The notes beneath the pieces are model-generated. The model searched no databases. It was not told the DNA's origin and saw only the letters and a list, made by a program, of their open reading frames with translations. Of a stretch of DNA of 64,000 bases, positions 1 to 64,000 are shown piece by piece. A program made the translations under genes and the position numbers. Each line of letters begins with the position of its first letter. The stretch's first letter is position 1. Origin of the DNA: a virus. The stretch spans positions 1-64,000 of IMG/VR virus record IMGVR_UViG_3300047300_000657. The stretch is one strand, 5' to 3'.

Positions 1-179
1 CATCAGACGGAATCACATTAGCACGGGAACTGGCGGCGGCAATCAAAGCAACTCGTGAAGTAATGGATTTCCCTAATCTAAAACTTCCTAAACCACATTC
101 AGAAATTGTGGCGGGAATGCCAAAGTACGATACTACTAAAGTAGTTAAATACAACTGGCTAACACATACATACGAATAA
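1..179 (+). CDS. 3' end of an unidentified plus-strand protein
   Basis: An open frame enters from the left edge (first full codon at base 3) and stops with TAA at 177-179, giving at least 58 residues ending WLTHTYE. It is the only plus-strand gene in the window and converges on the minus-strand operon ending at 752. The visible part starts with a short Ala-rich helix-like stretch (LARELAAAIKATREVM) and I recognise no family motif. Coding rests on the uninterrupted frame and clean stop; function is unknown. Confidence 0.6.
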   Translation, partial: SDGITLARELAAAIKATREVMDFPNLKLPKPHSEIVAGMPKYDTTKVVKYNWLTHTYE

Positions 180-237
180 GGCATATATAAATGAGAGACG
201 AATGCCTGGCTATTTAGATAAACATATCTAGCCCAAA

Positions 238-268
238 TGATCCACAGGTTATCCACAGCCTGTGGATT
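238..268. promoter_or_regulatory. Cluster of DnaA-box-like 9-mers
   Basis: TTATCCACA, the consensus bacterial DnaA box, is present exactly at 249-257. A one-mismatch copy, TGATCCACA, lies at 238-246. The reverse-oriented TGTGGATTT follows at 261-269. Three sites within about 30 bases is unusual by chance in a stretch without genes. The boxes could recruit host DnaA to a phage origin; footprinting would be needed to show it. Confidence 0.5.
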
Positions 269-286
269 TTTTGTATGTGGGCATGA

Positions 287-558
287 GGGCAAAATTTTTC
301 TTTTACGATCACATGTCAAAAATCCCTGAAGCTGGGGCAAATTTTTCTATTTACGAACCCTTGACAAAAATCCCTGAAAATGCTAGAAAATGTGTACAGA
401 ATATGTCTAAATAGATAATGAATCATTATTAAATGTCGACAAATCTGTACAAAATGTAGAACAATTTTGGCATACATTTAGGCCAATTTGATCCATAAAA
501 TCTATTGACAAAGTGGGCCAAATATGCCATTTACGACGCTATTGACAAAATCCCTGAA
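287..558. repeat. Three 44-base direct repeats
   Basis: Copies lie at 287-330, 335-378 and 515-558, each exactly 44 bases. Shared blocks are GGGCaAAT at the start, TTTACGA near the middle, and TTGACAAAATCCCTGAA-like sequence at the end. Copies 1 and 2 are in tandem (48-base period) and copy 3 lies 180 bases further on. They look like iterons or operator sites. The TTGACA in copies 2 and 3 would also suit a -35 element, but no matching -10 or gene follows on the plus strand. Confidence 0.7.
393..451. repeat. 8-base inverted repeat TGTACAGA / TCTGTACA
   Basis: The arms at 393-400 and 444-451 are perfect reverse complements separated by 43 AT-rich bases, between the second and third 44-base repeats. 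It may be a pair of protein-binding half-sites in the same control region. No other function can be read from it. Confidence 0.35.
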
Positions 559-660
559 ATATGCAGCATATAGATTACGGCGTCTTATATATTAAGATGT
601 GTCATTACATGTAAACTTATTTAAAGATATATTATAGTAAACTGAACAGAATATATAACC

Positions 661-690
661 ATTTTACTCCACTTTGCTCCACTTTACTCC
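661..690. repeat. Three tandem 10-base repeats (ATTTTACTCC, ACTTTGCTCC, ACTTTACTCC)
   Basis: Three near-identical decamers lie just past the terminator of the minus-strand operon. On the minus strand they read GGAGTAAAGT-like. The repeat may be a protein-binding array; its role is not evident. Confidence 0.5.
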
Positions 691-692
691 AT

Positions 693-714
693 TAAAAAAG
701 GCCCTAGAAGGGCC
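693..714 (-). terminator. Rho-independent terminator of the leftmost operon
   Basis: On the minus strand a six-base-pair stem (GGCCCT/AGGGCC, three-base loop) at 700-714 is followed by a run of six T residues (A-tract 694-699 on the plus strand). It lies directly after the 752-1237 gene and ends the whole leftward transcription unit. Confidence 0.85.
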
Positions 715-751
715 ATAGAAAGGAGAAAACGGGAGGGGGATAGTAAGATGC

Positions 752-1237
752 TTAGTCCATATCTGCCATATCTTCTGGCTTGCAGAGATTGGCATTGCAT
801 CCACATTTTTCTTGATCTGGACGAACATTATCACGAATATTATTTAAATAGTAATTTCCAGCAGAATCAGCATTAATCCAATCAGACATTGTCTGTGGGT
901 CTATATTTTGATACATGATATCTTTGCCATTTAACACTAAATGAACCATGTATCCTATGCCTAGTATGTACTTATATCTCATTGAGCCTGCTGAGGATTC
1001 TATATCTCCTCTTGCTCCCGCCATACTTACAGCTTCAACATCATCAGCAGTTACATCCATTATGTCCACGCCAGTATCTTCAGCAGTTTGGGCTACATCA
1101 TCCCAGTCTGCTTCATTTGGATAATTGTCGACAAATTCTTCAGCATCTCCACGAGTTAGATCAAACTCTTCCATTGCTTTCTTTATCAGATATTCTCTAT
1201 TATCCTTAATTAAATCAGCAACCATATATTTCTTCAT
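752..1237 (-). CDS. Hypothetical 161-residue acidic protein
   Basis: This is the last gene before the terminator. The N-terminal half is acidic and helical (EEFDLTRGDAEEFVDNYP), followed by an IIGIGYMVHLVLNGKDI-like hydrophobic stretch, and the C-terminus carries CGCNANLC, a possible metal site. ATG is preceded by AGGAT. The leader contains a 16-base element (1240-1255) that is almost identical to one in front of the small terminase gene. I do not recognise the family. Confidence 0.75.
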   Translation of the reverse strand: MKKYMVADLIKDNREYLIKKAMEEFDLTRGDAEEFVDNYPNEADWDDVAQTAEDTGVDIMDVTADDVEAVSMAGARGDIESSAGSMRYKYILGIGYMVHLVLNGKDIMYQNIDPQTMSDWINADSAGNYYLNNIRDNVRPDQEKCGCNANLCKPEDMADMD

Positions 1238-1257
1238 ATTAATCCTAGTCGACTAGT

Positions 1258-1425
1258 TTAAATCTCTATACCACGATTCTCAGCCCAGAGATCGATAGCT
1301 TCTTGAGTATGGTCTTTAATATCTTTATGTTCATCACAATGTGGATATTCATATGTGATTCCATCTACATCATCTGGAATTGTTACCATCCATTTAGCAT
1401 CCTTTGGACAATAGTAACACTTCAT
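1258..1425 (-). CDS. Zinc-finger-like microprotein, 55 residues
   Basis: Read directly from the minus strand, ATG at 1423-1425 to TAA at 1258-1260. The protein begins MKCYYCPKDAKW and later has HCDEH, giving a C-x2-C ... C-x2-H arrangement (Cys3, Cys6, Cys30, His33) that could hold one Zn ion. It is tightly packed between neighbours (three bases from the stop of the preceding gene). One of many small Cys/His proteins in this phage; function unknown. Confidence 0.7.
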   Translation of the reverse strand: MKCYYCPKDAKWMVTIPDDVDGITYEYPHCDEHKDIKDHTQEAIDLWAENRGIEI

Positions 1426-1428
1426 TAT

Positions 1429-2076
1429 TTAATCTACCTTAGGAGTAAATATACCATTCCAGGAGGTTTCTGGTTCCTCTGGTAATCCCGTCGATTTATT
1501 AACTGGAACACAATTAGGTACCTTTTTGCCATTCTTATTCTTCATACCTACCTGCTTGTAACCCGCCCAGCAAGCTTTGGTCATATTGTTCCATTTGTCG
1601 ACGTGCTCATCATCTGAGATATAATTCTTTGAAATCTCTTCATCATCAAGCTCATCTTCAATATCAATAACCTTTGTAATTGGATCAATGACATCATCTA
1701 AAATGTCGACAATTTCTTCTACAATTTCATCTGATTCAATAGATTTTTTAACATTCTTTTCACGTTCTACAATCTTGCGAGACCATGAATATCCTGCATC
1801 TCCGCCCCATGCAAGCCACATAATCTTGCCATTTGAAGGGTTCTCAGCATTATCCCAATCCTTGCCCTTTTTGTCCACCTCATGGCGTGAGAAAAATGAA
1901 TACATGCGCTTAACTGTGGAAAGGCTCAAACTCTCTCCATTTGCTAGTTGTCTAGCCCTAGTCCAGCCTACTGCAGTACCTGCACCATTAGCCTTACCGT
2001 CTTCTTTTAATTTAAGTGCTCTACGTGCAGCTGACTGCATTCCTGATGTTGGCTTGTATCCTGTTTTTTCGCTCAT
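1429..2076 (-). CDS. Conserved phage protein with GYKQVGMKxKxGKxVPNCVP motif
   Basis: 215 residues. The N-terminal part is basic and alpha-helical (SAARRALKLKEDGKANGAGTA) and continues to about residue 105 with aromatic patches (IMWLAWGGDAGYSW). A highly acidic linker with DDEE runs over about residues 110-155. The tail CWAGYKQVGMKNKNGKKVP resembles a short motif found at the ends of various phage proteins, including some head maturation or scaffold proteins. A nucleic-acid or head-associated role is possible but unproven. It overlaps the 2073-2327 gene by four bases. Confidence 0.8.
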   Translation of the reverse strand: MSEKTGYKPTSGMQSAARRALKLKEDGKANGAGTAVGWTRARQLANGESLSLSTVKRMYSFFSRHEVDKKGKDWDNAENPSNGKIMWLAWGGDAGYSWSRKIVEREKNVKKSIESDEIVEEIVDILDDVIDPITKVIDIEDELDDEEISKNYISDDEHVDKWNNMTKACWAGYKQVGMKNKNGKKVPNCVPVNKSTGLPEEPETSWNGIFTPKVD

Positions 2077-2327
2077 AGTTCTAGTTTACCATATCTGTCA
2101 TCATCAAGCAATATTTCTTGTAATAGGCCTATGGGCACCTTGTGTCCAGCCAAAATATGTCGATCCAAATGCTCTTCTAATTGCTCGTCATTGGTTATCT
2201 TCTCAGATAATCCAAATAATGAGTATTCTTCTAATTTATCATTTAGCCAGCATGCACAGCATTCGATATATCCATCAACATGGGAATAGATATATATATC
2301 GCTATCCCAAAATCTACTGTATGCCAT
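2073..2327 (-). CDS. Small conserved phage protein with CCAC and HLDRH metal-site residues
   Basis: 84 residues starting MAYSRFWDSDIYIYSHVDG, a beginning seen in a widespread group of small actinophage proteins. ECCACW (about residues 23-27) and EEHLDRHILAGH (about 51-62) together supply Cys and His ligands for a likely treble-clef or Zn-ribbon fold. ATGA overlap (2073-2076) couples it to the following gene. Function unknown. Confidence 0.8.
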   Translation of the reverse strand: MAYSRFWDSDIYIYSHVDGYIECCACWLNDKLEEYSLFGLSEKITNDEQLEEHLDRHILAGHKVPIGLLQEILLDDDRYGKLEL

Positions 2328-2333
2328 GAGAGT

Positions 2334-2510
2334 TTATTCGTCGTCTAACCCAAACAAGTCTTCTTCATCTTCGTGAATTGGACTATGCACTTTAATCGGA
2401 TTATCATTTGCTTCATTTTCTTGAGCTTTTGCAGCAATTGTTCTATATACGGCAATACCCAGAAGGATGCCTGATACTGCCAATATTACTGCTAATGTTT
2501 TATTTTTCAT
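2334..2510 (-). CDS. Single-span membrane microprotein, 58 residues
   Basis: ATG at 2508-2510, TAA at 2334-2336. An N-terminal hydrophobic segment (residues about 5-21, LAVILAVSGILLGIAVY) follows KNK and is followed by an acidic cytosolic-type tail (HEDEEDLFGLDDE). A purine-rich AGAGAGAAGAAA precedes ATG. Probably a phage membrane protein; no homology recognised. Confidence 0.65.
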   Translation of the reverse strand: MKNKTLAVILAVSGILLGIAVYRTIAAKAQENEANDNPIKVHSPIHEDEEDLFGLDDE

Positions 2511-2560
2511 ATTTCTTCTCTCTACCGCCGAACCGCACTAATTGCGACCTATATAGACTA

Positions 2561-2821
2561 TTATACAATATTATATTTGTCTTGTAGTTCATCTATTATT
2601 GATCCAAAACTTGGTTCTGGATAGTCTACAAAATAGTATCCAGCATCTGTCTTTGTCCATCCCCGCCAACCATCATAGTCATCCCACATAGTAATGGCTG
2701 TGGAGCCCCAGTAGGGGTCTTTGATGGTTCTTGATACAGAGTTATACATATCAACCTCTGCAAATATGGCACGTCTCAGGGTATTCCATTTAAATAATAA
2801 ATTAACTAATCTTTCAATCAT
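2561..2821 (-). CDS. Hypothetical 86-residue protein
   Basis: Rich in Trp, Tyr and Asp in its second half (MWDDYDGWRGWTKTDAGYYF). AAAGGA lies at proper spacing before ATG, and the gene overlaps the stop of 2818-3111 by four bases. The family is unknown; coding is supported by overlap and ribosome-binding site. Confidence 0.7.
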   Translation of the reverse strand: MIERLVNLLFKWNTLRRAIFAEVDMYNSVSRTIKDPYWGSTAITMWDDYDGWRGWTKTDAGYYFVDYPEPSFGSIIDELQDKYNIV

Positions 2822-3111
2822 TCTGTTTTTCCTTTATCCCAGTATGGTATCCCGTTTTCATCGTAGTCAGAACCCAATCTGGCTAACAACTCTTTATCTT
2901 GTTCTACTATTTGTTTTATAAAAGCTTTAATTTCAGAATCTCTGTCAAACATATCAAGCTCACCGTTAGGTCCTATATAAAATCTTAATAACATATACAT
3001 ATTACATTTAAAGCATCTAGGCTCATATGAAAGTTCTTTTGATAATTCTAGTCTCTCCGTCGAACCGCACTGCTTGCAATAAAATTCATACGTATATAGA
3101 TTAATGTCCAT
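2818..3111 (-). CDS. Zinc-ribbon protein, 97 residues
   Basis: The best start is the ATG at 3109-3111 (MDINLYTYEFYC), preceded by GGAAAAAAG and overlapping the stop of the 3101-3313 gene by 11 bases; an upstream ATG at 3153 is possible. C-x2-C pairs (YCKQCG and RCFKCN) around residues 11 and 33 make a classic zinc ribbon. The rest is helical and charged. Likely nucleic-acid or protein binding; target unknown. Confidence 0.75.
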   Translation of the reverse strand: MDINLYTYEFYCKQCGSTERLELSKELSYEPRCFKCNMYMLLRFYIGPNGELDMFDRDSEIKAFIKQIVEQDKELLARLGSDYDENGIPYWDKGKTE

Positions 3112-3313
3112 CTTTTTTCCAATGAACATATGATTTAATATATACCGCAGCATAAGCTAAAGCCATGGCGATAAAGCCGTATTGATCTGTAGCAAGCGCA
3201 TATAGTATCCATAGGCACTCGTTAATACAGAGTATAAGCCAACCCCAGATAGTTTTTCTGCCGACCAGAAAGATGCCTGTAACCCCTATTGCTGCTAGTA
3301 TCCACGACCACAT
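3101..3313 (-). CDS. Small integral membrane protein, 70 residues
   Basis: Starting at the ATG 3311-3313 (MWSWILAAIGVTGIFLVG), which follows AAGGATAATA, the protein has two to three hydrophobic segments (residues about 2-16, 20-38, 44-58) and a basic tail (SYVHWKKDGH). The longer frame to 3361 would overlap the preceding gene and lacks a good ribosome site. Nicotinamide-transporter-like or other membrane role cannot be judged. Confidence 0.7.
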   Translation of the reverse strand: MWSWILAAIGVTGIFLVGRKTIWGWLILCINECLWILYALATDQYGFIAMALAYAAVYIKSYVHWKKDGH

Positions 3314-3323
3314 ATTATTATCC

Positions 3324-3527
3324 TTACTTCTTTGCCTTAGGTTTAGGCATTCTGTCTTCAATTAGTTTTATTATATCATCATATGGAGACTCTGAGGTGT
3401 GTGACCATAATCTTAATTGACTTATCTCTTCTATAAGTTGTTTTCTTTCAAATGCCACCGCCTTCTGGCACCCATTGCATGGGCAAGCCCATTCTCCTCT
3501 AGATGGTGTTTGATTTGGATCTGCCAT
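3324..3527 (-). CDS. Hypothetical 67-residue protein with CPCNGC motif
   Basis: MADPNQTPSRGEWACPCNGC is followed by a helical region (AFERKQLIEEISQLRLW) and a Lys/Pro tail (MPKPKAKK). CPCNGC resembles half of a metal site. It starts at the base where the 3527-3748 gene stops. Function unknown. Confidence 0.75.
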   Translation of the reverse strand: MADPNQTPSRGEWACPCNGCQKAVAFERKQLIEEISQLRLWSHTSESPYDDIIKLIEDRMPKPKAKK

Positions 3528-3748
3528 TATTTTATCTCTTCAATCTTCTCAAATGGCTGGTACATAAGGTATTTTCTTGCTGCTCTTTTTGCCATACGGT
3601 TACCTCCCCAACAAGTAAATGAGTATCCGCCTCTTAATGAAGACCAGTAGCCTTCTCTTTTTTTATCTGGTTGGCGATATTCTTCAAAATCCCAAAAGTA
3701 ACCATTATAATTACGTGACCTATGAATACGAATTCTATATTGTGTCAT
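3527..3748 (-). CDS. Hypothetical basic 73-residue protein
   Basis: Rich in Arg/Lys/Tyr (IHRSRNYNGYFWDFEEYRQP, later MAKRAARKYLMY). Small basic aromatic proteins of this type are common accessory phage proteins, possibly nucleic-acid binding. It abuts neighbours on both sides with one-base overlaps, as expected for a polycistronic unit. Confidence 0.7.
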   Translation of the reverse strand: MTQYRIRIHRSRNYNGYFWDFEEYRQPDKKREGYWSSLRGGYSFTCWGGNRMAKRAARKYLMYQPFEKIEEIK

Positions 3749-3960
3749 TATTCAATCATAGCATTTATACCCTTGATTACACAAGTGTCTATGCCATCTC
3801 CATATCTATGAGTAAACTTTTTACCTACCCGCCATAATTGATCATCTTCTACAATTAAATAATCATTGATTGAATCAGGTTCAGCGTCACCCTTTAACCG
3901 TCCAATGTGATATGTTTTAATTAGTTTATCATTAACATAAATTGGTATATGTATTGGCAT
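3748..3960 (-). CDS. Hypothetical 70-residue protein
   Basis: The predicted strand-rich sequence (MPIHIPIYVNDKLIKTYHIGRL, later YLIVEDDQLWRVGKKFTHRYGDG) suggests a small beta-barrel. No family recognised. It starts at the last base of the upstream gene's stop codon region (3960), indicating translational coupling. Confidence 0.7.
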   Translation of the reverse strand: MPIHIPIYVNDKLIKTYHIGRLKGDAEPDSINDYLIVEDDQLWRVGKKFTHRYGDGIDTCVIKGINAMIE

Positions 3961-4301
3961 TATCCATGCCAGTCATCGAATGAAATACCACATTTACCGC
4001 AAATACCTGCGTCTCTATTTGCTGGGGTTACATAAGAATGATCACAGGTATTTTGATTAGCAGTAGGATATGTTCCCTGCTCTACCCCATGTGATGCATT
4101 GTTAATTGTGTATGGCGGGTATGTTCCAATAGTCCATTGTGTTGATGGGCTAGTTGTTGTAGTTGTATCTAGCTTAAACTGATAAAACTCTTTAGCAGTT
4201 TCATATCCTGCACGATATGCAGCATCTAATGCATCTTTAACTTGTTTAACTTGATCTTGTGTTAGACCCTCTGGGTTAAAAATAATAATTGGTGAATTCA
4301 T
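3960..4301 (-). CDS. Hypothetical protein with C-terminal Cys/His metal site, 113 residues
   Basis: The N-terminal helix (GLTQDQVKQVKDALDAAYRAGY) is followed by a Thr/Pro/Tyr-rich linker, then CDHSY ... CGKCGISFDDWHG, a C-H ... C-x2-C site. The start has an ideal AGGAGG at seven bases, and a promoter-like TTGCCA-17-TATACT lies further upstream (about 4311-4339). It therefore probably heads the small-gene operon running to 752. Confidence 0.8.
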   Translation of the reverse strand: MNSPIIIFNPEGLTQDQVKQVKDALDAAYRAGYETAKEFYQFKLDTTTTTSPSTQWTIGTYPPYTINNASHGVEQGTYPTANQNTCDHSYVTPANRDAGICGKCGISFDDWHG

Positions 4302-4310
4302 TTTGCCTCC

Positions 4311-4339
4311 TAATAATTAAGTATACAATATTAGAGGCA
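4311..4339 (-). promoter_or_regulatory. Promoter of the 4301-752 operon
   Basis: On the minus strand TTGCCA, 17 bases, then TATACT, followed by a short leader with AGGAGG before the ATG at 4301. Hexamers and spacing match a bacterial housekeeping promoter. Confidence 0.5.
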
Positions 4340-4351
4340 GTTTGGCAATAG

Positions 4352-4942
4352 TTAAGGTTGTGGAAGAATTGCGTCGTCAAACTGTGGGAATAAAGGGTTG
4401 GCATCACCATTTATAAATGTTCTAATTTTTTCAGCTAACAACATATCGTCTATATTTAACTCTAAATAACTATTCTTTTTGCCATCAAAGAATGTTCTAA
4501 CTTTTGTCAGATGTCTATCGTAAATTACTCTTAGCTCTGCATCTGTTAAGTCTTGAATTTTTTTCTTACCCGTGGCAGCATAGATGTTGCAGTAGGCTTC
4601 CTCAAATATATAAGGATCGCCTTCGTGACCTCTAGCCTCTTGAATTCTTTTCATTGAGGTAACCCATTTATCTTGAGTTCTAGTTATATTGATAAATTTT
4701 GCATCTGGGTACTTAGCGTATAGCTCTTCGAATATAAAACAATTTGGTATATCTAAATAAGCATCAGTTTTTGGAATACTTTCAAAGTGGTCTAGTATTC
4801 CTTTTAGGTCCTCGCTAAAAGTTCCAAGTGGAATATTTGAAAAATCATAAAAATGGGTTACCGATAGCCCATGTCGTCTTAAATACTCAGCAAGAGACTG
4901 AGTTGCGTTTCTACCTAAACTAACACCAAATACTTTTGTCAT
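4352..4942 (-). CDS. Sulfotransferase-like protein (Sulfotransfer_4 type)
   Basis: 196 residues. The start MTKVFGVSLGRNATQSLAEY matches the 5'-phosphosulfate-binding loop of PAPS-dependent sulfotransferases (usual form G-x-GRTGT-x-SL). LDIPNCFIFEELYAKYPDAK and FINITRTQDKWVTSMKR match the later conserved segments (R-x3-W). Such enzymes move sulfate from PAPS to hydroxyl or amino groups. An APS-kinase domain that could make PAPS lies at 20169-20930. Family identity is fairly firm; the substrate is unknown. TATAAT lies ten bases upstream of ATG. Confidence 0.75.
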   Translation of the reverse strand: MTKVFGVSLGRNATQSLAEYLRRHGLSVTHFYDFSNIPLGTFSEDLKGILDHFESIPKTDAYLDIPNCFIFEELYAKYPDAKFINITRTQDKWVTSMKRIQEARGHEGDPYIFEEAYCNIYAATGKKKIQDLTDAELRVIYDRHLTKVRTFFDGKKNSYLELNIDDMLLAEKIRTFINGDANPLFPQFDDAILPQP

Positions 4943-4970
4943 AATACTTATTATTATACCAATCTATGCG

Positions 4971-5096
4971 TTATGAGGCTGATGGGAATACAAAATGATC
5001 TTCGCATACCTCTACAACCTCGTAATCTTTTTCTACAAGGTCTACTGACCCTCCATATAGGGCCTCTTTATCACAATAAAAACAAGGAGTAACCAT
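4971..5096 (-). CDS. Zinc-finger-like microprotein, 41 residues
   Basis: ATG at 5094-5096, TAA at 4971-4973. MVTPCFYCDKEA then VCEDHF gives C5-x2-C8 and C31-x2-H34. A TATAAT hexamer lies six bases before ATG, so the message may be leaderless. The same small C-x2-C/C-x2-H plan recurs at 1258-1425. Confidence 0.6.
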   Translation of the reverse strand: MVTPCFYCDKEALYGGSVDLVEKDYEVVEVCEDHFVFPSAS

Positions 5097-5103
5097 AGCT
5101 ATA

Positions 5104-5331
5104 TTATACCTCAAAATCTTCTGGACCGTTTTTTATTCTTTTCCACGCTCCCCACTCGTCAGGAGAATCCATGCCTATATATTCTTGTCCTGTTTCTAAA
5201 TCTATTAATAACCATTTCCCTGGGGCTTTAGTATGTATGGTAAGATTAACAGCTTTATCATAAGACTCAACCTCAGCACCCTGATACATCTTAGGTAAAA
5301 ATTTATAAACGTTATTTATTAATTTTCTCAT
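5104..5331 (-). CDS. Hypothetical 75-residue protein
   Basis: Starts at ATG 5329-5331 (MRKLINNVYKFLPKMYQGAE) and overlaps the upstream gene end by 20 bases. A longer start at 5370 would overlap much more. It contains LTIHTKAPGKWLLIDLETGQEY, beta-rich in appearance. Family unknown. Confidence 0.65.
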   Translation of the reverse strand: MRKLINNVYKFLPKMYQGAEVESYDKAVNLTIHTKAPGKWLLIDLETGQEYIGMDSPDEWGAWKRIKNGPEDFEV

Positions 5332-5818
5332 TTTTTGTATATAAAAAATTATTTTGATCGTCAAAAACATTTATTCGATCAAAAACCCCTTCATTGTATT
5401 TTTCGGGACCATACTGAATGACCCCACTTTTTTCTTCAACTGTATAATAAAAATTATACATAGAAAAGCCGTCGCTATTAATATCGCTGTTTGAGTAAGG
5501 AGCTCTAAGATGGTCGATAATTAAATCTAAGTCTCCTACATAGCCATTTACTTGTGCATAAAAATGTATTTTATCTTTGTTTATTTTAACAATAATATCT
5601 GCATTTGTTAATTTCATTGAGATTAAATCAATCTCAACAAGCGTTCCTAAATAATTATCATGAATTACATTATTATGTCCAAAATCGCACTCATGTCTTT
5701 TAGAATACTGAGACAATCCCAAAAGAACATTATGTATATAGGCGTTTGATATTCCTTCTGGTACGTCTCCATAAATGTTTATTATGGTTTTAATACCTTG
5801 CTTGTAATCGTGACTCAT
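5312..5818 (-). CDS. Hypothetical 168-residue protein
   Basis: The start is the ATG at 5816-5818 (MSHDYKQGIKTIINIYGDVP), which forms an ATGA overlap with the PLP enzyme's stop; the longer frame (to 5872) lies inside that gene. The middle is beta-rich and acidic (LVEIDLISMKLTNADIIVKI). No recognised motif. Its coupling to the PLP enzyme and 2OG oxygenase suggests it belongs to that pathway. Confidence 0.7.
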   Translation of the reverse strand: MSHDYKQGIKTIINIYGDVPEGISNAYIHNVLLGLSQYSKRHECDFGHNNVIHDNYLGTLVEIDLISMKLTNADIIVKINKDKIHFYAQVNGYVGDLDLIIDHLRAPYSNSDINSDGFSMYNFYYTVEEKSGVIQYGPEKYNEGVFDRINVFDDQNNFLYTKNEKINK

Positions 5819-6867
5819 ATTAAATCCAAACAGCTGTTGATGTCTCTCCACAGATCGTCTGGGTCTTCGCAACCTATTGATAATCTTATTAGTGTTTCTG
5901 GAACAATATGGCTCTCAAGTGGCCAGCGCCGTCTTCTTTCCCACAAAGATTCAACTCCGCCTAGACTTGTTGCGTTAGCTATTAGTCTTGAAGATGAGCA
6001 AATTTTTTCAGAATCTTCTGGAGTTCCATATATGTCAAAAGAAATCATAGCACCAAAACCTGGGTAATATACTTCTTTAACTAAGCTATGATTCTTTAAT
6101 TCTTTAACTATTTTTTTAGCTGTATCTTGAGCCTTATCAAACCTCATGGGAAAAGTTCTTATTCCTCTTAATGCAAGAAAAGCTTCAAATGGTTGCATTA
6201 TAGTTCCGCCAATCTTTCTTTCAAACTCTATAAGGTCATAAAGCTCTGAATTATTGGTTGATACTGATCCGCCAAGAACATCAGTGTGCCCTGCAAAATA
6301 CTTTGAGACAGAATTTATTGATATATCTGCACCTAAATCTAGTGGGACTTGGTTTATGGGCGTAGCAAATGTATTGTCTACTACGACAATAACATTATTT
6401 CTTTTTGCTGATTTAATTAGTCTTTCTATGTCTGCTACCTGCAACATTGGGTTTGTTGGACTTTCTATCCATAACATCCAAGCCTCTTCTAAATTTCCTA
6501 AAACTTCTCCAGTGTTTGCTATATCAACAAATACCGCATCAATCTTATCAGATTTATCTAGCTTGTTTAATGTTGCATTTACTCCAGCGTATCCCTGATT
6601 TGATGCTACTATTTTTGCACCGACAGGAGCTAGATTTAAAATTGCTTGTGTTGCTGACATGCCAGAACTAAATGCTAGTGTTCTTCCTTTTTCTAAAGAA
6701 GCTATTACTTCTTCTAACGAAGAGCATGTATCGTTACCATATCTGCCATACCCTATATCTCCGCCTGCGTGATATGATGAGTTTAATGATACGGGTGTAT
6801 TAATCGGTCCATCATTGTTTTTTTCAGGACGGCCTTTTGAAATTACTTTTGTATATATTGATGTCAT
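5815..6867 (-). CDS. Cys/Met-metabolism PLP-dependent enzyme (cystathionine gamma-synthase/lyase type)
   Basis: 350 residues, fold type I. YGRYGN (Tyr40, Arg42) binds PLP phosphate from the partner subunit, SSGMSATQAIL follows at 67-77, VDNTFATP gives Asp164 that contacts the pyridine nitrogen, and SINSVSKYFAGHTDVLGG contains the Schiff-base Lys189. The C-terminal SLGGVES and LIRLSIGCEDPDDL motifs are also present. Family members are usually 380-400 residues. Here the segment between YYPGF and GAMISF is about 20 residues short, in the active-site lid region. Synthase versus lyase cannot be decided. Coupled by ATGA overlaps to both neighbours. Confidence 0.88.
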   Translation of the reverse strand: MTSIYTKVISKGRPEKNNDGPINTPVSLNSSYHAGGDIGYGRYGNDTCSSLEEVIASLEKGRTLAFSSGMSATQAILNLAPVGAKIVASNQGYAGVNATLNKLDKSDKIDAVFVDIANTGEVLGNLEEAWMLWIESPTNPMLQVADIERLIKSAKRNNVIVVVDNTFATPINQVPLDLGADISINSVSKYFAGHTDVLGGSVSTNNSELYDLIEFERKIGGTIMQPFEAFLALRGIRTFPMRFDKAQDTAKKIVKELKNHSLVKEVYYPGFGAMISFDIYGTPEDSEKICSSSRLIANATSLGGVESLWERRRRWPLESHIVPETLIRLSIGCEDPDDLWRDINSCLDLI

Positions 6868-7505
6868 TTTATCATCTTTGAATGATCAAATATAAAAGAT
6901 GGAAGTACATAGCGTACTGGACCCTTTGCTACTGTACGTACTCCATGCTCATATTCTTCTGTTGCTGGGAATATCATTGCTGCACCAGCTGGGGGGGTTA
7001 TCTCTATTCCTTTGTGAGAAAAAAATAATTCTCCTTTATTGTAATCATCATTTATATATGCGACACAAGCCCAAACATGTCTAACATCAGCCTTGTCATC
7101 ATAATGAGCTTTTAATTCAGTTCCGTCGTACATTCTTTGTAACGTGCCAAAGCTTCTAAAATCAAATCCGCAGTCTGGTTCAAAAAATGAACCTACTCTA
7201 CTTGCAAGTATTTGAACCAAACTTGTCTTGCCAGATAAAGATAAAACTTTATCATCCCAATTTTGTGTTACTTCAATGCCAGCTGCTTTAAAATCTCTTT
7301 TGCCCGTAAGCTCTTCTGCTCTATCTTCTAAATGCTTTGTGTAATGTTGATGTTGAGCCCAGTCTTCTGCTTGAGCATTATCAATTATGCTCCACATTTC
7401 AGATATTTCTTTTTCTGTTAAAAAGTTTTCTACCATGTAGATGTTTGGGTCTAGCTTAGTTACACTATACCCTTGTGACTCAATAAGATTTATGTTTACG
7501 CTCAT
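6864..7505 (-). CDS. Fe(II)/2-oxoglutarate-dependent oxygenase, prolyl-hydroxylase-like
   Basis: 213 residues. Metal triad: LKAHYDD gives His134 and Asp136 and EYEHGVRTV gives His187; VRYVLPSF gives Arg198 for 2-oxoglutarate. The double-stranded beta-helix core spans about residues 115-205. It probably hydroxylates a peptide or small molecule. First gene of a tight operon with the PLP enzyme (ATGA overlap at 6864-6867). TATAAT 13 bases and AGAAAG close upstream suggest its own promoter. Confidence 0.88.
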   Translation of the reverse strand: MSVNINLIESQGYSVTKLDPNIYMVENFLTEKEISEMWSIIDNAQAEDWAQHQHYTKHLEDRAEELTGKRDFKAAGIEVTQNWDDKVLSLSGKTSLVQILASRVGSFFEPDCGFDFRSFGTLQRMYDGTELKAHYDDKADVRHVWACVAYINDDYNKGELFFSHKGIEITPPAGAAMIFPATEEYEHGVRTVAKGPVRYVLPSFIFDHSKMIK

Positions 7506-7537
7506 TATATTCTTTCTAATTATAGTTGAAGGACGCT

Positions 7538-7621
7538 CTAAAAAGAATCTAGGACCTCATCGATCCTGTCATCCAAATTAGGATAATGCTCTTTAGAGCA
7601 ATCCCCACAACTTTTACACAC
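7538..7621 (-). CDS. MCxxCGxC micropeptide, 27 residues (GTG start)
   Basis: GTG at 7619-7621 overlaps the TAG stop of the upstream gene (TAGTG); TAG stop at 7538-7540. The peptide is MCKSCGDCSKEHYPNLDDRI and seven more residues. The MCxxCG start is shared with the peptides at 7815-7961 and 8172-8276 and resembles the Ni-binding MCxxCGC start of hydrogenase maturation protein HypB. Very small, so support rests on overlap coupling and the repeated motif. Confidence 0.55.
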   Translation of the reverse strand: MCKSCGDCSKEHYPNLDDRIDEVLDSF

Positions 7622-7815
7622 TATACTTTTTTTCTGCCAGTTTTCTTTGGCGGACGTGGAGCATTTGAAGTTTCTCTACGAATACCATGTTTGTTGGTAT
7701 CAATTTTTATTCCAGATCTAAATCCATTTTGTTTTGGATTTTTTCTAGTTGCTTCACGACTTGTTACTGCGCCTGATGGTTGGCTTGGCAATGGTGCTGG
7801 TGTTCCGTCTGACAT
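7621..7815 (-). CDS. Small basic Pro-rich protein, 64 residues
   Basis: MSDGTPAPLPSQPSGAVTSR is followed by a Lys/Arg-rich body ending PPKKTGRKKV, predicted disordered. It starts in a TAATG overlap with the MCVECGC peptide and ends in a TAGTG overlap with the MCKSCGDC peptide, so all three are translated together. It could bind nucleic acid or be a peptide substrate; function unknown. Confidence 0.7.
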   Translation of the reverse strand: MSDGTPAPLPSQPSGAVTSREATRKNPKQNGFRSGIKIDTNKHGIRRETSNAPRPPKKTGRKKV

Positions 7816-7961
7816 TAGTCTGGATCTACCATTCCTTCCGCTGCCTCATGAGCTGCAGACTCTTCTGCTCTCTCATTCATACCATTAGAAACATCCATCA
7901 TGTTAATTGATGACATCCCCATCTGGCTTCCAACGCTTTCGCAACCGCATTCAACGCACAT
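7815..7961 (-). CDS. MCxxCGC micropeptide, 48 residues
   Basis: ATG at 7959-7961, TAA at 7815-7817. The peptide starts MCVECGCESVGSQMGMSSIN and has an acidic Ala-rich tail (EESAAHEAAEGMVDPD). With the N-terminal Met amine and three Cys (2, 5, 7) the first seven residues form the same metal-binding pattern as HypB. It begins two bases after the stop of the 53-residue Gly-rich peptide gene. Confidence 0.7.
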   Translation of the reverse strand: MCVECGCESVGSQMGMSSINMMDVSNGMNERAEESAAHEAAEGMVDPD

Positions 7962-7963
7962 AA

Positions 7964-8125
7964 TTACTTACCGCCGTTGCCTACGCCTGAACCATCTTGT
8001 GATGATTTATCTGCAGCAGGAAATGCTGACTTTGGAGCCTCAGTGTAATTTTCTGTAGCCCATGGTGATGATCCTGCTGGCTTTGCAGCTTCAAATCCTC
8101 CACCGTTTATACCGTTTGTTGTCAT
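7964..8125 (-). CDS. Gly/Ala-rich small protein, 53 residues
   Basis: ATG at 8123-8125 with AGGAGA at seven bases, TAA at 7964-7966. The sequence is low complexity: MTTNGINGGGFEAAKPAGSS followed by PWATENYTEAP and a GSGVGNGGK tail. It looks like an unstructured peptide and could be a modification substrate of the adjacent radical SAM enzyme, though nothing proves this. A TATAAT about 20 bases upstream of ATG marks a possible promoter. Confidence 0.65.
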   Translation of the reverse strand: MTTNGINGGGFEAAKPAGSSPWATENYTEAPKSAFPAADKSSQDGSGVGNGGK

Positions 8126-8171
8126 TTTTTTCTCCTATAGGTTTATATTATAAGCGGATCTAGAATACCGC

Positions 8172-8276
8172 TCACTCATCAATTATATCATTTAGTTGAT
8201 TAGAATCTGGCAAAGGCTCTTCTCTTGACTCGTTTCCAGGTCCGATATGGTCAGCACAACCGCATATCCAGCACAT
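8172..8276 (-). CDS. MCxxCGC micropeptide, 34 residues
   Basis: ATG at 8274-8276 overlaps the TAA stop of the radical SAM gene (TAATG); TGA at 8172-8174. Begins MCWICGCADHIGPGNESREE with an acidic tail. Same N-terminal MCxxCGC pattern as 7815-7961. Translational coupling to the radical SAM enzyme makes it the prime candidate substrate or partner. It may instead be a small metal-binding protein. Confidence 0.7.
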   Translation of the reverse strand: MCWICGCADHIGPGNESREEPLPDSNQLNDIIDE

Positions 8277-9265
8277 TATTCTCCCCAAATTGCAGCTGAG
8301 CATTTTGTACACATATTAGAATATGCTTCTTTGATGGCTTCCTGCCTCTTTTGTCCATTCCAAATTTCTTTTAATGTTTCTTTATTTGTATTACCAAACA
8401 CGGTTTCAAAATCAAAATCAGCACAACATATAAATAAATCTCCGTTTGGATTAACATGAATCCAATTTTCTGTTCTGCTTCTATAGCCTATACCGCCATT
8501 GCAGCCTATGACCCTGCTGCCCTTTGTTTTTAAATATTTATTAATAGCATTTGTTTGGCTAATAATGCCTACGTCTTCTAAATGTCCTGCCCTATCATAT
8601 AAATTATTTGCAGTCCAAGTCTTTAAGCCTGGGAATAATTTTTTAATTCTTTCATCTTCTTGCACCAAAGATCCAGTTTTATCATCCATGTCCATTTTGG
8701 GAGCATTTTCTAAAAGATCTAACCACCCTCCATTTTTTGTTAAAGAAGATTCGTTAACACCATTTATCATTAATACAATTTTTTCTGACTCTACAAAATC
8801 ATTTAGTTGTTCCATTGCATAGGAAACATTAGACACCATCTTATCAAACAGCTTCGGATTCATTTTAACATACTTTGCCCATGTATCCTTATCACCTGAT
8901 GGAATGTTTAACAATATTCCATGTATAACATCTTTATTCTTTACCATGATATCAACTTTAGATTTTGTTAAAGCTACGCCATTTGTTAGAATGTTTATTC
9001 TAAAATTATATTTTTTATATACATCAAACATTTTTTCAAAATTCTTATATAAAAGAACTTCGTTATAGTTTGCTGTATATATTAAGAATAAATTAGGATC
9101 AACAAAGTCTCCTTTGCCCTCATGCAACTGTTTTAAAATGTTATCTAGTTCGTCCAGGGGCATCTCTCTTCTGGCTGATTCTGGATTACCCTCATATGAA
9201 ACTGGACAAAACCAACAGCCAGCATTGCACAAGCCGTTGACATCTATCTGAACGCCTTTAATCAT
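8276..9265 (-). CDS. Radical SAM enzyme with SPASM-type C-terminal domain
   Basis: 329 residues. CNAGCWFC (Cys13, Cys17, Cys20) is the C-x3-C-x2-C site for the SAM-binding 4Fe-4S cluster. The C-terminal region has Cys255 (GCNGG), Cys280/281 (FICCADF) and C319-x2-C322 (NMCTKCSA), the ligand set of SPASM auxiliary clusters. NPNGDLFICC and ETLKEIWNG are characteristic of SPASM proteins. SPASM members often modify ribosomally made peptides. It is flanked by tiny Cys-rich peptides, one overlapping its stop. Substrate unknown. Confidence 0.88.
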   Translation of the reverse strand: MIKGVQIDVNGLCNAGCWFCPVSYEGNPESARREMPLDELDNILKQLHEGKGDFVDPNLFLIYTANYNEVLLYKNFEKMFDVYKKYNFRINILTNGVALTKSKVDIMVKNKDVIHGILLNIPSGDKDTWAKYVKMNPKLFDKMVSNVSYAMEQLNDFVESEKIVLMINGVNESSLTKNGGWLDLLENAPKMDMDDKTGSLVQEDERIKKLFPGLKTWTANNLYDRAGHLEDVGIISQTNAINKYLKTKGSRVIGCNGGIGYRSRTENWIHVNPNGDLFICCADFDFETVFGNTNKETLKEIWNGQKRQEAIKEAYSNMCTKCSAAIWGE

Positions 9266-9379
9266 TTATGCCCTACATTTATTATACCAACAATGATCGC
9301 ATACAAATTTTTGATCTGTTGTTGAAATCTTTGTTGCAATATTTTTGCAACCCTCTATCTCACAATTACTTTTTGACAT
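9266..9379 (-). CDS. Zinc-finger-like microprotein, 37 residues
   Basis: ATG at 9377-9379, TAA at 9266-9268, directly before the radical SAM ATG. MSKSNCEIEGCKNIATKIST then FVCDHCWYNKCRA gives Cys6, Cys11, Cys27, His29, Cys30. That pattern fits a small zinc-binding fold (AN1-like spacing). Coding is supported by exact end-to-end packing with both neighbours. Confidence 0.6.
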   Translation of the reverse strand: MSKSNCEIEGCKNIATKISTTDQKFVCDHCWYNKCRA

Positions 9380-9479
9380 TAATTTTCTTTCTTAATGTCC
9401 ACACTGGTATTGATGTTGGTGTATCTTGCAACTCATACCCAAGCATTTTTGAAATAAACTTTAGCAGTTTTATTCTCAT
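9366..9479 (-). CDS. Small basic protein, 37 residues
   Basis: ATG at 9477-9479 forms ATGA with the stop of the DUF2061 gene; TAA at 9366-9368. MRIKLLKFISKMLGYELQDT with a basic tail (RKKINVKK) resembles a short amphipathic helix. Family unknown; the evidence is coupling and packing only. Confidence 0.5.
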   Translation of the reverse strand: MRIKLLKFISKMLGYELQDTPTSIPVWTLRKKINVKK

Positions 9480-9697
9480 TTAATCTTAGAGCCAAACTTA
9501 TTCCAGGCTCTTTCATGTAAAAAGAAACCAAACATTTCACATAAGGTGTATATAATTGCAAATGATCCAGCGTACTCCCAATGAGCTTCGCCAGTAATTG
9601 CTTTTTCAAAAAAATAAACTAATGTTCCAACAAACAATATATGTACTGCTGGCCAAGTGATCGACTTGTATATGCTTTTTTTGCTGCTATCTGTCAT
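9476..9697 (-). CDS. DUF2061 small membrane protein
   Basis: 73 residues: KSIYKSITWPAVHILFVGTL, a TGEAHWEYAGSFA middle and FFLHERAWNKFG end match DUF2061 (K-S-x-T-W start, H-E-R-x-W end) with two membrane helices. Two more copies lie at 19691-20097. Function of the family is not known. ATGA overlaps couple it to both neighbours. Confidence 0.8.
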   Translation of the reverse strand: MTDSSKKSIYKSITWPAVHILFVGTLVYFFEKAITGEAHWEYAGSFAIIYTLCEMFGFFLHERAWNKFGSKIK

Positions 9698-9843
9698 TCT
9701 GACTCCTCAATTTTTCTTGCTACAAACCTAAGAACTTCCCTAGGTCTCCACTCAGGTGGCAATTCTAAATCTTTAAATGAATCTATTATTCTTTTTTTAT
9801 AAGCTTCTTTATAAAGCTCAAAAGCTTTAAAATCTTCTTCCAT
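9694..9843 (-). CDS. Hypothetical 49-residue protein, leaderless message predicted
   Basis: ATG at 9841-9843, TGA at 9694-9696 (ATGA overlap with DUF2061). Charged and helical: MEEDFKAFELYKEAYKKRII then PPEWRPREVLRFVARKIEE. TAGAAT lies exactly six bases before ATG and TTGCCC 17 bases further, so transcription should start at the ATG. It heads the 9843-7538 unit. Confidence 0.65.
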   Translation of the reverse strand: MEEDFKAFELYKEAYKKRIIDSFKDLELPPEWRPREVLRFVARKIEESE

Positions 9844-9849
9844 AACCTA

Positions 9850-9878
9850 ATTCTATCATTTATATAATAAAGGGGCAA
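9850..9878 (-). promoter_or_regulatory. Promoter fused to the upstream terminator
   Basis: Minus strand TTGCCC (9873-9878), 17 bases, TAGAAT (9850-9855), six bases, ATG. The -35 hexamer lies in the stem of the terminator at 9868-9899. Confidence 0.6.
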
Positions 9879-9899
9879 GACCTAAGTCCTGCCCCTTTA
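9868..9899 (-). terminator. Terminator of the secreted Ala-rich protein gene
   Basis: Inverted repeat AAAGGGGCA...TGCCCCTTT with an inner GAC/GTC pairing. On the minus strand it ends in CCCCTTTATTATAT. It lies 10 bases past the 9910 stop codon. Confidence 0.75.
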
Positions 9900-9909
9900 T
9901 TTAACTTAA

Positions 9910-10986
9910 TTACTTAAGTGTGGCTACCTTAGCCTTTGGATTGGCCTTGTTCCACTTTGCAGCAAGTGCATTAAATGCCTTCTTTACTGCAGCAAGAGCA
10001 GCAGCATTATCAGCGTTTGCCTTAGCGATAGCAGCATTAGCAGTTGCGAGATCAGCAATAGCCTTAGCGGTTTCCGCCTTTGACTTTGCTAGTTCTGCAT
10101 CAGCAAGAGCCTTTGCATCAGCAAGAGCCTTTGCGCCTGCAGCCTTCTCAGCAGCAAGTTGTGCTACAACGGTAGCAAGTTCTGCATTCTTAACAGAAAG
10201 TTCTGATGCAAGATCACGAACTGTAGCAGTCTTAACAACAACACCAAGTGGTGCTGAAAGACCAGTTACTGCAGTAGCAACTGTAGCAGTTGCAATAATG
10301 GTAACTGTACCAGATGCAGGAAGTGTTACATCCTGTGTCTTTGTACCCAAAGTTGCTGTAGCTGTGTCAGTTGTTAATGAGTATGTTGTTGAAGCAGTTG
10401 GTGTAACGTACTGAAGGCTAATTGATGCTCCGCCCTTAGCGTTTCCAAATACGTCATAACCAAGTACCTTGATTGTTGAAACAGTTCCAGCAGCCCCTGA
10501 TGTTGGAGCATCTAGAGCAATTGTATTAAGTGCTCCTGCTGTACCATTAAAATAGTAAACTGTTGTATTACCAGCAACCGTTACAGAAACTGTTCCTGCA
10601 GCAGTCGAAGTTGTAAATACATATAGATCAGCAGTGGTACCTGTACCTGTGCTGATTGATGCTGATGTTGAACCAGCTGATGCTGTTACTGGTGCTGCAA
10701 CTGTTGCAAGAGCAGTAACAATCTTACCGTTAGTTACGGAAGCAGTTACAACTGTTCCTGTATCTAAACCTGTAAGGGCAATCTTAAGAGCATCTGCAGA
10801 ATCTACAGAGTTATCTGCAGGAACTGGAAGTGCAATTGCAGTTGCTGCTGTTGTACCAGCAGTTGCAGGTGCTGAACCGCCAACCGTGAGGGTTGTTGAT
10901 ACTGCAGCACTTGCAGGTGTTGCAACAAGTGAACTCAAGGTAATGGCTGCAACCACACCAAGAGCGATTTTCTTAAATGACTTCAT
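9910..10986 (-). CDS. Secreted Ala/Thr-rich surface-type protein with C-terminal coiled coil
   Basis: 358 residues. A signal peptide (MKSFKKIALGVVAAITLSSL, cleavage likely after ATPASAA near residue 28) is followed by beta-rich Ala/Thr/Val repeats like bacterial Ig-type domains (about 30-245). An Ala/Lys coiled coil (about 250-340) and the tail KWNKANPKAKVATLK complete it. It resembles host envelope or S-layer-type proteins rather than virion proteins, suggesting capture from an actinomycete. AAGGAG precedes ATG. It ends at its own terminator and is thus monocistronic. It may alter the infected cell's surface; this is inference. Confidence 0.75.
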   Translation of the reverse strand: MKSFKKIALGVVAAITLSSLVATPASAAVSTTLTVGGSAPATAGTTAATAIALPVPADNSVDSADALKIALTGLDTGTVVTASVTNGKIVTALATVAAPVTASAGSTSASISTGTGTTADLYVFTTSTAAGTVSVTVAGNTTVYYFNGTAGALNTIALDAPTSGAAGTVSTIKVLGYDVFGNAKGGASISLQYVTPTASTTYSLTTDTATATLGTKTQDVTLPASGTVTIIATATVATAVTGLSAPLGVVVKTATVRDLASELSVKNAELATVVAQLAAEKAAGAKALADAKALADAELAKSKAETAKAIADLATANAAIAKANADNAAALAAVKKAFNALAAKWNKANPKAKVATLK

Positions 10987-11033
10987 TTAATTTATTTCTC
11001 CTTAATAATCTGCCTCATTTTGAGCGCAGAATT

Positions 11034-11204
11034 CTAATCTAGTTCCCAAACACGTATCTGAAAACTGCATGGATCTCCGCCTTGATTCCATTCATATTCT
11101 TCTTCATCGGTCATTGGCGGACCTTCATGAGTATTACAAAATACATCTGAGATCCAACCTTTGTCGAATCCATATTTCATCCACTCATTAAAATTTAAAT
11201 CCAT
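11034..11204 (-). CDS. Small conserved actinophage protein, 56 residues
   Basis: ATG at 11202-11204, TAG at 11034-11036. MDLNFNEWMKYGFDKGWISD, FCNTHEGPPMTDEEEYEW and GGDPCSFQIRVWELD follow the plan of a widespread short actinophage protein (FCxTHDGxPMTxEE...GGDPC). Cys and His residues suggest a metal site. Overlaps thioredoxin by ten bases. Confidence 0.75.
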   Translation of the reverse strand: MDLNFNEWMKYGFDKGWISDVFCNTHEGPPMTDEEEYEWNQGGDPCSFQIRVWELD

Positions 11205-11500
11205 GGCTTAAGCTCCTCTAAAAGCTTATGCTTTGGCATAGCACCAATCACTGTATGAACTGGTTGACCATTAGTAAATAGTACCATAGTTGGTATAGAT
11301 TGTACAGAGTATTCGGCAGTTTTCACAGTATTCTCATCAACATTTAACTTACCGACGAGTACGGTTCCCTCTGAATCTATTTCTTGAAGGATGGGGAGCA
11401 TGATTTTGCATGGCCCACACCATTCAGCCCAAAAATCAACCAAAATATTTCCATCAAAGTTTATCACTTGGTCAAAATTTTCATCATTCAGCGTTAGCAT
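11195..11500 (-). CDS. Thioredoxin
   Basis: 101 residues from ATG 11498-11500 (MLTLNDENFDQVINFDGNIL), a full-length thioredoxin. The redox motif WCGPC is at 27-31, and PTMVLF (cis-Pro loop) and the G-x2-P-K/H-L end are present. The longer frame to 11566 lies inside the upstream gene. It may reduce phage or host ribonucleotide reductase, or the phage AhpC. Overlaps 11484-11981 by 17 bases. Confidence 0.92.
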   Translation of the reverse strand: MLTLNDENFDQVINFDGNILVDFWAEWCGPCKIMLPILQEIDSEGTVLVGKLNVDENTVKTAEYSVQSIPTMVLFTNGQPVHTVIGAMPKHKLLEELKPWI

Positions 11501-11981
11501 ATTTATCCTTATGTGTAGGCCAGTAGTACTGGCATCGTTCGCAGCAAGGCTTGTTGTTTGGATCATTTACAGATGATGCAAATTCTGCATAATATACTGG
11601 ATCCTTGCGATACAAGTTTGCTTTGTGTGTTGCGTTAACACGTTTAATTGTTGTTGGGTTAATTGCCCAACGTGGGGTTTCATCTCCCCACATAAGTGAT
11701 TTGCGGTCACGAGATAGTGACTCTAAGTTTGCTTTATTCTTATCTGTTTTGATGCCACGCATGTCTGCTAATACAACTGCAGTCATAGCATAACGATAAA
11801 GTTCTGCTTCTGCACCTTCCCACATTAGGACAGCTGGGTGGTTGCGCCAAGCATTTGACTTAGAGTTACCAGTTAGGATGTTAAGTATCTGATAACATTC
11901 TAATATTTGTTTGTTGAGACGCTTGCTATCTAATGCGTCAAGACTATTACGTTTAGCTGGAAAGGGTAGAAATGTTTGCAT
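11484..11981 (-). CDS. Pyrimidine-dimer DNA glycosylase-like protein (MSMEG_6728 / Pyr_excise type)
   Basis: 165 residues. MQTFLPFPAKRNSLDALDSK-RLNKQ, ILTGNSKSNAWRNHPAVLMW and the following AELYRYA block match a family annotated as pyrimidine-dimer glycosylase-related (LDxxRLxKQ ... HPAVxMW). Members are found in actinobacteria and their phages. A C-terminal CCERC adds a possible metal site. A role in DNA repair is inferred from the family name. ATG is preceded at six bases by TAGGAT, predicting a leaderless mRNA. Confidence 0.75.
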   Translation of the reverse strand: MQTFLPFPAKRNSLDALDSKRLNKQILECYQILNILTGNSKSNAWRNHPAVLMWEGAEAELYRYAMTAVVLADMRGIKTDKNKANLESLSRDRKSLMWGDETPRWAINPTTIKRVNATHKANLYRKDPVYYAEFASSVNDPNNKPCCERCQYYWPTHKDKYANAE

Positions 11982-11987
11982 GTGCTT

Positions 11988-12016
11988 ATCCTATCAAATA
12001 ATGATGAGCAGGTCAA
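11988..12016 (-). promoter_or_regulatory. Promoter fused to terminator, upstream of 11981
   Basis: TTGACC (12011-12016), 17 bases, TAGGAT (11988-11993), six bases, ATG. The -35 hexamer covers the loop and inner stem of the hairpin at 12000-12030. Confidence 0.65.
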
Positions 12017-12030
12017 GCCTGCTCATCATT
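12000..12030 (-). terminator. 13-bp hairpin terminator after the 12013-12237 gene
   Basis: AATGATGAGCAGG pairs perfectly with CCTGCTCATCATT around a five-base loop; minus-strand flank TATTTGATAG is only modestly T-rich. The stop codon of 12013-12237 lies in the loop. Confidence 0.65.
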
Positions 12031-12237
12031 ATTTCCTTTAAGTTCTTCTGCAGCATCATTAAAACGCTTCATAAAATTTTGAATAATGAACACAGTTGTT
12101 TCATGTGCATTTTTTGACATTGCGCTAAATGCTTGCTGATTTCTTTCAGCTTCTGGAAGAGCAGCGGACCACTTGTTGTATAGGTCTGTTGCTACTTCAA
12201 CAATTATTGCTTCTAGAACTGTTTGCTGATTATCCAT
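12013..12237 (-). CDS. Hypothetical helical 74-residue protein
   Basis: Begins MDNQQTVLEAIIVEVATDLY and is predicted all-helical with an acidic tail (KGNNDEQA). Starts inside the 3' end of the S8 protease gene (eight-base overlap), so probably co-translated. Unknown function. Confidence 0.65.
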   Translation of the reverse strand: MDNQQTVLEAIIVEVATDLYNKWSAALPEAERNQQAFSAMSKNAHETTVFIIQNFMKRFNDAAEELKGNNDEQA

Positions 12238-13369
12238 TTAATTTTGCCATCCATATCGCCTTAGTTGTTGCAAGTTTATCTGCTGCTGCTTTTACAGTAG
12301 CATCATATTCTGCTTGCGCTGCTGCAATTGCAGCATTTATTTCCGCTTGTAGGGCAGCCTTTGCTGCAGCATCTGCTGCAGCTTTTTGTGCTGCTAATTC
12401 TTCTGGAGTTGGTCCAGTTGGCGCAGTTGATGTAACTACTGGAGCAGGCCCACTCATAGCCTTATCTAAACTAATTAGCTTAGTAAATGTGCCCTGACGA
12501 CCACGTGTTGGTACTGCTGTTGATGACATCAAGTCTAGGATTTGTTTATGACCATACCCAAACTTAGACTTAATCTGAAGATAAATTGCTGCTGCAACCT
12601 GAGTAGCAGAAGAAGATCCAATTACATTCTTAACTACGTTACCTGGGCCAGCAACTGACCACTGCCCACGAGCAAAGAAGTCTAGCGTAGAATCATAATT
12701 TGAAGCGACTGCGATTTCTCCAATAGAGTCTGTGTGTCCAACAGAAACTGAATTTGTTAAACATCCTGGCCAATCTAGTCTCTGATAGTCTCTTCCATTT
12801 CCAGCTGGGAAAAATACTGGGATACCGTTTTGGTCTAAAGCATTGATCATATTGTATGTATTACTTTGATACTTAGGGCAATAATCTGTGCCGACAGCAC
12901 CTAGGATATGATGACCCTGAGACATTGTTACCGCCTGAATGTTGTACTTAGAAGCATTTTGATTAACCCATTGTAATGCAGTAGATACTGTAGGGTCTAC
13001 AGCAGTTGCAATTCTTGCACCAGTTTCAGTGCTTGGAATAATACGAATAAAAACAACATTAGCATTTGGGTTCTGCATTAAAAATGTAGATGTCATTTGT
13101 GTGCCGTGATCAAATCCATTAAGACTAATTAGATTTGCAGGCATACTTGCTGCACCAGGTCCTTCTTGAAATAAAGAACCATTTGGGCATGCACCTTTTT
13201 GCAAAATGCATACCTCTTGAATAATTTTTCCCTGAAATGCAGGAAGAGACGTATCAATTGCTGTATCAAGAATAGCAACTGTAGGAGTAGCAGAATCCGC
13301 CTTTGCTACTGTATATGATGGCACAACAAGTGCCACTAGAGTTATTAGTGTTGTTAGCTTTTTGTTCAT
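12230..13369 (-). CDS. Secreted subtilisin-like serine protease (S8)
   Basis: 379 residues with signal peptide (MNKKLTTLITLVALVVPSYT). Catalytic residues are in the S8 order: Asp35 in VAILDTAID, His88 in GFDHGTQ, oxyanion Asn191 in PAGNG, Ser253 in GSSSATQVAAA. After about residue 300 an Ala-rich coiled coil (EELAAQKAAADAAAKAAL) follows. Family members cleave proteins outside the cell. An exported protease is unusual in a phage; it could process surface proteins of host or neighbours, or act during lysis. TTGACA-16-TAGAAT sits six bases before ATG. Confidence 0.88.
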   Translation of the reverse strand: MNKKLTTLITLVALVVPSYTVAKADSATPTVAILDTAIDTSLPAFQGKIIQEVCILQKGACPNGSLFQEGPGAASMPANLISLNGFDHGTQMTSTFLMQNPNANVVFIRIIPSTETGARIATAVDPTVSTALQWVNQNASKYNIQAVTMSQGHHILGAVGTDYCPKYQSNTYNMINALDQNGIPVFFPAGNGRDYQRLDWPGCLTNSVSVGHTDSIGEIAVASNYDSTLDFFARGQWSVAGPGNVVKNVIGSSSATQVAAAIYLQIKSKFGYGHKQILDLMSSTAVPTRGRQGTFTKLISLDKAMSGPAPVVTSTAPTGPTPEELAAQKAAADAAAKAALQAEINAAIAAAQAEYDATVKAAADKLATTKAIWMAKLNG

Positions 13370-13375
13370 GCCTTA

Positions 13376-13403
13376 ATTCTACTAAATATTAGCAGAATGT
13401 CAA
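13376..13403 (-). promoter_or_regulatory. Promoter of the S8 protease, leaderless
   Basis: TTGACA (13398-13403), 16 bases, TAGAAT (13376-13381), six bases, ATG. The -35 overlaps the stop codon of the upstream gene. Confidence 0.7.
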
Positions 13404-13570
13404 GAGTTTTTCTGTATTTTTTTATACCATTTGCCTGAGTCTAACTCAGGCGGGGTAACCATTCCCTGTGACTCTAATAAGTTAGTTATTGTCATTTGCA
13501 TTAGCTCCATGATCATTTCCATGCGCTGGACGCTAAGCTCAAGTTGACGTAAACGTTCTGATTTTCTCAA
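13400..13570 (-). CDS. Small coiled-coil protein, 56 residues (TTG start likely)
   Basis: Starting at TTG 13568-13570 (TTGA overlap with the upstream stop; AAGGAAG just upstream) the product is LRKSERLRQLELSVQRMEMI, read with Met, and continues as a Met-rich helix. An ATG at 13618 would give 72 residues but overlap the neighbour by 52 bases. Probably an oligomeric helical accessory protein; unknown function. Confidence 0.6.
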   Translation of the reverse strand: MRKSERLRQLELSVQRMEMIMELMQMTITNLLESQGMVTPPELDSGKWYKKIQKNS

Positions 13571-13929
13571 TTTGCTTCCTTGTCTATTGGTGTTGGGGCT
13601 GTTGCTATGCTTCCGCAATTAGCACATTCCATATCTAAAAAATAATTTGCTATCTGATAGTCATCAAAACAAACCTTTAGATTCCATACGTCGCATCCGC
13701 ATGCACAAACATGTGTTGGCGTTCCTCTTAGGTCCATTGCATGACTGTAGTCCTGTGGCCTAAAAAATAGCTTTCTTGCTTTTTGATCCGCTTCTTCAAA
13801 CTGGCGTTCTTGACGAGCTTCTTCCTCTAAGTTAATGTAGTATAACCCAAAATCATAACGCTTTCTAAAATTGTTGTATAAAGCTGATGATATAATTCCT
13901 ACAAAAATCCATCCCAAGAACTTTTTCAT
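13567..13929 (-). CDS. Membrane-anchored zinc-finger protein, 120 residues
   Basis: One membrane helix near the N-terminus (FLGWIFVGIISSALY), then a charged stretch, then HVCACGCDVWNLKVCFDDYQ ... MECANCGSIATAPTP. The Cys set (CACGC, C-x2-C) with the YxIxxYxLDME pattern is a plan common in small actinophage proteins. TATAAT lies exactly six bases before ATG. Confidence 0.75.
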   Translation of the reverse strand: MKKFLGWIFVGIISSALYNNFRKRYDFGLYYINLEEEARQERQFEEADQKARKLFFRPQDYSHAMDLRGTPTHVCACGCDVWNLKVCFDDYQIANYFLDMECANCGSIATAPTPIDKEAN

Positions 13930-13944
13930 AAAATAATTATACCA

Positions 13945-14502
13945 TTATACTTGAATGTATGTAAATGGTGGCGCAACTGCCATATTAAACTCACTTGCTG
14001 CTTCTAATGCAGCTTTTAATCTAAGCTTAGGATTCTTCTGATTTTTTGTTGCATATAATGCTCCAAGTGCAACCTGACCACCGCTTCCCTCTGCCATGAA
14101 GTTAAAAACATTTTCTCCTACATGAAAGTCTTCATCTACGGTAAAGATTCTACCCTCAACTCCTACGATAAAGATTCCACCCGTATCTTCTTCTGAAGAA
14201 GACCCAATGCTTCCGTAACCGTTATCTTTGAACGCTTGCTTAACTGAATCAATAAACTTGGTTCTCATAAATTTGTCTAACCCAGAGTTTGTTTTCGTTG
14301 GAGTGTACTTTGGTGGTGTCCAGGAATACTGCAAGATTTGACCCATGCGAAATGAATCTGTGAATGCAATTCCGTATTGTCCAACTTTAAAGCACTTTGG
14401 TTCTTTACGGGACAGGATCCATCCAGTTTTGTCATCTGATGCTGCATGGTCTGATCCCATGTACACCACACCATTTTGAGCAATAGCTACGATACAGGTC
14501 AT
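13945..14502 (-). CDS. Ntn-hydrolase of the proteasome/HslV-like fold
   Basis: 185 residues. MTCIVAIAQNGVVYMGSDHA places Thr2 as N-terminal nucleophile once Met is removed. The GSD motif, the mid-region TGGIFIVGVEGRIFTVDEDF and the EGSGGQVALGALYA segment match bacterial proteasome-beta/HslV-type subunits. No pro-peptide is present. It could act as a self-compartmentalised protease or amidohydrolase. TATACT at six bases before ATG predicts a leaderless message. Confidence 0.8.
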   Translation of the reverse strand: MTCIVAIAQNGVVYMGSDHAASDDKTGWILSRKEPKCFKVGQYGIAFTDSFRMGQILQYSWTPPKYTPTKTNSGLDKFMRTKFIDSVKQAFKDNGYGSIGSSSEEDTGGIFIVGVEGRIFTVDEDFHVGENVFNFMAEGSGGQVALGALYATKNQKNPKLRLKAALEAASEFNMAVAPPFTYIQV

Positions 14503-14534
14503 GGTTCTAGTATACTAAATAAAAAATTAAAGTG

Positions 14535-14849
14535 CTAGTCTTCTAAATTTTCAGCGTGAATTTCAAGGTGCGTGAGCTTAACTAAGGTTTCTTCAAGCTC
14601 AGACCTTACGGAAATTAATTCCTGCAGGGCTTCATAATATTTACCCTTCCATTCATCTAAATCTTTTTCTAATTTATAGAGTTTTATTTGCAGATCTTTT
14701 AATTCTAATTTAAGATCAGATTGAGCTTTTTCTTCTGCTCTTTTTAACTCTATTGATTTAGCTTTTTTTTGATTATAAAAAGCAGTAACAAGTCCGCTCA
14801 GCAATGACGCAGAGATTGTTAATATAATCTGTGTGGAAGTTATATTCAT
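14535..14849 (-). CDS. Membrane-anchored coiled-coil protein, spanin-like or accessory
   Basis: 104 residues. An N-terminal membrane helix (about 7-25, ILTISASLLSGLVTAFY) is followed by a long heptad-rich coiled coil (KRAEEKAQSDLKLELKDLQ...). This plan fits an inner-membrane spanin, but no partner lipoprotein is evident, and the lysis genes lie about 1.3 kb upstream. TATAAT lies nine bases before ATG. Confidence 0.65.
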   Translation of the reverse strand: MNITSTQIILTISASLLSGLVTAFYNQKKAKSIELKRAEEKAQSDLKLELKDLQIKLYKLEKDLDEWKGKYYEALQELISVRSELEETLVKLTHLEIHAENLED

Positions 14850-14879
14850 GGTATATTAATTATACCCTAATAATGATTA

Positions 14880-15116
14880 TTAAACTAATAATTCAGAGGC
14901 AGTTATTTCATCTCCGTGATACTTCTTTTTCATAACAAATTCTTTAACAGCATCTGAACCATTTTGTCTTCCAGCCAATATTACAACCCATCTAGGCTCA
15001 AATTTTGAAGTATGGCAAGTTTCGCACATTAATAAATTAATTGGAAGTAGCTGTGACTTCTTTACAGATAGCTGATTTTTGCTTTTATTACATGAATAAC
15101 AAAGAACTTTTTCCAT
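14880..15116 (-). CDS. Conserved actinophage zinc-binding protein, 78 residues
   Basis: MEKVLCYSCNKSKNQLSVKK ... MCETCHTSKFEPRWVVILAGR follows a conserved actinophage plan: C-x2-C, C-x2-C, EPRWVVILAGR and YHGDEITASELLV. Likely a zinc-ribbon DNA- or RNA-binding protein. One-base overlap with the upstream gene. Confidence 0.8.
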   Translation of the reverse strand: MEKVLCYSCNKSKNQLSVKKSQLLPINLLMCETCHTSKFEPRWVVILAGRQNGSDAVKEFVMKKKYHGDEITASELLV

Positions 15117-15424
15117 TATTTTTTTCTCCCAGTGGTCGCTGGAACTCCTTCAAGCTCCACTCTTACTCCATATGATTCCAATATGTTTTTTACCATTTCT
15201 ATATATTCTATTATTTTTACCTTTAATGATCCATCGTATTGAATAAAATTATCTTCATAAAGCCTTATTGCAAGGAACTCAGGATACTTAACTATATCCA
15301 TCTTTAAATTTCCCGCTGGTTTATTTAATTCTCTTATCTTTTTAGCCATTTCTTTTGTATAAAATACTGGCTTGTTTGGCTCCCCAGTCCATTGATTTAT
15401 TCCATACTTAAAGTGATCTGCCAT
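15116..15424 (-). CDS. Conserved actinophage protein, 102 residues
   Basis: Begins MADHFKYGINQWTGEPNKPV and has an alpha-beta centre (PEFLAIRLYEDNFIQYD) and helix (KVKIIEYIEMVKNILESYG). Placed between a zinc protein and WhiB in the order seen in many actinophages. Function unknown. Confidence 0.75.
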   Translation of the reverse strand: MADHFKYGINQWTGEPNKPVFYTKEMAKKIRELNKPAGNLKMDIVKYPEFLAIRLYEDNFIQYDGSLKVKIIEYIEMVKNILESYGVRVELEGVPATTGRKK

Positions 15425-15725
15425 GTTTTACTTTCAACTCTTTCCACACTGCCTTTGTTTTGTGTGCGTTTCTAACTTTATCTGACGAGCCAGAGTTTAG
15501 GTAAATTCCTCCCCAAACACCATAGCTGCTGTCTGATACTCCAGCGTCATAGCAAATATCTATTACTGGGCATGACAAACATGCATTGTCTATACTTTTT
15601 GCTATATTGATATCGGATTCATACTTATCAAAAAATAAATTTGTGTCCATGCCCTTGCATAAAGCAAAATCATACCATTTTGCATCATCTTCATGGATGT
15701 TTAGATCATTTAAAATACTTGACAT
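15408..15725 (-). CDS. whiB: WhiB-like transcription factor
   Basis: 105 residues. Cys23 (ALCKGMDTNLFF) plus the C-x2-C-x5-C cluster (CLSCPVIDIC) bind the 4Fe-4S cluster; SSYGVWGGIYL is the WhiB signature loop. The tail (NAHKTKAVWKELKVKHGRSL) is basic and may contact DNA. WhiB proteins are confined to actinobacteria and their phages and act with the housekeeping sigma factor. Here it could redirect host transcription or block superinfection. Confidence 0.92.
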   Translation of the reverse strand: MSSILNDLNIHEDDAKWYDFALCKGMDTNLFFDKYESDINIAKSIDNACLSCPVIDICYDAGVSDSSYGVWGGIYLNSGSSDKVRNAHKTKAVWKELKVKHGRSL

Positions 15726-15936
15726 ATTTTTTAGGCAACTTCCATATACCTTGATCGTTTACAATTACTTTTTCAGATATACCCCAAGAGTTTCTAAACA
15801 TTCCATGTTTATCTGTATAAGCATTAGGATTATTTTTCCATATAATTAAATCGTAATTGTCCCAAAAAGATTCTTGGTTTTTATTTTGAAATCTTTTGAT
15901 GAAGACTTCAACTCCTTGCATCGTTAAATTAAGCAT
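15706..15936 (-). CDS. Conserved actinophage protein next to WhiB, 76 residues
   Basis: MLNLTMQGVEVFIKRFQNKN, then FWDNYDLIIWKNNPNAYTDK, HGMFRNSWGISEKVIVND and GIWKLPKKYVKYF. The FWDxYDLxIWKxNP and GMFRxxWGI patterns recur in actinophage genes beside whiB. Function unknown. First gene of the unit driven by the promoter at 15975-16004. Confidence 0.75.
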   Translation of the reverse strand: MLNLTMQGVEVFIKRFQNKNQESFWDNYDLIIWKNNPNAYTDKHGMFRNSWGISEKVIVNDQGIWKLPKKYVKYFK

Positions 15937-15974
15937 TTTACCCTGTCTAATAAGTCCGCCTAATTAGTAATATA

Positions 15975-16004
15975 ATTATACACCAATTAGGCGGAGCCTG
16001 TCAA
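15975..16004 (-). promoter_or_regulatory. Promoter P1 with palindromic spacer
   Basis: TTGACA (15999-16004), 18 bases, TATAAT (15975-15980). The spacer starts with AGGCtccGCCT and ends in TTGGTG, nearly the same as the promoter at 21512-21541. A 10-bp inverted repeat CCGCCTAATT/AATTAGGCGG (about 15957-15994) brackets the -10, a likely operator or hairpin. Confidence 0.7.
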
Positions 16005-16006
16005 TA

Positions 16007-16150
16007 CTATTTTTTATTTATTTTAACAATATTAACTTTTTTAATTTCATCATCAACATTAAAGATATCGTTGACATAATCAACTGCATCTTCAGCACTA
16101 AATGCTTCGACTTCTATGTCTACATCTAGTTTAATGCGATACTTGTCCAT
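16007..16150 (-). CDS. Small acidic protein, 47 residues
   Basis: ATG at 16148-16150, TAG at 16007-16009. MDKYRIKLDVDIEVEAFSAE followed by DAVDYVNDIF and a Lys-rich end predicts a small beta-alpha-beta unit. It lies three bases past the endolysin stop. Function unknown. Confidence 0.65.
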   Translation of the reverse strand: MDKYRIKLDVDIEVEAFSAEDAVDYVNDIFNVDDEIKKVNIVKINKK

Positions 16151-16152
16151 GT

Positions 16153-16731
16153 TTATTTTTTCTTAGCTGGAGCCTTTTTAACTGGGGCAGCTTTCTTTGC
16201 TGGGGCAGCTTTCTTTGCTGCTGCTTTAGGGGCTGGAGCATCCCAATCTGGACGAGCTACTGCCATTACTAGGCTATATGCTCTTTTCTTTTTATAAACT
16301 CCATCGCCATTAGCCTGGCTTCCCTTTTTATCTCCAGAAGTATTTCCTTCATATGTGATCAAGTTTTTTCCATCATTAGATACAACAATACCTACGTGCT
16401 CAGTATCTGTTGGGTTCTTGTCAAAATTAAAGAATACAACGTCACCTGGCTCTGCCTGTCCAATAGGAACAATTCTCTTATTCTTTGCAAACCATTGAGC
16501 TCCCGCATCACATGAAGCAAAACCTTTTTTTGTTGAAGCTGCAACAAGATGAACTAGTCCTGCGTCATCAAAACATCCTGATACAAACATTGCACACCAA
16601 GGCTGGTGGTTTAGGCCGTAACGTTTACCAAAAATAGTATCGTTGTTTGGTCCTTCTGAATACCCTTCATCAGCATATTTCTTTGCTGCTGCTAATACTT
16701 TTATAGCATTTGGGTGTCTGGTCTCTGCCAT
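16153..16731 (-). CDS. CHAP-domain endolysin with Lys/Ala-rich tail
   Basis: 192 residues from ATG 16729-16731 (MAETRHPNAIKVLAAAKKYA), preceded by TTAGGAGA. Catalytic residues: Cys46 (QPWCAMFVSGCF), His112 (TEHVGIV), Asn130 (YEGNTSG). The C-terminal 25 residues are AKKAAPAKKA-type repeats, a flexible basic tail likely to bind the cell wall. CHAP enzymes cut peptidoglycan peptides. Next to two holin-like genes. A longer TTG frame to 16767 is less likely. Confidence 0.85.
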   Translation of the reverse strand: MAETRHPNAIKVLAAAKKYADEGYSEGPNNDTIFGKRYGLNHQPWCAMFVSGCFDDAGLVHLVAASTKKGFASCDAGAQWFAKNKRIVPIGQAEPGDVVFFNFDKNPTDTEHVGIVVSNDGKNLITYEGNTSGDKKGSQANGDGVYKKKRAYSLVMAVARPDWDAPAPKAAAKKAAPAKKAAPVKKAPAKKK

Positions 16732-16796
16732 TTTATCTCCTAATATATTACTTTCCTTGCATGCCAAGGTATAGGACTATTATAGCATTTAATCGA

Positions 16797-17087
16797 CTAG
16801 TTTGAAGCTTTTTTATCTACGGCTGTAAATGCTGCATTAATTTCTTCAATAGTTAATTTTCCATCATCTAAAAATCCACGTGCCAGTTTTTCAACTACTG
16901 AGGCAACACCAAGAGTTCCAGCCAATATTACGGCTTTGGCTGTGCTAATTCCCACAACTGCTCCCGCTCCAATAACTGATAGTCCTGATGCTGCAAATAC
17001 TGCAACAATTCTAGCAAGAATATTGTTTATGCTTGCTATTGCTCCTCCACCAACATGTGTGGGCTCTTCAATATTTTTCTTTGCCAT
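16797..17087 (-). CDS. Holin-like membrane protein, 96 residues
   Basis: Two hydrophobic segments around residues 25-44 (ILARIVAVFAASGLSVIGAG) and 45-62 (AVVGISTAKAVILAGTLGVA), with an acidic C-terminus (FLDDGKLTIEEINAAF). Size and position beside the endolysin and a second small membrane protein support a holin or holin-like role. Confidence 0.75.
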   Translation of the reverse strand: MAKKNIEEPTHVGGGAIASINNILARIVAVFAASGLSVIGAGAVVGISTAKAVILAGTLGVASVVEKLARGFLDDGKLTIEEINAAFTAVDKKASN

Positions 17088-17088
17088 T

Positions 17089-17256
17089 TTATTCCTCCTT
17101 ATTTCTTATTGGATAAGTTACAATCCATGCAATAAATGTACATACAATTGCATAACCTACCACTGTTTTAGCAGAACCATCTAGAACAACCCAGGCAATA
17201 AACATGCCAAGAAGTGTCCATAACTGGTCTATCATATCTTTGAGTAGTTTTACCAT
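17089..17256 (-). CDS. Second small membrane protein, holin or antiholin candidate
   Basis: 55 residues, ATG 17254-17256, TAA 17089-17091. Two membrane segments (WTLLGMFIAWVVLD and VVGYAIVCTFIAWIVTY) with a short charged tail (RNKEE). Its 3' end carries AAGGAGGAATAA, which is the ribosome site of the next gene. It overlaps the PA14 gene end by seven bases. Position suggests antiholin or second holin. Confidence 0.7.
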   Translation of the reverse strand: MVKLLKDMIDQLWTLLGMFIAWVVLDGSAKTVVGYAIVCTFIAWIVTYPIRNKEE

Positions 17257-19439
17257 CTTTCATTCCTCCTTGAACCACCAGAATTTGTTCCACTTGCTGA
17301 TCCACCGCCAGACGGAGCACTTGGTGCCCCTCCACCAGTAGTCAAACCTACAGCATTTAATGCTGCTCCTGTTGCAACTACAGTTGCCACAACCATCTTG
17401 GTCGCCTCTTCTCTTTCTTCTGGAGTCATGTCTGCCCCAATACTTCCAAGCGCTGCTAATGCTGCACCTGGATCAGTTAATGCTGTTGCTAATAATGCTC
17501 CTGGATCTTGAACTAATTCAACGTTTGCTGCCACCTCAGCGGTAATAATAAGTGGGTTACCACTTTCGTCAGTACGAATTTCCACTGGTGTTGCTGGTGG
17601 CAGATCAGAATAAGAGACTCCAGATGCTTGAACTTGCGCTGCTGAGATTGATTCCCCTGGCTTAAGATTTGCTACCAAAGATGATACGACTTCTTTAATT
17701 TCTTCTTTAGATAATTCTTTTCCTGCTTTGGCTTCTTCTGTTAATTTATCTAATCTTTCTTGTTCCGCTTTTGCAGCATCTTCTTCTGCCTTGGTTTTGG
17801 CTGCTTCTTCTTTTGCTTTGGCTTCTTCTTCAGCCCTTTTTTCTTCTAATGCTTTTGCCTCTGCTTCAGCCTTTGCTTTATCTTCTGCTTCTTGCTTAGC
17901 CTTTGCTTCTGCTTCCTCCGCAGCCTTTAACTCTGCTTCCAAACGTTCTGCTTCAGCCTTAGCCTCAGCATCTGCTTTTGCCTTAGCCTCTTCCTCTGCC
18001 TTTTTAGCAGCCTCTTCTGCAGCAATTCTTTCTGCCTCTAATCTTTTTGCTTCTTCTTCAGCAGCAATTCTTTCTGCCTCTGCTTTTGCTGCAGCCTCTG
18101 CTGCTGCTTTTGCTTCTGCTTCCGCTTTTGCTTTGGCTGTTTCAGCAGCAATTCTAGCCTGCTCTGCTTCATAGGCTTGTTGTGCAGCAACTCTTGCAGC
18201 CTCTGCTGCTATTGCTGCTTGCCTAGCAATCTCTGCCTGTCTTGCTGCTTCTGCGATCCTTGCTCTTTCTGCTTCTTCTGCAGCAAGTGTTTGAGAAACA
18301 ACTTCTTGTGCTGACGCTACATTATTATTCATTACTGCCACTGCAGCCTGTACTACTACCACTGCATTTGTTAGGTTTTCTTGAGCAGTTGTTAAGTTTT
18401 GTTGTGCTGTTGTTAGGTTTTGTTGTGAGGTTTGTAAATCATTGTTAAGTATTTGTAAGGTTTGCTGTGCAACCTCAAGGTTTGTTTGTGCTGCCTGAAG
18501 TGTTTGAATTTGTTCTGGTGTTGCACTAGATGTGTTGAACTCAGATCCTGGAATTAATACCCAGCCCGTACCTGTATTTTTATACAAGGAGACATTTGCT
18601 CCTCCACCATTTTCATAAAACCATAGTATAAAATCTTTACCTATTCCTGCAGTAGTTTGAACTCCTACGACAGACCCCCCGCCACCTTTGTCATACCAAT
18701 CATTTATTACAAGCTGATTGTCTAAATATAACCTTACCCCATCATCTGCTGGGGCATGAAGATACGTTGTTCCTGTATAAGTTGGTGTCCAAATGCCTTC
18801 CCATTTAACTTGAAAATCTTCAGGGTACGTATTGGCTGGACCACCACCGCCCCACTGTTCATTAATTCCATTTGTATCAGTAGTGGTAGAAACTACCTGA
18901 CCTGCACCTAGTGGAGGTGCATTATTATATCCAATATCTTGATAGACGGTGGCCGTTAAACCAGGGCTGGTGTTTGCTTCGACTACTGCAGTTGCAGATT
19001 CTACAACCTGTGTTTTGTCTACAACAACTGCTGTCTGCGAGTCTACTGCTGTCTGAGAAACCTGTACATTTTCTTGTGCCACTTGAACTGAAACAGTTGC
19101 ACTACCAACTTGTATAATAACTGCAGTAGCACTATCTACTGCTGCTTGAGCTTGAGAGATAGAATTTTGAGCTTGCTCAATAGTGGCTGTGATAGTCTCT
19201 GTAGGACTTGCTATGGCTTCCGCTTGAACCTGTATTTGCGCTGTTGCTGTTTCAGCTTGATCGATTGCACTCTGTGCTGTTTCAATAATTACTGACGGTG
19301 TTGCAGATGTAACTGTAGAGCTATCAGATGGAGATACCTGTACAGTTATTTCATCACTAAAAGACTGTTCTGGTGGGATAAAGAATAGCCAGCCTATTAC
19401 AAAAAGGCTGAATAAAGCTAACTTTATCTTTCTAGTCAA
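17250..19439 (-). CDS. Large secreted PA14-domain protein with long coiled coil (TTG start)
   Basis: 729 residues; the start codon is TTG at 19437-19439 with AGGAGG nine bases upstream. The N-terminus is a signal or anchor (LALFSLFVIGWLFFIPP). Gln/Ala coiled coil follows (about 50-155). Residues about 160-295 form a PA14 beta-barrel (YQDIGYNNAPP, FQVKWEGIWTPTYTGTTYLH, DDGVRLYLDNQLV). A very long Ala/Glu/Lys coiled coil (about 310-590) and a Gly/Ser-rich tail end it. PA14 domains bind carbohydrate or proteins. Position beside holins suggests an envelope role, or a surface-exposed adhesin. Confidence 0.8.
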   Translation of the reverse strand: MTRKIKLALFSLFVIGWLFFIPPEQSFSDEITVQVSPSDSSTVTSATPSVIIETAQSAIDQAETATAQIQVQAEAIASPTETITATIEQAQNSISQAQAAVDSATAVIIQVGSATVSVQVAQENVQVSQTAVDSQTAVVVDKTQVVESATAVVEANTSPGLTATVYQDIGYNNAPPLGAGQVVSTTTDTNGINEQWGGGGPANTYPEDFQVKWEGIWTPTYTGTTYLHAPADDGVRLYLDNQLVINDWYDKGGGGSVVGVQTTAGIGKDFILWFYENGGGANVSLYKNTGTGWVLIPGSEFNTSSATPEQIQTLQAAQTNLEVAQQTLQILNNDLQTSQQNLTTAQQNLTTAQENLTNAVVVVQAAVAVMNNNVASAQEVVSQTLAAEEAERARIAEAARQAEIARQAAIAAEAARVAAQQAYEAEQARIAAETAKAKAEAEAKAAAEAAAKAEAERIAAEEEAKRLEAERIAAEEAAKKAEEEAKAKADAEAKAEAERLEAELKAAEEAEAKAKQEAEDKAKAEAEAKALEEKRAEEEAKAKEEAAKTKAEEDAAKAEQERLDKLTEEAKAGKELSKEEIKEVVSSLVANLKPGESISAAQVQASGVSYSDLPPATPVEIRTDESGNPLIITAEVAANVELVQDPGALLATALTDPGAALAALGSIGADMTPEEREEATKMVVATVVATGAALNAVGLTTGGGAPSAPSGGGSASGTNSGGSRRNERW

Positions 19440-19452
19440 CTGAGTTGACCTC

Positions 19453-19482
19453 CTAAGTAAAACAATATTTTTGTTTACTTAG
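19453..19482 (-). promoter_or_regulatory. Leader hairpin overlapping the ribosome site of the PA14 gene
   Basis: CTAAGTAAA...TTTACTTAG, a nine-bp stem, ends two bases inside the AGGAGG (19449-19454) of the TTG-started gene. It could hide the ribosome site, or act as a weak terminator after the FmdB-like gene; no T-run follows. Confidence 0.5.
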
Positions 19483-19508
19483 TAATTATATCAGAATGTT
19501 AGTTTAAA

Positions 19509-19691
19509 CTACTTAGGATTATCTGTTTTATAAAACCCATTACCCTTAAACTGTACGCCAGTCGGTGTGTAGTGTCTACTCATTTCTTTGCTACAATTTT
19601 CACAAATTTGTGTTGGCCTATATTCTGATATAGACATTGTAATAGGTATTATCTTATCTGTACACTCACATTTAAACTCGTATACTGGCAT
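19509..19691 (-). CDS. FmdB-like zinc-ribbon protein, 60 residues
   Basis: From ATG 19689-19691 (MPVYEFKCECTDKIIPITMS), with TAATG overlap of the upstream stop. Cys8/Cys10 and C-x2-C (ICENCSKEM) form the ribbon; TPTGVQFKGNGFYKTDNPK is typical of FmdB-type small regulators, found often in phages. Function in phage unknown. Confidence 0.8.
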   Translation of the reverse strand: MPVYEFKCECTDKIIPITMSISEYRPTQICENCSKEMSRHYTPTGVQFKGNGFYKTDNPK

Positions 19692-19894
19692 TACTTTCTT
19701 CCCCACTGAATATAATTCCAACCACGCTCATGTGCGTAGTAAATGAATATTTTAACCACTGTTTCCCAAAATGCAATTGCTCCTGAAAGAGTTGCATTTC
19801 CAGTAAGAACATAAGCAACAATAAAAGATGATAGGGTTCCCCATATACGATAGCTCATTGCTTTTGCAAAAGATCTAGCTTTTGTTACTGTCAT
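19691..19894 (-). CDS. DUF2061 small membrane protein (second copy)
   Basis: 67 residues: ARSFAKAMSYRIWGTLSSFI ... FWETVVKIFIYYAHERGWNY. Two membrane helices and the HERxW end define DUF2061. Same K-A-M/S-x-R-x-W start as the neighbour at 19891-20097, so probably a tandem duplication. Function not known. Confidence 0.8.
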   Translation of the reverse strand: MTVTKARSFAKAMSYRIWGTLSSFIVAYVLTGNATLSGAIAFWETVVKIFIYYAHERGWNYIQWGRK

Positions 19895-20097
19895 TCTTTA
19901 CCCCACGACACCGAGTTCCATATTCTTTCATGGTAGTAGTAACAAACAAAATTAACTGCATTAGTTATGACTGTTGCCATTGTAGCCATATTTATGTCTT
20001 TGCTTAAGGCATAGAGAGTTATAAATGTTGTTAATAAAGCAATTACTCTCCATGTCATTGATTTAGCAAATGATCTTTTTTTAGAGACCTTCATCAT
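19891..20097 (-). CDS. DUF2061 small membrane protein (third copy)
   Basis: 68 residues: KRSFAKSMTWRVIALLTTFI ... AVNFVCYYYHERIWNSVSWG. Start is ATGATG. Overlaps the adjacent copy by four bases. Different host-like sequences in the two copies suggest that they form a heteromeric pair. Confidence 0.8.
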   Translation of the reverse strand: MMKVSKKRSFAKSMTWRVIALLTTFITLYALSKDINMATMATVITNAVNFVCYYYHERIWNSVSWGKE

Positions 20098-20212
20098 CTA
20101 TATCCTCTTTAAACCAGTCTGAGTACAGTCGTGCTTCTGCATCTGCAATTTTATTGTCTAAAAATATACTAAATACCCAATTCTTTACGCTTTTCAGTAG
20201 CGCTAATAGCAT
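20081..20212 (-). CDS. Possible small protein overlapping the kinase 3' end, 43 residues
   Basis: ATG 20210-20212 to TAA 20081-20083, starting inside the kinase gene. MLLALLKSVKNWVFSIFLDN then ADAEARLYSDWFKEDIDDEGL. The acidic end with LYSDWFKED appears protein-like; the overlap of 44 bases and lack of a ribosome site make it uncertain. It fills the gap between the kinase and DUF2061 genes. Confidence 0.4.
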   Translation of the reverse strand: MLLALLKSVKNWVFSIFLDNKIADAEARLYSDWFKEDIDDEGL

Positions 20213-20930
20213 GAATTTTTTCCCCCAAATCTATTTGTTCAATCTTGTATCCTACATCACGACCATAGACAATGTTTGTAATATTAGGTAGCCTTAAAAC
20301 CATTGCTTGTTTCATAAAATCATCTTTATCAATATAACCCTTTACCTGATCAAATGTAAGAGGATCCTTCTCACTGGTATTATATGTATTACGAACTCCA
20401 AGAAGAACTTGATTTGTTCGCTTACCAGCTTCTTTATACAAAGCATGATGACCTTCGTGCCATGGTTGGTATCTACCAAGCATGAGTGTTGTTGGGGCAG
20501 ACCAATCATGGAGACCAAACTGATTAATGATTGTTGATGCTTTTTGATCAGGGTCAAGCAAATGGCTTGGAAACCCAATATCATATTCAGACGGCTCTTC
20601 AAACATCTTATTTGTATCTTCAAATCTTCCTTGTTGAATTGTATACATGTAAACAAGAATGTCAGGTTTACCAAATGCCTCTCTTGTTTCTTTTGTTGGG
20701 CATACAAAATCTACAATTACTGGAGCAACTCCCTGATTGGCAATAAGTCTTGCCATTTCTCCCATACGTCTTGCTTGCTCAATTCTATCTTCTTTTGTAA
20801 ATCCTAAATCTGAATTTACTGTAGCACGAACTTCATCTGCGTTTAGATGAATTGCATTAATTCTTTCTTTTAAAGCTTTAGCAAGAAATGTTTTGCCAGA
20901 ACCTGGTAGTCCTATAATTTGTATGATCAT
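20169..20930 (-). CDS. APS-kinase-like / nucleotidyltransferase fusion protein
   Basis: 253 residues. Residues 1-140 are kinase: Walker A GLPGSGKT (7-14), DFVCPTKETREAFG (74-87) as in adenylylsulfate kinases. Residues 148-253 are a nucleotidyltransferase: GRYQPWHEGH with HxGH (158-161) and ISATEKR (242-248), as in NMN adenylyltransferase/NadM-type enzymes. It could make PAPS for the sulfotransferase at 4352-4942, or serve nucleotide or NAD metabolism. The two activities of the fusion have not been assigned to one pathway here. Confidence 0.8.
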   Translation of the reverse strand: MIIQIIGLPGSGKTFLAKALKERINAIHLNADEVRATVNSDLGFTKEDRIEQARRMGEMARLIANQGVAPVIVDFVCPTKETREAFGKPDILVYMYTIQQGRFEDTNKMFEEPSEYDIGFPSHLLDPDQKASTIINQFGLHDWSAPTTLMLGRYQPWHEGHHALYKEAGKRTNQVLLGVRNTYNTSEKDPLTFDQVKGYIDKDDFMKQAMVLRLPNITNIVYGRDVGYKIEQIDLGEKIHAISATEKRKELGI

Positions 20931-21032
20931 TTAAAATCTTTCTGTTTGGTGAGCAGTTTATTCACATGCTCAGGTGAATCCTAAGGCGTAACTATTGCCC
21001 GTGTCTCTCCGAACTCGGATCGACACTATAAT
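20931..21032 (-). promoter_or_regulatory. Promoter and structured 5' leader of the kinase fusion gene
   Basis: TATAAT at about 21027-21032 is followed by roughly 90 untranslated bases. Hairpin 1: GTGTC...GACAC (21001-21025) enclosing CCGA/TCGG. Hairpin 2 can form TGAGCA/TGCTCA or instead TTCAC/GTGAA (20950-20978); the two pairings exclude each other. AGAAAGA lies near the ATG. Suggests a regulated leader. Confidence 0.45.
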
Positions 21033-21038
21033 TATACC

Positions 21039-21452
21039 CTACTTGATTTTAATTGTCTTTGGCTTTTTTTCTTCTGGAATATCGTATTTAAGGACAACCT
21101 TTAAAATACCATTTTCCATATTTGCAGAATCGACATACATGTGCTCATCAAGTCCAAATTGCCTTACAAATTTTCTTGCAGCAATACCCTTGTGAACATA
21201 ATTTGATTCATTAACAACGTCTTCCTTGACGCCCTCAATGATTAATTTACCATCTTCTTCAGTCACATGAATTTGATCTTTTTCAAACCCTGCAACTGCT
21301 AACTCAACAAGAAAAGTTTCCTCGTCAAGCCTAATTGTGTTGTATGGCGGATATGTATCTGTTGTAGTCGAATGTGCTAATCTAGACATTAGCTGATCTG
21401 CATTAATAAAAAATGGATCTCTAAATAGATCCATAGCAAATGATGTTACCAT
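21039..21452 (-). CDS. Small heat-shock protein, Hsp20 family
   Basis: 137 residues. Alpha-crystallin core: YNTIRLDEETFLVELAVAGF, EEDGKLIIEG, HKGIAARKFVRQFGLDEHMY and MENGILKVVLKYDIPEEKK. These chaperones hold unfolding proteins and are known in other environmental phages. AAAGGAGGAATAA precedes ATG, and it has its own strong promoter (21512-21541) and a TACGGG/CCCGTA inverted repeat in its leader. Confidence 0.92.
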   Translation of the reverse strand: MVTSFAMDLFRDPFFINADQLMSRLAHSTTTDTYPPYNTIRLDEETFLVELAVAGFEKDQIHVTEEDGKLIIEGVKEDVVNESNYVHKGIAARKFVRQFGLDEHMYVDSANMENGILKVVLKYDIPEEKKPKTIKIK

Positions 21453-21483
21453 TTTATTCCTCCTTTAAGCGAATAAATTAATT

Positions 21484-21496
21484 TACGGGCCCCGTA
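21484..21496. repeat. Inverted repeat TACGGG-C-CCCGTA in the hsp20 leader
   Basis: A perfect 6-bp inverted repeat with one-base centre lies between promoter and ribosome site. It is unlike the CIRCE and HAIR heat-shock operators I know; may be an operator or RNA hairpin. Confidence 0.4.
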
Positions 21497-21511
21497 CGGC
21501 AACCCACATAT

Positions 21512-21541
21512 ATTATACACCCAACAGGCAAAGCCTGTCAA
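21512..21541 (-). promoter_or_regulatory. Promoter P2 of hsp20 with palindromic spacer
   Basis: TTGACA (21536-21541), 18 bases, TATAAT (21512-21517). ACAGGC/GCCTGT forms a stem over the -35 and spacer, doubling as the terminator-like hairpin after the 21538-22152 gene. Spacer shares AGGCTnnGCCT and TTGGGTG with promoter P1 at 15975-16004. Confidence 0.75.
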
Positions 21542-22152
21542 TTAATTAAATCTAAAATTAAAGTGGCTCTTGGTTCTAGGGTGACCACCTTATGAATCAA
21601 TCCTGACGGCAAATATATGACATCCCCTGGATTTAAAATATAAGATTCATATTCATTTACAAGATGGTCTAAAGGCTCACCAAACTTTCCCTCAATACCG
21701 ACACTGTTATATATTCTATATTCAACCTTACCAACGCACTGCCAAGACACCACATCGTGATCGTCCTTGTGAGCAGCGTACTCATACTCGTTTCTGTTCC
21801 CTACAAAATTCATTAATGCTTTTATATGCCAACGCTGATCTTTTATTAAATTATAAACCATTTCTAACAATTGTTTTGTCTGAGGAAATAGGTTGTTCTT
21901 CATATCAGATGTAACTGCACTATGATATTGCGGATCTAGTTTTCCAGTAAATGCTATATCTGTTTGATAGGGACCATTTTTTACAAATACATCAACTTTT
22001 GGATTGTTCTCTTTATTTGGATTATTGTATTTATGGTTAAGTCCATTTATAAAATCTTCCCACCCTGGTACATCTGGTATGGAATTTTTCATATATATAC
22101 ATGAAATATTTTTTTCAGCATCCTTAAAATCATTTAGAGGTATAGCTATCAT
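21538..22152 (-). CDS. JmjC/cupin-type Fe(II)-2OG hydroxylase-like protein
   Basis: 204 residues. Metal residues: His128 and Asp130 in AAHKDDHDVVSWQ and His187 in GLIHKVV. NPGDVIYLPSGLIHKV is the closing strand motif shared with JmjC-type ribosomal oxygenases. A substrate arginine or histidine residue is possible but unknown. Four-base overlap with the nuclease gene. Confidence 0.75.
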   Translation of the reverse strand: MIAIPLNDFKDAEKNISCIYMKNSIPDVPGWEDFINGLNHKYNNPNKENNPKVDVFVKNGPYQTDIAFTGKLDPQYHSAVTSDMKNNLFPQTKQLLEMVYNLIKDQRWHIKALMNFVGNRNEYEYAAHKDDHDVVSWQCVGKVEYRIYNSVGIEGKFGEPLDHLVNEYESYILNPGDVIYLPSGLIHKVVTLEPRATLILDLIN

Positions 22153-22559
22153 TTATTTTCGCTGCTTTTTCTTGCCTTGACTAAGATTGTAAAATCTTTT
22201 ACCTTTGTGTCACCCATATAAGACCATGCGTATCCATGTTCAATCATCATTTCGTTAATTGATTTTTCAGAACCATCCAGGTAAATCCAGCCCAGTATTC
22301 TTCCGTATTTTTCTGTAGAGTCTGGCAATTCTGTTTTAATCAAAATTTCTTTGGCGTCTTGAATATTCTTTTTTAAATATTCTTTTGACTCTAGCCCTAA
22401 AGTTTTTTCAAATTTATCGGATGTTCTTGATTCTGGAGTATCAATTCCCGCAAGCCTTACTCTTTTTGACAAAGATATATCAAAACCTAAATCGATATCA
22501 ACATCTATCGTGTCTCCATCCACAACTTTTAAAAATTTTTTAACTCTGTATTCGTACAT
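22149..22559 (-). CDS. Staphylococcal-nuclease-like thermonuclease
   Basis: 136 residues. VVDGDTIDVDIDLGF (acidic Ca-binding residues), RVRLAGIDTPES (catalytic Arg), EKYGRILGWIYLDG (catalytic Glu-Arg pair region) and MIEHGYAWSYMG define the SNase fold. No signal peptide, so it acts in the cell. Could degrade host DNA or RNA. AGGATG lies near ATG. Confidence 0.9.
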   Translation of the reverse strand: MYEYRVKKFLKVVDGDTIDVDIDLGFDISLSKRVRLAGIDTPESRTSDKFEKTLGLESKEYLKKNIQDAKEILIKTELPDSTEKYGRILGWIYLDGSEKSINEMMIEHGYAWSYMGDTKVKDFTILVKARKSSENK

Positions 22560-22567
22560 TTTTCATC

Positions 22568-23620
22568 CTATATTCTACTATTTGACTCTACCATGGATTG
22601 CGGTGAGACTTTTATAAATCTTGCATCTCTACGTAGAGACATTAGGTCTTCTGATCCGCAATAAGACATACCGCTTTTTATATTATTTATGAGCTGCTGT
22701 ATAGAATCTTTTACAGAGCCTTTACTTTTTATTACAGCTTCAGCTCCTTCTATATGCAGCCTGTCTGCTGGAACATTTGCACCTTCTATAGTTTGAATAC
22801 CACGAGAAGCCAGTCCTCTGAATATCAAATTTCCATCTTTATCTTTTTCACATTCATCATGACCTGCAAAAAAATTACCCATCATGATAGCGCTTGCTCC
22901 AGCTGCAAGGGCTTTGACGGCATCCCCATTATTTTTTATTCCTCCGTCTGACACTATTCCATTTATTGAATATTCTTTTACTCTTTCATATATATCAATT
23001 ACTGAGGATAAAACTGGTTGTCCAAACCCAGTAACAACTCTGGTTGTACAAGCAGCTCCGCCACCAATACCTACACGCACAGAATCTGCACCAGCATCCA
23101 TGAGGTCCCTGTATGCTTCAAAAGAAGAAACGTTTCCTGACATTATGTGTATGCTAGAAGGACAAATACCCCTAAGATCTTTTACTGCAGATATTGCGGT
23201 ATCTGTATGTCCAAATGCGGTATCTATTAGGATTATCTTAACGCCAATAGAAACAATTTTATTTATTAGATCCGCATCTGACGCTTCATTATTACTTATA
23301 GAAAATCCTACACGGTTGTGATATGGATTGTTTCGCATTTGATACTCAAGTTGCTCAATTCTTTTTTCTAATGGCATAAACCTATGAATAAATGCAACTC
23401 CACCTGCTTCTGTTACTTCTTCAATCATTTTATTACTATTAATAAATTCCATTGGTGCGGTCATAAAAGCATTATATAATTCTATAACACCGTCTGGATT
23501 ATTTGGGTTACCCAATAAACTTTTAATAGTTATATTTGATCTACTTTTTATGTTTGATCTAGATGGAAGCAGCAGAATGTCATCAAAACATACGTTGCTG
23601 ACTGTAGTGTCTAGCTGCAT
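22568..23620 (-). CDS. IMP dehydrogenase / GMP reductase family enzyme
   Basis: 350 residues, TIM barrel without CBS domains. FDDILLLPSRSNI N-terminal motif, GIGGGAACTTR with catalytic Cys191, IVSDGGIKNNGDAVKALAAG phosphate-binding loop, and GMSYCGS flap are present. Length matches GMP reductase or a CBS-less IMPDH; the choice cannot be made here. It would adjust guanine nucleotide supply during replication. AAAGGA before ATG. Confidence 0.88.
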   Translation of the reverse strand: MQLDTTVSNVCFDDILLLPSRSNIKSRSNITIKSLLGNPNNPDGVIELYNAFMTAPMEFINSNKMIEEVTEAGGVAFIHRFMPLEKRIEQLEYQMRNNPYHNRVGFSISNNEASDADLINKIVSIGVKIILIDTAFGHTDTAISAVKDLRGICPSSIHIMSGNVSSFEAYRDLMDAGADSVRVGIGGGAACTTRVVTGFGQPVLSSVIDIYERVKEYSINGIVSDGGIKNNGDAVKALAAGASAIMMGNFFAGHDECEKDKDGNLIFRGLASRGIQTIEGANVPADRLHIEGAEAVIKSKGSVKDSIQQLINNIKSGMSYCGSEDLMSLRRDARFIKVSPQSMVESNSRI

Positions 23621-23623
23621 GAA

Positions 23624-24103
23624 TTAATCCTTTAATGATTTCCATGGGTTTGGTGGTAGCTTTAGGCTTGATTGCAAGAACCAATCCCACTCTTGATGCT
23701 GTCCAAGTCTATTTGATAAAAATTGAACAAGCCCATGCTCTCTATGTACAATTGCTTGCTCTACTAAAATCTTAATATCTTCAATAATTCTTTGATTAAT
23801 TGGAACAAGATGTTGAGCCATTTCTACTCCACAGTATGTAGCAGGCTTTACATTTCCCAATGTTTGATTAGCAGTAAACTCTTCTAGAGTATACGGAGCT
23901 TCTCCATTTAATCTTCTTAGCCATACAGAAACCTCGTGTACAGCATTTTCTGCATCCTTATAGATTTCTTCATATATAATTCTTGACTGTCTCATTAAGA
24001 CAGACTCTGTATTCCAGTGGAATCCGTGCACTAGGTGTGCGAACACTACTGAGTTTGCTTGAAATTCCTGTAGCGATTTTATTAGTTCTTTTTGTTTTAC
24101 CAT
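23624..24103 (-). CDS. Dps-like ferritin (copy 1)
   Basis: 159 residues from ATG 24101-24103 (MVKQKELIKSLQEFQANSVV), which overlaps the upstream stop. HGFHWN and the following LRRLNGEAPYTL helix carry the Dps/ferritin ferroxidase pattern; HQEWDWFLQSSL closes the bundle. Dps proteins oxidise Fe(II) with peroxide and protect DNA. The ATG at 24121 is a possible alternative. Confidence 0.85.
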   Translation of the reverse strand: MVKQKELIKSLQEFQANSVVFAHLVHGFHWNTESVLMRQSRIIYEEIYKDAENAVHEVSVWLRRLNGEAPYTLEEFTANQTLGNVKPATYCGVEMAQHLVPINQRIIEDIKILVEQAIVHREHGLVQFLSNRLGQHQEWDWFLQSSLKLPPNPWKSLKD

Positions 24104-24906
24104 TGTCTTGTTTCTCCCCATGTCTTTTGTTTTCCAAACATACCGTCTAACCTTCTTTGATTTTGTACAAAACCTCCAGTTACGGCGTGAGCTAATTTAA
24201 ATAGATCTGGTATCAAAAGGTCTCCCTTCTGCCAGCGGTGCACTTTTCTAAATTCAGTATCTTCCCAAACTATTTTAGTTACCTTAACATTTAGCTCTAT
24301 AAATCTTTTATTATCTTCCTCTGATGGCTCTCTACCATCAAATTCAACCAAGCGAATTGGAAGATACCCGCCTAGATGTGTTCGTAAGGTTTTTTCATTT
24401 GTAATCCAATGCCTCTTTACATAATCAAATCTTACATTACTACCATCTTTTTTTATACCTTCAACTCTACATTTATCTAAAAAATCTGTTTCATTTTTAT
24501 CTAAGCGATTATATAGGTCTGCCATATCATAAAAACATGTATTGCCCGTGTCGTAATCGCAATCAAACTGAGTCATATTCCATGTGGAACCGTAAAAAGA
24601 ATCATTCTCGTACTCTACCCACTCTACATGCCAGCCCAACATCCATTCATCTTTTGTTGCAATTGTTGGACCCTTCATGTGCTTGTGATGGTCTTCAATA
24701 TAATCAGATTTTGATGTATCTTTTGAGTTAGGATACCATCCTAGTAGGTCTCCAAAAATATGCATTATATCTTGCTGCATTGCAAAATCAGCATGAACAT
24801 TTCTAAATGCAATTATTTTTTCATCTAAAAATTTTTGCTTATAATAATTAAGATTGTTTTTTATAGAGTCCATTCCTGGGAACTCAATGACCTCAACCTC
24901 TTGCAT
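24097..24906 (-). CDS. TauD/TfdA-type Fe(II)/2OG dioxygenase
   Basis: 269 residues. HxE pair His93/Glu95 in GWHVEWVEYE (family usually HxD or HxE), distal His240 in KLAHAVTGGF, and 2OG Arg251/252. The order KNNLNYYKQKFLDEKIIAFR is typical of the TauD N-terminal region. Members oxidise sulfonates, carnitine or herbicides. The substrate is unknown; it is interesting beside other sulfur genes. Confidence 0.78.
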   Translation of the reverse strand: MQEVEVIEFPGMDSIKNNLNYYKQKFLDEKIIAFRNVHADFAMQQDIMHIFGDLLGWYPNSKDTSKSDYIEDHHKHMKGPTIATKDEWMLGWHVEWVEYENDSFYGSTWNMTQFDCDYDTGNTCFYDMADLYNRLDKNETDFLDKCRVEGIKKDGSNVRFDYVKRHWITNEKTLRTHLGGYLPIRLVEFDGREPSEEDNKRFIELNVKVTKIVWEDTEFRKVHRWQKGDLLIPDLFKLAHAVTGGFVQNQRRLDGMFGKQKTWGETRQW

Positions 24907-24917
24907 ATTTTTCCGTT

Positions 24918-25367
24918 CTAGTTAATTGTTTGTTTTAAGCTTGCTTTAAGCCACCACTGCCATTTTTTATGGCTATCTTGTCTTTCAGAAATAAAATTAG
25001 CTAGGCCTTGATCGCCTGCTTGTGTCGCTGCATTGAATAATGTTGCTAGGTCATTCAGCATTATTTCATTTGCATCAAATAAAATTTTTGTCATTGATAT
25101 TGGAGAATTGCTTGGCGTTAAAGTTTCTCCCATTGTTTGATTTACAATGAGCTGACTTAGTGTATATGGTGCCTGAGCATCAAATTTTCTTATCCATTCA
25201 GATATTGTATCTATTGTTCCATCAATATCTTCATAAATTTTGCCAAAGAAATCGTGGTACTGTGTAAACAATGGGCCCTCTACGTTCCAGTGAAACCCAT
25301 GTGCTGCACTAGCCATCACAAAGGAGTTGGCCTGCCATCTTTTTAGCAAATTTATTAATTGTTCCAT
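24918..25367 (-). CDS. Dps-like ferritin (copy 2)
   Basis: 149 residues. AAHGFHWNVEGPLFTQYHDF carries the ferroxidase residues; RKFDAQAPYTLSQL and SHKKWQWWLKASL match copy 1. Copies differ enough to be old paralogs. TATACT lies exactly six bases before ATG, predicting a leaderless message and so separate control from copy 1. Confidence 0.88.
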   Translation of the reverse strand: MEQLINLLKRWQANSFVMASAAHGFHWNVEGPLFTQYHDFFGKIYEDIDGTIDTISEWIRKFDAQAPYTLSQLIVNQTMGETLTPSNSPISMTKILFDANEIMLNDLATLFNAATQAGDQGLANFISERQDSHKKWQWWLKASLKQTIN

Positions 25368-25391
25368 TATTCTAGTATACCATTTCTATTA

Positions 25392-26054
25392 TTAAACTGT
25401 TGGGTCTGTTGCGGTTGTTTTAGGCATCATGATTCCTTCTGCCCATTGCTTTCTTAAATCTTCTTGAGCCCCATAAACTGATTCCTTTTGAGCCTGTAAA
25501 TCTTCATCATAAACAGAGTCTGCAAAATCAAAAGAGCACATCATTGTATATCTGTCTCCTCCAAGGATTTCGGTGACAGCATGTACGTTATCGATACCTA
25601 CTCCAAAAACTACAACATTACCCTTGGTTGGTTTGATCCCTATCTTATGATCTCTAAAAGTTAATTTGCCACCGTCGTAACTATCATTTAAATATACTAT
25701 GGCAACAAGTTTATTTTCTTTCCATGCATTTGGTGTGCCATCAAGCTCTGCATTATCAGCATGATCTGCTGCCCATGCACCAGGGGTCCATTTATGTGTA
25801 CTTAGCGTTAAAGGTTTTAGTTTTTTCCCAAATACTTCTTCTGCAAGCTTATGCATTTTATCTTTAGCCTGAAAAACTAATTCTTTGCCTTTACCTTCAT
25901 TTGATTTTTGTCCAGAGATTGTGTACATGCCTGGAAAACAGGAGAGCATCCAGTCGTCTAAACTATTCCAATATGATACAAAATTATCACATTCTTCTTG
26001 AGTAAAGACGGCTGAATACTCAACCACATCTTCTTTATGTATTATTTTTTCCAT
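25392..26054 (-). CDS. 2OG-Fe(II) oxygenase, prolyl-4-hydroxylase type
   Basis: 220 residues. His98 and Asp100 in WAADHADNAELDG, His158 in DNVHAVTEI, and Arg168 in GGDRYTMMCSF make the complete metal and 2-oxoglutarate set. GGKLTFRDHKIGIKPTKGNV is the typical beta core. Substrate unknown. TATAAT at six bases before ATG. Confidence 0.9.
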   Translation of the reverse strand: MEKIIHKEDVVEYSAVFTQEECDNFVSYWNSLDDWMLSCFPGMYTISGQKSNEGKGKELVFQAKDKMHKLAEEVFGKKLKPLTLSTHKWTPGAWAADHADNAELDGTPNAWKENKLVAIVYLNDSYDGGKLTFRDHKIGIKPTKGNVVVFGVGIDNVHAVTEILGGDRYTMMCSFDFADSVYDEDLQAQKESVYGAQEDLRKQWAEGIMMPKTTATDPTV

Positions 26055-26069
26055 AATACAATTATACCA

Positions 26070-26582
26070 TCACGCTGATAGGATCTTGGACAAAGCGTTA
26101 ATGGTTGCTGCAATTCTGCCGATATCTCTTAATTGTTCTACAGAATATCCCTCTTCTTTTAGGGTTTCATAATGCGCTTTAACGCAAAAATGGCACTTAC
26201 CAATAATGGATGAGGCTAAACAATAAGCCTCAAATTTTGCTTTTGTTGTTCCACCATGTGAGGCTATGGCATTCATTCTAAGCTGTGCAGGCAAACCTTT
26301 AAGGTTTGCATCGTCTGCCATTTCAAGGAATGGGTACCAAATATTATTTTGAGCCATGATAGATCCAGCTGTCAGGGCTGCATTTTTTTCAACCTCATCT
26401 GATGCATTTGCTACAATAAATGTTAAAAGTTTAGAATTTCCTGTAGCAAATGCTGCTGCAATTGAAAGATAAGTGGCATGCTCTGGATCAATAGTTGATC
26501 TATTAATTACTGCATCAAGATTCAACTTAATATCTTTAGCATATTCTGGAAGAGAATCCTTAAGCTGGTCTACCCATGACAT
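26070..26582 (-). CDS. ahpD: AhpD-like alkylhydroperoxidase
   Basis: 170 residues. C130-x2-C133 in IGKCHFCVKAHYE with His137 and upstream Glu/His acid-base residues is the AhpD active site. In actinobacteria AhpD reduces AhpC through lipoyl carriers. Here it directly follows the phage AhpC (stop of AhpC and start of AhpD share base 26582), so the pair is co-translated. Confidence 0.92.
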   Translation of the reverse strand: MSWVDQLKDSLPEYAKDIKLNLDAVINRSTIDPEHATYLSIAAAFATGNSKLLTFIVANASDEVEKNAALTAGSIMAQNNIWYPFLEMADDANLKGLPAQLRMNAIASHGGTTKAKFEAYCLASSIIGKCHFCVKAHYETLKEEGYSVEQLRDIGRIAATINALSKILSA

Positions 26583-27157
26583 TACAGTGTTTCCCCGCCC
26601 AAAGGTCTATTGCAGGCACAAAGTTCTCCTGTTTGAAGAGCATCTAAAACTCGCAGTGCTTCTTCTGGATTTCGTCCGACATCAAGGTTGTTTACAGTAA
26701 CGTGTTGAATAATATTGTTTGGATCAACAATAAATGTAGCACGTAAAGCAACTCCTTGAGGAGTAATAATACCTAGCTGGTCAGCAAGTCCAGATAAAGA
26801 TCTGTCATTTTCTTCATCGTAAGACCATCCACGAATTTGATCAGCAAACATCCATGAGTTTGTTTTCTTCAAATCTTCGTGTGCGTTTCTCCATGCAATC
26901 TTACAAAATTCATTATCAGTTGATCCTGTTAGAAGTACTGCATCTCTGTCTTCAAAATCTTTTGCAAGCTTATCGTACGCAACAATTTCTGTTGGGCATA
27001 CAAATGTAAAGTCCTTTGGATAGTAAACAATTACTTTCCACTTTCCAGGGAATGAGTTTTCTGTTAATGTTTCAAAAACATCATCAGAAGAATCAAGTCT
27101 CCCTGGTTTTACTCCGACGACAGCAAAGCCGTCAATCTTATCTCCGATTGTCTTCAT
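26582..27157 (-). CDS. ahpC: AhpC-type peroxiredoxin
   Basis: 191 residues. Peroxidatic Cys54 in YPKDFTFVCPTE, Arg near residue 126, and a C-terminal resolving Cys180/182 in LCACNRPLGG. Typical 2-Cys peroxiredoxin, reduces peroxides. GGAGAA precedes ATG. The unit starts with a tRNA-Glu and a strong promoter (27279-27307). Confidence 0.93.
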   Translation of the reverse strand: MKTIGDKIDGFAVVGVKPGRLDSSDDVFETLTENSFPGKWKVIVYYPKDFTFVCPTEIVAYDKLAKDFEDRDAVLLTGSTDNEFCKIAWRNAHEDLKKTNSWMFADQIRGWSYDEENDRSLSGLADQLGIITPQGVALRATFIVDPNNIIQHVTVNNLDVGRNPEEALRVLDALQTGELCACNRPLGGETL

Positions 27158-27197
27158 TTATTCTCCGTTGTTAAGAACTATATACACATATAGTTGT

Positions 27198-27268
27198 AGC
27201 CCTACAGGGAATTGAACCCTGCTTTACAGGTTGAAAACCTGTTGTCCTGACCACTAGACGATAGGGCC
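27198..27268 (-). tRNA. tRNA-Glu (UUC anticodon)
   Basis: Cloverleaf read from the minus strand: acceptor GGCCCTA/TAGGGCT, anticodon stem CAGGT-like with loop TTTTCAA, TpsiC loop TTCAATT. Sits between the promoter at 27279-27307 and ahpC. Confidence 0.9.
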
Positions 27269-27278
27269 ATAAGTATTA

Positions 27279-27307
27279 ATTTTACTATTTTAAAATATGA
27301 TTGTCAA
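27279..27307 (-). promoter_or_regulatory. Promoter of the tRNA-Glu/ahpC/ahpD unit
   Basis: TTGACA (27302-27307), 17 bases, TAAAAT (27279-27284), with the start expected near 27270, just before tRNA-Glu. It lies directly after tRNA-Leu. Confidence 0.7.
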
Positions 27308-27384
27308 TGGTGCTCCATGTAAGACTTGAACTTACAACATCCAGATTCTAAGTCTGGCGCCTCTACCAATTGGACTAATGGAGC
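27308..27384 (-). tRNA. tRNA-Leu (UAG anticodon), CCA encoded, short variable arm
   Basis: Acceptor GCTCCAT/ATGGAGC is perfect; anticodon stem CCAGA/TCTGG with loop CTTAGAA; 3' CCA is in the DNA. The variable region is only five bases, unlike normal long-arm leucine tRNAs, so charging specificity is uncertain. Confidence 0.85.
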
Positions 27385-27387
27385 CTT

Positions 27388-27460
27388 GCTCTTCCCCCTG
27401 GATTCGAACCAAGATTGCCTGAGCCAAAATCAGGAGTCCTACCGTTGGACGAAGGAAGAA
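27388..27460 (-). tRNA. tRNA-Gln (UUG anticodon)
   Basis: Anticodon stem CCTGA/TCAGG with loop TTTTGGC; acceptor TTCTTCC/GGAAGAG; TpsiC loop TTCGAAT. Confidence 0.88.
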
Positions 27461-27551
27461 TGGCGGAAGGTGGGAGAGTCGAACTCCCAAGGGCTTTAAC
27501 ACCTCGACTGTTTTCAAGACAGCTGCCGTCGCCAATCGGACTTGACCTTCC
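27461..27551 (-). tRNA. tRNA-Ser (UGA anticodon), CCA encoded
   Basis: 91-base form with a long variable arm. Anticodon stem CTGT/ACAG, loop CTTGAAA; acceptor GGAAGGT/ACCTTCC; 3' end GCCA. Confidence 0.92.
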
Positions 27552-27555
27552 TTAG

Positions 27556-27635
27556 TGCCACACCTTGGGATCGAACCAAGCATGTCTTAGACGACGGATT
27601 TACAGTCCGCTGCCCCACCCTGGGGCTTGTGTGAC
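27556..27635 (-). tRNA. tRNA-Tyr (GUA anticodon)
   Basis: Anticodon stem CGGA/TCCG, loop CTGTAAA, extra-long variable arm as in bacterial tyrosine tRNAs; acceptor GTCACAC/GTGTGGC. Confidence 0.9.
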
Positions 27636-27637
27636 GG

Positions 27638-27708
27638 GGTGACCTGTGGGAATTGAACCCACACGTGCTGGACCACAACCAGCCGCTCTACCATTGAGCT
27701 AAGGCCAC
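27638..27708 (-). tRNA. tRNA-His (GUG anticodon)
   Basis: Anticodon stem GCTGG/CCAGC, loop TTGTGGT; acceptor GTGGCCT/AGGTCAC. Confidence 0.9.
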
Positions 27709-27710
27709 GG

Positions 27711-27783
27711 TGGAAACAGTAGGAATCGAACCTACGACATTCTGTGTGTAAGACAGACGCTCTACTCTCTGAGCTATGCTTCC
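27711..27783 (-). tRNA. tRNA-Val (UAC anticodon)
   Basis: Anticodon stem TCTGT/ACAGA, loop CTTACAC; acceptor GGAAGCA/TGTTTCC; discriminator A. Confidence 0.9.
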
Positions 27784-27787
27784 TGAG

Positions 27788-27860
27788 TCTGATTAGAAGG
27801 ACTTGAACCTTCGGCCTCCTGCTCCCAAAGCAGGCGTTCTACCAACTGAACTATAACCAG
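27788..27860 (-). tRNA. tRNA-Pro (UGG anticodon)
   Basis: Anticodon stem CCTGC/GCAGG, loop TTTGGGA; acceptor CTGGTTA/TAATCAG. Confidence 0.9.
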
Positions 27861-27861
27861 G

Positions 27862-27933
27862 CGAAGACGGTAGGAATCGAACCCACTCCAGGAGGTTTGG
27901 AAGCTCCTGTGCTAACCATTACACTACGTCGAC
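27862..27933 (-). tRNA. tRNA, probably Trp (CCA anticodon), imperfect
   Basis: D-arm GTGT/GCAC and T-arm are good, but the acceptor (GTCGACG/CGTCTTC) has two mismatches and the anticodon stem (GGAGC/CCTCC, loop TTCCAAA) has a C-C pair. Discriminator G and loop position favour Trp; a shifted fold would read Gly UCC, but a clear Gly tRNA exists at 28857-28927. Confidence 0.6.
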
Positions 27934-27934
27934 G

Positions 27935-28007
27935 AGCCCAATATCAGATTCGAACTGATGACCCTCCGCTTACAAGGCGGATGCTCTAGCCACTGAGCTA
28001 ATCGGGC
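27935..28007 (-). tRNA. tRNA-Thr (UGU anticodon)
   Basis: Anticodon stem CCGC/GCGG, loop CTTGTAA; acceptor GCCCGAT/ATTGGGC. Confidence 0.9.
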
Positions 28008-28024
28008 GGTGATCTTACGATCAG

Positions 28025-28096
28025 TGGGAAATCTAGGAATCGAACCTAGTACTTATGTTCTTCAGACATACGCTTTACCTTTTAAGCTAATATCCC
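28025..28096 (-). tRNA. tRNA-Phe (GAA anticodon)
   Basis: Anticodon stem TATGT/ACATA, loop CTGAAGA; acceptor GGGATAT/ATTTCCC; discriminator A. Confidence 0.9.
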
Positions 28097-28097
28097 G

Positions 28098-28171
28098 TAG
28101 AGATAAATGGATTTGAACCATTGACCTTCTGTGTATCAGACAGATGCTCTAACCAACTGAGCTATACCTCT
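28098..28171 (-). tRNA. tRNA-Ile (GAU anticodon)
   Basis: Anticodon stem TCTGT/ACAGA, loop CTGATAC; acceptor AGAGGTA/TATCTCT; discriminator A. Confidence 0.9.
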
Positions 28172-28172
28172 G

Positions 28173-28246
28173 CACCCAAAACAGGATTCGAACCTGTGAC
28201 CCTCTCGTTCGTAGCGAGATGCTCTATTCCGCTGAGCTACATGGGT
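28173..28246 (-). tRNA. tRNA-Arg (ACG anticodon)
   Basis: Anticodon stem CTCG/CGAG, loop CTACGAA; acceptor ACCCATG/TTTGGGT. A34 would need the host TadA deaminase to form inosine. Confidence 0.9.
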
Positions 28247-28254
28247 ATAAACAA

Positions 28255-28287
28255 AAATCGGGCTAAATTTTTCAATTTGCCCGATTT
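28255..28287 (-). terminator. Strong terminator inside the tRNA array
   Basis: Nine-bp stem AAATCGGGC/GCCCGATTT with inner AAATT pairing, followed on the minus strand by TTTTTGTTTA. It ends the short unit that starts at promoter 28411-28439. Confidence 0.75.
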
Positions 28288-28310
28288 GGTTTTATATATA
28301 TAAAACTATT

Positions 28311-28403
28311 TCAGACAACACTTCCAATAAACCAGACTGTTGACGGTAGCACAAAATGCCCACGTTGAGATGTGGTCTGATATGATCGAAGTGTTGCTTT
28401 CAT
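28311..28403 (-). CDS. Candidate leaderless microprotein or structured RNA, 30 residues
   Basis: ATG 28401-28403 lies seven bases after TAGTAT of a strong promoter and TGA is at 28311-28313. The product would be MKATLRSYQTTSQRGHFVLP followed by STVWFIGSVV. The region also folds: CAACACTTC (28388-28397 side) pairs with GAAGTGTTG (28317-28326 side). With its own promoter and terminator between tRNA genes it is an independent unit, but protein and RNA readings cannot be separated by eye. Confidence 0.45.
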   Translation of the reverse strand: MKATLRSYQTTSQRGHFVLPSTVWFIGSVV

Positions 28404-28410
28404 AGTGTAT

Positions 28411-28439
28411 ATACTACCATTTCTTTTTTATATGTGCAA
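28411..28439 (-). promoter_or_regulatory. Promoter of the micro-gene inside the tRNA array
   Basis: TTGCAC (28434-28439), exactly 17 bases, TAGTAT (28411-28416), seven bases, ATG. Good match for the housekeeping consensus. Confidence 0.65.
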
Positions 28440-28440
28440 G

Positions 28441-28524
28441 CGGAAGATACAGGATTCGAACCTGTGCTCCTTTCGGATTGCCTCTTTAGCAAAGAGGTGA
28501 GTTAGGCCACTGCTCTAATCTTCC
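28441..28524 (-). tRNA. tRNA-Ser (GCU anticodon)
   Basis: Long variable arm; anticodon stem CCTCT/AGAGG, loop TTGCTAA; acceptor GGAAGAT/ATCTTCC; discriminator G. Confidence 0.92.
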
Positions 28525-28526
28525 GA

Positions 28527-28599
28527 AGCGGAGGTGGGATTTGAACCCACGACCTAAAGCTTATGAGGCTTCCGAGCTAACCAAACTGCTCTACTCCGC
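28527..28599 (-). tRNA. tRNA with CAU anticodon (Met or Ile2)
   Basis: Anticodon stem GAAGC/GCTTT, loop CTCATAA; acceptor GCGGAGT/CCTCCGC. Lacks the initiator three-GC anticodon stem; elongator Met or lysidine-modified Ile2 cannot be told apart here. Confidence 0.85.
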
Positions 28600-28601
28600 A
28601 G

Positions 28602-28675
28602 CGATCCATATCGGACTTGAACCGACGGCCTCTACCGTGACAGGGTAGCGCTCTAACCAACTGAGCTAATGGACC
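28602..28675 (-). tRNA. tRNA-Asp (GUC anticodon)
   Basis: Anticodon stem CTACC/GGTAG, loop CTGTCAC; acceptor GGTCCAT/ATGGATC; discriminator G. Confidence 0.92.
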
Positions 28676-28856
28676 ATGTGTGAGCAATGTATTGACTAGT
28701 ACATTCTCACCGACTCTTTTCTTCAACACCTGCGAGTAACAGCAACTGTGTGTCATTGTCATACACTAAAGGCAGAGTTAATGCCGTCACCAATTCGGGG
28801 CTGGTCCTACATATCTTATTCACGATTGATATAACCGAGTGTTAGTCACTACACTG

Positions 28857-28927
28857 AGCGAATAGTCAGAATCGAACTGACGCCACCTACTTGGAAGGAA
28901 GGAGCACTACCATTATGCAATATTCGC
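28857..28927 (-). tRNA. tRNA-Gly (UCC anticodon)
   Basis: Anticodon stem CCTTC/GTAGG, loop CTTCCAA; acceptor GCGAATA/TATTCGC; discriminator T, as expected for glycine. The 181 bases to the next tRNA hold no other recognisable gene. Confidence 0.88.
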
Positions 28928-28942
28928 AATATTTAATTTTGT

Positions 28943-29012
28943 ACCTGCGGTTAGAATCGAACTAACACCCTCTTAGTTATGAGCCAAGCGAACCACCATT
29001 GTTCTACGCAGA
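28943..29012 (-). tRNA. tRNA with CAU anticodon (second)
   Basis: Anticodon stem CTTGG/CTAAG, loop CTCATAA; acceptor TCTGCGT/CCGCAGG with one mismatch. Met or Ile2 unresolved. Confidence 0.8.
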
Positions 29013-29017
29013 TAAAG

Positions 29018-29090
29018 CTGGTCTGGCAGGTCTCGATCCTGCGACATCCGAATTAACAGTTCGGCGCTCTACCAACTGAGCTACAGACCA
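29018..29090 (-). tRNA. tRNA-Asn (GUU anticodon)
   Basis: Anticodon stem CCGAA/TTCGG, loop CTGTTAA; acceptor TGGTCTG/CAGACCA; discriminator G. Confidence 0.92.
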
Positions 29091-29094
29091 TAAG

Positions 29095-29166
29095 CGCCCC
29101 TAGAAGGATTCGAACCTCCGACCAAACGGGTAGAAACCGTTGACTCTTCCGCTGAGCTATAAGGGC
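29095..29166 (-). tRNA. tRNA-Arg (UCU anticodon)
   Basis: Anticodon stem AACGG/CCGTT, loop TTTCTAC; acceptor GCCCTTA/TAGGGGC; reads AGA, a codon that is frequent in AT-rich genes. Confidence 0.9.
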
Positions 29167-29179
29167 TTATTAGTATACA

Positions 29180-29464
29180 CTATTCTTCTAATTCTATCAA
29201 GCCTAATTCTTTAGCTACTCTTTTACCTTCTTCGCTTAATTCCATGTGTGCTTCTAAGTTTTCATCATATTCGATATCAAGTAAACCTTTTTCAAATAAA
29301 TCAACGAGTGTTGCATCTACAAAGCTTGTGTGCGCTTCCCACAACTCTGGTGCAATTTCTTGAGCAATTGGATCTATTGTAAATATAAATTCGCCACTTT
29401 CATCTACGCCAGAAACTTTAATGACACCCATGTCGATGTACATATTTAGAAGCTCGTCGTCCAT
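29180..29464 (-). CDS. Hypothetical acidic 94-residue protein, possible winged helix
   Basis: MDDELLNMYIDMGVIKVSGV, then GEFIFTIDPIAQEIAPELWE and MELSEEGKRVAKELGLIELE. The LSEEGKRVAKELG stretch resembles a winged-helix-type third helix, but no strong match is claimed. AGGAGGAATAA lies before ATG. Located between tRNA-Arg and a CAU tRNA, so transcribed with them. Confidence 0.75.
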   Translation of the reverse strand: MDDELLNMYIDMGVIKVSGVDESGEFIFTIDPIAQEIAPELWEAHTSFVDATLVDLFEKGLLDIEYDENLEAHMELSEEGKRVAKELGLIELEE

Positions 29465-29476
29465 TTATTCCTCCTG

Positions 29477-29550
29477 TGCGCCAAGTAGGACTTGAACCTA
29501 CGATTACCGAATTATGAGTTCGGGGCTTTAACCAACTAAGCTATTGGCGC
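29477..29550 (-). tRNA. tRNA with CAU anticodon (third)
   Basis: Perfect acceptor GCGCCAA/TTGGCGC, anticodon stem CCGAA/TTCGG, loop CTCATAA. The best-formed of the three CAU tRNAs; likely elongator Met or Ile2. First tRNA after the promoter at 29563-29591. Confidence 0.9.
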
Positions 29551-29562
29551 TTAGTTTTGTTA

Positions 29563-29591
29563 AGTATAATATATTTAAATGTCCTTGTCAA
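29563..29591 (-). promoter_or_regulatory. Promoter of the tRNA array
   Basis: TTGACA (29586-29591), 17 bases, TATACT (29563-29568), with the start expected near 29556, six bases before the first tRNA. The -35 overlaps the 3' end of the 29575-29811 gene. Confidence 0.75.
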
Positions 29592-29811
29592 TAGTAGTTT
29601 CAACAGCTTGTTGAACATACTCAGAAAAATGTTTTCTTATGCTACCCATAGGCCTTTTGCCGTATGAGTTCCATAATCTTTTATATTCAATAATATTGTA
29701 GTATGTTGTTGGACATACCACATCTCCATTATACTCTTTCATTACTGTTGGTAGTGGAACATGCTTTGTGCAACATTTACATGCTTTTGCTTGCTCTTGG
29801 TATTCACTCAT
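29575..29811 (-). CDS. Zinc-binding small protein after the terminase, 78 residues
   Basis: ACKCCTKHVPLPTVMKEYNG and VVCPTTYYN supply Cys/His ligands in an HNH-like or zinc-ribbon arrangement, but HNH catalytic residues are not evident. Four-base overlap with the large terminase, so co-translated. Function unknown. Confidence 0.75.
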   Translation of the reverse strand: MSEYQEQAKACKCCTKHVPLPTVMKEYNGDVVCPTTYYNIIEYKRLWNSYGKRPMGSIRKHFSEYVQQAVETTIDKDI

Positions 29812-31607
29812 AGTATCTGCATCCTGTCCATTGATTCTCTTAAATGTTCTGGCATTTTTGGTGGCCTAATCATGTTGTAATGATGAGTTTCTCCGTCTGC
29901 CTTTCCAAAATCATCTTCAAGAGATATTGACTCATATGTATGTATGTTTATCTCTTGATTCAAATCTGGCCTTGTTCTGCTAATTGCATTAAATATAGAT
30001 CCGCATACTGCGTCTGCAAGGTCTTTAGAACCCTTTCTTGGGTGATCTACTTTATCCCTCATAATTTTTAACTGCAATAATTCATCAATAAGCAAAGGAA
30101 TATACGGACCAGATAATCTTTCTTCTAATACAACCATCGCCATGTCGTCGTAATGTTTTTTTGCTACTGATAAAATTTCTGTATTAATCCCGTACTGTTT
30201 AAGTTGCTGCATCATGTCATGAGAGTTCCATCGGTCAAATGTACATATTCTAATTTTAAACCCTGCAGTTCTTAGTGCAAGAATATAATCTTTTACTTCT
30301 GTAAAGTCTACAGATTTGTCTGGTGTTGGAGTCCAATATCTGACTGCATCAACCTCTACAATTGGTGCTGGTTGAGAATACGAATCAGTCACTTTTACAT
30401 TAACCCATTTTTGAACATGTGCAAGGGATACTGCACAATGGTCATGTTTTTGTGCAAGGTCGACATGTATAAAATATTCTTTATCTGGATCTGGAGCAAA
30501 CCATGGTTCAAGTCTGCCAAACGAATCTACTGCTAAAGCTGTGTTGTTAAAAGCTTTTTCAATCTTCTCACGTGATTTAAAGAAAGCATCAATCATTTCA
30601 GGAGGCATACAGGCAAATCTACCTAATGCGTCTGGCATATTTTTATAAAATTCAACTTTGTAATCTTCAATTTTTTTAGTAGGGTTTACTTCCCAAGAAG
30701 GTCTTTTAACTGCATATACTTTAGGTATAGCATAAGATATTATATGGTCCTCTTCCCACTCAACAACTACCTCGTTTCCTGGGGTACCGTCTGGAAGATC
30801 CTCGTCCATTTTTAATGTAGCAACTCTAATAATTGTTTCTTTGTCTGCTATAACTGAATCATAAAATTTTTGAATAGGATCATTTTTAAAACGAGGGAAG
30901 GAAAGCAGTATAACTTTGCCGTAATCTGGAAAACGAGAAATTACTGATGCACGATACATATCATATATAGCATCAGCTGTTTTTGCCTGATCGTGTCCTG
31001 TTGTGTTCTCGATTGCAAATCCTGAAATTTCATCAAGGATTACAGCAATAACGTTATATCCTTCCCAAGCTTCTCTTTGAGAGTGACCTGAGTGTACTGT
31101 TATGCTCTTATCAAATTTAATTTCTGAAGCTTTTGCTTCATACTTACCTACAAACCATGGACATCTGTCAACACGTGTTTTAAATCCTTTAAAGAAAACA
31201 TTGTTTGCTTGTTGTGCGTTAATAGCAATATTTAGAATATCGATTGTATCGCCTGGTGGTTTTCCATAGTAGGTTGCTGGATCTTTTAAACATAACAAAA
31301 GATAAACCATATACGATACTGAAATAGTAGCCGTGTAGTCTTTTCCAGAGCCCTTGCCAAGCTGAGCAATTACTTCATTGCATGTTTGCTTAAACATGCG
31401 CTTTCCCTCTTCTTCTCCGAACAGTTTAACCAGGGTTGATTCTTTATATATCTGAGAAGACTTTTCAATAAGAGTATATTGGTAATCAGATAAAGGGGGA
31501 AGTCCTAAATAGTCTGGGCTTGTTACAAATGTACGTAGATCTACTGGACGTTCATCAAATTCTTCACCGTCTAATATATCTATAAAATCATTAAAACTAA
31601 GACTCAT
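29808..31607 (-). CDS. Terminase large subunit
   Basis: 599 residues. ATPase: Walker A-like GKGSGKD (84-90), Walker B VIAVILDE with Asp192/Glu193. Nuclease: IHVDLAQKHDHCAVS (first catalytic Asp) and DLADAVCGSIF near residue 545 (last Asp). It cuts and pumps DNA into proheads. Overlaps the small subunit by 11 bases. Confidence 0.95.
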   Translation of the reverse strand: MSLSFNDFIDILDGEEFDERPVDLRTFVTSPDYLGLPPLSDYQYTLIEKSSQIYKESTLVKLFGEEEGKRMFKQTCNEVIAQLGKGSGKDYTATISVSYMVYLLLCLKDPATYYGKPPGDTIDILNIAINAQQANNVFFKGFKTRVDRCPWFVGKYEAKASEIKFDKSITVHSGHSQREAWEGYNVIAVILDEISGFAIENTTGHDQAKTADAIYDMYRASVISRFPDYGKVILLSFPRFKNDPIQKFYDSVIADKETIIRVATLKMDEDLPDGTPGNEVVVEWEEDHIISYAIPKVYAVKRPSWEVNPTKKIEDYKVEFYKNMPDALGRFACMPPEMIDAFFKSREKIEKAFNNTALAVDSFGRLEPWFAPDPDKEYFIHVDLAQKHDHCAVSLAHVQKWVNVKVTDSYSQPAPIVEVDAVRYWTPTPDKSVDFTEVKDYILALRTAGFKIRICTFDRWNSHDMMQQLKQYGINTEILSVAKKHYDDMAMVVLEERLSGPYIPLLIDELLQLKIMRDKVDHPRKGSKDLADAVCGSIFNAISRTRPDLNQEINIHTYESISLEDDFGKADGETHHYNMIRPPKMPEHLRESMDRMQIL

Positions 31608-32139
31608 TAACTACCTCTGAATGAAGTACTACTGGCTCTACTATACCAGTTATTTGTGAAAGCCTTTTAGCAACCTCTAATTTACAATGAGAACATTGGG
31701 CAGTTACATCTTTTAAAATTCCAACTAATATCTCTTGCTTCTTTTCGTTTTCTGCCATTTGAGCAGCAAGCTCTGTATTTTCCAAAACGCCTACAGACTG
31801 AAGCATTGCAATTCTTTTTGTTTCAATATCTGCAATTAGCTTTAAAGCTGTTGCCTTTACATTCAGGGCATCTTGTATATCAGCCTGCTGAACAGTTTTC
31901 CACGCTTCATTAATAAGCATCGCATAATGCTGATCTGCGCCAGAGATGGCTTCTCTTGCTCTGTCTTTAATATTATTATCGTTGTGTACAACAGATTTCC
32001 ATTCGTCGATCAACTCGACAACTTCTTTTCTGGTCAACCCTGTGAGGGTGGCAATCTGAGTTGCTGAGTTGCCCTTAAGCAATTCCTCAACAACCTTATT
32101 CATGCGGTCAAAATGGACCGACGGCTCAATTTCGCTCAT
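31597..32139 (-). CDS. Probable terminase small subunit
   Basis: 180 residues. The N-terminal helix-turn-helix (NSATQIATLTGLTRKEVVEL) is followed by a helical oligomerisation region (REAISGADQHYAMLINEAWK). A C-terminal CSHC adds Cys residues. Position just before the large subunit supports the call. ATG lies seven bases after TATAAT. Confidence 0.82.
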   Translation of the reverse strand: MSEIEPSVHFDRMNKVVEELLKGNSATQIATLTGLTRKEVVELIDEWKSVVHNDNNIKDRAREAISGADQHYAMLINEAWKTVQQADIQDALNVKATALKLIADIETKRIAMLQSVGVLENTELAAQMAENEKKQEILVGILKDVTAQCSHCKLEVAKRLSQITGIVEPVVLHSEVVNES

Positions 32140-32146
32140 ATGTTAT

Positions 32147-32175
32147 ATTATAATCCTAGTTGACTAAAAAATCAA
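32147..32175 (-). promoter_or_regulatory. Promoter of the terminase genes
   Basis: TTGATT (32170-32175), 17 bases, TATAAT (32147-32152), seven bases, ATG. An AGTTGA/TCAACT inverted repeat covers the -35. The 16 bases 32151-32166 match 1240-1255 at 15 positions. Confidence 0.65.
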
Positions 32176-32504
32176 CTCGATTGCAAATTGGCAATTTTTA
32201 ATAATATTAAATATCCAATCATGTCATCAATATCATTATCCCCTGCAAAACCTGAACCATTCTTAATCCTATTAATCTTATCATCAATACGGATCTTAAT
32301 TTGCTCTTGATTGTCCGCCTGAGAAAATATACGAATTGGACTAAGAGCTGAATCTCCATACGATATGTTCTTTTTAATTAACATCTCTGCAATTTCAAGA
32401 CACTGCCTAATAATCTTTTGTCCTGAGGGAGCATCTGTTGCCATTAGCTGAAGATCAGTTATCCAAGCTTGGTATCCGCCGTCTTTGTTTGGGTATCCTA
32501 TCAT
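32172..32504 (-). CDS. Conserved phage protein of the KNxxYGDSA type (DUF6378-like), 110 residues
   Basis: IKKNISYGDSALSPIRIFS, KIRIDDKINRIKNG and NDIDDMIGYLILLKIANL match a common phage family of helical proteins with acidic residues like those of MazG-type pyrophosphatases. An NTP-related role is possible. TAATG overlap with the HTH microprotein gene. Confidence 0.75.
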   Translation of the reverse strand: MIGYPNKDGGYQAWITDLQLMATDAPSGQKIIRQCLEIAEMLIKKNISYGDSALSPIRIFSQADNQEQIKIRIDDKINRIKNGSGFAGDNDIDDMIGYLILLKIANLQSS

Positions 32505-32650
32505 TATCGCCTCCTAATTAATTGAAAACTTTCTAAGTATCTTTGTATGGTCATAGCAGATACATTGCATTCTTTTGCAATTTCTGTAACTGTTTTTTTC
32601 TGTACTACATACCTTCTATATAGCCACTCTTTACTTTGATATAACTTCAT
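32504..32650 (-). CDS. Helix-turn-helix microprotein, 48 residues
   Basis: ATG 32648-32650, TAA 32504-32506. MKLYQSKEWLYRRYVVQKKT then TEIAKECNVSAMTIQRYLE is a clear HTH of the kind found in resolvases and homing enzymes. The stop overlaps the next ATG. Probably a DNA-binding regulator. Confidence 0.8.
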   Translation of the reverse strand: MKLYQSKEWLYRRYVVQKKTVTEIAKECNVSAMTIQRYLESFQLIRRR

Positions 32651-33213
32651 CGCTTTGTTAGAACCTCATTTGCATAATATGCAATGCCAAAAGAATCTGC
32701 AACATCAAAGTCGTCTAACGCAAGATTATATTTTTTATTAAAGTAATCCGCCGTTCTTTGTTTACGCATGTTTCTTAATTGGTTTTTATACCAGGAATCG
32801 GCATATCCTGGATGTGCTAATCTTATTGCAGACTTCTCATCTTTTGTCGGATTCTTGTTGCCAATGTGCGCCTGCCACGAGGTAGGGCTAATTGTAATAA
32901 CCTTAGCACCAGTAGACATAAGCTCAGCAATAACAACTCCATAGACATAAGACAATTTTATCACAGCATCAGGTGATCTGACAAGTACCGCTCCCTCAAC
33001 CGCTATATAATCTGATTTTAACTCATCTAACATTATTGACATTTTGTTTTTAGCGTCATATATCTTTTCATAGATATCTGCACCCTCAATATTTATCTTA
33101 CCCCATTTTAAAGGAATATTATTTTCAAGCAAACAAAAAGCTATTGAATTAGTTGACGCATCTATTCCTAAAACACGGTATGCTTTAGTTTTAATTAGCT
33201 CGTTTAATCTCAT
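32647..33213 (-). CDS. RuvC-like Holliday-junction resolvase
   Basis: 188 residues. Catalytic acids in RuvC order: Asp in LGIDASTNSIAF, Glu in YIAVEGAVL, Asp in DDFDVADSFGIAYYA. Resolves branched DNA before packaging. Four-base overlap with the HTH gene. Confidence 0.85.
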   Translation of the reverse strand: MRLNELIKTKAYRVLGIDASTNSIAFCLLENNIPLKWGKINIEGADIYEKIYDAKNKMSIMLDELKSDYIAVEGAVLVRSPDAVIKLSYVYGVVIAELMSTGAKVITISPTSWQAHIGNKNPTKDEKSAIRLAHPGYADSWYKNQLRNMRKQRTADYFNKKYNLALDDFDVADSFGIAYYANEVLTKR

Positions 33214-33478
33214 TAATCAGCGCCTCCAATTTAGATTTAGATTTTGATTTTGACTGCTGCTCACATTTATAACAAATCTCTACCCCGTTATATCTGCTAA
33301 GCTTAGCTTTACATTTTTTACAATTTCTTACAGCACCGTTTTTAATAGCTTTTTTCTCATAATACTTTTCCATTATTCTTTTGTTTGTTGCAATTCTGCA
33401 ACATTCGTCAGAACAATATTTTTGATTGTGAGTTTTTGGCTCAAAATCAATTCCGCAATCTTTATTAATACATATCAT
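33191..33478 (-). CDS. Double zinc-finger protein, 95 residues
   Basis: MICINKDCGIDFEPKTHNQK-YCSDECC and CKKCKAKLSRYNGVEICYKC make two C4-type sites. QKYCSDECCRIATN is a phage zinc-finger signature (as in DUF-type endonuclease helpers). The Lys/Ser-rich stretch SKSKSKSK follows. Overlaps the RuvC start by 23 bases. Confidence 0.8.
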   Translation of the reverse strand: MICINKDCGIDFEPKTHNQKYCSDECCRIATNKRIMEKYYEKKAIKNGAVRNCKKCKAKLSRYNGVEICYKCEQQSKSKSKSKLEALINEIKRAN

Positions 33479-34266
33479 AGTGCTGGCACCTTATACAATT
33501 CAATCTGAACTGTTCCTGTTGGTGTATCCTTTGCGTAACATTGCTTTTTAATTGGGCAGTATGTACAGGGCATTTTTGATTTAGTAGCCCCAGCTGGTCT
33601 CATGGGAAGGTCGCCATCTTTAAAATTGTCATAGACTTCCTGCATCCATAGGAATAAACCTTCTATGATCTCTTTATTGCTATCATTCATTGAAATTGGA
33701 ATTATTAAAATCTCTTGTGTGTTTTTATTTTCATACAAGAAAAAACCTTCTTTAGCATTTTTAAGCTTCATATAAGTTAACAACTGTAATTTATGATTAG
33801 CTGATGGCTTCATTTCAGCCTGCCTAGTATCCCAGACCTCTTGCTTAGCAGTTTTAATTTCGCCAATCACGGTTTCACCGTCGTATTCCATAATAAGATC
33901 TATGAAGCCACGAATCGGCGGATACTCATTAACAATCTCTTCTTCTTCACGAACAAACTCTGGCATGGTTGCAATAAGCTTCTGCAATCTTTCATGAGCC
34001 TGTGTTCCTTGAGCCATGTTAGCGACTGCGACTGCATCATTATCATCAATAAAAACAGCACCACTAAATGCCATATACCAATATCTTGGGCAGTTGCCGT
34101 GACCATAACCAAGTGAGCTTGGACTGAAAGACTTTTTTATCATCTCTCCATCAGCTCTTTTAGTGTTACGATATGACTCATCAAGAAGCTGTGCAAATTT
34201 TTCTGGATCAAAAAACTTACCAGTATGTTTTTTAAATTTAAGATTTTTAACTATGTCTCTAGCCAT
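33475..34266 (-). CDS. RecB/Cas4-like PD-(D/E)XK nuclease
   Basis: 263 residues. GFIDLIMEYDGETVIGEIKTAK gives the D...E-x-K motif; Cys residues (CPRYWY near 61; MPCTYCPIKKQCY near 240) form a 4Fe-4S-type cluster as in Cas4/AddB exonucleases. Likely a recombination or DNA-processing exonuclease working with RecA. Confidence 0.85.
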   Translation of the reverse strand: MARDIVKNLKFKKHTGKFFDPEKFAQLLDESYRNTKRADGEMIKKSFSPSSLGYGHGNCPRYWYMAFSGAVFIDDNDAVAVANMAQGTQAHERLQKLIATMPEFVREEEEIVNEYPPIRGFIDLIMEYDGETVIGEIKTAKQEVWDTRQAEMKPSANHKLQLLTYMKLKNAKEGFFLYENKNTQEILIIPISMNDSNKEIIEGLFLWMQEVYDNFKDGDLPMRPAGATKSKMPCTYCPIKKQCYAKDTPTGTVQIELYKVPAL

Positions 34267-34423
34267 TAGTAAACCTAAATACTATGTCAGCTCCTAACCA
34301 GATCCCAACAATTCCCATAACTGCTGGAAAGTACGGAGGTGCTGGTACTGGTAACTTAAATGCAGCAAAAGCTCCGCCTAAAATTGCTCCTGTTAATGTA
34401 GAAAGTAATATGTCTTTTATCAT
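34259..34423 (-). CDS. XapX (DUF1427) small membrane protein, 54 residues
   Basis: ATG 34421-34423, TAG 34259-34261. LLSTLTGAILGGAFAAFKLP, VPAPP and the second helix YFPAVMGIVGIWLGADIV match XapX/DUF1427 (two helices around a P-x-P-A-P-P turn). Suggests a host-derived membrane function. Overlaps the nuclease by eight bases. Confidence 0.8.
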   Translation of the reverse strand: MIKDILLSTLTGAILGGAFAAFKLPVPAPPYFPAVMGIVGIWLGADIVFRFTNG

Positions 34424-34761
34424 TATGAATTGTACCTAACGACATACTTAAGTGCATCTACAAGTTTGTCTATGGACTCCTTTACTGAATAATAAACGTT
34501 TTTCTTGTTATTGTTTACTGTTCCAGCCTTGTCTTTTGCAATAGTGGAGTAATAAGATGCAAGAACAGCAAACTTGGTTGACATTGCCTGAAGCTCCATA
34601 ATCAACATTGGTGCTTTTGCAGAAGGCACATCTGGATTCATTAATAATTTTACTACAATTGCAAGAGCTTTATCAAGGTGTTCATCCCCCATAAACTCAT
34701 GCATGTCATTAAACTCAGTAATATTACTAATAAGCTCAAGAGTATTCTTATCTTCTGTCAT
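34423..34761 (-). CDS. Conserved phage protein, 112 residues
   Basis: EHLDKALAIVVKLLMNPDVP, SAKAPMLIMELQAMSTKFAV and KNVYYSVKESIDKLVDALKY form a helical pattern that recurs in actinophages and some cyanophages in the replication block. Function unknown. Confidence 0.75.
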   Translation of the reverse strand: MTEDKNTLELISNITEFNDMHEFMGDEHLDKALAIVVKLLMNPDVPSAKAPMLIMELQAMSTKFAVLASYYSTIAKDKAGTVNNNKKNVYYSVKESIDKLVDALKYVVRYNS

Positions 34762-34852
34762 CTTTTTCCTTTCTATCTATCATATCTATAAATAAACCCA
34801 ATGGGTATCCCACCATAAAGCCTATGCATAATCCAAAAATTAATGCTGTCAC
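34748..34852 (-). CDS. Membrane microprotein, 34 residues (GTG start)
   Basis: GTG 34850-34852 with GTGA overlap of the next gene's stop; GGGAGAA upstream; TAA 34748-34750. MTALIFGLCIGFMVGYPLGL then FIDMIDRKEKDDRR gives one membrane helix with a charged tail. Confidence 0.6.
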   Translation of the reverse strand: MTALIFGLCIGFMVGYPLGLFIDMIDRKEKDDRR

Positions 34853-35151
34853 TGATTCTTCTCCCAAAATTCAATTAGCTCTTCTAGTACAGCCCATTCA
34901 ATAATTCCTAGTCTAACCTTAGACTCATCGCCTATGATTATCTTTAAAGCTGGGTGCATGTCTCTGCTAACTTTAAATGTATCTGTGCAAATTTTTGCCC
35001 AGACATCTTTGTTCAGATTAAAAGACTTTGATGCTTCCTTATAATCAACAACAAATTGATTCCATTTAGCATCTCCCTTTTGATAATCTCCTCGTCCGCT
35101 ATTTTTTTGTGCCTTAGCTCCGTCTCTTTTAACTTCTGATCTTTCTGACAT
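34849..35151 (-). CDS. Conserved phage protein, possible Holliday-resolvase-like nuclease
   Basis: 100 residues. GRGDYQKGDAKWNQFVVDYK then EASKSFNLNKDVWAKI resembles PD-(D/E)XK proteins related to Holliday resolvases (VVDYKE strand and KSFxL). Assignment is tentative. Overlaps its neighbour by one base. Confidence 0.7.
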   Translation of the reverse strand: MSERSEVKRDGAKAQKNSGRGDYQKGDAKWNQFVVDYKEASKSFNLNKDVWAKICTDTFKVSRDMHPALKIIIGDESKVRLGIIEWAVLEELIEFWEKNQ

Positions 35152-35342
35152 TATCCAACCCTGTGTTCATTTCTATGTCCGTCTGGACATGTCCAAAACA
35201 AAAGCATTTGATCTGGATCCCACCAGGCTTCCGTGGTGTCCTTGTCGCATTTTGAACAAGGTTTCTGGCCTTCTATTTTTTGAGCATTTACTGGAATCTT
35301 AACATCAGATTCTTTTTTAAAGAACTCATCAATATTTGGCAT
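35151..35342 (-). CDS. Zinc-ribbon protein, 63 residues
   Basis: CSKCDKDTTEAWWDPDQMLL-FWTCPDGHRNEHRVG gives C-x2-C and C-x3-H ligands in a ribbon. It overlaps recA by 14 bases. Possibly a RecA or replication partner; unknown. Confidence 0.75.
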   Translation of the reverse strand: MPNIDEFFKKESDVKIPVNAQKIEGQKPCSKCDKDTTEAWWDPDQMLLFWTCPDGHRNEHRVG

Positions 35343-36333
35343 TTATATCACTAGACAAAGTATTTACAACATCAGGATTCTCTTTAAGATATTGAACTGC
35401 CTTTGCCCTTCCCTGTAAACGTTCTCCGTTTACAGTATACCAAGCTCCGCCCTTTTCAACTATGCCACACATTTCTGCAACATCCAATGTCTCACCAACT
35501 TTATCTACTCCCAGGGATTCTCCTTGATAGTAGAAGTCGTACTGTCCTGAAAGATTAGGGGGGCCGAGCTTGTTGTAATCAATAATCCAATTGACAGGTC
35601 TGCCAACTCGTTGTTCAATGATTTTGTCACCAACTTTAACGCCCGCTTTAATCGCATTAGCTTCAGCTTCTGAAGACCATAGCTTAATGACCGTGGAAGA
35701 GAAGAACTTAACTGCCATACCCCCTGTCGGAATATGGGAGGCATGCATAGATCCAAATTGGTTTCTTTGCTGTGAGATGAGAACCAGTAGTGTGTTTTTG
35801 TTTGCATAATTTAACATCTTGACTGCGTGAGTCATATCCTTTGCTTCAGCGCCGATTTGCTTTGTATCTTGCAAATCTTTTAATTCATTGCCATCTTTTT
35901 CAAAATAAATTGCTGGAAGTAATGCTGAAATAGAATCTACAACAATAATATCTACTTCCGCTTCCATTAATTTTGTTGCAACATCAACCATGTCATTTAC
36001 TGTTTTGGCTGGTGAGTAAATAAGGGAAGTTGAATCTACTCCTAAAGACTCCGCCCATTCAGCAGAGTAAGAATGCTCAGCATCAATCCAAGCGCATGTC
36101 TTGCCATTTTTTTGTGCTTCTGCAATCATCTGTAAACAAAAAGAAGACTTTCCAGCAGACTTATTTCCCCAAATTAAAACTTGTCTACCAAAGCCAAGTC
36201 CGCCCTGCAAAGCAAAGTTTAGGCCAATACTTGGTGTTGGTTGCTTTTCAACAACTACATTTTGCGCTGACTGTACTCGTGCTCTTGTTTTTGGATCTAG
36301 CTTTGATAGTATATCATCTATCAACATTGTCAT
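35329..36333 (-). CDS. recA: RecA-type recombinase
   Basis: 334 residues. Walker A GNKSAGKSS near 56, acidic Walker B IDIIVVDSISAL, the conserved SIGLNFALQGGLGFGRQVLI entry, and GGMAVKFFSSTVIKL are RecA core features. The short length and viral position indicate a phage recombinase for repair or recombination-dependent replication. TATAAT lies about 21 bases before ATG. Confidence 0.92.
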   Translation of the reverse strand: MTMLIDDILSKLDPKTRARVQSAQNVVVEKQPTPSIGLNFALQGGLGFGRQVLIWGNKSAGKSSFCLQMIAEAQKNGKTCAWIDAEHSYSAEWAESLGVDSTSLIYSPAKTVNDMVDVATKLMEAEVDIIVVDSISALLPAIYFEKDGNELKDLQDTKQIGAEAKDMTHAVKMLNYANKNTLLVLISQQRNQFGSMHASHIPTGGMAVKFFSSTVIKLWSSEAEANAIKAGVKVGDKIIEQRVGRPVNWIIDYNKLGPPNLSGQYDFYYQGESLGVDKVGETLDVAEMCGIVEKGGAWYTVNGERLQGRAKAVQYLKENPDVVNTLSSDINAKY

Positions 36334-36363
36334 TTTATCTCTTTCTTTTGTATTATTATAGCA

Positions 36364-36720
36364 TTAAAAACGGTTGCCGTGAAGTGCTGGTCGACCTTTA
36401 TTCTTTTCTACCTTTTGAAATAAAATTTCATCAAGACTATGTTCAATTTGATTTGTGTCACGCATTGCTGCATATAGATCTAGAAGTCTAATAACTATAT
36501 CTGCCATTTCTTCTACAACTTCTTGAGACCCCTTGTCTTTACGGATAGCCTCCAAAACTTCAGTAACTTCCGAATGTACGAGAGCAAGTTTATTACCAAT
36601 TTTGTCATAGTTAATTTCTCCATCCCAAAATCCCTTTTCAACAGCTGTCTCATGTAAAATTGCTGCAAGGGCATCTAGCCCATAATCTGTTAATAAAGTA
36701 ATATCGTCTTGTCTACTCAT
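36364..36720 (-). CDS. MazG-like nucleotide pyrophosphohydrolase
   Basis: 118 residues. HSEVTEVLEAIRKDKG and EMADIVIRLLDLYAA carry the E-x2-E...E-x2-D Mg-binding pattern of MazG. Degrades NTPs or ppGpp-like nucleotides and is often found in phages to alter host nucleotide alarm levels. Overlaps the next gene by eight bases. Confidence 0.88.
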   Translation of the reverse strand: MSRQDDITLLTDYGLDALAAILHETAVEKGFWDGEINYDKIGNKLALVHSEVTEVLEAIRKDKGSQEVVEEMADIVIRLLDLYAAMRDTNQIEHSLDEILFQKVEKNKGRPALHGNRF

Positions 36721-36907
36721 CGCTATCCTTTAAAGAAAATACAAAAGAAGTCCCATCTTCATTTACACTAACAACCAACTCTGAGTTTGGAACATCTGAA
36801 AAGAATCCAACGGGGATCTCTACTTTCTTAACTTGCTGCAAAACCCCAATTAAAATTTTATTTGGGTTTAATGATTTAAAATATTCCTCTAGTGGGATAT
36901 CTTCCAT
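36713..36907 (-). CDS. Hypothetical 64-residue protein before MazG
   Basis: MEDIPLEEYFKSLNPNKILI then QVKKVEIPVGFFSDVPNSEL and VVSVNEDGTSFVFSL. A small beta-rich protein, TAATG overlap with dnaE. No motif recognised. Confidence 0.7.
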   Translation of the reverse strand: MEDIPLEEYFKSLNPNKILIGVLQQVKKVEIPVGFFSDVPNSELVVSVNEDGTSFVFSLKDSDE

Positions 36908-39900
36908 TACTTTATCTCCTTTATATTTAAAGTGCCGTCGTCTAATTTAGACAAGACTGGCTTACATTTCATTCCTTCTCGCATTCTTGCAAGCGTTTGC
37001 TTGTACATTGTCGGGAAAGCAATTGCTCTAATTAATTCTTTATCTTTATTAGTCATAACAATATGGCTCATTGTCTTTCCTGCCTTTGTTTGGTATGGAG
37101 TAAAATTAATTACCATATATTCGTCTTCGGACAGATCGTATTGCTTTTGATAAAGATACTTAACAAATAAATCTTCTGAATCTGGATTAATATCACTAAC
37201 CTTTACGTAACGTGATATTCTGTTGTCTCCTACCAAGATGAAGTACATTTGTCCTGGCTCAATTTGTGTTTGCTCATTGTGGAATAAACCAATTGAACCA
37301 GTTTCATCTACGAGCTCTACTCGTGCCCAACCAGTTCCCCTCTTAATTGATTTAACCATTCCAAACATCACAAATGACCCTAGGTCATCAAAATCTTCAA
37401 TGGGTCTAGCTTGCGCTTTAATTCTAGGAGGAATTCCATCAAGATTAAAAGCTGGTATGCCTAAATACTCATAGTAATTATCTTTTTCATTACCGCTTCT
37501 TTCATTATCTTTAAATGCACAACCGCCAATAGAATTGAGTGCTTGTATAGCACGGCTATTAATTCCAGATCCCTTTTTAGAGGCAACCTCTGTAAACTCA
37601 GCATAGCTTTTAAATGGACGTGCATCAATAATTTTATTTGCAATGTTATCTGAAATATATTTAACTTCAGCAAGTCCAAATCTAATTGCATTATCTTTCA
37701 AAGAAAAATAAACATCTGACTCATTAACGTGTGGCAAAAGAACCTTTAAGCCTAGGCGCTTTGCTTCAATTAAATATTCTGTTCTTGCATCTTTATCATT
37801 TTCGTTTTTAAGAACTGAAAACATGAATTCAAGAGGATAATAGGACTTAAGCCAAGCAGTATAATAACTAAGCATAGAGTAAGCAACAGCATGGGAGCGG
37901 TTGAAAGAATAACCAGCATGAGCCTCAAACATATGCCAAAGCGTCTCCGCTTGTTTTTTAGAAATGTGTTTTGAAGCACCATCAATAAATTTATCCTTGA
38001 ACTGGTCAAACTCTCTTGCATCTTTTTTCTTACCAATAATCTTACGCACCTTATCGGCTTCGGACCAAGTCATCCCTCCTAGGTGTACGCATGCTTGCAT
38101 AACCTGCTCTTGATATATGATAACACCATACGTATTCTCTGTAAAAGGCTTCATGATTGGGTGGGTATATGTAATATCTTGTTGACCCTGCTTACGCTTA
38201 ATGTATGAATCACCGACAGTCTTCATAGCTCCTGGACGGACTAAAGCATTAGATGCAGCAAGATCTTCAAATTTGTCTACACCCATCTTAATCAATAGGT
38301 TTGTGTAAGGCGTTGCTTCTGCCTGAAAGATTCCCTTTGTATATCCTTCATTTAACATCTTGTAAACATTTGCATCATCTAAAGGAAGTTCAGATAAATT
38401 AATATCTCTACCAGTTCTTTCTTTAATTGACTTTAATGTATCTGAAATAACAGACAAAGTCTTTAGACCTAGTGCATCAAGTTTAATCAAACCGATATCT
38501 GCAACTGTATCCATGTCGTAAGCAACAACAGGAATACGCCCAGAGACTTTGTCCTGAGCATCTTCTCTAGATTCGACTGGAGCATATTTTCTGATATCAT
38601 CTTTTGCAACTACTACACCTGCAGCATGTACGCCAACAGAACGAATTCTCCCACGTAGCCTCTCTGCAAGCCAAATAACCTCAGGGTATTTAGCCCTGAA
38701 CTCTTTTGTATTTGGTGACTCCATAAAGTCTTCAAACGTATCAACTTGCTTTAATGCTCTATTTACATCCTGTAGTGGAACCATAAATACACGAGCAGCA
38801 TCACGCACAACACCTTTATCCTTAAAATAAGTAAATGTAGAAATAGATGCAACGTGCTTAAACTTCTTCTTTAAATAATCTTTTACTTCTTTGCGACGGC
38901 GATCTTCAAAATCTGTATCAATATCAGGAAAGTCGTTACGTTCTGGATTAATAAATCTAAAAAACAAAAGGTCATATTTAATTGGATCAACATCAGTAAT
39001 TCCCAATGAATAACAAACTAGAGATCCAGCTGCAGATCCTCGACCTGGGCCAACCTTGATATTATTATCTTTAGCCCAGTTAATCATGTCTGCAACCACA
39101 AGAAAATATGAGGCAAATTTCTTATCCTTAATTACAGACAATTCTTCATTAAGCCTGTCAGTATAGACCTCGTTCTTGTCTAGACCTAGTCTTTTAAGGC
39201 CCTCAGAGGCCATTTCAGACAGTTTCTTGTCAGCATTGGTCTTTGGTACAGGGAGAAGGTCTAGATTGCTGTTAAAATCGTATTCTCCAATTTTATTGGC
39301 TATCTCTACCGTGTTTTCATAAATGTCTGTTCTGGTAATTCCAACCTCATTAAAGTCTGCCTCAATTTCTGCACGACTTTGAATAAATAAATTGTAATCT
39401 TGAAATGAAATCTTTCTGTCTGGATAAAGATAGTTAAACCTATCTAACATATCATTCATATTTCGTGACATCTCAAAGTCTGCATCTTTATCCATCTTTG
39501 GATTTGTCGACAAAATAAGCATAGCTTCTTCTAAAACCTTATCTTCGCCTTTAGCAAAGTGAGCATCTCCAGTTGCTACCGCCTTAATTCCTAGCTCATC
39601 TGCAAGCTCAAGAAGCTTTAGATTTATTTCTTCAGGGTTGTGTGACTGAACCTCAACATAAAAATCTTCACCGAAAGTTTTCTGAAAATCTTTGAGAACC
39701 ATTTTAGCTTCAGAAAATTCGCCCCTTTCGATAGCCTTAGAAATAAGACCGTTAAGACATCCAGAGAGTACAATGATGCCTTCCGCATATTCTTTTAATA
39801 CCTCTCTATCAATACGTGGCTTATGATAAAAGCCTTCGTTCCATGCAATTTCTTGTAATGTGTTTATGTTTGACAGACCTACTTTATTCTTAGCAAGAAG

Positions 39901-40176
39901 GATGATGTGGTTGTAAGCTTGAATTGATTTATCTGTTTTTGAAGACTTGTCAAATCTATCTGTTGGAGAAATGTATGCTTCTACGCCGAGGATAGGCTTG
40001 ATGCCTAATTCTTTTGCTGCTATTTGCATATCACGATGTGAAGACAATGTTCCATGATCTGTAATTGCAATTGCAGTTTGACCAGCATCTAGCGCTGCTT
40101 GGCATAGTTCTCGTGGAGAATTTAATCCATCCATTAAACTATAATAACTATGTACGTGTAGGTGTGTGAAACTCAT
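36907..40176 (-). CDS. dnaE: DNA polymerase III alpha subunit-like (DnaE type)
   Basis: 1089 residues. N-terminal PHP domain (LHVHSYYSLMDGLNS, HGTLSSHRDM); palm acids in GRGSAAGSLVCYSLG and DFPDIDTDFED; finger region (MDTVADIGLIKLDALGLKT); helix-hairpin-helix and OB domains near the end. Replaces the family A or B polymerase of many phages. It has a leaderless-type promoter: TTGACT-17-TAGAAT, six bases, ATG. Confidence 0.95.
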   Translation of the reverse strand: MSFTHLHVHSYYSLMDGLNSPRELCQAALDAGQTAIAITDHGTLSSHRDMQIAAKELGIKPILGVEAYISPTDRFDKSSKTDKSIQAYNHIILLAKNKVGLSNINTLQEIAWNEGFYHKPRIDREVLKEYAEGIIVLSGCLNGLISKAIERGEFSEAKMVLKDFQKTFGEDFYVEVQSHNPEEINLKLLELADELGIKAVATGDAHFAKGEDKVLEEAMLILSTNPKMDKDADFEMSRNMNDMLDRFNYLYPDRKISFQDYNLFIQSRAEIEADFNEVGITRTDIYENTVEIANKIGEYDFNSNLDLLPVPKTNADKKLSEMASEGLKRLGLDKNEVYTDRLNEELSVIKDKKFASYFLVVADMINWAKDNNIKVGPGRGSAAGSLVCYSLGITDVDPIKYDLLFFRFINPERNDFPDIDTDFEDRRRKEVKDYLKKKFKHVASISTFTYFKDKGVVRDAARVFMVPLQDVNRALKQVDTFEDFMESPNTKEFRAKYPEVIWLAERLRGRIRSVGVHAAGVVVAKDDIRKYAPVESREDAQDKVSGRIPVVAYDMDTVADIGLIKLDALGLKTLSVISDTLKSIKERTGRDINLSELPLDDANVYKMLNEGYTKGIFQAEATPYTNLLIKMGVDKFEDLAASNALVRPGAMKTVGDSYIKRKQGQQDITYTHPIMKPFTENTYGVIIYQEQVMQACVHLGGMTWSEADKVRKIIGKKKDAREFDQFKDKFIDGASKHISKKQAETLWHMFEAHAGYSFNRSHAVAYSMLSYYTAWLKSYYPLEFMFSVLKNENDKDARTEYLIEAKRLGLKVLLPHVNESDVYFSLKDNAIRFGLAEVKYISDNIANKIIDARPFKSYAEFTEVASKKGSGINSRAIQALNSIGGCAFKDNERSGNEKDNYYEYLGIPAFNLDGIPPRIKAQARPIEDFDDLGSFVMFGMVKSIKRGTGWARVELVDETGSIGLFHNEQTQIEPGQMYFILVGDNRISRYVKVSDINPDSEDLFVKYLYQKQYDLSEDEYMVINFTPYQTKAGKTMSHIVMTNKDKELIRAIAFPTMYKQTLARMREGMKCKPVLSKLDDGTLNIKEIK

Positions 40177-40182
40177 GTCGCT

Positions 40183-40211
40183 ATTCTACTAAATAGATCA
40201 GGGGCAGTCAA
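40183..40211 (-). promoter_or_regulatory. Promoter of dnaE fused to a terminator
   Basis: TTGACT (40206-40211), 17 bases, TAGAAT (40183-40188), six bases, ATG. The -35 covers the loop and inner stem of the terminator at 40200-40223. Confidence 0.7.
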
Positions 40212-40223
40212 TAGACTGCCCCT
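40200..40223 (-). terminator. Terminator of the ssDNA-binding protein gene
   Basis: Ten-bp stem AGGGGCAGTC/GACTGCCCCT with a four-base loop, 14 bases past the stop codon; the -35 of dnaE is inside. Confidence 0.7.
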
Positions 40224-40236
40224 TCTCATTTTAGAT

Positions 40237-40908
40237 TTACCAGTCTACGCTGCTTGATGAAGCATCTGATTCCTCAGCAGGTGCACCTTCTCCTGCAAAA
40301 AATGCTTCTTGTTCTGTATAAGGCATATCACGAACTGCAGACTCTTCAAGCTTATAAAGCTCCAAACCTGATGCATCAAATGGAGTTTCATCTTTTGCAA
40401 GAGGAATAATTGTATAGCTTGTATCTGTCTTCATTCCTGAACGCTTAATACGCCACATAAGGTTTGTAATTGAACCCATTTCTCCAGCGTATTCGATTAG
40501 TGTAGGTGTTACTGTCTTACCACTTGAACCTTGTGAAAGAATTGCAACATAAGGTTCTTCTTTACCATCATCTACTAATACATTAATATAGAGTCGTGAT
40601 CGACCCTTCCATCCCGCCTTGTAATCTTTGCGGTGTTGTTCACATCCAAAACACTTACCCTGATCATCCATCGAACATAATGCTTTACGACGATAATCTT
40701 TTGGATTTGTATGCTCTACTGCAATAAAACCGAGACCTTGCGCCTCGTTATAATTTGGTGAATCTGGATCAAGCTCCTGAAGAAAACGAATCTTAATGCT
40801 TTCTCCGTCTTCAAGCTTTACCCAACGACCTTTTGTGCCGTCGCCACTTGATGCTTGTGGCTTATCCATAACCTTGTTTAGGTCTTTTAGTCCTTTTACG
40901 ATACCCAT
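40237..40908 (-). CDS. ssDNA-binding protein, gp32-like
   Basis: 223 residues. KGRWVKLEDGESIKIRFLQE and the RRKALCSMDDQGKCFGCEQH zinc knuckle-like region (Cys/Cys/Cys/His) match phage gp32-type SSBs. OB core to about residue 190, then an acidic tail (EESDASSSSVDW) for protein contacts. It sits beside polymerase and primase. Confidence 0.82.
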   Translation of the reverse strand: MGIVKGLKDLNKVMDKPQASSGDGTKGRWVKLEDGESIKIRFLQELDPDSPNYNEAQGLGFIAVEHTNPKDYRRKALCSMDDQGKCFGCEQHRKDYKAGWKGRSRLYINVLVDDGKEEPYVAILSQGSSGKTVTPTLIEYAGEMGSITNLMWRIKRSGMKTDTSYTIIPLAKDETPFDASGLELYKLEESAVRDMPYTEQEAFFAGEGAPAEESDASSSSVDW

Positions 40909-40962
40909 TTTTTTCTCCTAGTTTATAGTTGACGGTGTATATCCGTCTGTGTCTTTATTATA

Positions 40963-41961
40963 TCACGAATGCCAAGATTTATATTCAATATCTGAAACAG
41001 CGTTATTGATACAAATCTTAATCTCTTCGTCTGTCATGTCTCCTGCATCTTTTGCATCGTGAGGATATATCTTACCATATTCGTAAGAAGACCACAAGAT
41101 GTCTTTATTGCGTAGCTTGTCAGCAATTGCTGAGCCAAGCTCTCTTCCTGCTAAATCAGCATCTGTCATTATTATAATTCTGTTAAAGTATTTATTTAAT
41201 AAAGCATGCTGTTCTTTAGACAAGAATCCTCCCAGTGTTGCTACAACATTAGGAAAACCTGCTTGATGAATTCTTATTGCATCAAAGTTAGACTCAACAA
41301 CAATAACGTTTCCACCAATCTTTTTTGCACGATGAACATTAAATAATGTTTTGCTTTTTGGCAAGTCCGTGCTATTTTTAAAAGTTTTGCCCTCAATAGA
41401 TCTTCCAACAATTCCGATTGGGATACCGTCAGGACTATGAACTGGAGTAACAACCATTTTCATGTTGTCTGAATACCCTAATTCAAAATATTTCATAGTG
41501 TCAATATTTATTTTTCTTGAAAGCAAATAGTTTTTTGCATCTTCATTTTGTGCAAGATCAAGATGTAGTCTGTATATTGTGTCATATGAAAACTCTTTAA
41601 ACTCTGGCTTATCTTCCATCATTGATTGGAGCATTTCATCAAAACCGTCTAGCGACTCCTGCCCTTTTGCAGATATTAGTCTAAGAGCTTGAAAATTATT
41701 TTTACCAGAAACTCTTCTTACCAACTCGACTAATGATCCAGATTCTCCACATGCAGGGTTATAGCAAAGCCATGCTCCAGACAATTTGCTTATGCAGCAG
41801 CTTGCGCTGTGTCTATTTGAATGAAAAGGGCAATAGAACATAAGGTCGTCGCCAGGCTCACTTGTTATGTCCAACCCTAGTTCTTTTAGGATTGATTTAA
41901 TTTGGCCTGGTGCGTACTGCGTGGAAGTAACTTGCCTTGCTGTATTCCCTCGTATTGCCAT
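40963..41961 (-). CDS. DnaG-type primase
   Basis: 332 residues. CHC2 zinc finger (FYCPFHSNRHSASCCI ... CYNPAC) at about 43-72; TOPRIM core with VIVVESNFDAI (acidic Glu) and IIIMTDADLAGRELG (DxD). The C-terminal helicase-binding part is short. Makes primers for the replisome. Its 5' end overlaps the 41886-42191 gene by 76 bases. Confidence 0.92.
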   Translation of the reverse strand: MAIRGNTARQVTSTQYAPGQIKSILKELGLDITSEPGDDLMFYCPFHSNRHSASCCISKLSGAWLCYNPACGESGSLVELVRRVSGKNNFQALRLISAKGQESLDGFDEMLQSMMEDKPEFKEFSYDTIYRLHLDLAQNEDAKNYLLSRKINIDTMKYFELGYSDNMKMVVTPVHSPDGIPIGIVGRSIEGKTFKNSTDLPKSKTLFNVHRAKKIGGNVIVVESNFDAIRIHQAGFPNVVATLGGFLSKEQHALLNKYFNRIIIMTDADLAGRELGSAIADKLRNKDILWSSYEYGKIYPHDAKDAGDMTDEEIKICINNAVSDIEYKSWHS

Positions 41962-42191
41962 GACTTCTTCTTTCCTACGTAGATGCCATATATTGACATC
42001 TTAAAAAACCATTCATCTTTATCAGACACATATTCTACAGTCCAAACTGGGTCCATGTCAAGAGCTCTTACGTAACCCCTGTCCCGCATCTGCACCTCTA
42101 ATGTGCGTTCATTTAAATCCCTAATAGACAAAGCTTTTGAATCATCTATAAACTGTCCATCTATACAAAATCTTTTAATTGCCTTGTGCAT
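41886..42191 (-). CDS. Hypothetical 101-residue protein overlapping the primase start
   Basis: MHKAIKRFCIDGQFIDDSKA then MDPVWTVEYVSDKDEWFFKM and SIYGIYVGKKKSW. A beta-rich protein, seen in other actinophages between primase and helicase. The last 25 codons are read in another frame inside primase; both frames look coding. Overlaps the helicase by 17 bases. Confidence 0.7.
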   Translation of the reverse strand: MHKAIKRFCIDGQFIDDSKALSIRDLNERTLEVQMRDRGYVRALDMDPVWTVEYVSDKDEWFFKMSIYGIYVGKKKSWQYEGIQQGKLLPRSTHQAKLNQS

Positions 42192-43416
42192 CGCTAAACG
42201 GATTCTCGTAAATTTCTTTCACAATACCTCTGTTGATGTCCCAGTCTAAATAGAAATTGAAATCGTTACCGTGTCTATTTTTTCTAGATATGACCTCAAT
42301 CATATTTGTATTTGGGTATCTGTGAATTGCCATAGCCATATCAGCATCGTACTCGATTGCTTTTGACCACGCCACCTGACTCATCATTGGTGGATTATCT
42401 TGATCTGAAATATCATCAGCTGTTGCAGCAGTAATATCAATTACTGGAATATTGTTTGCAACAGCAAGCAATTTAAACTCACGAGAAATATTTCTGTTTC
42501 GCTCAACTTCAGAATTACTTCTCTTGTTATCATTAAAAAGTTGATGATAGTCTAAGATTACAAGATCTGGTTTGTGCTGATCAATTTTACCTTGAACAGT
42601 AGCTGGAGTAACCTCAGCAGTTCCTTCATTTGAAATAAGGATAAAACTATTTTTACCCTCAAACTTTTTCTTTCCCCAAGACTTAAAGTCATCAATATTA
42701 ATGTCACCCTTAGACAAATCACTTGCCTTAAATAAACCTGAACCCATCATGGTATAAATGCGATCACGCATATTTTCTGGAGACATTTCTAGAGAAATAA
42801 TCATTGGCTTAAATCCTTGTTCCCAGGCCTTACATGCCAAATAGGAAGTGAACCATGTCTTACCACGGCCTGGCCAACCAATAGCTACAATAAGGTGCCC
42901 TGGTGCCATTCCAGTTGGATATGCTTTATCAATTGCTTGAAAGCCAGTCAGGATTCCTGGGCTTCCACCCATGATTGCTGATCGTTCTTTTACTGACAAG
43001 AAATGATTTTCTGCAGACTCAATATCAATAATGTCTAAGTCTCTTACGTTATTTGTAAACTTACTAAGGGTAGCAAGCTTGCTTTGCATTTCAGCAAGAA
43101 CACGAGCAGCTGCATCTTCTTTTAATGCAGAACCACTTTGAAGAATAATTGATTTAAGTCTGTTAGATAGGTACTCGTTCTTAAGCTTGTCTAGATAATA
43201 GCCTGTCTCACCTTTAGTTTCAACAGCCTCAAAATCTTTAAACTTTTCAATTAAAACGCCCGCCTCTGGTACAGCTTTGAACTTATAGTAATATGACTTT
43301 AGTCCGTCCCAGATATCTCTGTGTGACGTAAATATCTCATCAACATTATCTGCAAGTAGTGTGCTGATATCTTTATTTTTGCAAACTGCAGATATTAGTT
43401 CTGCTTCTGTATTCAC
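42175..43416 (-). CDS. dnaB: Replicative DNA helicase, DnaB type (GTG start)
   Basis: 413 residues, GTG at 43414-43416 in a GTGA overlap. Walker A GWPGRGKTWF; KPMIISLEMSPENMRDR; Walker B PDLVILDYHQLF; RSNSEVERNRNISREFK and the SQVAWSKAIEYDADMAMAI segment are typical of DnaB. The N-terminal helical domain (1-130) binds primase. Hexameric motor at the fork. Confidence 0.92.
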   Translation of the reverse strand: MNTEAELISAVCKNKDISTLLADNVDEIFTSHRDIWDGLKSYYYKFKAVPEAGVLIEKFKDFEAVETKGETGYYLDKLKNEYLSNRLKSIILQSGSALKEDAAARVLAEMQSKLATLSKFTNNVRDLDIIDIESAENHFLSVKERSAIMGGSPGILTGFQAIDKAYPTGMAPGHLIVAIGWPGRGKTWFTSYLACKAWEQGFKPMIISLEMSPENMRDRIYTMMGSGLFKASDLSKGDINIDDFKSWGKKKFEGKNSFILISNEGTAEVTPATVQGKIDQHKPDLVILDYHQLFNDNKRSNSEVERNRNISREFKLLAVANNIPVIDITAATADDISDQDNPPMMSQVAWSKAIEYDADMAMAIHRYPNTNMIEVISRKNRHGNDFNFYLDWDINRGIVKEIYENPFSDAQGN

Positions 43417-43733
43417 TGGTCTCCGCCCTCTACCATCTCTTTAGTTTCTTTTAACAACCTTTGTCTGTTAAGTCTATCACGATCTATTTCTTTTTTTAAC
43501 GTATCCATTTTGTCAAAGTTATAAAAGAAAAACTGAAGTGGATGACCATTTTTATTAATTACAAAATAGTATTCTAGCAACTCTTTTGCTCTGTCAAAAC
43601 CTACGCTATCAATAACATCTTGCATAGCCCATTTTTCTCTAAACTTATTCATTGTTGGAACCTTGTTATATTTATCTTTATATAAATTTGAGTACAATGA
43701 AAGTAGCACGTAGGGCTCTTTATTATTTGCCAC
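43413..43733 (-). CDS. Hypothetical 106-residue protein before helicase, possible loader (GTG start)
   Basis: GTG at 43731-43733. MANNKEPYVLLSLYSNLYKD and FREKWAMQDVIDSVGFDRAK are helical; position immediately before DnaB with a GTGA overlap suggests a helicase loader, as is usual for that place, but no motif shows it. Confidence 0.7.
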   Translation of the reverse strand: MANNKEPYVLLSLYSNLYKDKYNKVPTMNKFREKWAMQDVIDSVGFDRAKELLEYYFVINKNGHPLQFFFYNFDKMDTLKKEIDRDRLNRQRLLKETKEMVEGGDQ

Positions 43734-43926
43734 GCTTGAGCTCTTCTTCTACTTCTTGAGTCTTTTCAATAAGTTTATTTTCTACAAAGTTATAGACTCT
43801 TTCTGTTGCAGCATCAACAGTTTCTCCTTGGCGTACATCATCTTCAATGCCAACACCTATCTTAATACTTTCATAGTTACCAAGATTTCTTGTAAAAGAA
43901 AGATCTACCTTAACTCTTGTTGTCAC
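43723..43926 (-). CDS. Conserved actinophage protein, 67 residues
   Basis: MTTRVKVDLSFTRNLGNYES then KIGVGIEDDVRQGETVDAAT and VYNFVENKLIEKTQEVEEEL. The VRxGExxDAAxxRVYxFVExKL pattern is common in actinophage replication blocks. Function unknown. Confidence 0.78.
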   Translation of the reverse strand: MTTRVKVDLSFTRNLGNYESIKIGVGIEDDVRQGETVDAATERVYNFVENKLIEKTQEVEEELKRGK

Positions 43927-44033
43927 TTATGTTCCGCCTTTCTATGTCTATTTAACGTATCGTGTGCAAATATGCCTGACCGTACTTCTATTTCTTTTTT
44001 ACAAACTTCACAAATAACTACTTTGCTTGCCAC
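43923..44033 (-). CDS. C2H2-like zinc-finger microprotein, 36 residues (GTG start)
   Basis: GTG 44031-44033 overlapping the upstream TAG (TAGTG); TGA 43923-43925. MASKVVICEVCKKEIEVRSG then FAHDTLNRHRKAEHK: C8-x2-C11 ... H-x4-H, a single C2H2 finger. Probably DNA-binding. Confidence 0.7.
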   Translation of the reverse strand: MASKVVICEVCKKEIEVRSGIFAHDTLNRHRKAEHK

Positions 44034-44515
44034 TAGTCCGCCTTCCAAACTGGTACAAATCCGTTCTCTGTCTTAGTATACAATATAATATTGTTTTTGA
44101 GAATAGCCTGCAACTCAGTTTTTGAAGGAACATTTTTTGAATGTCCTGAATCTAATATATGTTCGTGTATGTCATAAATGTTTTTATGACTAAACATATA
44201 TCTAAACCATTTGTGATTATCTTGTTTACCTATGGGATATATTATTGATGGAGTCAAAACCTTTCCTTCAATAATATAATCCTGTATGGTAACCCTATGC
44301 TTATTTAATATTTCAGAAACTTCTAAGATAGAATAAGCTTTTTCCATATTCTTTTTTACTTGAGAATATGAATACAAAACTCTTTTTCTGTCTGGATAGC
44401 ACCAGGCAACAAGTTCGTCTTTTGATCTAGAAGCTTTTAATACTTTATGTATTTTTTCATTTAAGAAGAAATACTGTAAGCTTTTTTGGTTTGTGTTTCT
44501 TTTTCGTCTAGCCAT
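44033..44515 (-). CDS. Conserved actinophage DNA-binding-type protein, 160 residues
   Basis: YFFLNEKIHKVLKASRSKDE, VAWCYPDRKRVLYSYSQVKK and AYSILEVSEILNKHRVTIQD-YIIEGKVLTP resemble a conserved actinophage protein with a MerR-like winged HTH (EVSEILNKHRVTI...). Probably a regulator or DNA-binding replication protein. Confidence 0.78.
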   Translation of the reverse strand: MARRKRNTNQKSLQYFFLNEKIHKVLKASRSKDELVAWCYPDRKRVLYSYSQVKKNMEKAYSILEVSEILNKHRVTIQDYIIEGKVLTPSIIYPIGKQDNHKWFRYMFSHKNIYDIHEHILDSGHSKNVPSKTELQAILKNNIILYTKTENGFVPVWKAD

Positions 44516-44652
44516 TTTCCAAACCTACTCGATTCCTTATTAACCATCCATCTTTTACCGCACATGATACAAAATAATTCCATGTGTAGCATTTGTGAAA
44601 ATACTCTATCTACAAAAACACGGCCATTACATTTTTGGCATCTCATCATCAT
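44461..44652 (-). CDS. Zinc-ribbon protein, 63 residues
   Basis: MMMRCQKCNGRVFVDRVFSQ then LFCIMCGKRWMVNKES: two C-x2-C pairs in a treble ribbon. The ATGATGATG start overlaps the upstream TGA. It is of a type common in actinophages. Unknown function. Confidence 0.78.
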   Translation of the reverse strand: MMMRCQKCNGRVFVDRVFSQMLHMELFCIMCGKRWMVNKESSRFGKWLDEKETQTKKAYSISS

Positions 44653-45449
44653 ACACTAAACACCTTCCCGTCAACTACGCATGAGTAGTCTGGTGAAATA
44701 TGAATCATTTGAATATGAGGGTAATCATTTACAATATGTGCAACGGCAAATCCCTTTTGCCAATCGTGATGCTGTGTGTATTTCATTCCGTCGGATTTCT
44801 CATCACACATGTGTCCGATTTCATATCCACGAAGCGTTTCTCCCTCGCCATTATTTCTAAGCTCATAAGTTACCATATGCGAAGCAATTCTATGTGAATG
44901 TCCTCTAATTAAAGAAATCTGCATATCTTCCATGTCCTTTCTTGCAGATCCAGTTGCTGCAATTGAAAGTCCGTGGTGTACGTGAATGTCACCAAATCTA
45001 CGCTTAGGTAATTCGTTGTAATAGATGTATTCATACCCTAATGAATCAAGTGACCACAAAGATTCTGGTGTTACGTCTTTAGCGTAGTCTGGTAGCTTTT
45101 TATCAATGTAATCAAATATTCGAATATCGTGATTTCCTAAAGCAGAAAATAACTGTGCGTCTGGAAGCATCTCTCTAGTTTTAGTATAAAAATCTCTTGC
45201 TCCTTTTGCCTCATGTCGCATCATAGGGACAATAAGGTCACGGCTATCATCTTTATGAAGCTGCATAAATTCTGCTGAACGACCTTCAGTATACTTACTG
45301 TAACAAGCCTGATCGTCTGTATCTCCCAAATAGTCTACGACGTCTGGTTTAAACCACTTCATGACTTTAAACCATAGCTCTATGGCTTTGTCATCCTGAT
45401 ACGGAAACTGCTGATCGGATGATAACATCCATTTTAAATCGTTTGACAT
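44649..45449 (-). CDS. Calcineurin-like metallophosphoesterase
   Basis: 266 residues. All motifs present: SSDQQFPYQD, YLGDTDDQ, LGNHDIR, HVHHG and GHSHRIAS. Related to phosphodiesterases; in T4-like phages members help nucleic-acid processing. GAGGAAGTAA lies before ATG; a promoter with hairpins precedes it. Confidence 0.88.
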   Translation of the reverse strand: MSNDLKWMLSSDQQFPYQDDKAIELWFKVMKWFKPDVVDYLGDTDDQACYSKYTEGRSAEFMQLHKDDSRDLIVPMMRHEAKGARDFYTKTREMLPDAQLFSALGNHDIRIFDYIDKKLPDYAKDVTPESLWSLDSLGYEYIYYNELPKRRFGDIHVHHGLSIAATGSARKDMEDMQISLIRGHSHRIASHMVTYELRNNGEGETLRGYEIGHMCDEKSDGMKYTQHHDWQKGFAVAHIVNDYPHIQMIHISPDYSCVVDGKVFSV

Positions 45450-45470
45450 TTACTTCCTCAAAATATACAA

Positions 45471-45514
45471 AAAGTCACGAGGTCGTGACTTTGGTGCTAC
45501 ACGTAAGTGTAGCA
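45471..45514 (-). terminator. Two tandem hairpins between late and early blocks
   Basis: TGCTACAC/GTGTAGCA (45495-45514) and AAAGTCACGA/TCGTGACTTT (45471-45492). On the minus strand the second is followed by TTTTTGTATATTTT, a good terminator. They separate the fiber genes from the metallophosphoesterase. Confidence 0.75.
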
Positions 45515-45533
45515 TATTAAAAAACTGTGTCAA
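45506..45533 (-). promoter_or_regulatory. Promoter inside the tandem hairpins
   Basis: TTGACA (45528-45533), 16 bases, TACACT (45506-45511). Transcription would start within or after the first hairpin and meet the second before the metallophosphoesterase gene, as in an attenuator. Confidence 0.5.
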
Positions 45534-45538
45534 TAGGT

Positions 45539-45979
45539 TTAGCTTACTGGTGTTCCAGCAGCAAACAAAATAAACTTTACTGATCCTGCAGTTGCACCCG
45601 CTCCTGATCTTATCTCATAAGACATAGATGTTTCATCTACGCTAATAATGACAGGATGGACACGTAATACTGTTTCTGCTTGACCGCTTGTTCCTTTTAC
45701 TTGAATCCAGCATGCTGGTGCAGCTGTAAACGCCACTGGAAAAGTCCATGTTCCACTTGCAGATGGCTTGTTTGTTGGCTTAACTGATTTTGAAACTTCT
45801 TTAGATATAACAGTATTTGCACTTTTAATAACTGTTGTTTCATTTGTATTTGTAAGTGAAACTACGCTAGAAGATTCGCCCTTTGCAATTAAGTTAATAT
45901 TACTTACTATTGTTTTTAATAGATCTGCTGTAACGGGATCCCCGTCATTAATCTGCATTGGGTCAATTGTTATTGCCAT
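45539..45979 (-). CDS. Small tail or fiber-associated protein, 146 residues
   Basis: MAITIDPMQINDGDPVTADL and VSNINLIAKGESSSVVSLTN; the second half is beta-rich (SASGTWTFPVAFTAAPACWI). The ending resembles small receptor-related tail proteins. Last structural gene, before the tandem hairpins. Confidence 0.7.
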   Translation of the reverse strand: MAITIDPMQINDGDPVTADLLKTIVSNINLIAKGESSSVVSLTNTNETTVIKSANTVISKEVSKSVKPTNKPSASGTWTFPVAFTAAPACWIQVKGTSGQAETVLRVHPVIISVDETSMSYEIRSGAGATAGSVKFILFAAGTPVS

Positions 45980-45982
45980 TTA

Positions 45983-46132
45983 TTACTCCTTGTTATCTTC
46001 TTGCTTTTCTGCTAGAGCATTTGCTAAACTTGTTATTTCTGCACGAAGAACTGCAATATGTGTCTCATACTGTGAGACTAACTGCCCAATTCTTTCTTGT
46101 AATGCTTGAATAACTAATTCTTGTTTTTCCAT
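45983..46132 (-). CDS. Coiled-coil small protein after the fiber gene, 49 residues
   Basis: The best start is ATG 46130-46132 (MEKQELVIQALQERIGQLVS), with AAAAGGAAT before it; the longer frame lies in the fiber gene. Hydrophobic heptads throughout and an acidic tail (EKQEDNKE). A possible fiber chaperone; unproven. Confidence 0.65.
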   Translation of the reverse strand: MEKQELVIQALQERIGQLVSQYETHIAVLRAEITSLANALAEKQEDNKE

Positions 46133-46166
46133 TATATTCCTTTTCTCTATATTGTATATAATACCA

Positions 46167-49010
46167 TTAAGCTCCGATGGCGTCAAGTCTTTCTGTAAGG
46201 TTATCAATCTTGTTTGATATCTCTTGAATAGCCAACGTTAGTACTGCTGTTAATCTATCGTATGCCAAACCTTCTGTTTCTCCAAGGGTGTTGTAGTTAA
46301 CAAGGTCTTTCAATATCTCTATTTCTTCTACATCTTCGGCTATCAAACCAGTTATCAGTGGTCTTACTGTTTCATAGCCTGGGGTATCATCAATATCCTC
46401 TTCTTGAACCTTGTAAGAAAACTTAACAGGCTTTAATAGATTAACCGCATCTAAATATCCCACATTTGTTATTTCAGAAATATTTTCCTTATAACGTCTG
46501 CTAGAAGATGAAACTCTAATATAGCCACTTGAATCCTGAACAAGAGCTGTTCCTGTTCCTGTTCCTAGTGTATTAGCATAAATTCTTCCATTAGATAAAA
46601 ATACGGTGTATGGCTGCTGCCCAGTGACGTTTGTTATTGTATCGCTTCCGCCATGACCCATAAATACTCTACCGCTAGTTCTTACGTCATTCCATCTGTA
46701 CGCAGTTGTTCCAAGGTCAATATTTGGTGATCCAGGCATGTATGGGTAGCAGTGTGATGTCCATCCACCAATAGATGTATTTTTAAACCCTATTGACCCA
46801 ACAACTAATCCTGTGACTCCGCTTAAAGATCCTGCAGTATCTAAATATTGTGATGTATCTGATGCTGTATTTGCAGTTACTCTACCATCAAAGCTTCCAG
46901 ATGCTGCGCTTAGAGTTCCAGAGAATGTTGCGCTACCGCTTGAAGATATAACAAATGTAGTTTTTGTTCCGTCATAGGCTGTCATACCAGCGGAGTTTAA
47001 CATTAAATATGCGCCAGTTGGTGTGGTGTTTCCATTTGATGGATTAATTGTAAATGTACCGCTACGAATCACAATTCCATTTGAAGTAATTGATGTAATT
47101 TGATTACCCGTTGTAGCTATTGCATAACCACCAGCTTCTAGTTTTGTGCTTAAGGCTGTAGTTGTTGCATAAGTAGTATCTGTTCTTTGAGTCCAGGTAG
47201 AGCCTGTCCATGTTTTTAAAATATTTCCATTGGCTGTGTCTATCCATATATCTCCAGCCTTAGTCGCTGTTGGAGTTGTTCCTTGTACAAATATAGCATT
47301 TTTAGTTGCAACACTAGTATTTAATGTAGTTGATGTAACATAGTTATTTTCGACAGTTGTAAGACGTGTATTAAGTGCTGTTGTTGTATTTGTTGTAGCA
47401 TATCCATCAATTGATGATCCAGTAAATACGGCTCCTGTTGCATACAGCACACCTGCTTTTGTTACTCTAAACGGAGCATTGGCAGCCGTTTGGCTTCCAA
47501 CCCATAGTCTATAAGTTGCGTCGGTAGAGCTAAGCTTTACAATAGAAGCCAGTGTGCCTGTTGTATCACCTAAAGTTATGTTTCCGCTGGAGTCTAATAT
47601 TGTTCCATTTTTAGAAATAGAACCTGATGTTTGAGAAGTTCCTTGAATATTCCATCCACCAATATATCCGCTTCTTGCATCTAATGCGCCTGTTGCTGAT
47701 GCTACTGAAAATACCTGGTTGTTACTAGAGTCATATGCAAATAAACCAGCAGAGTTCATTCTTACCCTTGCGCCAGAGTCTGGTGATGTTCCTGCAAATA
47801 TTGTTCCTGTTGTTACTTGTACATTTCCAGTAAACACACCGCCAGTTGCATTTATTTTTCCTGTTGTATAAAGATCTGATCCATCCCAATACAAAAATGC
47901 AGTTTCGCTTCCAACTCTAAATTGACCAGTATTGAGCCAGTAGTTGTGTCCCAAATTTGTTGTAGATTTATTTAAAATTATTCCACTATACGTACCGTTT
48001 GTCATGCTTGCTGTAGTGGTAGTAGAGGTATTTATGTTTTGGCTAATGCCCGTTCCTATTTTAAATAAGTCTGCTGTTTTACCGCCTATAGAGATTATAG
48101 ATTTTAGTTGTGCCCATGCATCCGCAGGCATGGTTGAGTCAACTATTGGACCAACTGTTCCTGACTGCGGTGATGCCCATGATATTGCATTGTAAGGGCT
48201 CTTTGATGTTACCTGCCAATAATACAAAGTGTTTGGAATTAATCCAGTAATTGTAAATGTTGTAGTTGCTTTTCCTTCAACCTGACCGTATTCCCAAACT
48301 GGATTTTGTGTAGTTGCTGGATTTTGAGTAGTCCACCTAATCACATACCCTGATGTGTTGTTGTCTGTTTTTGCTGTCCATGAAGCAGTAATTCCTGCTT
48401 TAAATCCAGTTACATCTCTTGAATCAAGGAAGCCAGAAACCGATGCTCCAGTAGGTGCAGTTGGGGCAGTAGTTGTATCTGGATCTGCGTTTTGAGGAGT
48501 TACTGGGCCAGCTATAACATCACTCTTATTTGCATCCTCCCACTGGTCTCGTGTACGTATTTTAACCCATCGTGGGGCAAAGTTTGAAGTTGGTATCGTT
48601 ACTGCGGAAGATGTTCCAGTATAAACTATATATTCTTCTCCTGCAAAACTTCCTGTTAAACTTTCAAAAATAATTATGTCTGCATGTTCGCTGCCCGCTG
48701 GTATTGTAAATTTGATTCCGTAAGATTTTACAGATGCAGTTAAAACAACATCTGTAACTGGAAGTGTTTTATTTGGAATATCAAAAGTTGTTTGTAGCCA
48801 TGGTGACAGACCGCTATATGAAATTTTTTTAGTCTCTGGATCTTCATATGAATATGCTGCTGCAATTTGATATCTCTTGTATGCAACAAGAGGCAAATCA
48901 ATTGTGTCAGTAAAAGAATTAGCACTTGTTGCTGCTGCAGCATTAGCTGCATCTGCAGCCGTATTCTGCAGATCTGGAGCAACAGGTTCATATCCTTTAT
49001 AGTTTGGCAT
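46167..49010 (-). CDS. Tail fiber with fibronectin-III domain and S74 chaperone end
   Basis: 947 residues. Two fibronectin-III-like parts (residues about 80-300, SGYVIRWTTQNP, TFTITGLIPNTLYYWQV). Beta-helical repeats with T-rich stretches to about 820. The C-terminal S74 peptidase domain (SSSRRYKENISEITNVGYLD, LITGLIAEDVEEI) releases itself after trimerisation. Receptor binding and adsorption are its likely job. Confidence 0.85.
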   Translation of the reverse strand: MPNYKGYEPVAPDLQNTAADAANAAAATSANSFTDTIDLPLVAYKRYQIAAAYSYEDPETKKISYSGLSPWLQTTFDIPNKTLPVTDVVLTASVKSYGIKFTIPAGSEHADIIIFESLTGSFAGEEYIVYTGTSSAVTIPTSNFAPRWVKIRTRDQWEDANKSDVIAGPVTPQNADPDTTTAPTAPTGASVSGFLDSRDVTGFKAGITASWTAKTDNNTSGYVIRWTTQNPATTQNPVWEYGQVEGKATTTFTITGLIPNTLYYWQVTSKSPYNAISWASPQSGTVGPIVDSTMPADAWAQLKSIISIGGKTADLFKIGTGISQNINTSTTTTASMTNGTYSGIILNKSTTNLGHNYWLNTGQFRVGSETAFLYWDGSDLYTTGKINATGGVFTGNVQVTTGTIFAGTSPDSGARVRMNSAGLFAYDSSNNQVFSVASATGALDARSGYIGGWNIQGTSQTSGSISKNGTILDSSGNITLGDTTGTLASIVKLSSTDATYRLWVGSQTAANAPFRVTKAGVLYATGAVFTGSSIDGYATTNTTTALNTRLTTVENNYVTSTTLNTSVATKNAIFVQGTTPTATKAGDIWIDTANGNILKTWTGSTWTQRTDTTYATTTALSTKLEAGGYAIATTGNQITSITSNGIVIRSGTFTINPSNGNTTPTGAYLMLNSAGMTAYDGTKTTFVISSSGSATFSGTLSAASGSFDGRVTANTASDTSQYLDTAGSLSGVTGLVVGSIGFKNTSIGGWTSHCYPYMPGSPNIDLGTTAYRWNDVRTSGRVFMGHGGSDTITNVTGQQPYTVFLSNGRIYANTLGTGTGTALVQDSSGYIRVSSSSRRYKENISEITNVGYLDAVNLLKPVKFSYKVQEEDIDDTPGYETVRPLITGLIAEDVEEIEILKDLVNYNTLGETEGLAYDRLTAVLTLAIQEISNKIDNLTERLDAIGA

Positions 49011-49011
49011 A

Positions 49012-49962
49012 TTAGAAATTTAATCCTAGTCTGTATTCAATATCCATTTGCTTACCTAATGTTTTAGTTTGAGGGTTAGAAAGAACTGACCTGCTTATTA
49101 AGCCGTAGTCCATTCTAAAACTATCTTCATCGTTAATTCTTAGCCCATCAAATAACACAGTTGAGCTGCTTGTTCCATTTGCTTTTACGCCAACAGAAAT
49201 TTTTATTATCTCTTTTGATGGAGACCCAGCATTAAATCCGTATGTGTTATCGTACACATCTTTTAACGTAATACTATTAAGCTTATTTCCTGGTGAAGTT
49301 GCATCAAATCTTATCTCATAATAATCAACATCTGAACTATACAGTCTAATAAATGTATAATCTAGATTTGAATCAGTTTGTCTATACGCTAATGTTAAGC
49401 TATCGTTTGATCCATACCCTATTAAATCAAGGAACGTATTATAAGAGTATTCTTTTATTGCACCCGCTACAGATGCAACAGTCATCCATGAGGAGCCGAT
49501 TGGTGGAACTGGATCTACCGCCAATGTAGGTAAGTTGCCTTCGCTGTCAAACCACTCTGTTCTATTTTCAAATGTAGAAATAATTTTGCTTTGATAGTCG
49601 GTTGTCCCAAATGTTATTGATGGGAATAGTCCAACCTCGTTAATAACTCCTGACGCATCAGTTGGCAATGTAGTCTTATAAATAACACCGTACGATGTTG
49701 ATCCGTCTACTGTACTTGTTTGAATATCAATGCTCTGAGTGTTTGCTTGAGATCTGTAAAATTCAAATTTAAGCTGTGTGTCATTAACACTTGGAGCTGT
49801 TGTCCCTATTCCAATGGCTATATCTTTTTTATCATTTCCATTAAGTCCAGCAAGCGCTTGTGTTATATATCTTTTACCAAATTTGGTAATTAAATTTGAT
49901 TCTCTGTATATCTCTTTGCCGTCTTCATAAAATATATATGTTCCATTAATATTATTGGCCAT
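49012..49962 (-). CDS. Tail tip or baseplate protein, 316 residues
   Basis: MANNINGTYIFYEDGKEIYR then RYITQALAGLNGNDKKDIAI; the middle (VINEVGLFPSITFGTTDYQS) resembles tail-associated lectin-like proteins. Located between the fiber and the tail-tip protein. Overlaps the next gene by 11 bases. Confidence 0.65.
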   Translation of the reverse strand: MANNINGTYIFYEDGKEIYRESNLITKFGKRYITQALAGLNGNDKKDIAIGIGTTAPSVNDTQLKFEFYRSQANTQSIDIQTSTVDGSTSYGVIYKTTLPTDASGVINEVGLFPSITFGTTDYQSKIISTFENRTEWFDSEGNLPTLAVDPVPPIGSSWMTVASVAGAIKEYSYNTFLDLIGYGSNDSLTLAYRQTDSNLDYTFIRLYSSDVDYYEIRFDATSPGNKLNSITLKDVYDNTYGFNAGSPSKEIIKISVGVKANGTSSSTVLFDGLRINDEDSFRMDYGLISRSVLSNPQTKTLGKQMDIEYRLGLNF

Positions 49963-50299
49963 AAAGTTTAACTCCTTTTACTGCTTCCCCTACGTGATTT
50001 TTTACATTTACTGTAAATCTCACAAAATCATTTCCGTTGCCGTCTCTTATTTTTTCTGATTTAACTATAGTTATATCTGATAAAAATGGCGCTTCAAGAT
50101 TAACCTCTTCCCCAGATGTTGTATCGTCTGAGGTATCGTCTTCATCGTCTCCGTCACTTTGAGCAACATCTTTACTTTTTGCATATAAAGAATCGCCCTT
50201 AATGACTGTAACAAATTCAGGCTTTAATATATCAATAAGAGGATCGCCCTCTTTTAATATATATTTAGCTTGACGCACATATTTACTTTGATCTGACAT
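49952..50299 (-). CDS. Hypothetical tail-region protein, 115 residues
   Basis: MSDQSKYVRQAKYILKEGDP, a strongly acidic stretch (SDGDDEDDTSDDTTSGEEV) and a beta-rich C-terminus. The position among tail genes suggests a structural role; function unknown. Confidence 0.65.
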   Translation of the reverse strand: MSDQSKYVRQAKYILKEGDPLIDILKPEFVTVIKGDSLYAKSKDVAQSDGDDEDDTSDDTTSGEEVNLEAPFLSDITIVKSEKIRDGNGNDFVRFTVNVKNHVGEAVKGVKLYGQ

Positions 50300-50316
50300 A
50301 ATTACATTCTACCATT

Positions 50317-53300
50317 TCATCCAGTATAAATCGACCTTGCTTTTACCTTAGTGACCCCGCTTAAATCTGAAGGTGTAGAAGTCTCGATAACCACATATTT
50401 ACCTGCCGATTGGCCCGCTGGCACTGAATCCTCAGAAGAATATATTCCGTTTGAAGGATATGATACCTCTACAACATCTCCTATCTCTATAAGAGGGTTA
50501 AAGAATGTATCTATTTCAACTACCCTTTGTTGCTTTGACCATTGCTTTCTAATCCAATCGTGCAACGCTTTGGCTTCTGAATCTTTTTGAATCCAAGTCG
50601 AATCAAATGCGATACCTTGTTTTTTATCTTCTTCGGATATAGAAGAATCAATATATTCAAAAGCATCTTTGGTCTGAACATAGTCCCCAATGACTGTAAA
50701 TCTTTTTTCTGTGCCGTCTGACAAAGGTGTAAACGCACCACTATTATTCATGACAAAAACATCTGCTGTAAAAGAATCAAGAGATTTTCCAACAACTGTA
50801 ACATTTGGGTTTAATATTGTTTGTGTAAATTTTGGAAATCCTGGGCTAGAATATCTAAATGTAATTCGCTTTAGTTCTCTTGCTACTGGGCCAAACTCTC
50901 TCATCCAAATAGGTTTTGAAACTGCTGCAGAACCTGAGAATAGGAAATCTGAAAAATATTTAACTATCTTTGAATTAATTCCTAAAAAGCCTTTATATGG
51001 ATCGTATGATACATCTTTTGCAAAATCAGAATCTGTAATAGATGTAGCATAAACAAAGTCAAATGAAGTTGCACCTTGCATTGAGCACAATGCAAGCTTG
51101 TTTGTAATTTCTAACGGTGAAGAATCTTTAACTATAAATCTTGTACCATTAAATAAAATTTTAAATACGTTAACTGTGCTACCGCCAGTTGTAACTCTTG
51201 CTACCTTTATGTCTACCTTATACAGTTCTCCGCCATCGATACCAGTTATTGGTGAAGCTCCGTCGCTTGTTTGAGTATCGCCGAGCTCTTTAAATTCACC
51301 ATTTACAATTTTGTACATGGTGATGTCTTTATAGTTTTTTTCTTTTGTGACATTTTGCGTGGTATTAATTTGTAAAACATATCCGCTAGTGTTATCTGAA
51401 TTTAAACAAAATGCGACCCCACCTTTTGTTCTTTGTTCTCCAGTGTCCTGACCTGCTGCTGTTTTGAGCAATGGGAAATACATGCTGGTTCCTATAGCAA
51501 AATACTGCGGTGTTGCAACCGTATAGTCTGGAGATATAGTATTTGGAGAAACCATTGTGTATTTTTTGTTATCTGTATATACATACGTAGATACACCATT
51601 TGCATCAGTAGATGTTGTCTTTTGTGTATTCGGTGCAAATATTGTCATCATTGTTCTTGGAACATCTAAAGCAAAATTAACGCCAAATGCGTTGTTAGAA
51701 GCAAGAATGTCATCTAGTGTAAATTTTGTATTATCCACTGAAGAAGATTTTGTTGTCTCGTCTAATATTCTTGCAGTCCATTCTGCCTTTAAGCTAGGAA
51801 TATTTACTTCGTGTGCAACTGGTGCAGGCAATACATTAAAAGCATTTCTTGTTTTAATTCTATATTCAAACTCTGGTTTGAATGAATTTGGCTGAGATAG
51901 GCCCTCCCACTTGCTTACATCTGCATCAGAAGTTATCCATCTATATTTTACCGCTCCTGTATCCGCATCTTTATACTGAAATTTAATTGCATCATATTCT
52001 ATAATTTCTTGATTGATAACCAGATATCCAGCAAATGAATTAAGTTTTGTTTCGTATCCCGCCACCACTACTGGCTTTAAACTAATTACCCCTAACGGCG
52101 CAGCGCCAGATCCATTTAAATCTGGTTGCGCTGGAGCGGAAGCTGGTAATGTTTGTTGCAAAGAGGCTGCTCCTAAAATAATTATTGGTGCATCATAAAG
52201 AGGATCAGAGTTTTGAAAATAAGAAGAAGATAGTCTTGGAGAATACATTACCTTAACTGACTTTACGCTAGGAACGTCTATTGAGCTTAAACTTATTATG
52301 TTTGCTAAATTTAAACCATTTTGAGAGTATCTAAATTTAAAATCTGATGTTCTGCTTCTAAATATGTATTCTCTAGTATAAAATTGCAAAATGTTGTTTT
52401 CATCAAAAGTAGCAATCATTTGTGTGTCTTTGCACAAATCCTGTATATGATCCCATACTGTTTTGCCTGGATCTGTGTACCAGTAGTACGGTCTAATGCT
52501 TGAAGAATCGGGATCGGCTGAATTAAAATTGTAATTGGTAAATCCTATAGAGTCCAGCAATCTTCGTACAATTGCCTGTGATGAAGCATCCTGAATAATA
52601 ATATCTGGAGGAAAAATTTCTTGTAGCTCTTTTGCTCCATCCTGAGCTTGAATTGTTGCAGTTCCAAATTCATCTACAGAATACTCTGTCATAAAAAATG
52701 TTCCCTGAGAAATCTTATCAGACCCTATTTTAAAAAATGGAAACACCATTACATCTTTATAAAATGTTGTTTTGTTTGAATCAAAATAATTATTTGTTTT
52801 ATCATATAAAACAAAAGATTTATCAAAATAATTTAAAGTAATATTTGCAAGATTAGATGTAACTAGTCCAACTGGGACTACACCGCTTGGCTGATCTGAA
52901 GCAGTTTTTGTTGTTTCAAAAAACGTTAAGTCTGCAGATACATCTCTTACATACCTACCAGATATCTCTATTAATCCAACATATCCTCCAGCTATCGTCA
53001 CACTGTTTATCTCAAGAGTTAGTTTTGTAATAATAATTGGAGAGCCTGGTGTCGTAAATTCATTTGTAGACCACGATGTTCCGTTATAGTAAAGGTATAG
53101 CATTCCATTTGAAGGAATTGATGCTGTTGAGTTTGTTGCAAGCGTCACCTGTCCTGCAGATGTTGTTGCCTTTAATGACCATGTAGCTGGTAAACCATGT
53201 GAGCTTTCAAACTTAATTGCAACTTTATTAATAGCAGCATTTTTGCCTGATGGATAATTTACATCTACTATACAATTAGATAAAGCTGTACCTACTGCCT

Positions 53301-53688
53301 TAGGAGTTATCCAGTATTTATATGATGTCTTTACTCCAGGGAAATACATTCTTGTATTAAACTGCTTGTCGGCAGAATACATTATTGTATTTTGAGCACT
53401 TGGATCTCCTAATACAAAATACTGAACACCCGATTTTTTTGGCCTTCTTGGTTCAATAATTGATGTAAGTGGAAATAACTTTGTAAATGGCTGATAAACA
53501 CTTCCGTCGTCTGCTGTTTTTACAACAGTAAGGTTTCCTGCTGGATTGTCTGCAGTACCTGATGGTCCACGTACCGTGACTCCATCTATTAAATCATTCA
53601 TGTTATATTCTAACCAGCATCCAGACTGGACTGAGATAGTATCTGATTGATTTATTAGGTCTAAAGTTGATTGGCTAACAGATATCAT
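50317..53688 (-). CDS. Large tail tip / tail-associated protein
   Basis: 1123 residues from ATG 53686-53688 (MISVSQSTLDLINQSDTISV), with a TAATG overlap and GGAAGAGG before it. The frame to 53721 is not preferred. The N-terminal half has GSPIIITKLTLEINSVTI-like beta units; RRLLDSIGFTNYNFN and PGKTVWDHIQDLCKDTQMIA resemble baseplate hub regions. Presumed tail tip or hub. Confidence 0.75.
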   Translation of the reverse strand: MISVSQSTLDLINQSDTISVQSGCWLEYNMNDLIDGVTVRGPSGTADNPAGNLTVVKTADDGSVYQPFTKLFPLTSIIEPRRPKKSGVQYFVLGDPSAQNTIMYSADKQFNTRMYFPGVKTSYKYWITPKAVGTALSNCIVDVNYPSGKNAAINKVAIKFESSHGLPATWSLKATTSAGQVTLATNSTASIPSNGMLYLYYNGTSWSTNEFTTPGSPIIITKLTLEINSVTIAGGYVGLIEISGRYVRDVSADLTFFETTKTASDQPSGVVPVGLVTSNLANITLNYFDKSFVLYDKTNNYFDSNKTTFYKDVMVFPFFKIGSDKISQGTFFMTEYSVDEFGTATIQAQDGAKELQEIFPPDIIIQDASSQAIVRRLLDSIGFTNYNFNSADPDSSSIRPYYWYTDPGKTVWDHIQDLCKDTQMIATFDENNILQFYTREYIFRSRTSDFKFRYSQNGLNLANIISLSSIDVPSVKSVKVMYSPRLSSSYFQNSDPLYDAPIIILGAASLQQTLPASAPAQPDLNGSGAAPLGVISLKPVVVAGYETKLNSFAGYLVINQEIIEYDAIKFQYKDADTGAVKYRWITSDADVSKWEGLSQPNSFKPEFEYRIKTRNAFNVLPAPVAHEVNIPSLKAEWTARILDETTKSSSVDNTKFTLDDILASNNAFGVNFALDVPRTMMTIFAPNTQKTTSTDANGVSTYVYTDNKKYTMVSPNTISPDYTVATPQYFAIGTSMYFPLLKTAAGQDTGEQRTKGGVAFCLNSDNTSGYVLQINTTQNVTKEKNYKDITMYKIVNGEFKELGDTQTSDGASPITGIDGGELYKVDIKVARVTTGGSTVNVFKILFNGTRFIVKDSSPLEITNKLALCSMQGATSFDFVYATSITDSDFAKDVSYDPYKGFLGINSKIVKYFSDFLFSGSAAVSKPIWMREFGPVARELKRITFRYSSPGFPKFTQTILNPNVTVVGKSLDSFTADVFVMNNSGAFTPLSDGTEKRFTVIGDYVQTKDAFEYIDSSISEEDKKQGIAFDSTWIQKDSEAKALHDWIRKQWSKQQRVVEIDTFFNPLIEIGDVVEVSYPSNGIYSSEDSVPAGQSAGKYVVIETSTPSDLSGVTKVKARSIYTG

Positions 53689-54146
53689 TATACCTCTTCC
53701 AAAGATATACTGACGTCCCAAAATTCTTGTGGAGTTGTTATGCCGTGGTCCTTAACATTTCTTTTTGTCATGGTCATTGAGAAAGATGCAAAAAATGCTG
53801 TAAAAATTTCGTCTCTTCCAGCAACGCCGTTATATGAAATCTTTACCTTAAATGAACCTTTACCTTTATTTAAATAAAAAGATCTTAAGTCTTCTGCTCC
53901 GTACCCGCCATCGACGGTCATTGTTGTGTAAGATGGAAGAGTATTCCATGATGTCGATATTGCTTTTTTGTCTGCAATATAAAGCTTACGCAATGATCCA
54001 TTTGCCATTCGTTGGGTCTGCTCATGACGATACGGATCTAAACTTATTGGGGCTCTATTATGCTCTGAAAGCTTTTGCCACGTTGGTGTAGAGGTTGACG
54101 ATGTGTCAATATATAAAGCTGAGCCTACTGGTAATACTAATGTCAT
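53688..54146 (-). CDS. Tail protein after the tape measure, 152 residues
   Basis: MTLVLPVGSALYIDTSSTST, YRHEQTQRMANGSLRKLYIA then a beta-rich body. Position directly after the tape measure fits a distal-tail-type protein. Overlaps the tape measure by four bases. Confidence 0.7.
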   Translation of the reverse strand: MTLVLPVGSALYIDTSSTSTPTWQKLSEHNRAPISLDPYRHEQTQRMANGSLRKLYIADKKAISTSWNTLPSYTTMTVDGGYGAEDLRSFYLNKGKGSFKVKISYNGVAGRDEIFTAFFASFSMTMTKRNVKDHGITTPQEFWDVSISLEEV

Positions 54147-57100
54147 GATCTCTTCACCCTTATATTTTTAGATTCACCAATCATCATCTTATTTGATTTT
54201 GATGCATTTTGAAAAACATCTATTGCTGCTGCTTTAGCCATGCTGATTAATTGAGCTTCATTCATTCCATCTGTAGCGTGAATATGTTGTTCGTATACCA
54301 TATTACCATACTGTTGTCCTGATTGTCCAGTCGCCATTAAATTAGAATTCTTTATATCAAACCTCGGACTTGCATAAGGTACTGAAGATATATTTGGAAT
54401 GACCATATTTTGATAAATGGCTTCCATACCTCTGTCACCAACAATTGTTAACTTGTTTGGATCAATCTTCTGTAAACCATATCCAGCCTTAACTACTGGT
54501 ACATTCCATCCAGTTGATGACGATGCATTTCCAGAGATCTTCCATTCTTTGCCCGACTTATCCTTAAATTTTGTTCCTACTGTTAAAGGAATTCCAGCGT
54601 TATTCAAACTCATTGGGCTTACAGAACTTGTTGTTGTTTTTGAGGTTCCAAATCCTACAGTTGTTGATACAACAGAAGAACCTATTGATTTAACGCCTCC
54701 AGATTGAGGCATATCTACTTTTTTGCCGTTGATATATATATCGCCAGAACCCATTTGAATTCCATTTTTTTCTAGTCCTGCTGCAATTGATGCTGCAATT
54801 CCGTTCTTTGGATCTGTCATTAAATCTAAACCTGATTGAACAGCTGTCTTACCCTTGCTTCCTGGAACTACGGTTACTCCGCTTCCTGGAGTGTATGTTA
54901 CTGTTGAGCTAGTAGCACCTTGCCCAGCCGTAGTCTTGATTCCTGCACCTCTAGCTGCTGCCTCAACTCTAGTTGCTTGTTTTTGAGCTTCTTTTGATGA
55001 CTTTACATATTCTTCTAGTGTCATGCCAGCTGCTGCTGCATTAACAGCAAGTGCTGTCATTGCGTTGTTTACTTCATCAATCTTCTGTTTTTCTTTTGCA
55101 ATCTTGTCATTTAGCTTTGCTAAACCTTCTCCAGCTAAGGCTGCTGCGTCACCCATCTTTTCTTGTGCAGCATTGATTGCATCAATCTTAGCCTGTAAAG
55201 GTTTATTTGCAGCATCTCTTGCATTCTCAATAGCTGATCTTTGAGAATTGTATTGCATCTCTTTCTGGATACCCTGCATATCAAGAGATAGTTGTTGGGC
55301 TTCTGCAGTATTTCCAGTTGCTACTGCTGCTTCGTATGCAGCTCTCTTCTTTTCAAGTTCTCTGGCAAGGTCTCCCTCTTGTTTTGCAAGGTCAAGAGCC
55401 TTTAGTCTTGATTCAGCAAGTTTATTATTTAAATCAATTTGTTTTTGTAGTGATCTTAATTGATCTCTTGTGTTAATCTGTTGTTGTACAGAAGCACCCT
55501 TTTGAGCAGCAATTAATTTCTTTTGTTGTGCAGTAAGCTTTTCTAAATAATCATAATTGGATTTTAATAATCCTTCTTTATTTTTTGTTTCAACAGATGA
55601 ACTAACGCTATTTGCCATCGCAAGAAGAGCTGCTGTTTGTTTAGCATTTAATTCTGAAAGATCACCGCTGTAGCCCTTTGCCTGCAATCTAACTTTTTGC
55701 CATAGGCTCAGAACTGTATCTTGGGTACTAGCAAATTTTCTAATTAATGGGTTTTGTTTAGCTAACTCATTAATTGTTTCTTGTGTAATTTTTGCGCCAG
55801 AGCCCTTAGCTTTATTTATTTTTTCTGTTAGCTGTTGTTCTGCTTGAAGCTCTGTTAATACCTTAGTATTTCCAGTCTTGTCTTTTGCAGCAGCTTTTCT
55901 GCTTTTTGAAATAATATCTTGAACAGCAGTATCCATTGCTGTCATTGATGTTTGAACTGCGCCAGCGCCTTCACGTCCGCCCTGTCTTGCAGATCTTGAG
56001 TAGTTTGAAACGGATGAAACTGCAGCTGATGAGGCATCAACAATCTTAGTAAACTCTGGGCTACTTACAGTTGCAAGTAAAGCGCTTGCAGATTGTTTTG
56101 ATACTTTAAACATTGCATATATCTTTTTAGTAGCTTCTTCTGAACTCATTCCTGCAGCTATAAATTGATTTTTTAAATCAACGGCAACATTTTTTAAGTT
56201 TTTGTCACCCTTGGTTTGATTGATAAGCTTAATCTGGTCAGCAAAAACATCTTTGACTTCTTTTTTGAGCTTCTTGTACTCTTCAATGGTCATCTCTATT
56301 GGTTGATTTGCAGACATTAGGCTTTCATAAATTAGTTGATTTTTTTCTCTTAATGCCTGTGCAGATTCAACAACAGATTTCATGGCTGCATTATAATCTT
56401 TAAACTTAAGTCCTGCTTTTTGTGCAGCATCTGCAGTTAAAGAATACTGAGTCATTCCAATTCTTAAATGTTCATTATGGTCTCCCCAACGCTTTATTCC
56501 TATAGCCAAAGCAGCAGTTACTCCAGCTATTGCTAAACCTGCTGGGTTTATCAGCATTGGTAGCTTGCTTAATAGACCACCCATTCTTCCAAGCACTCCA
56601 GCAAATTTTCCACCGTTTGCACCTAAGGAAGCAAGCTTTGTAGACATCTTTTCCATTCCAGGTAGTGGTTTTGTAATTGCAGATTGATTTGAGAAGAATG
56701 ATCCATTCTCCATTCTTGGTCCTTCTAAATTACCTGAACGTTTCATTGTAGGCATTGATGCACCAGCAAATGGTATTCCACCAAGCAGTGTTGAAAGAAG
56801 CATGCCTCCCATCATTCCGCCCATATCTCCGCCAACCTTTGAACCTAATGATGATCCTAATGGGAATCCCACTGAAGATAATACTCCAGACATGAGCATC
56901 TTTCCTATTACTCCGCCCATTCCATAACCCACTGGGCCTCCATTATTGAATCCAAACATCTGTTGTCTTACCTTCTTAGTTGATGGAGTCCAACCCTTAG
57001 CATCCCAACTCGTATACTTTTCTCTAAGAATTTTTCTATCAATTTGTGAAAGTCTTTTATCTCCACTTGCTAATGTAGAACGTGCTGCTTGTCTTATCAT

Positions 57101-60100
57101 TAGATCTAAAGTTTCTGGCTCAACCGCTCTTAGTAATTGCCCCTTGTCGTTCTTCATATATCCGTAAGGCATTTCTTGATTTAGCGCCTCTGCAAGATAG
57201 TTATACATTAAGTTTTGACCACGTGGTGTTAATCCTGATGATCCAAATAGTTTTCTACCCATTCCAAGACTTAAAGACTTAACTCCCCAAGGAGCAGACT
57301 GGAATGATGATGAAGCCTTTTCTCCAGTAGGACCGAAGCCAGCACCTATGTTTTTCATTAAAATTGATTTGGTTAGCGGACCACCGCCACCAAAATTCAT
57401 ATACCCACCTTTATTTGCAAGAACAAGTCTTCTACCTGGTGGCATAATCTTCCATTTTTTATTTTGAGTAATTGCTTCTAAAAGCATATTTAAAGCATTA
57501 CGCTGTTCCTTGCTTGCTAAAGTAGGTTTAGATTTTGCAAGTTGTGCAGCTGATTTAAATTTTGTATCGTGAGCAAGAGCTGTTGCAATATCATCAACAG
57601 TAACCATGCCCTTCATTCCAGCTTTTTCAATCATTCCGTTAAGAGATGCTATTGCATTTTCTCTTGTAAGGTGAACAATGTCTGGCATTAGACCCTTTTG
57701 ATCTAATCTATTCATTAATGAATTAAGATTGTTTGGAATAACAGCTGCAACACCAAAGAATCCTCTGGAACCCTTTCCTTCAATAGTTCCTCTTCTTCTT
57801 ACGTGTCCTCTAACGCTACCATTTAAATAAGGCACTCCAGCTGAATTTACTCCGCCTGTTTTTGGAATTGATTCAACTGCATCTTTAACGTTAGCAAAAT
57901 CTGGAGACTTTAACATTAAAGATCTAATCTTATTAAGATTTCTATTTAATGCAGTACTTCTTGCAACAGATTGCTTTCCAGCTTTTACATCGAGTCTTAG
58001 CTTTTGTTCTCCGCCCAATTTTTCTTCAAGCATGTCTGTTTGACGCTGTCTAATTCTAACAAATGACTCAAGGTTTCCACGAGCACCCTTATTTGCTTGA
58101 TCCCAGTTAGCAGTTGCTGTTCGCAGAGCTTCTTTTGGATCCATATGGTCTGCAAGTTCTGCAGCATCAAGCATAATCATTCTCATACGAATATCATCTT
58201 CGTATTGAGGGTTATTTATAAAGTCCATGTACTGCTTTAGCTGATCACGCCAGTACGCTTTATTTTCTACCTTGGGGGCAGGATTTCCATAACCAAATTT
58301 ATTGTATATAACTTTTCCGCCACCTGAGTATCCGTAGTTTGCAGCATCTACTGCTGCAAATAATGCAGGGTTCTGCTGTATCTTTGGACCAAATACGGTT
58401 TCACCTGGAGTAAGCATTGCATCTACTTTGCCTCCAGAGTTAAATGTGTACTTTGCTTGATCTACTAAATCTTTATTTGCTGGATCCATTGAGGCTGCTT
58501 GATTAAGAACATACCCACCAAGTGGCACTTGACCCATTCTATCATCATAGTTAATTGATGTAGGGCCAGACACTTTAGTTTTTCCTGGGCCGAATGTCTC
58601 TACGCTGCCACCAGAGTTGTACCTACGCATATTCTTTGGAACAGTTGTTTCAATACTAAACCCTCCGCCAGATGTTCTGACTCCTAAGTTTCTAGCTATT
58701 TCGTCTACTAGTTTTGAAGTATCACTCTTATGGAATAATTCCTTCATGTTGGATTTTCCGCCTGGGCCAACTACTGGTTGTGTTGTCAAAGGAACTGTTG
58801 TCAGATTTATTGTTCTGCCCATTCCAGTTGCAATTTGTGTTGCAGTTTCTGCCATCATAGCTTCAACTACAGCATTTAATTCCATAATTTTTACACGTGC
58901 TTGATCAACAGTCATCTTACCAGCTTGAAGCTCTTTAACAATTAAAGAAGATTCTTGTGCAGCAAGAGCTGTTAATTCTTGCATCTTTGGCAACATTGCT
59001 TGATATGCATCAGATAATGAAGCTGTTATTGTTCCAGTTGCAGCTACTTCTGTTTTTAATAATGCTATTTCTTGTTGGCTTTGTGTTGCAATTGCAGCTG
59101 TCATAGCATGCCATTTAGCTGCCTCATCTGCTACAACTCCAGTGCTTACTCCTCTAATAGATGTAAGGCCAGCGACGTGTGGTAGCTCTCCCTGCATATA
59201 CATTTGAGGGTTTTTGCCAATTCTAACATTTACTGGTCCTGGACCTGGAACTGTTCCAAAAATTGTTCCTGGCTGTTGTGATTGAGCTGGAATCATATGT
59301 GACATTTGTCTTGAATAAGGTTGTCCAATTAATGGGTGATTCTTATCAGCAATTCTTTCACCTATGACTGCTCTTTCAGCTGGACTTTGTACTAATGGGT
59401 TGCCCGCCATAGTATTGAATGTTTGAGATACTGCAACACTAGAAGATAATGCTTTATCCTTTAATACATCAAAAGATTGAGCTAAAGACTCAACAGCAGT
59501 TTTTAATGTTGCTGTTGCTTTTGCGTCGTTATAAAATGATTGCTCTAATAATGAACCTGCTTTAGATGCAGCCATGATTTCTGGTGTAAGTAACTTGAAC
59601 CCATCTCCGCCTCTAAACAGATTCTTTAAATGGAATACTCCCTTAATTACGTAACCAAAGAAGTTGCCAAGTACACCCGTAAGCATAATAAGTGGACCAG
59701 CTAATGCTGTTAGTCCTCCCATAAGTGTCAAAAGATTTTTAACTGGCCCTGGAAGCTTGTCTACAAACTTTACGATTCCATCAATTGTTTGCAAAACAAA
59801 TGTATTAATTTTTAAGAAAGACTCGCCTACAGCTGCAAGATCAGCTTTAACTGTTTCTAATGCTCTTCTATACTTACCAGAGGCTGATTCAGTCATTGCT
59901 GATAATTCTCGTGCTGATATGTTTGCAAGATCTGTTGTACTTGCTTTCATTAGGTCAATAACCTGTAATGTTTGAGATCCCTCTTTGCCCAAGTTCTCAA
60001 ACAAAGCAGACATTCTTGCGTATTGGAACTTTCCAAATAACTGCTCAATTGCTCTGGACTTGCTTAATGGATCTAGTGTGTCTAGTGCTGCTTGCAAATC

Positions 60101-61345
60101 AAGAATAGTTTGTGTAAGATTTCCTGCATTTTTATTAACGATGCCTGACAAGTCTATACCCATGTCATTAAACATTCCTATTGCAACTTTTGTTGGGTTG
60201 ATCAAAGAAGCCATTGCTGACTTAATTGCGTTTGCTCCTTCTGCTGCGTTAACTCCGCCTTCTTTCATAGCTGTAAGATAAAGAGCTAAATCTTTTATAT
60301 CTCCGCCAAGTGATTTGACTACTGGACCAGCTTTTGGAATAGCTTCAACTAAATCTGCAAGAGATGTAGATGTTTGGTTTTCAACTGCGTTAAGGAAGTC
60401 AATTGACTGTGTTAATCCTTCTGTATTTTGTTTAAATGCAGTTTGAATAGCAAGAGTTGCTTTCATCGCTTCTTGTCTATCAACTTCACCCAATACTGCT
60501 AATCTCGTTGTTTCAGCTGTTGATGATATTAAGTCTTTTCCTTCTTTACCCGTTGCAGCTATATCCGCTGCAAGAGCAATAGTATCCCTATATGAAACTC
60601 CATAGGCAGATGCTAATTCTTTTGCAGTATTTTTTACATCTTCTCTAACTTGTGCAAGCTGTTCTTGTGTTGTTGCACCTAGTCCGCCGTAAACCTTTGT
60701 TAATCTTACAAGTTCTGCATCTGCTTCTCTAAATGCTTTTGAGGCAGCTGCACCAAATGCTGCCATAGGGACTGTTAATCCTACAGTTAACTGACGACCA
60801 GCCCACTGTGTATTTTTACCCCAGTTAATAAGTTGGTTTGCACCATCTTGCATAACTTTATTAAGAATTGCAGCTTCTTGTCTTGCTAATGCTGTTTTGT
60901 TTTTAATTGTGTCCAGGCCTTGGGCAACGTGAACATTGTATTGCATAAGTCCCTGAGCATTTTTACCCAGTGGCTGGAGAATTGCATTCTCCATTAAAAC
61001 TTGTTGTTTTGCTAAATCTTTGACTAAAGAATTAGTTTTTCGTGCATGTCCTTGCCAAGTGTTAAAGTACTGGCTTAGCTTCATTCTGCCAGAATCTAGG
61101 TTCTTTCCAAACTTATCTACGTCTGATGTTAGAGTAACAAAGTGTGTTGAAAATTGCCCAGTTGATCGTAATGTTTCTGCAAATGAACGATTCATTATAC
61201 CTATCTGATTAGATAGGTTTTTGTTAAGGCCGATTGTTGTAGTTTGAAGCTTTATGAGTTCGGCAGTAATTGCCTGTAACTGCGCTGTTAGGCTAGAAAA
61301 ATTAGCCGTCGCAGTTATGTTGGTATTAATATGTTGCTCTGCCAA
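54143..61345 (-). CDS. Tape measure protein, 2400 residues (TTG start)
   Basis: TTG at 61343-61345 with AAGGAG nine bases upstream. Long helical stretches with Ala/Gln heptads, TP901-type region (MQDGANQLINWGKNTQWAGR), GGGPLTKS-type glycine-rich spacers and membrane-like segments near 1440-1500. At 1.5 angstroms per residue the tail would be near 360 nm. It fixes tail length and helps DNA entry. Confidence 0.93.
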   Translation of the reverse strand: MAEQHINTNITATANFSSLTAQLQAITAELIKLQTTTIGLNKNLSNQIGIMNRSFAETLRSTGQFSTHFVTLTSDVDKFGKNLDSGRMKLSQYFNTWQGHARKTNSLVKDLAKQQVLMENAILQPLGKNAQGLMQYNVHVAQGLDTIKNKTALARQEAAILNKVMQDGANQLINWGKNTQWAGRQLTVGLTVPMAAFGAAASKAFREADAELVRLTKVYGGLGATTQEQLAQVREDVKNTAKELASAYGVSYRDTIALAADIAATGKEGKDLISSTAETTRLAVLGEVDRQEAMKATLAIQTAFKQNTEGLTQSIDFLNAVENQTSTSLADLVEAIPKAGPVVKSLGGDIKDLALYLTAMKEGGVNAAEGANAIKSAMASLINPTKVAIGMFNDMGIDLSGIVNKNAGNLTQTILDLQAALDTLDPLSKSRAIEQLFGKFQYARMSALFENLGKEGSQTLQVIDLMKASTTDLANISARELSAMTESASGKYRRALETVKADLAAVGESFLKINTFVLQTIDGIVKFVDKLPGPVKNLLTLMGGLTALAGPLIMLTGVLGNFFGYVIKGVFHLKNLFRGGDGFKLLTPEIMAASKAGSLLEQSFYNDAKATATLKTAVESLAQSFDVLKDKALSSSVAVSQTFNTMAGNPLVQSPAERAVIGERIADKNHPLIGQPYSRQMSHMIPAQSQQPGTIFGTVPGPGPVNVRIGKNPQMYMQGELPHVAGLTSIRGVSTGVVADEAAKWHAMTAAIATQSQQEIALLKTEVAATGTITASLSDAYQAMLPKMQELTALAAQESSLIVKELQAGKMTVDQARVKIMELNAVVEAMMAETATQIATGMGRTINLTTVPLTTQPVVGPGGKSNMKELFHKSDTSKLVDEIARNLGVRTSGGGFSIETTVPKNMRRYNSGGSVETFGPGKTKVSGPTSINYDDRMGQVPLGGYVLNQAASMDPANKDLVDQAKYTFNSGGKVDAMLTPGETVFGPKIQQNPALFAAVDAANYGYSGGGKVIYNKFGYGNPAPKVENKAYWRDQLKQYMDFINNPQYEDDIRMRMIMLDAAELADHMDPKEALRTATANWDQANKGARGNLESFVRIRQRQTDMLEEKLGGEQKLRLDVKAGKQSVARSTALNRNLNKIRSLMLKSPDFANVKDAVESIPKTGGVNSAGVPYLNGSVRGHVRRRGTIEGKGSRGFFGVAAVIPNNLNSLMNRLDQKGLMPDIVHLTRENAIASLNGMIEKAGMKGMVTVDDIATALAHDTKFKSAAQLAKSKPTLASKEQRNALNMLLEAITQNKKWKIMPPGRRLVLANKGGYMNFGGGGPLTKSILMKNIGAGFGPTGEKASSSFQSAPWGVKSLSLGMGRKLFGSSGLTPRGQNLMYNYLAEALNQEMPYGYMKNDKGQLLRAVEPETLDLMIRQAARSTLASGDKRLSQIDRKILREKYTSWDAKGWTPSTKKVRQQMFGFNNGGPVGYGMGGVIGKMLMSGVLSSVGFPLGSSLGSKVGGDMGGMMGGMLLSTLLGGIPFAGASMPTMKRSGNLEGPRMENGSFFSNQSAITKPLPGMEKMSTKLASLGANGGKFAGVLGRMGGLLSKLPMLINPAGLAIAGVTAALAIGIKRWGDHNEHLRIGMTQYSLTADAAQKAGLKFKDYNAAMKSVVESAQALREKNQLIYESLMSANQPIEMTIEEYKKLKKEVKDVFADQIKLINQTKGDKNLKNVAVDLKNQFIAAGMSSEEATKKIYAMFKVSKQSASALLATVSSPEFTKIVDASSAAVSSVSNYSRSARQGGREGAGAVQTSMTAMDTAVQDIISKSRKAAAKDKTGNTKVLTELQAEQQLTEKINKAKGSGAKITQETINELAKQNPLIRKFASTQDTVLSLWQKVRLQAKGYSGDLSELNAKQTAALLAMANSVSSSVETKNKEGLLKSNYDYLEKLTAQQKKLIAAQKGASVQQQINTRDQLRSLQKQIDLNNKLAESRLKALDLAKQEGDLARELEKKRAAYEAAVATGNTAEAQQLSLDMQGIQKEMQYNSQRSAIENARDAANKPLQAKIDAINAAQEKMGDAAALAGEGLAKLNDKIAKEKQKIDEVNNAMTALAVNAAAAGMTLEEYVKSSKEAQKQATRVEAAARGAGIKTTAGQGATSSTVTYTPGSGVTVVPGSKGKTAVQSGLDLMTDPKNGIAASIAAGLEKNGIQMGSGDIYINGKKVDMPQSGGVKSIGSSVVSTTVGFGTSKTTTSSVSPMSLNNAGIPLTVGTKFKDKSGKEWKISGNASSSTGWNVPVVKAGYGLQKIDPNKLTIVGDRGMEAIYQNMVIPNISSVPYASPRFDIKNSNLMATGQSGQQYGNMVYEQHIHATDGMNEAQLISMAKAAAIDVFQNASKSNKMMIGESKNIRVKRS

Positions 61346-61351
61346 CTGTCA

Positions 61352-61711
61352 TTACTCCTTGCGGTATCCGAGTCCTGCTCCAATACCGAATCCAGCATCT
61401 GCTGCAAAATCTCCTTGTAATGATACCACATCATCTGATCTAGCATCGATTCCAAGGGCCTTTCTTTTTATGTCATCAAAAGTTTTAGTTTCTCTGACAG
61501 GTTCATCTAGCTCAACACCTTGCAATGATGCTAGAAACTTTCTTTCTTCCATTTCCTTATCTCTTTTTGAGTTAAGTGTTTGTAAGAGTTCTGGCATTGA
61601 AAGATTTTCTTCTAACTCCTGGTAATTCTTCCAATGTCCAAGGAGAAATACTTCTCCCTCTAAAGCGGCTAAGTCTAGATCTGACCAGCCAGAACCGCTG
61701 CCGCTGCTAGG
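61352..61711 (-). CDS. Frame-shifted part of the tail assembly chaperone gpGT
   Basis: Continues from the gpG frame after a -1 shift at CCCAAAC (61711-61717). It reads PSSGSGSGWSDLDLAALEGE then VFLLGHWKNYQELEENLSMP and ends GFGIGAGLGYRKE. Fused product is about 218 residues (99 + 119). GpGT-type proteins guide tail tube assembly around the tape measure. An ATG at 61597 in the same frame is internal. Confidence 0.8.
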   Translation of the reverse strand, partial: PSSGSGSGWSDLDLAALEGEVFLLGHWKNYQELEENLSMPELLQTLNSKRDKEMEERKFLASLQGVELDEPVRETKTFDDIKRKALGIDARSDDVVSLQGDFAADAGFGIGAGLGYRKE

Positions 61712-62007
61712 TTTGGGTCGTCAAGCTTAATCCCACCGCAAACCTCAAGAATCCTATTAATTGTAGGAACATCTAATGCATCTTCTAATGCATCTCTATC
61801 TGCTACTAAATCTGGTAGCTGCTTTTCTAATGCAATTGCACATGCATCAATAAGGATATCTAAAGTTTTTTCTTCTTCTGTAACACTTCCAACTGCTTGG
61901 ATTGAAACCATAAATCGTCTTAGCTCTTTAATTGAAAGAGGCTTAAGCTTAACGGTCTTGCCGTTCTGTAACGTAATTTCTTCTACGTCGTATACTGTTG
62001 TTGCCAA
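61675..62007 (-). CDS. Tail assembly chaperone gpG (TTG start)
   Basis: 110 residues. TTG at 62005-62007 with AGGAGGATAA before it. MATTVYDVEEITLQNGKTVK, LRRFMVSIQAVGSVTEEEKT and LEDALDVPTINRILEVCGGI match a family of helical chaperones found before the tape measure. It stops in a T-frame region at 61675-61677. Confidence 0.82.
   Translation of the reverse strand: MATTVYDVEEITLQNGKTVKLKPLSIKELRRFMVSIQAVGSVTEEEKTLDILIDACAIALEKQLPDLVADRDALEDALDVPTINRILEVCGGIKLDDPNLAAAAVLAGQI
61711..61717 (-). promoter_or_regulatory. Slippery site for -1 frameshift (CCCAAAC)
   Basis: In the gpG frame the codons are GAC-CCA-AAC; re-pairing as CCC-AAA gives the T frame. X-XXY-YYZ form fits lambda-type -1 programmed shifts. 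The T frame is open from 12 bases upstream of the site to 61352. Confidence 0.8.
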
Positions 62008-62069
62008 TTTATCCTCCTAAGGATCGTCTCATTTATTGTATCATAATGTATTTACGAGCACAAGTAGAA

Positions 62070-62093
62070 GGCCCCCTAATTTCTTAGGGGGCC
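62070..62093 (-). terminator. Hairpin after the major tail protein gene
   Basis: Ten-bp stem GGCCCCCTAA/TTAGGGGGCC with TTTC loop; only a weak T-run follows on the minus strand. Likely partial terminator controlling the ratio of tail protein to chaperone. Confidence 0.6.
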
Positions 62094-62113
62094 CATAAAT
62101 AACTAATTAGTTA

Positions 62114-62800
62114 TTATACTGTAAGGACACGGTCTACGATGAATCCGTATTCCTGACCTGCGTTTGCTGAATCTCCTGATGGAAGCAAACGGAATGTTAC
62201 TGGGAATGTTGTCGCTGCGTTACGAGCCAAAGAGAACTGTGACTGTTGTACAGAGAGAACACGACGTGCATAGTATACACGCTCAGTTGCTGTTGCTTCT
62301 GATGTTGGAGCTTGTCCAACTGCAATTAGCTGACGCTCTGTTGGAGCTTCACCAAGTGCACCAGCTGCAAGACCAAGCTTATCCTGTGCGGTTAGGCCTG
62401 TTCCTGTTGATGCAAGTGTTGTTGAACGCTGACCAAATACTGCAAGAACGTTCTCAAGAGTACCTTCTGCCATTTCTGTTGCGATCATAACTTCCATAGA
62501 TTCCTTGAAAAGCTTAGCTGTGTCAAGGAGCTGGTCAACTGTAACAGAACCGTATGATGGGTTATATGTTACCTGAAGACCGTTGTTGGTGTAACCAACG
62601 TTTCGGTATCCGAAATCTCCTGCTACCTGATCAATGCCGTTAAGTGTTGTTGTGAAAGACTCTCCAGATACGAAAGCATAATCGCCTTGACCTGGTTCAG
62701 CATTGTCAACATAGTCAGCGTCGGTTACGTCAATGTTTGAAATAAACAGCGGTGAAGCACCGACAAGAATATTTTTGGCATTACCTACGTTTTGTGCCAT
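62114..62800 (-). CDS. Major tail (tube) protein
   Basis: 228 residues. MAQNVGNAKNILVGASPLFI, FVSGESFTTTLNGIDQVAGD, and a long linker before FRLLPSGDSANAGQEYGFIV. Codon use and clean terminator suggest strong expression; position before the chaperones matches phage major tail genes. AGGAGGTAG precedes ATG. Confidence 0.85.
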   Translation of the reverse strand: MAQNVGNAKNILVGASPLFISNIDVTDADYVDNAEPGQGDYAFVSGESFTTTLNGIDQVAGDFGYRNVGYTNNGLQVTYNPSYGSVTVDQLLDTAKLFKESMEVMIATEMAEGTLENVLAVFGQRSTTLASTGTGLTAQDKLGLAAGALGEAPTERQLIAVGQAPTSEATATERVYYARRVLSVQQSQFSLARNAATTFPVTFRLLPSGDSANAGQEYGFIVDRVLTV

Positions 62801-62914
62801 GTTTTACTACCTCCTGTAAAATGAATATATATATATATTTATTTCCAAATTCAAAAGCTGGCTAGGCTTTTTTCCTCTTAGCTAATTTTAGTGTATAATT
62901 CGCTACAAAGCAAA
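62801..62914 (-). other. Leader region of the major tail protein gene
   Basis: 114 bases with an AT repeat (TATATATATA near 62826-62836), short hairpin AAAGC/GCTTT and a TTATAC-like -10. The ribosome site AGGAGGTAG is at about 62808-62816. It probably contains a late promoter; sequence match is weak. Confidence 0.4.
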
Positions 62915-63421
62915 CTAGTCAAATCGTCCTAGTTGACCAGTTGTCCTTGAGTATTTTACCTCTAACACTATATCTGATGCAAGGAAGCCCTGGAGCTCTT
63001 CTGAGGGCTCTGTAGGGGTGATTTCAGCCACGTATGTGCTATGGAATTTAAGCTTATCTGTAGATCTAGAAGCATTTAAATCCCTAGCAGAATCGTCCAT
63101 TCTTCTAAATACGTCAATCATTAGGTTTCTAATAGTATTAATTTCGTTATAATCAATTGAATATACGGTAAATAAAATTTTGTCTGTACATATCATCCAG
63201 TTTTCTTCGTAAGATGTACTTATCTTATCATACACAATATGTGTTTTACCACTTAAAAACTGATCCATTTCTGCCTGTTGCTGAACTGGCAAAATAGGAA
63301 CAACCTCAGCAGATATACTGTCAAGGTAATAATTAGATGGATCAATAATGTTATTGTCTACAATCTCATTCCATAGGTGTCTTCTCACCTCATACATTGC
63401 ATCTATTGAATAGTCTGTCAT
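62915..63421 (-). CDS. Tail completion or tail terminator-like protein, 168 residues
   Basis: MTDYSIDAMYEVRRHLWNEI, TYVAEITPTEPSEELQGFLA; a helix-rich then beta C-terminus. Location between head-tail connector and major tail protein fits a tail terminator. No catalytic motif expected. One-base overlap with the neighbour. Confidence 0.7.
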   Translation of the reverse strand: MTDYSIDAMYEVRRHLWNEIVDNNIIDPSNYYLDSISAEVVPILPVQQQAEMDQFLSGKTHIVYDKISTSYEENWMICTDKILFTVYSIDYNEINTIRNLMIDVFRRMDDSARDLNASRSTDKLKFHSTYVAEITPTEPSEELQGFLASDIVLEVKYSRTTGQLGRFD

Positions 63422-64000
63422 TATAATACCCCTCCAAATTCTTTTACAAGTGCTGCGTTTGCTTCCGCCCTAATAGCATTTGGAGAAAATGAATATCTAA
63501 CCTTTTTAATTGATGAAGGTGCTCCTAATGATTTAATTATCTTTGTTCCAAATATTTGTTCAAATCCAGAATTTTTAATTGCAGAACTAACTAGCTGTCC
63601 AGAAAAATATCTTGAATAGGCAAGGTCAAATTGATTCTTAACACCGCTTCCTCCAGGTCGTTTAACCAAAACCGATGCGCCCTTAGGCATAAATACAGTT
63701 GATCCGTTCATTTCAAATACGAGTCTCTCAGCAGATTTAGGTCTTATAACAATAGGCATTCCTTTTTCCATGACGCTTGCTTTGTGTGCAAACCTATATT
63801 TATTTTTTTGCATTTTGTTTTTTGATGGTACATTTGATCTTGATAGTTTAAAATCATAATTAACTTTAAAAGAAAGTCCTGGAGCATTAATAGAAGTTAG
63901 TTTAAATAAACGAGAAGTTGGCTTTCCAACCCTGTCCCACTCATAGACGTGGTGTAATGATCTTGGAGAAATTCTTGCTTTTGCATCTATGTACTCTCCA
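63421..64000 (-). CDS. Head-tail connector or neck protein, 5' end beyond the window
   Basis: The frame stays open upstream of an internal ATG at 63813 to the right edge (first full codon 63997-63999). It includes VYEWDRVGKPTSRLFKLTS and later RFAHKASVMEKGMPIVIRPK and LVKRPGGSGVKNQFDLAYS. The (Y/E)WDRVGxPxSRLFxL pattern fits HK97 gp10-like neck proteins. At least 192 residues are visible. Confidence 0.75.
   Translation of the reverse strand, partial: GEYIDAKARISPRSLHHVYEWDRVGKPTSRLFKLTSINAPGLSFKVNYDFKLSRSNVPSKNKMQKNKYRFAHKASVMEKGMPIVIRPKSAERLVFEMNGSTVFMPKGASVLVKRPGGSGVKNQFDLAYSRYFSGQLVSSAIKNSGFEQIFGTKIIKSLGAPSSIKKVRYSFSPNAIRAEANAALVKEFGGVL

Follow-up and report, generated by a model that had tools for sequence, protein, structure and literature searches.

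A Radical SAM/SPASM Enzyme Gene Paired with an MCWxCGC Micropeptide Gene in a Likely Actinophage Lineage

A gene for a radical SAM/SPASM enzyme and a gene for a micropeptide starting with MCWxCGC are paired in a group of phages related to the DNA analyzed here, a stretch of 64,000 nt (the window) that is part of an IMG/VR virus record of 67,928 bp. The analysis separates a widespread, apparently undescribed class of HypB-like phage micropeptides from a radical SAM enzyme whose peptide partner is nearly obligate. We give a probability of roughly 0.45 to the reading that the enzyme and the MCWxCGC peptide constitute an accessory cassette, in which the peptide serves as a helper metallopeptide of a radical SAM tailoring enzyme. 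The micropeptides and the enzyme are relevant to how metals and Fe-S enzymes are managed by phages inside the cells they infect, and their size suits direct tests with a 15-residue synthetic peptide and one enzyme. A limited literature search found no published description of the peptide class or of the enzyme-peptide pair.

The closest relatives of the window phage's DNA polymerase (57–58% identity over the full length) and terminase (61–63%) are those of the Gilson/BillNye group of Streptomyces phages, within the Stanwilliamsviridae. As judged from these two proteins, an actinobacterial host is likely for the window phage, which is probably a freshwater phage. In Streptomyces phage Gilson, from the related lineage, no MCxxCG peptide was found in two stretches covering about 95 of 128 kb. 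The INPHARED phage records contained neither the enzyme nor the MCVECGC peptide described below, and gave one match for MCWICGC, which is at chance level. A scan of a genome collection for MCWxCGCA revealed no host or prophage copy; three matches in Bacteroidota and Pseudomonas were judged spurious.

The radical SAM/SPASM enzyme and its MCWxCGC partner

The genes listed in the initial annotation were all recovered at their positions on the minus strand, and the SPASM identity of the enzyme was confirmed with Pfam. The enzyme (329 aa; 8276..9265, minus strand) matches SPASM (PF13186, 1.4e-12) and Radical_SAM (PF04055, 5.1e-12). The CxxxCxxC motif of its radical SAM core (C13, C17, and C20) and the C-terminal auxiliary Fe-S cysteines (C255, C280, C281, C319, and C322) are all invariant in 44 relatives. 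The number of auxiliary cysteines suffices for about one auxiliary cluster, and thus the enzyme is regarded as twitch-like. In a structure model built from 44 sequences (pLDDT 91), the radical SAM core lies at the very start of the protein. A PDB fold search with this model placed BtrN first (TM by target 0.68), ahead of DesII, anSME, and SuiB; the full-length TM is about 0.5, a level at which sugar-acting and peptide-acting radical SAM enzymes are not separable. The PDB sequence search returned BtrN as the sole match. The weak NCBIfam matches included peptide maturases below the cut-off (rSAM_ACGX, 5.9e-6).

The initial annotation had noticed that one tiny gene overlaps the stop codon of the enzyme. 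It is the MCWICGC gene, encoding the MCWICGCADHIGPGN micropeptide (34 aa; 8172..8276, minus strand), and the overlap reads TAATG. Across relatives the peptide has 23–41 residues. M1, C2, W3, C5, G6, C7, A8, H10, and G12 are invariant, conservation is confined to residues 1–15 from the start Met, and the tail is variable and mostly acidic. Cys2, Cys5, and Cys7 behind a free N-terminus are present in all distinct MCW ORFs; these positions are fixed by the search patterns, but when orthologs were collected by way of the enzyme, no alternative form adjoined it either. In 15 of 23 distinct contexts an in-frame stop is met before any upstream start, and therefore the ATG immediately preceding TGY is the conserved start. 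A 46-aa ORF starting with GTG (8172–8312) was rejected as a mere extension. By analogy, the invariant block and the acidic tail would be compatible with metal binding at a free N-terminus.

The MCWxCGCAxxH pattern was found in 46 stretches among 2.9 million IMG/VR contigs, and every one of them has as a neighbor an enzyme sharing at least 60% identity with that of the window. Peptides of the MCxxCGC type beside SPASM genes in other phages, which the initial annotation had proposed to look for, thus exist for MCWxCGC. From the side of the enzyme, the search revealed 71 viral contigs and a profile-guided search 243, of which the best 80 were kept. The MCW peptide is present in 47 of 49 records with an enzyme at least 60% identical (the window included, one incomplete contig left out). 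No MCW-type peptide adjoins any enzyme at 51% identity or lower, among about 75 contigs including those from the best 80 of the 243. Homologues with the enzyme and no MCxxCG peptide nearby had been named in advance as evidence against a link; they occur at this distance, but not as a rule among close relatives.

The two exceptions look like secondary losses. In L023 a 39-nt deletion takes out MCWICGCADHVGL, and in L279 the MCW gene is gone; the enzyme is intact in both, and therefore the peptide is not strictly needed. In the enzyme tree, the peptide-bearing enzymes constitute one clade (support 0.92) with L023 and L279 scattered within, consistent with one gain and two losses of the peptide. 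The pair is also kept in the L020 group and in L027 and L028, where its two members are separated by the PLP gene. In the L020 group the cassette occupies another genome position than in the window, while the DNA polymerase is 80% and the terminase 76% identical. These counts are of incomplete contigs, several of them nearly identical, and the losses are few. Relatives at intermediate distance have a small phage protein nearby that resembles a zinc ribbon (MSICxACPEL...CPIGKW); it is unrelated to the MC peptides.

The core block of micropeptide genes

The three MCxxCG peptides are genes under strong purifying selection. For codons 2–12, pN/pS is 0.053 for the MCW peptide (24 distinct ORFs), 0.155 for the MCVEC peptide (68 ORFs), and 0.207 for the MCxxCGxCxxEH peptide (36 ORFs); the sequence pairs are not independent, and the values are lowered somewhat since the search patterns fix Cys. 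Synonymous change is near saturation in the first 12 codons of all three, independently of the patterns. Three short ORFs of the MC..CG type are observed in the window, against 0.03 expected from dinucleotide-matched random sequences. Low pN/pS and this excess together establish the micro-ORFs as genes. Their MC starts were read correctly in the initial annotation, with the correction that MCKSCGDC begins with GTG here.

The genes had been described as a single overlapping unit, which does not hold. About 46 bp separate the MCWICGC gene from the Gly-rich gene. This interval (8125–8172) carries an AT-rich stretch and the small inverted repeat AGCGG...CCGCT, which is conserved, recurs in L067 and L023, and may be a processing site, an attenuator, or a promoter. 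Beyond the gap, four genes are tightly packed on the minus strand: the Gly-rich peptide (53 aa, MTTNG...GNGGK; 7964..8125), the MCVECGC micropeptide MCVECGCESVGS (48 aa; 7815..7961), a basic Pro-rich protein (64 aa; 7621..7815), and the MCKSCGDC micropeptide MCKSCGDCSKEH (27 aa, GTG start; 7538..7621). The 2OG oxygenase and PLP enzyme genes follow.

This core block is not tied to the enzyme. Both MCVECGC and MCKSCGDC are conserved coding genes in other phages, the latter as the family MCxxCGxCxxEH...DD. MCxECGC peptides were found in at least 120 contigs, and the enzyme is present in 3 of 112 newly fetched stretches with them. Among whole records with MCxECGC peptides, several of 80–115 kb, the enzyme was found in 0 of 50 and any radical SAM domain in 0 of 49; the window and 14 control genomes were positive in the domain search. 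The basic gene is in 80 and the Gly-rich gene in 54 of 112 MCxECGC loci. Another short gene, for a zinc-ribbon-like Cys-rich protein of 37 aa (C-x4-C ... C-x2-C; 9266..9379, minus strand), lies just upstream of the enzyme; it occurs in 15 of the 112 loci, nearly all of them lacking the enzyme. The MCVECGC, MCKSCGDC, Gly-rich, and basic genes thus belong to a core block of the lineage that is present without a radical SAM gene. Given also the exclusivity of MCW, the cluster is to be seen as a mobile enzyme-peptide pair joined to the core block. The link between the enzyme and the small peptides suggested in the initial annotation stands for MCWxCGC and fails for the others, which are found without a radical SAM gene.

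Two micropeptide families were also noted. The one that includes MCKSCGDC, MC[KR]xCGxC[ST]KEHxxxIDD[AS][IV]D, is very uniform (27–30 aa, with Cys2, Cys5, Cys8, and His12) and independent of the enzyme; its members include L113 10737–10823, one in L280, and window 7538–7621. The other is a further MCxECGC type (L103, L121, L160, L204, and L212), MCKECGCG[LI]x[DN]KKDPGYGKG followed by Lys/Ala/Pro-rich tails. A DUF2061 membrane protein (window 9476–9697; PF09834, 2.6e-8) is a conserved neighbor of the cassette and recurs in roughly half of the MCxECGC loci. Upstream of the cluster, window 9910–10986 and 12230–13369 encode two proteins that start like signal peptides and are predicted to be secreted, a subtilase (PF00082, 8e-14) and a repeat-rich protein.

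Neighboring genes and the role of the pair

Neighbors were counted around 27 close and 30 distant enzyme loci. The 2OG-Fe(II) oxygenase (PF13640; 6864..7505, minus strand) is a recurrent enzyme neighbor, present near 22 of 27 close and 14 of 30 distant enzymes. The Cys/Met-metabolism PLP enzyme (PF01053; 5815..6867, minus strand) is optional, near 12 of the close enzymes and none of the 30 distant ones. That both could be further tailoring enzymes, as was suggested earlier, is therefore plausible, with the PLP enzyme as an optional member. The window also encodes a sulfotransferase-like protein (PF17784; 4352..4942, minus strand), and sulfotransferase-like genes lie near 22 of the 27 close relatives. 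Glycosyltransferases lie near 21 of 30 distant enzymes, a count resting partly on our reading of families #177 and #271, both without a Pfam match. A ferritin/Dps-like gene (PF00210, E 1e-4; e.g., L012 5514–5981) adjoins the cassette in 20 of 27 close relatives; the family has members in L005–L018 and L020–L028 and in none of the 30 distant loci, and none was recognized near the window cassette. In L020 and L024–L028, where the genome position is the alternative one, an IMP dehydrogenase-like gene and a TylF-type methyltransferase gene adjoin the cassette. From the BtrN fold match and the neighboring genes, the enzyme most likely performs radical dehydrogenation or a similar tailoring reaction on a small group, sugar-like or otherwise, with a peptide as a possible but less favored substrate.

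In the helper reading, freshwater actinobacterial phages would carry the enzyme and the MCWxCGC peptide as a small accessory cassette. Cys2, Cys5, and Cys7, with the N-terminal amine and/or His10, may coordinate a single transition metal ion, or else an Fe-S fragment, in a HypB-like manner, with Met1 either removed or retained. The peptide would not be an exported product; it would aid the enzyme by supplying metal or a cluster, by offering protection, or by transferring electrons, and the enzyme would modify a sugar or other small group of a component of the phage or its host. The remaining MCxxCGC peptides would be separate metallopeptides of the core block that reuse the same N-terminal motif.

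Alternatively, the MCW peptide could be the substrate of the SPASM enzyme, which would modify the Cys or Trp residues of this leaderless, RiPP-like or scaffold peptide. Peptides are common substrates of SPASM enzymes, the fold matches include SuiB and anSME, and the sub-threshold rSAM_ACGX match points the same way. The enzyme can be present alone but the peptide never is, an asymmetry expected of a substrate; it suits the helper and substrate readings alike. However, the conserved Cys block sits at the extreme N-terminus, no leader followed by a modified core is seen in the peptide, and the enzyme opens directly with the radical SAM core. RRE/PqqD (PF05402), fused or nearby, was found in 0 of 23 records with positive controls, and no exporter or peptidase was recognized among the tested cassette neighbors. 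RRE-free RiPP enzymes exist, and the absence of an RRE lowers this reading only in part. Sister peptides share the MCxxCGC start without a radical SAM enzyme, and no such peptide accompanies the distant enzymes, although their invariant residues are the same. The lack of an RRE and a leader, together with these sister peptides, places the helper role above the substrate role, which we consider rather unlikely, and above a coupling that is purely genetic. The phage-encoded peptide maturation proposed in the initial annotation is thus a possibility for MCWxCGC, weakened by the missing leader and RRE/PqqD and the top fold match to BtrN; for the peptides taken together, classical RiPP maturation lacks support, since they are leaderless and no RRE/PqqD was found.

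Purely genetic coupling, in which all MCxxCGC peptides are phage metal-binding micropeptides and MCW has no biochemical interaction with the enzyme, would explain why MCVECGC and MCxxCGxCxxEH occur widely where the enzyme is absent, and joint transfer is favored by tight packing and the TAATG overlap. It appears slightly less probable still: the pair persists despite PLP gene insertion and a different genome position (L020 group, L027/L028), MCW has its own invariant W3, A8, and H10, and its exclusivity is perfect in the 46 stretches. Physical clustering in the window is what speaks for one peptide-maturation pathway joining the enzyme, all small peptides, the 2OG oxygenase, and the PLP enzyme. 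Such a pathway is highly improbable and was rejected on distribution, given the 49 MCxECGC records devoid of radical SAM genes, the PLP gene missing from 15 of 27 close and 30 of 30 distant relatives, and the gap with its inverted repeat dividing the unit. These weights are a matter of judgment, with few losses and incomplete contigs behind them.

Comparison with known systems

E. coli HypB binds Ni with sub-picomolar affinity through Cys2, Cys5, Cys7, and the N-terminal amine (PMC7055735). The resemblance to the HypB N-terminus pointed out in the initial annotation is borne out at the level of the motif: M-C-x-x-C-G-C is exactly N-terminal in the phage peptide, with the same Cys2/Cys5/Cys7 pattern. 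Unlike HypB, the phage peptide is free-standing, has 23–41 aa with no Pfam match to a SIMIBI GTPase domain, and contains the additional invariant Trp3 and His10. The NCBIfam model HypB_prefix gives an E-value of 0.019, far below the cut-off in strength, and the size rules out that the peptide is a HypB protein.

The phage enzyme shares the radical SAM core and the C-terminal twitch/SPASM cysteines with BtrN, anSME, BlsE, and DesII. BtrN is an aminocyclitol dehydrogenase, and SuiB and anSME are peptide enzymes. The identity to BtrN is about 16% (TM 0.53), however, and the phage enzyme has its own set of invariant residues among 44 viral relatives. A SPASM enzyme beside a short Cys-containing peptide is also reminiscent of the RiPP systems PqqE/PqqA, SuiB/SuiA, and the SCIFF type, but the phage pair has no RRE, leader, or recognized exporter or peptidase, and its conserved block is N-terminal. 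We tentatively propose, a little less confidently than the helper role itself, that aquatic actinophages carry free-standing N-terminal CxxCGC metallopeptides with exchangeable tails, one of which may have turned into a dedicated partner or substrate, transferred together with a new clade of viral radical SAM enzymes.

Follow-up and report, generated by a model that had tools for sequence, protein, structure and literature searches.

The gap between two tRNA genes in the tRNA array of a freshwater actinobacterial phage carries an element that we read, with a probability of roughly 0.84, as a leader-peptide transcription attenuator gauging the availability of the tRNAs under its control. The grounds for this reading, drawn from sequence comparison, are coding selection on a short leader ORF, covariation in a stem, a correspondence between leader codons and downstream tRNAs, conserved alternative pairings and synteny. 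The transcript start, translation, ribosome stalling and antitermination are steps that we infer from the attenuator model.

Layout of the element, its surroundings and its homologs

The window, i.e., the whole stretch of 64,000 nucleotides analysed here, is part of a 67.9-kb IMG/VR record, and the kin of the phage are Streptomyces phages of Loccivirinae, its TerL being at most 62% identical to that of Gilson. The array in the window comprises 21 tRNAs, and the element fills a 193-nt gap in it on the minus strand. Its parts and neighbours are as follows.

28440-28524, tRNA-Ser(gct), upstream neighbour (ARAGORN)
28411-28439 (-), leader promoter TTGCAC-17-TAGTAT (from sequence; layout common to L190 and L195)
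28311-28403 (-), putative leaderless leader ORF of 30 codons, MKATLRSYQTTSQRGHFVLPSTVWFIGSVV, stop codon TGA (substitution pattern against L190 and L195)
28326-28394 (-), candidate sensor segment, codons 4-26 (codon content against the 12 downstream tRNAs)
28388-28397 (-), region 1, GCAACACUUC, codons 3-6, pairing with region 2 in a 10-bp stem
28311-28324 (-), region 2, GAAGUGUUGUCUGA, last part of the ORF with its stop codon, pairing with region 1 or, via UUGUCUGA, with region 3
28289-28306 (-), A-U hairpin GUUUUAU...AUAAAAC inside the antiterminator helix, 7 bp, invariant in the three homologs
28277-28284 (-), region 3, UCGGGCAA, 5' arm of the terminator, pairing with region 2 or region 4
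28251-28287 (-), intrinsic terminator (regions 3:4) with T-tract ahead of tRNA-Arg(acg), -15.3 kcal/mol, nearly invariant
28172-28246, tRNA-Arg(acg), downstream neighbour (ARAGORN)
27308-28246 (-), operon of 12 tRNAs behind the element (ARAGORN); same block in L190, block without Tyr and Leu in L195
27279-27307 (-), distinct promoter-like site in front of tRNA-Glu, TTGACA-17-TAAAAT, 11/12 consensus matches

An earlier note on this DNA had placed a promoter, an ATG, a 30-codon frame, an outer stem and a terminator in the gap, and all of them were found there on the minus strand. The promoter, which the note called clean, stands by its position, spacing and conserved layout, but not by its strength: the TTGCAC box (28439-28434) and, after a 17-nt spacer, the TAGTAT box (28416-28411) give a weak 7/12 matches to the consensus, and a generic promoter scan did not report them. 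The promoters at the same place in the homologs read TTGCAT-17-TATACT (L190) and TTGCAC-17-TATGAT (L195). Since the layout TTGCAY-17-TANNNT is thus kept in all three, with other bases variable, we regard the promoter as supported despite its weak consensus. Because the -10 box ends 7 nt before the ATG at 28403, the transcript is predicted to start at or next to the ATG; the TANNNT box ends 6-7 nt 5' of the ATG in all three homologs, a distance that fits a leaderless start. Leaderless initiation is common in mycobacteria (PMC4633059).

The terminator (AAATCGGGCAAATTGAAAAATTTAGCCCGATTTTT, 28287-28251) has the same predicted stability in all three homologs. The generic terminator scan did not call it, probably on account of its bulge. 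The 193-nt strand as a whole folds far better than its shuffles (z = -5.3, with 0/200 as good), and the 89-nt core has z = -3.55.

The comparison rests on three sequences counting the window, all of them metagenomic: L190 was obtained from a pattern scan and L195 from a scan that used part of tRNA-Arg(acg). In each, the element lies directly before Arg(acg)-Ile-Phe-Thr-Trp-Pro-Val-His, and the tRNA preceding it differs (Ser in the window, Glu in L190, Tyr in L195). The block behind it comprises 12 tRNAs in the window and L190 and 10 in L195; the order in the window is Arg(acg), Ile(gat), Phe(gaa), Thr(tgt), Trp(cca), Pro(tgg), Val(tac), His(gtg), Tyr(gta), Ser(tga), Gln(ttg) and Leu(tag). We found no match to the element by blastn in 187 related loci, none in annotated phages by distant blastn and tblastn, and no fourth member with a covariance model over 90 whole records and 44 sources. 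An automatic search of all the loci covered for unrelated sets of leader ORF, terminator and tRNA operon gave no convincing case beyond these three. Rfam returned only tRNA matches in the window at the gathering score, and neither a family nor a T-box in 28200-28900 up to E = 10. Several candidates were rejected: the pattern matches L189 and L191 and five genome-contig matches to the terminator sequence are due to chance, the latter having the terminator alone with no tRNAs nearby, and a 29-aa ORF in the tRNA array of Streptomyces phage Gilson is unrelated.

Strong promoter-like sites on the minus strand (29591-29563, TTGACA-17-TATACT; 29200-29172, TTGATA-17-TATACT; and the site before tRNA-Glu, 27307-27279) seem to split the tRNA array of the window into several transcription units. 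Other parts of the minus strand are also of note. A 180-nt gap between tRNA-Gly and tRNA-Asp (28676-28855) has no gene call, no Rfam match and a folding z of 0.03, and a 94-aa acidic protein without Pfam match, encoded between tRNA-Met and tRNA-Arg (29180-29464), is kept at the same place in many related phages. A block of oxidative-stress type (23624-27157) encodes an AhpC-like peroxiredoxin, an AhpD-like protein of the carboxymuconolactone-decarboxylase family and a protein of ferritin/Dps-like type; a further, similar Dps-like ORF lies at 23624-24121. AhpC-like genes are present in many viral contigs.

Leader codons and the tRNAs behind them

The ORF of the window differs from that of L190 by eight substitutions, seven at third positions and six synonymous (p = 0.0026 for the third-position bias), and its sole length difference from that of L195 is one whole codon. 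This third-position bias indicates that the leader frame is coding, and we consider the ORF to be under coding selection as judged from its substitutions. Together with the position of the TANNNT box, the bias supports the leaderless translated frame that the earlier note had considered possible.

The leader in the window holds codons for all 12 downstream tRNAs and is devoid of Asp, Glu, Asn, Cys and AGR-Arg codons; by codon family, 12/12 of the downstream tRNAs are represented versus 4/11 of the others (Fisher p = 0.0013). The likely reason for the missing Glu codons is that tRNA-Glu has its own promoter-like site, at which the controlled unit probably ends. The tRNA-Glu gene of L190 is located upstream of the element. 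Cys codons are absent from all three leaders. Within codons 4-26, which come before the stretch of the ORF that engages in pairing, 22/23 are read by downstream tRNAs versus a background of 45% in phage genes (binomial p = 3.9e-7, in a composition test framed after the peptide was seen), and none of 13,457 genic windows equalled this match. Gly codons in the sensor are without a downstream tRNA.

L195, a later check found once the idea existed, constitutes a natural test of codon-tRNA tracking at the sequence level. The Tyr(gta) and Leu(tag) genes lie upstream of the element in this locus, and both Tyr and CUN codons are missing from its leader (MNATSRSLQTTTRGFIVVPSQVWHIGDVA), the single Leu codon being UUA. 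Relative to the window, the Tyr and CTN families are the only ones lost and the ten remaining families are all kept, so that the downstream families are represented at 12/12 in the window, 12/12 in L190 and 10/10 in L195, where 20/22 sensor codons are read by downstream tRNAs. Residues have meanwhile exchanged sites (H16F with F25H; Q13T with T22Q), and 7/8 of the replacement codons belong to the new tRNA set (p about 0.0007, by simulation). As the codon set is kept and the peptide sequence is not, the peptide itself is probably not the product. The change of CAA to CAG in L190, which has tRNA-Gln(ctg), was not counted as an extra match, as L195 has the same tRNA and keeps CAA.

Alternative pairings and the predicted switch

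The outer stem (1:2) of the window, GCAACACTTC/GAAGTGTTGT, is 10 bp long, and its GCAACACUUC/GAAGUGUUGU corresponds to GCAACAUC/GAUGUUGC in L195, in which two pairs are changed on both sides (C-G to U-A and U-A to C-G), one G-U has become G-C and one pair is lost. This covariation, which supports the outer stem of the earlier note as conserved, comes from one divergent sequence, and 61/500 shuffles do as well. The inner helices are not kept; a change of GTC to GTG in L190 breaks an inner pair. Both codon conservation and stem conservation, the absence of which the earlier note had named as grounds against its idea, are present in the homologs.

The antiterminator (2:3) is an 8-bp helix, UUGUCUGA/UCGGGCAA in the window and L190 and UUGCUUGA/UCGGGCAA in L195. 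It uses the end of the ORF with the stop codon and the 5' arm of the terminator, and encloses the A-U hairpin, of which the loop alone differs among the three homologs. As 2:3 and 3:4 share UCGGGCAA, the two are mutually exclusive in silico. An 8-bp match of this kind occurs in 2-3% of shuffles, and the 2:3 pairing by itself is modest evidence.

We folded the RNA with a ribosome placed at successive codons. The antiterminator was predicted with the ribosome at codons 5-23, and its probability was 0 in all three homologs with the ribosome at codons 29-31 (stop). For stalls at about codons 14-20, the model allows stem 1:2 to close again around the stalled ribosome (in the window, with P = 0.68-0.73), so that 2:3 is reduced chiefly to its lower half. 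The terminator wins at equilibrium in every state, with P(T) of 0.88-0.95; being the more stable structure, it demands that the switch be kinetic.

If the attenuator model is correct, RNA polymerase would begin at the ATG or right beside it, and a ribosome would enter the leaderless ORF. With all twelve tRNAs available, the ribosome would reach the UGA and cover region 2, whereupon 3:4 would pair and transcription would stop. If any one of the tRNAs were scarce, the ribosome would stall in codons 4-26 and leave region 2 free, and 2:3 would pre-empt the terminator and let the polymerase enter the twelve tRNA genes. With no ribosome on the leader, stem 1:2 would tip the outcome towards termination, which is also favoured in trp-type attenuators in that state. 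The trigger could plausibly be the loss of host tRNAs in infection, for instance through host anticodon nucleases. It is attractive to regard the element as a viral tRNA-depletion alarm, with a codon for each tRNA of the operon, in which the loss of any of the twelve switches on the whole set and the leader is re-edited with each gain or loss of a tRNA gene by the operon; we hold this wider view to be somewhat favoured.

Rival readings and relation to known systems

The earlier note took the locus for an independent micro-gene that could yield a lone peptide, a small RNA or both, and it is here that our reading departs from it: the codons follow the set of tRNA genes downstream and change sites between homologs, and the RNA has mutually exclusive pairings with the terminator of the tRNA operon, which speaks for a cis-acting attenuator. 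A stand-alone phage microprotein of 30 residues, made from its own leaderless mRNA that the terminator merely ends while the tRNAs are transcribed from elsewhere, would account for a promoter, a conserved coding frame and a terminator of its own, and mycobacteria commonly have short leaderless proteins (PMC4633059). We nevertheless consider it unlikely, as (i) residues exchange sites between homologs (H16/F25 and Q13/T22) while the codon set is kept, (ii) codon content follows the downstream tRNAs, (iii) the end of the ORF pairs with a terminator arm, and (iv) tblastn in phages gave no protein similarity.

The strong fold (z = -5.3) and the compensatory changes in the stem would also suit a structured small RNA, possibly processed from the tRNA transcript, whose stem is the functional unit and whose reading frame is incidental. 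Changes biased to third positions, inner helices that are not conserved (GTC to GTG in L190) and the lack of an Rfam family make this the least credible of the rivals, with very little probability. Alternatively, the promoter and a constitutive, partial terminator may simply set the ratio of tRNA expression, the codon match being a by-product of codon adaptation. That the array seems to be split into units with promoter-like sites of their own is in line with such an arrangement, but phage genes overall have 45% of these codons against 22/23 in the leader, the changes in L195 are specific to the two relocated tRNAs, and the coding leader and the antiterminator would be left unexplained. We therefore rate this alternative as very unlikely.

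As modelled, the mechanism of the element belongs with the leader-peptide attenuators, such as that of ilvB1 of Mycobacterium tuberculosis, which follows the same 1:2 / 2:3 / 3:4 logic (PMC13236596). Attenuators of the trp/ilv type, ilvB1 included, share with the element, as we model it, a short translated leader with control codons, an antiterminator and an intrinsic terminator that exclude each other, and masking of the antiterminator by a ribosome at the stop codon. Unlike them, the element is predicted to be leaderless, resides in a phage, draws on twelve codon families where they use a run of one or a few, and would control tRNA genes in place of biosynthetic or synthetase genes. The leaderless polycysteine short ORFs of mycobacteria (Canestrari et al. 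2020, as cited in PMC9031893 and PMC13236596) share the actinobacterial setting, are leaderless as the element is predicted to be and, according to those citations, couple ribosome speed, dependent on one aminoacyl-tRNA, to control of the operon behind. As described there, they rely on consecutive Cys codons and regulate how the next gene is translated, whereas the element has mixed codons, a terminator and tRNAs as the next genes. T-box leaders also sense the state of tRNA and control a terminator, but they bind uncharged tRNA directly, without translation, and the element has no T-box match.

Phage tRNAs are thought to protect against cleavage of host tRNAs (PMC10264068; PMC11555353). The point in common with our element is the plausible trigger, host tRNA loss, but these studies concern the tRNAs themselves and not a sensor of their transcription. 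We found neither leader-peptide control nor a sensor for transcription of phage tRNA genes in the open-access papers retrieved, and no switch of this type for tRNA genes in annotated phages, Rfam or the retrieved literature. What would be new here is tRNA genes as the target, the sensing of multiple tRNAs and the evolutionary tracking of a tRNA set.

Other RNA elements were noticed in the tRNA arrays of related phages. manA RNA (RF01745) lies inside the arrays of L195 (4965-5148), L190 (6505-6682) and L091 (4466-4643), scoring 62.1 bits in L195 and just below threshold in L190 and L091; next in order come a terminator and a tRNA. RNA switches of several kinds may control the tRNA units of these phages. 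Three more inter-tRNA sequence families, RNA-like in appearance and without Rfam match, are common to related phages.

L083 1180-1352, L187 4094-4261, L013 15546-15697, inter-tRNA family
L187 4337-4460, L091 5259-5387, L013 15971-16098, inter-tRNA family
L187 4533-4696, L013 16171-16330, inter-tRNA family

Interspersed with the tRNA genes of Streptomyces phage TunaTartare (L208, 8259-25171) are genes for an RNA ligase, a polynucleotide kinase and an RNA-binding protein of Ro-like type, which may hint at tRNA repair in cultured relatives. A Ro/Y RNA explanation of the element was dropped, as the partial record of the window phage has no TROVE protein.

Why and when phages use tRNA genes has been debated for 50 years (PMC10264068). 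If our reading is true, the twelve tRNAs would be made on demand and the leader codons would list that demand, providing a built-in readout. Leader-peptide attenuation would then extend from one amino acid to a whole tRNA set, and the element would allow the hypothesis that phage tRNAs serve to counter tRNA depletion to be tested directly.
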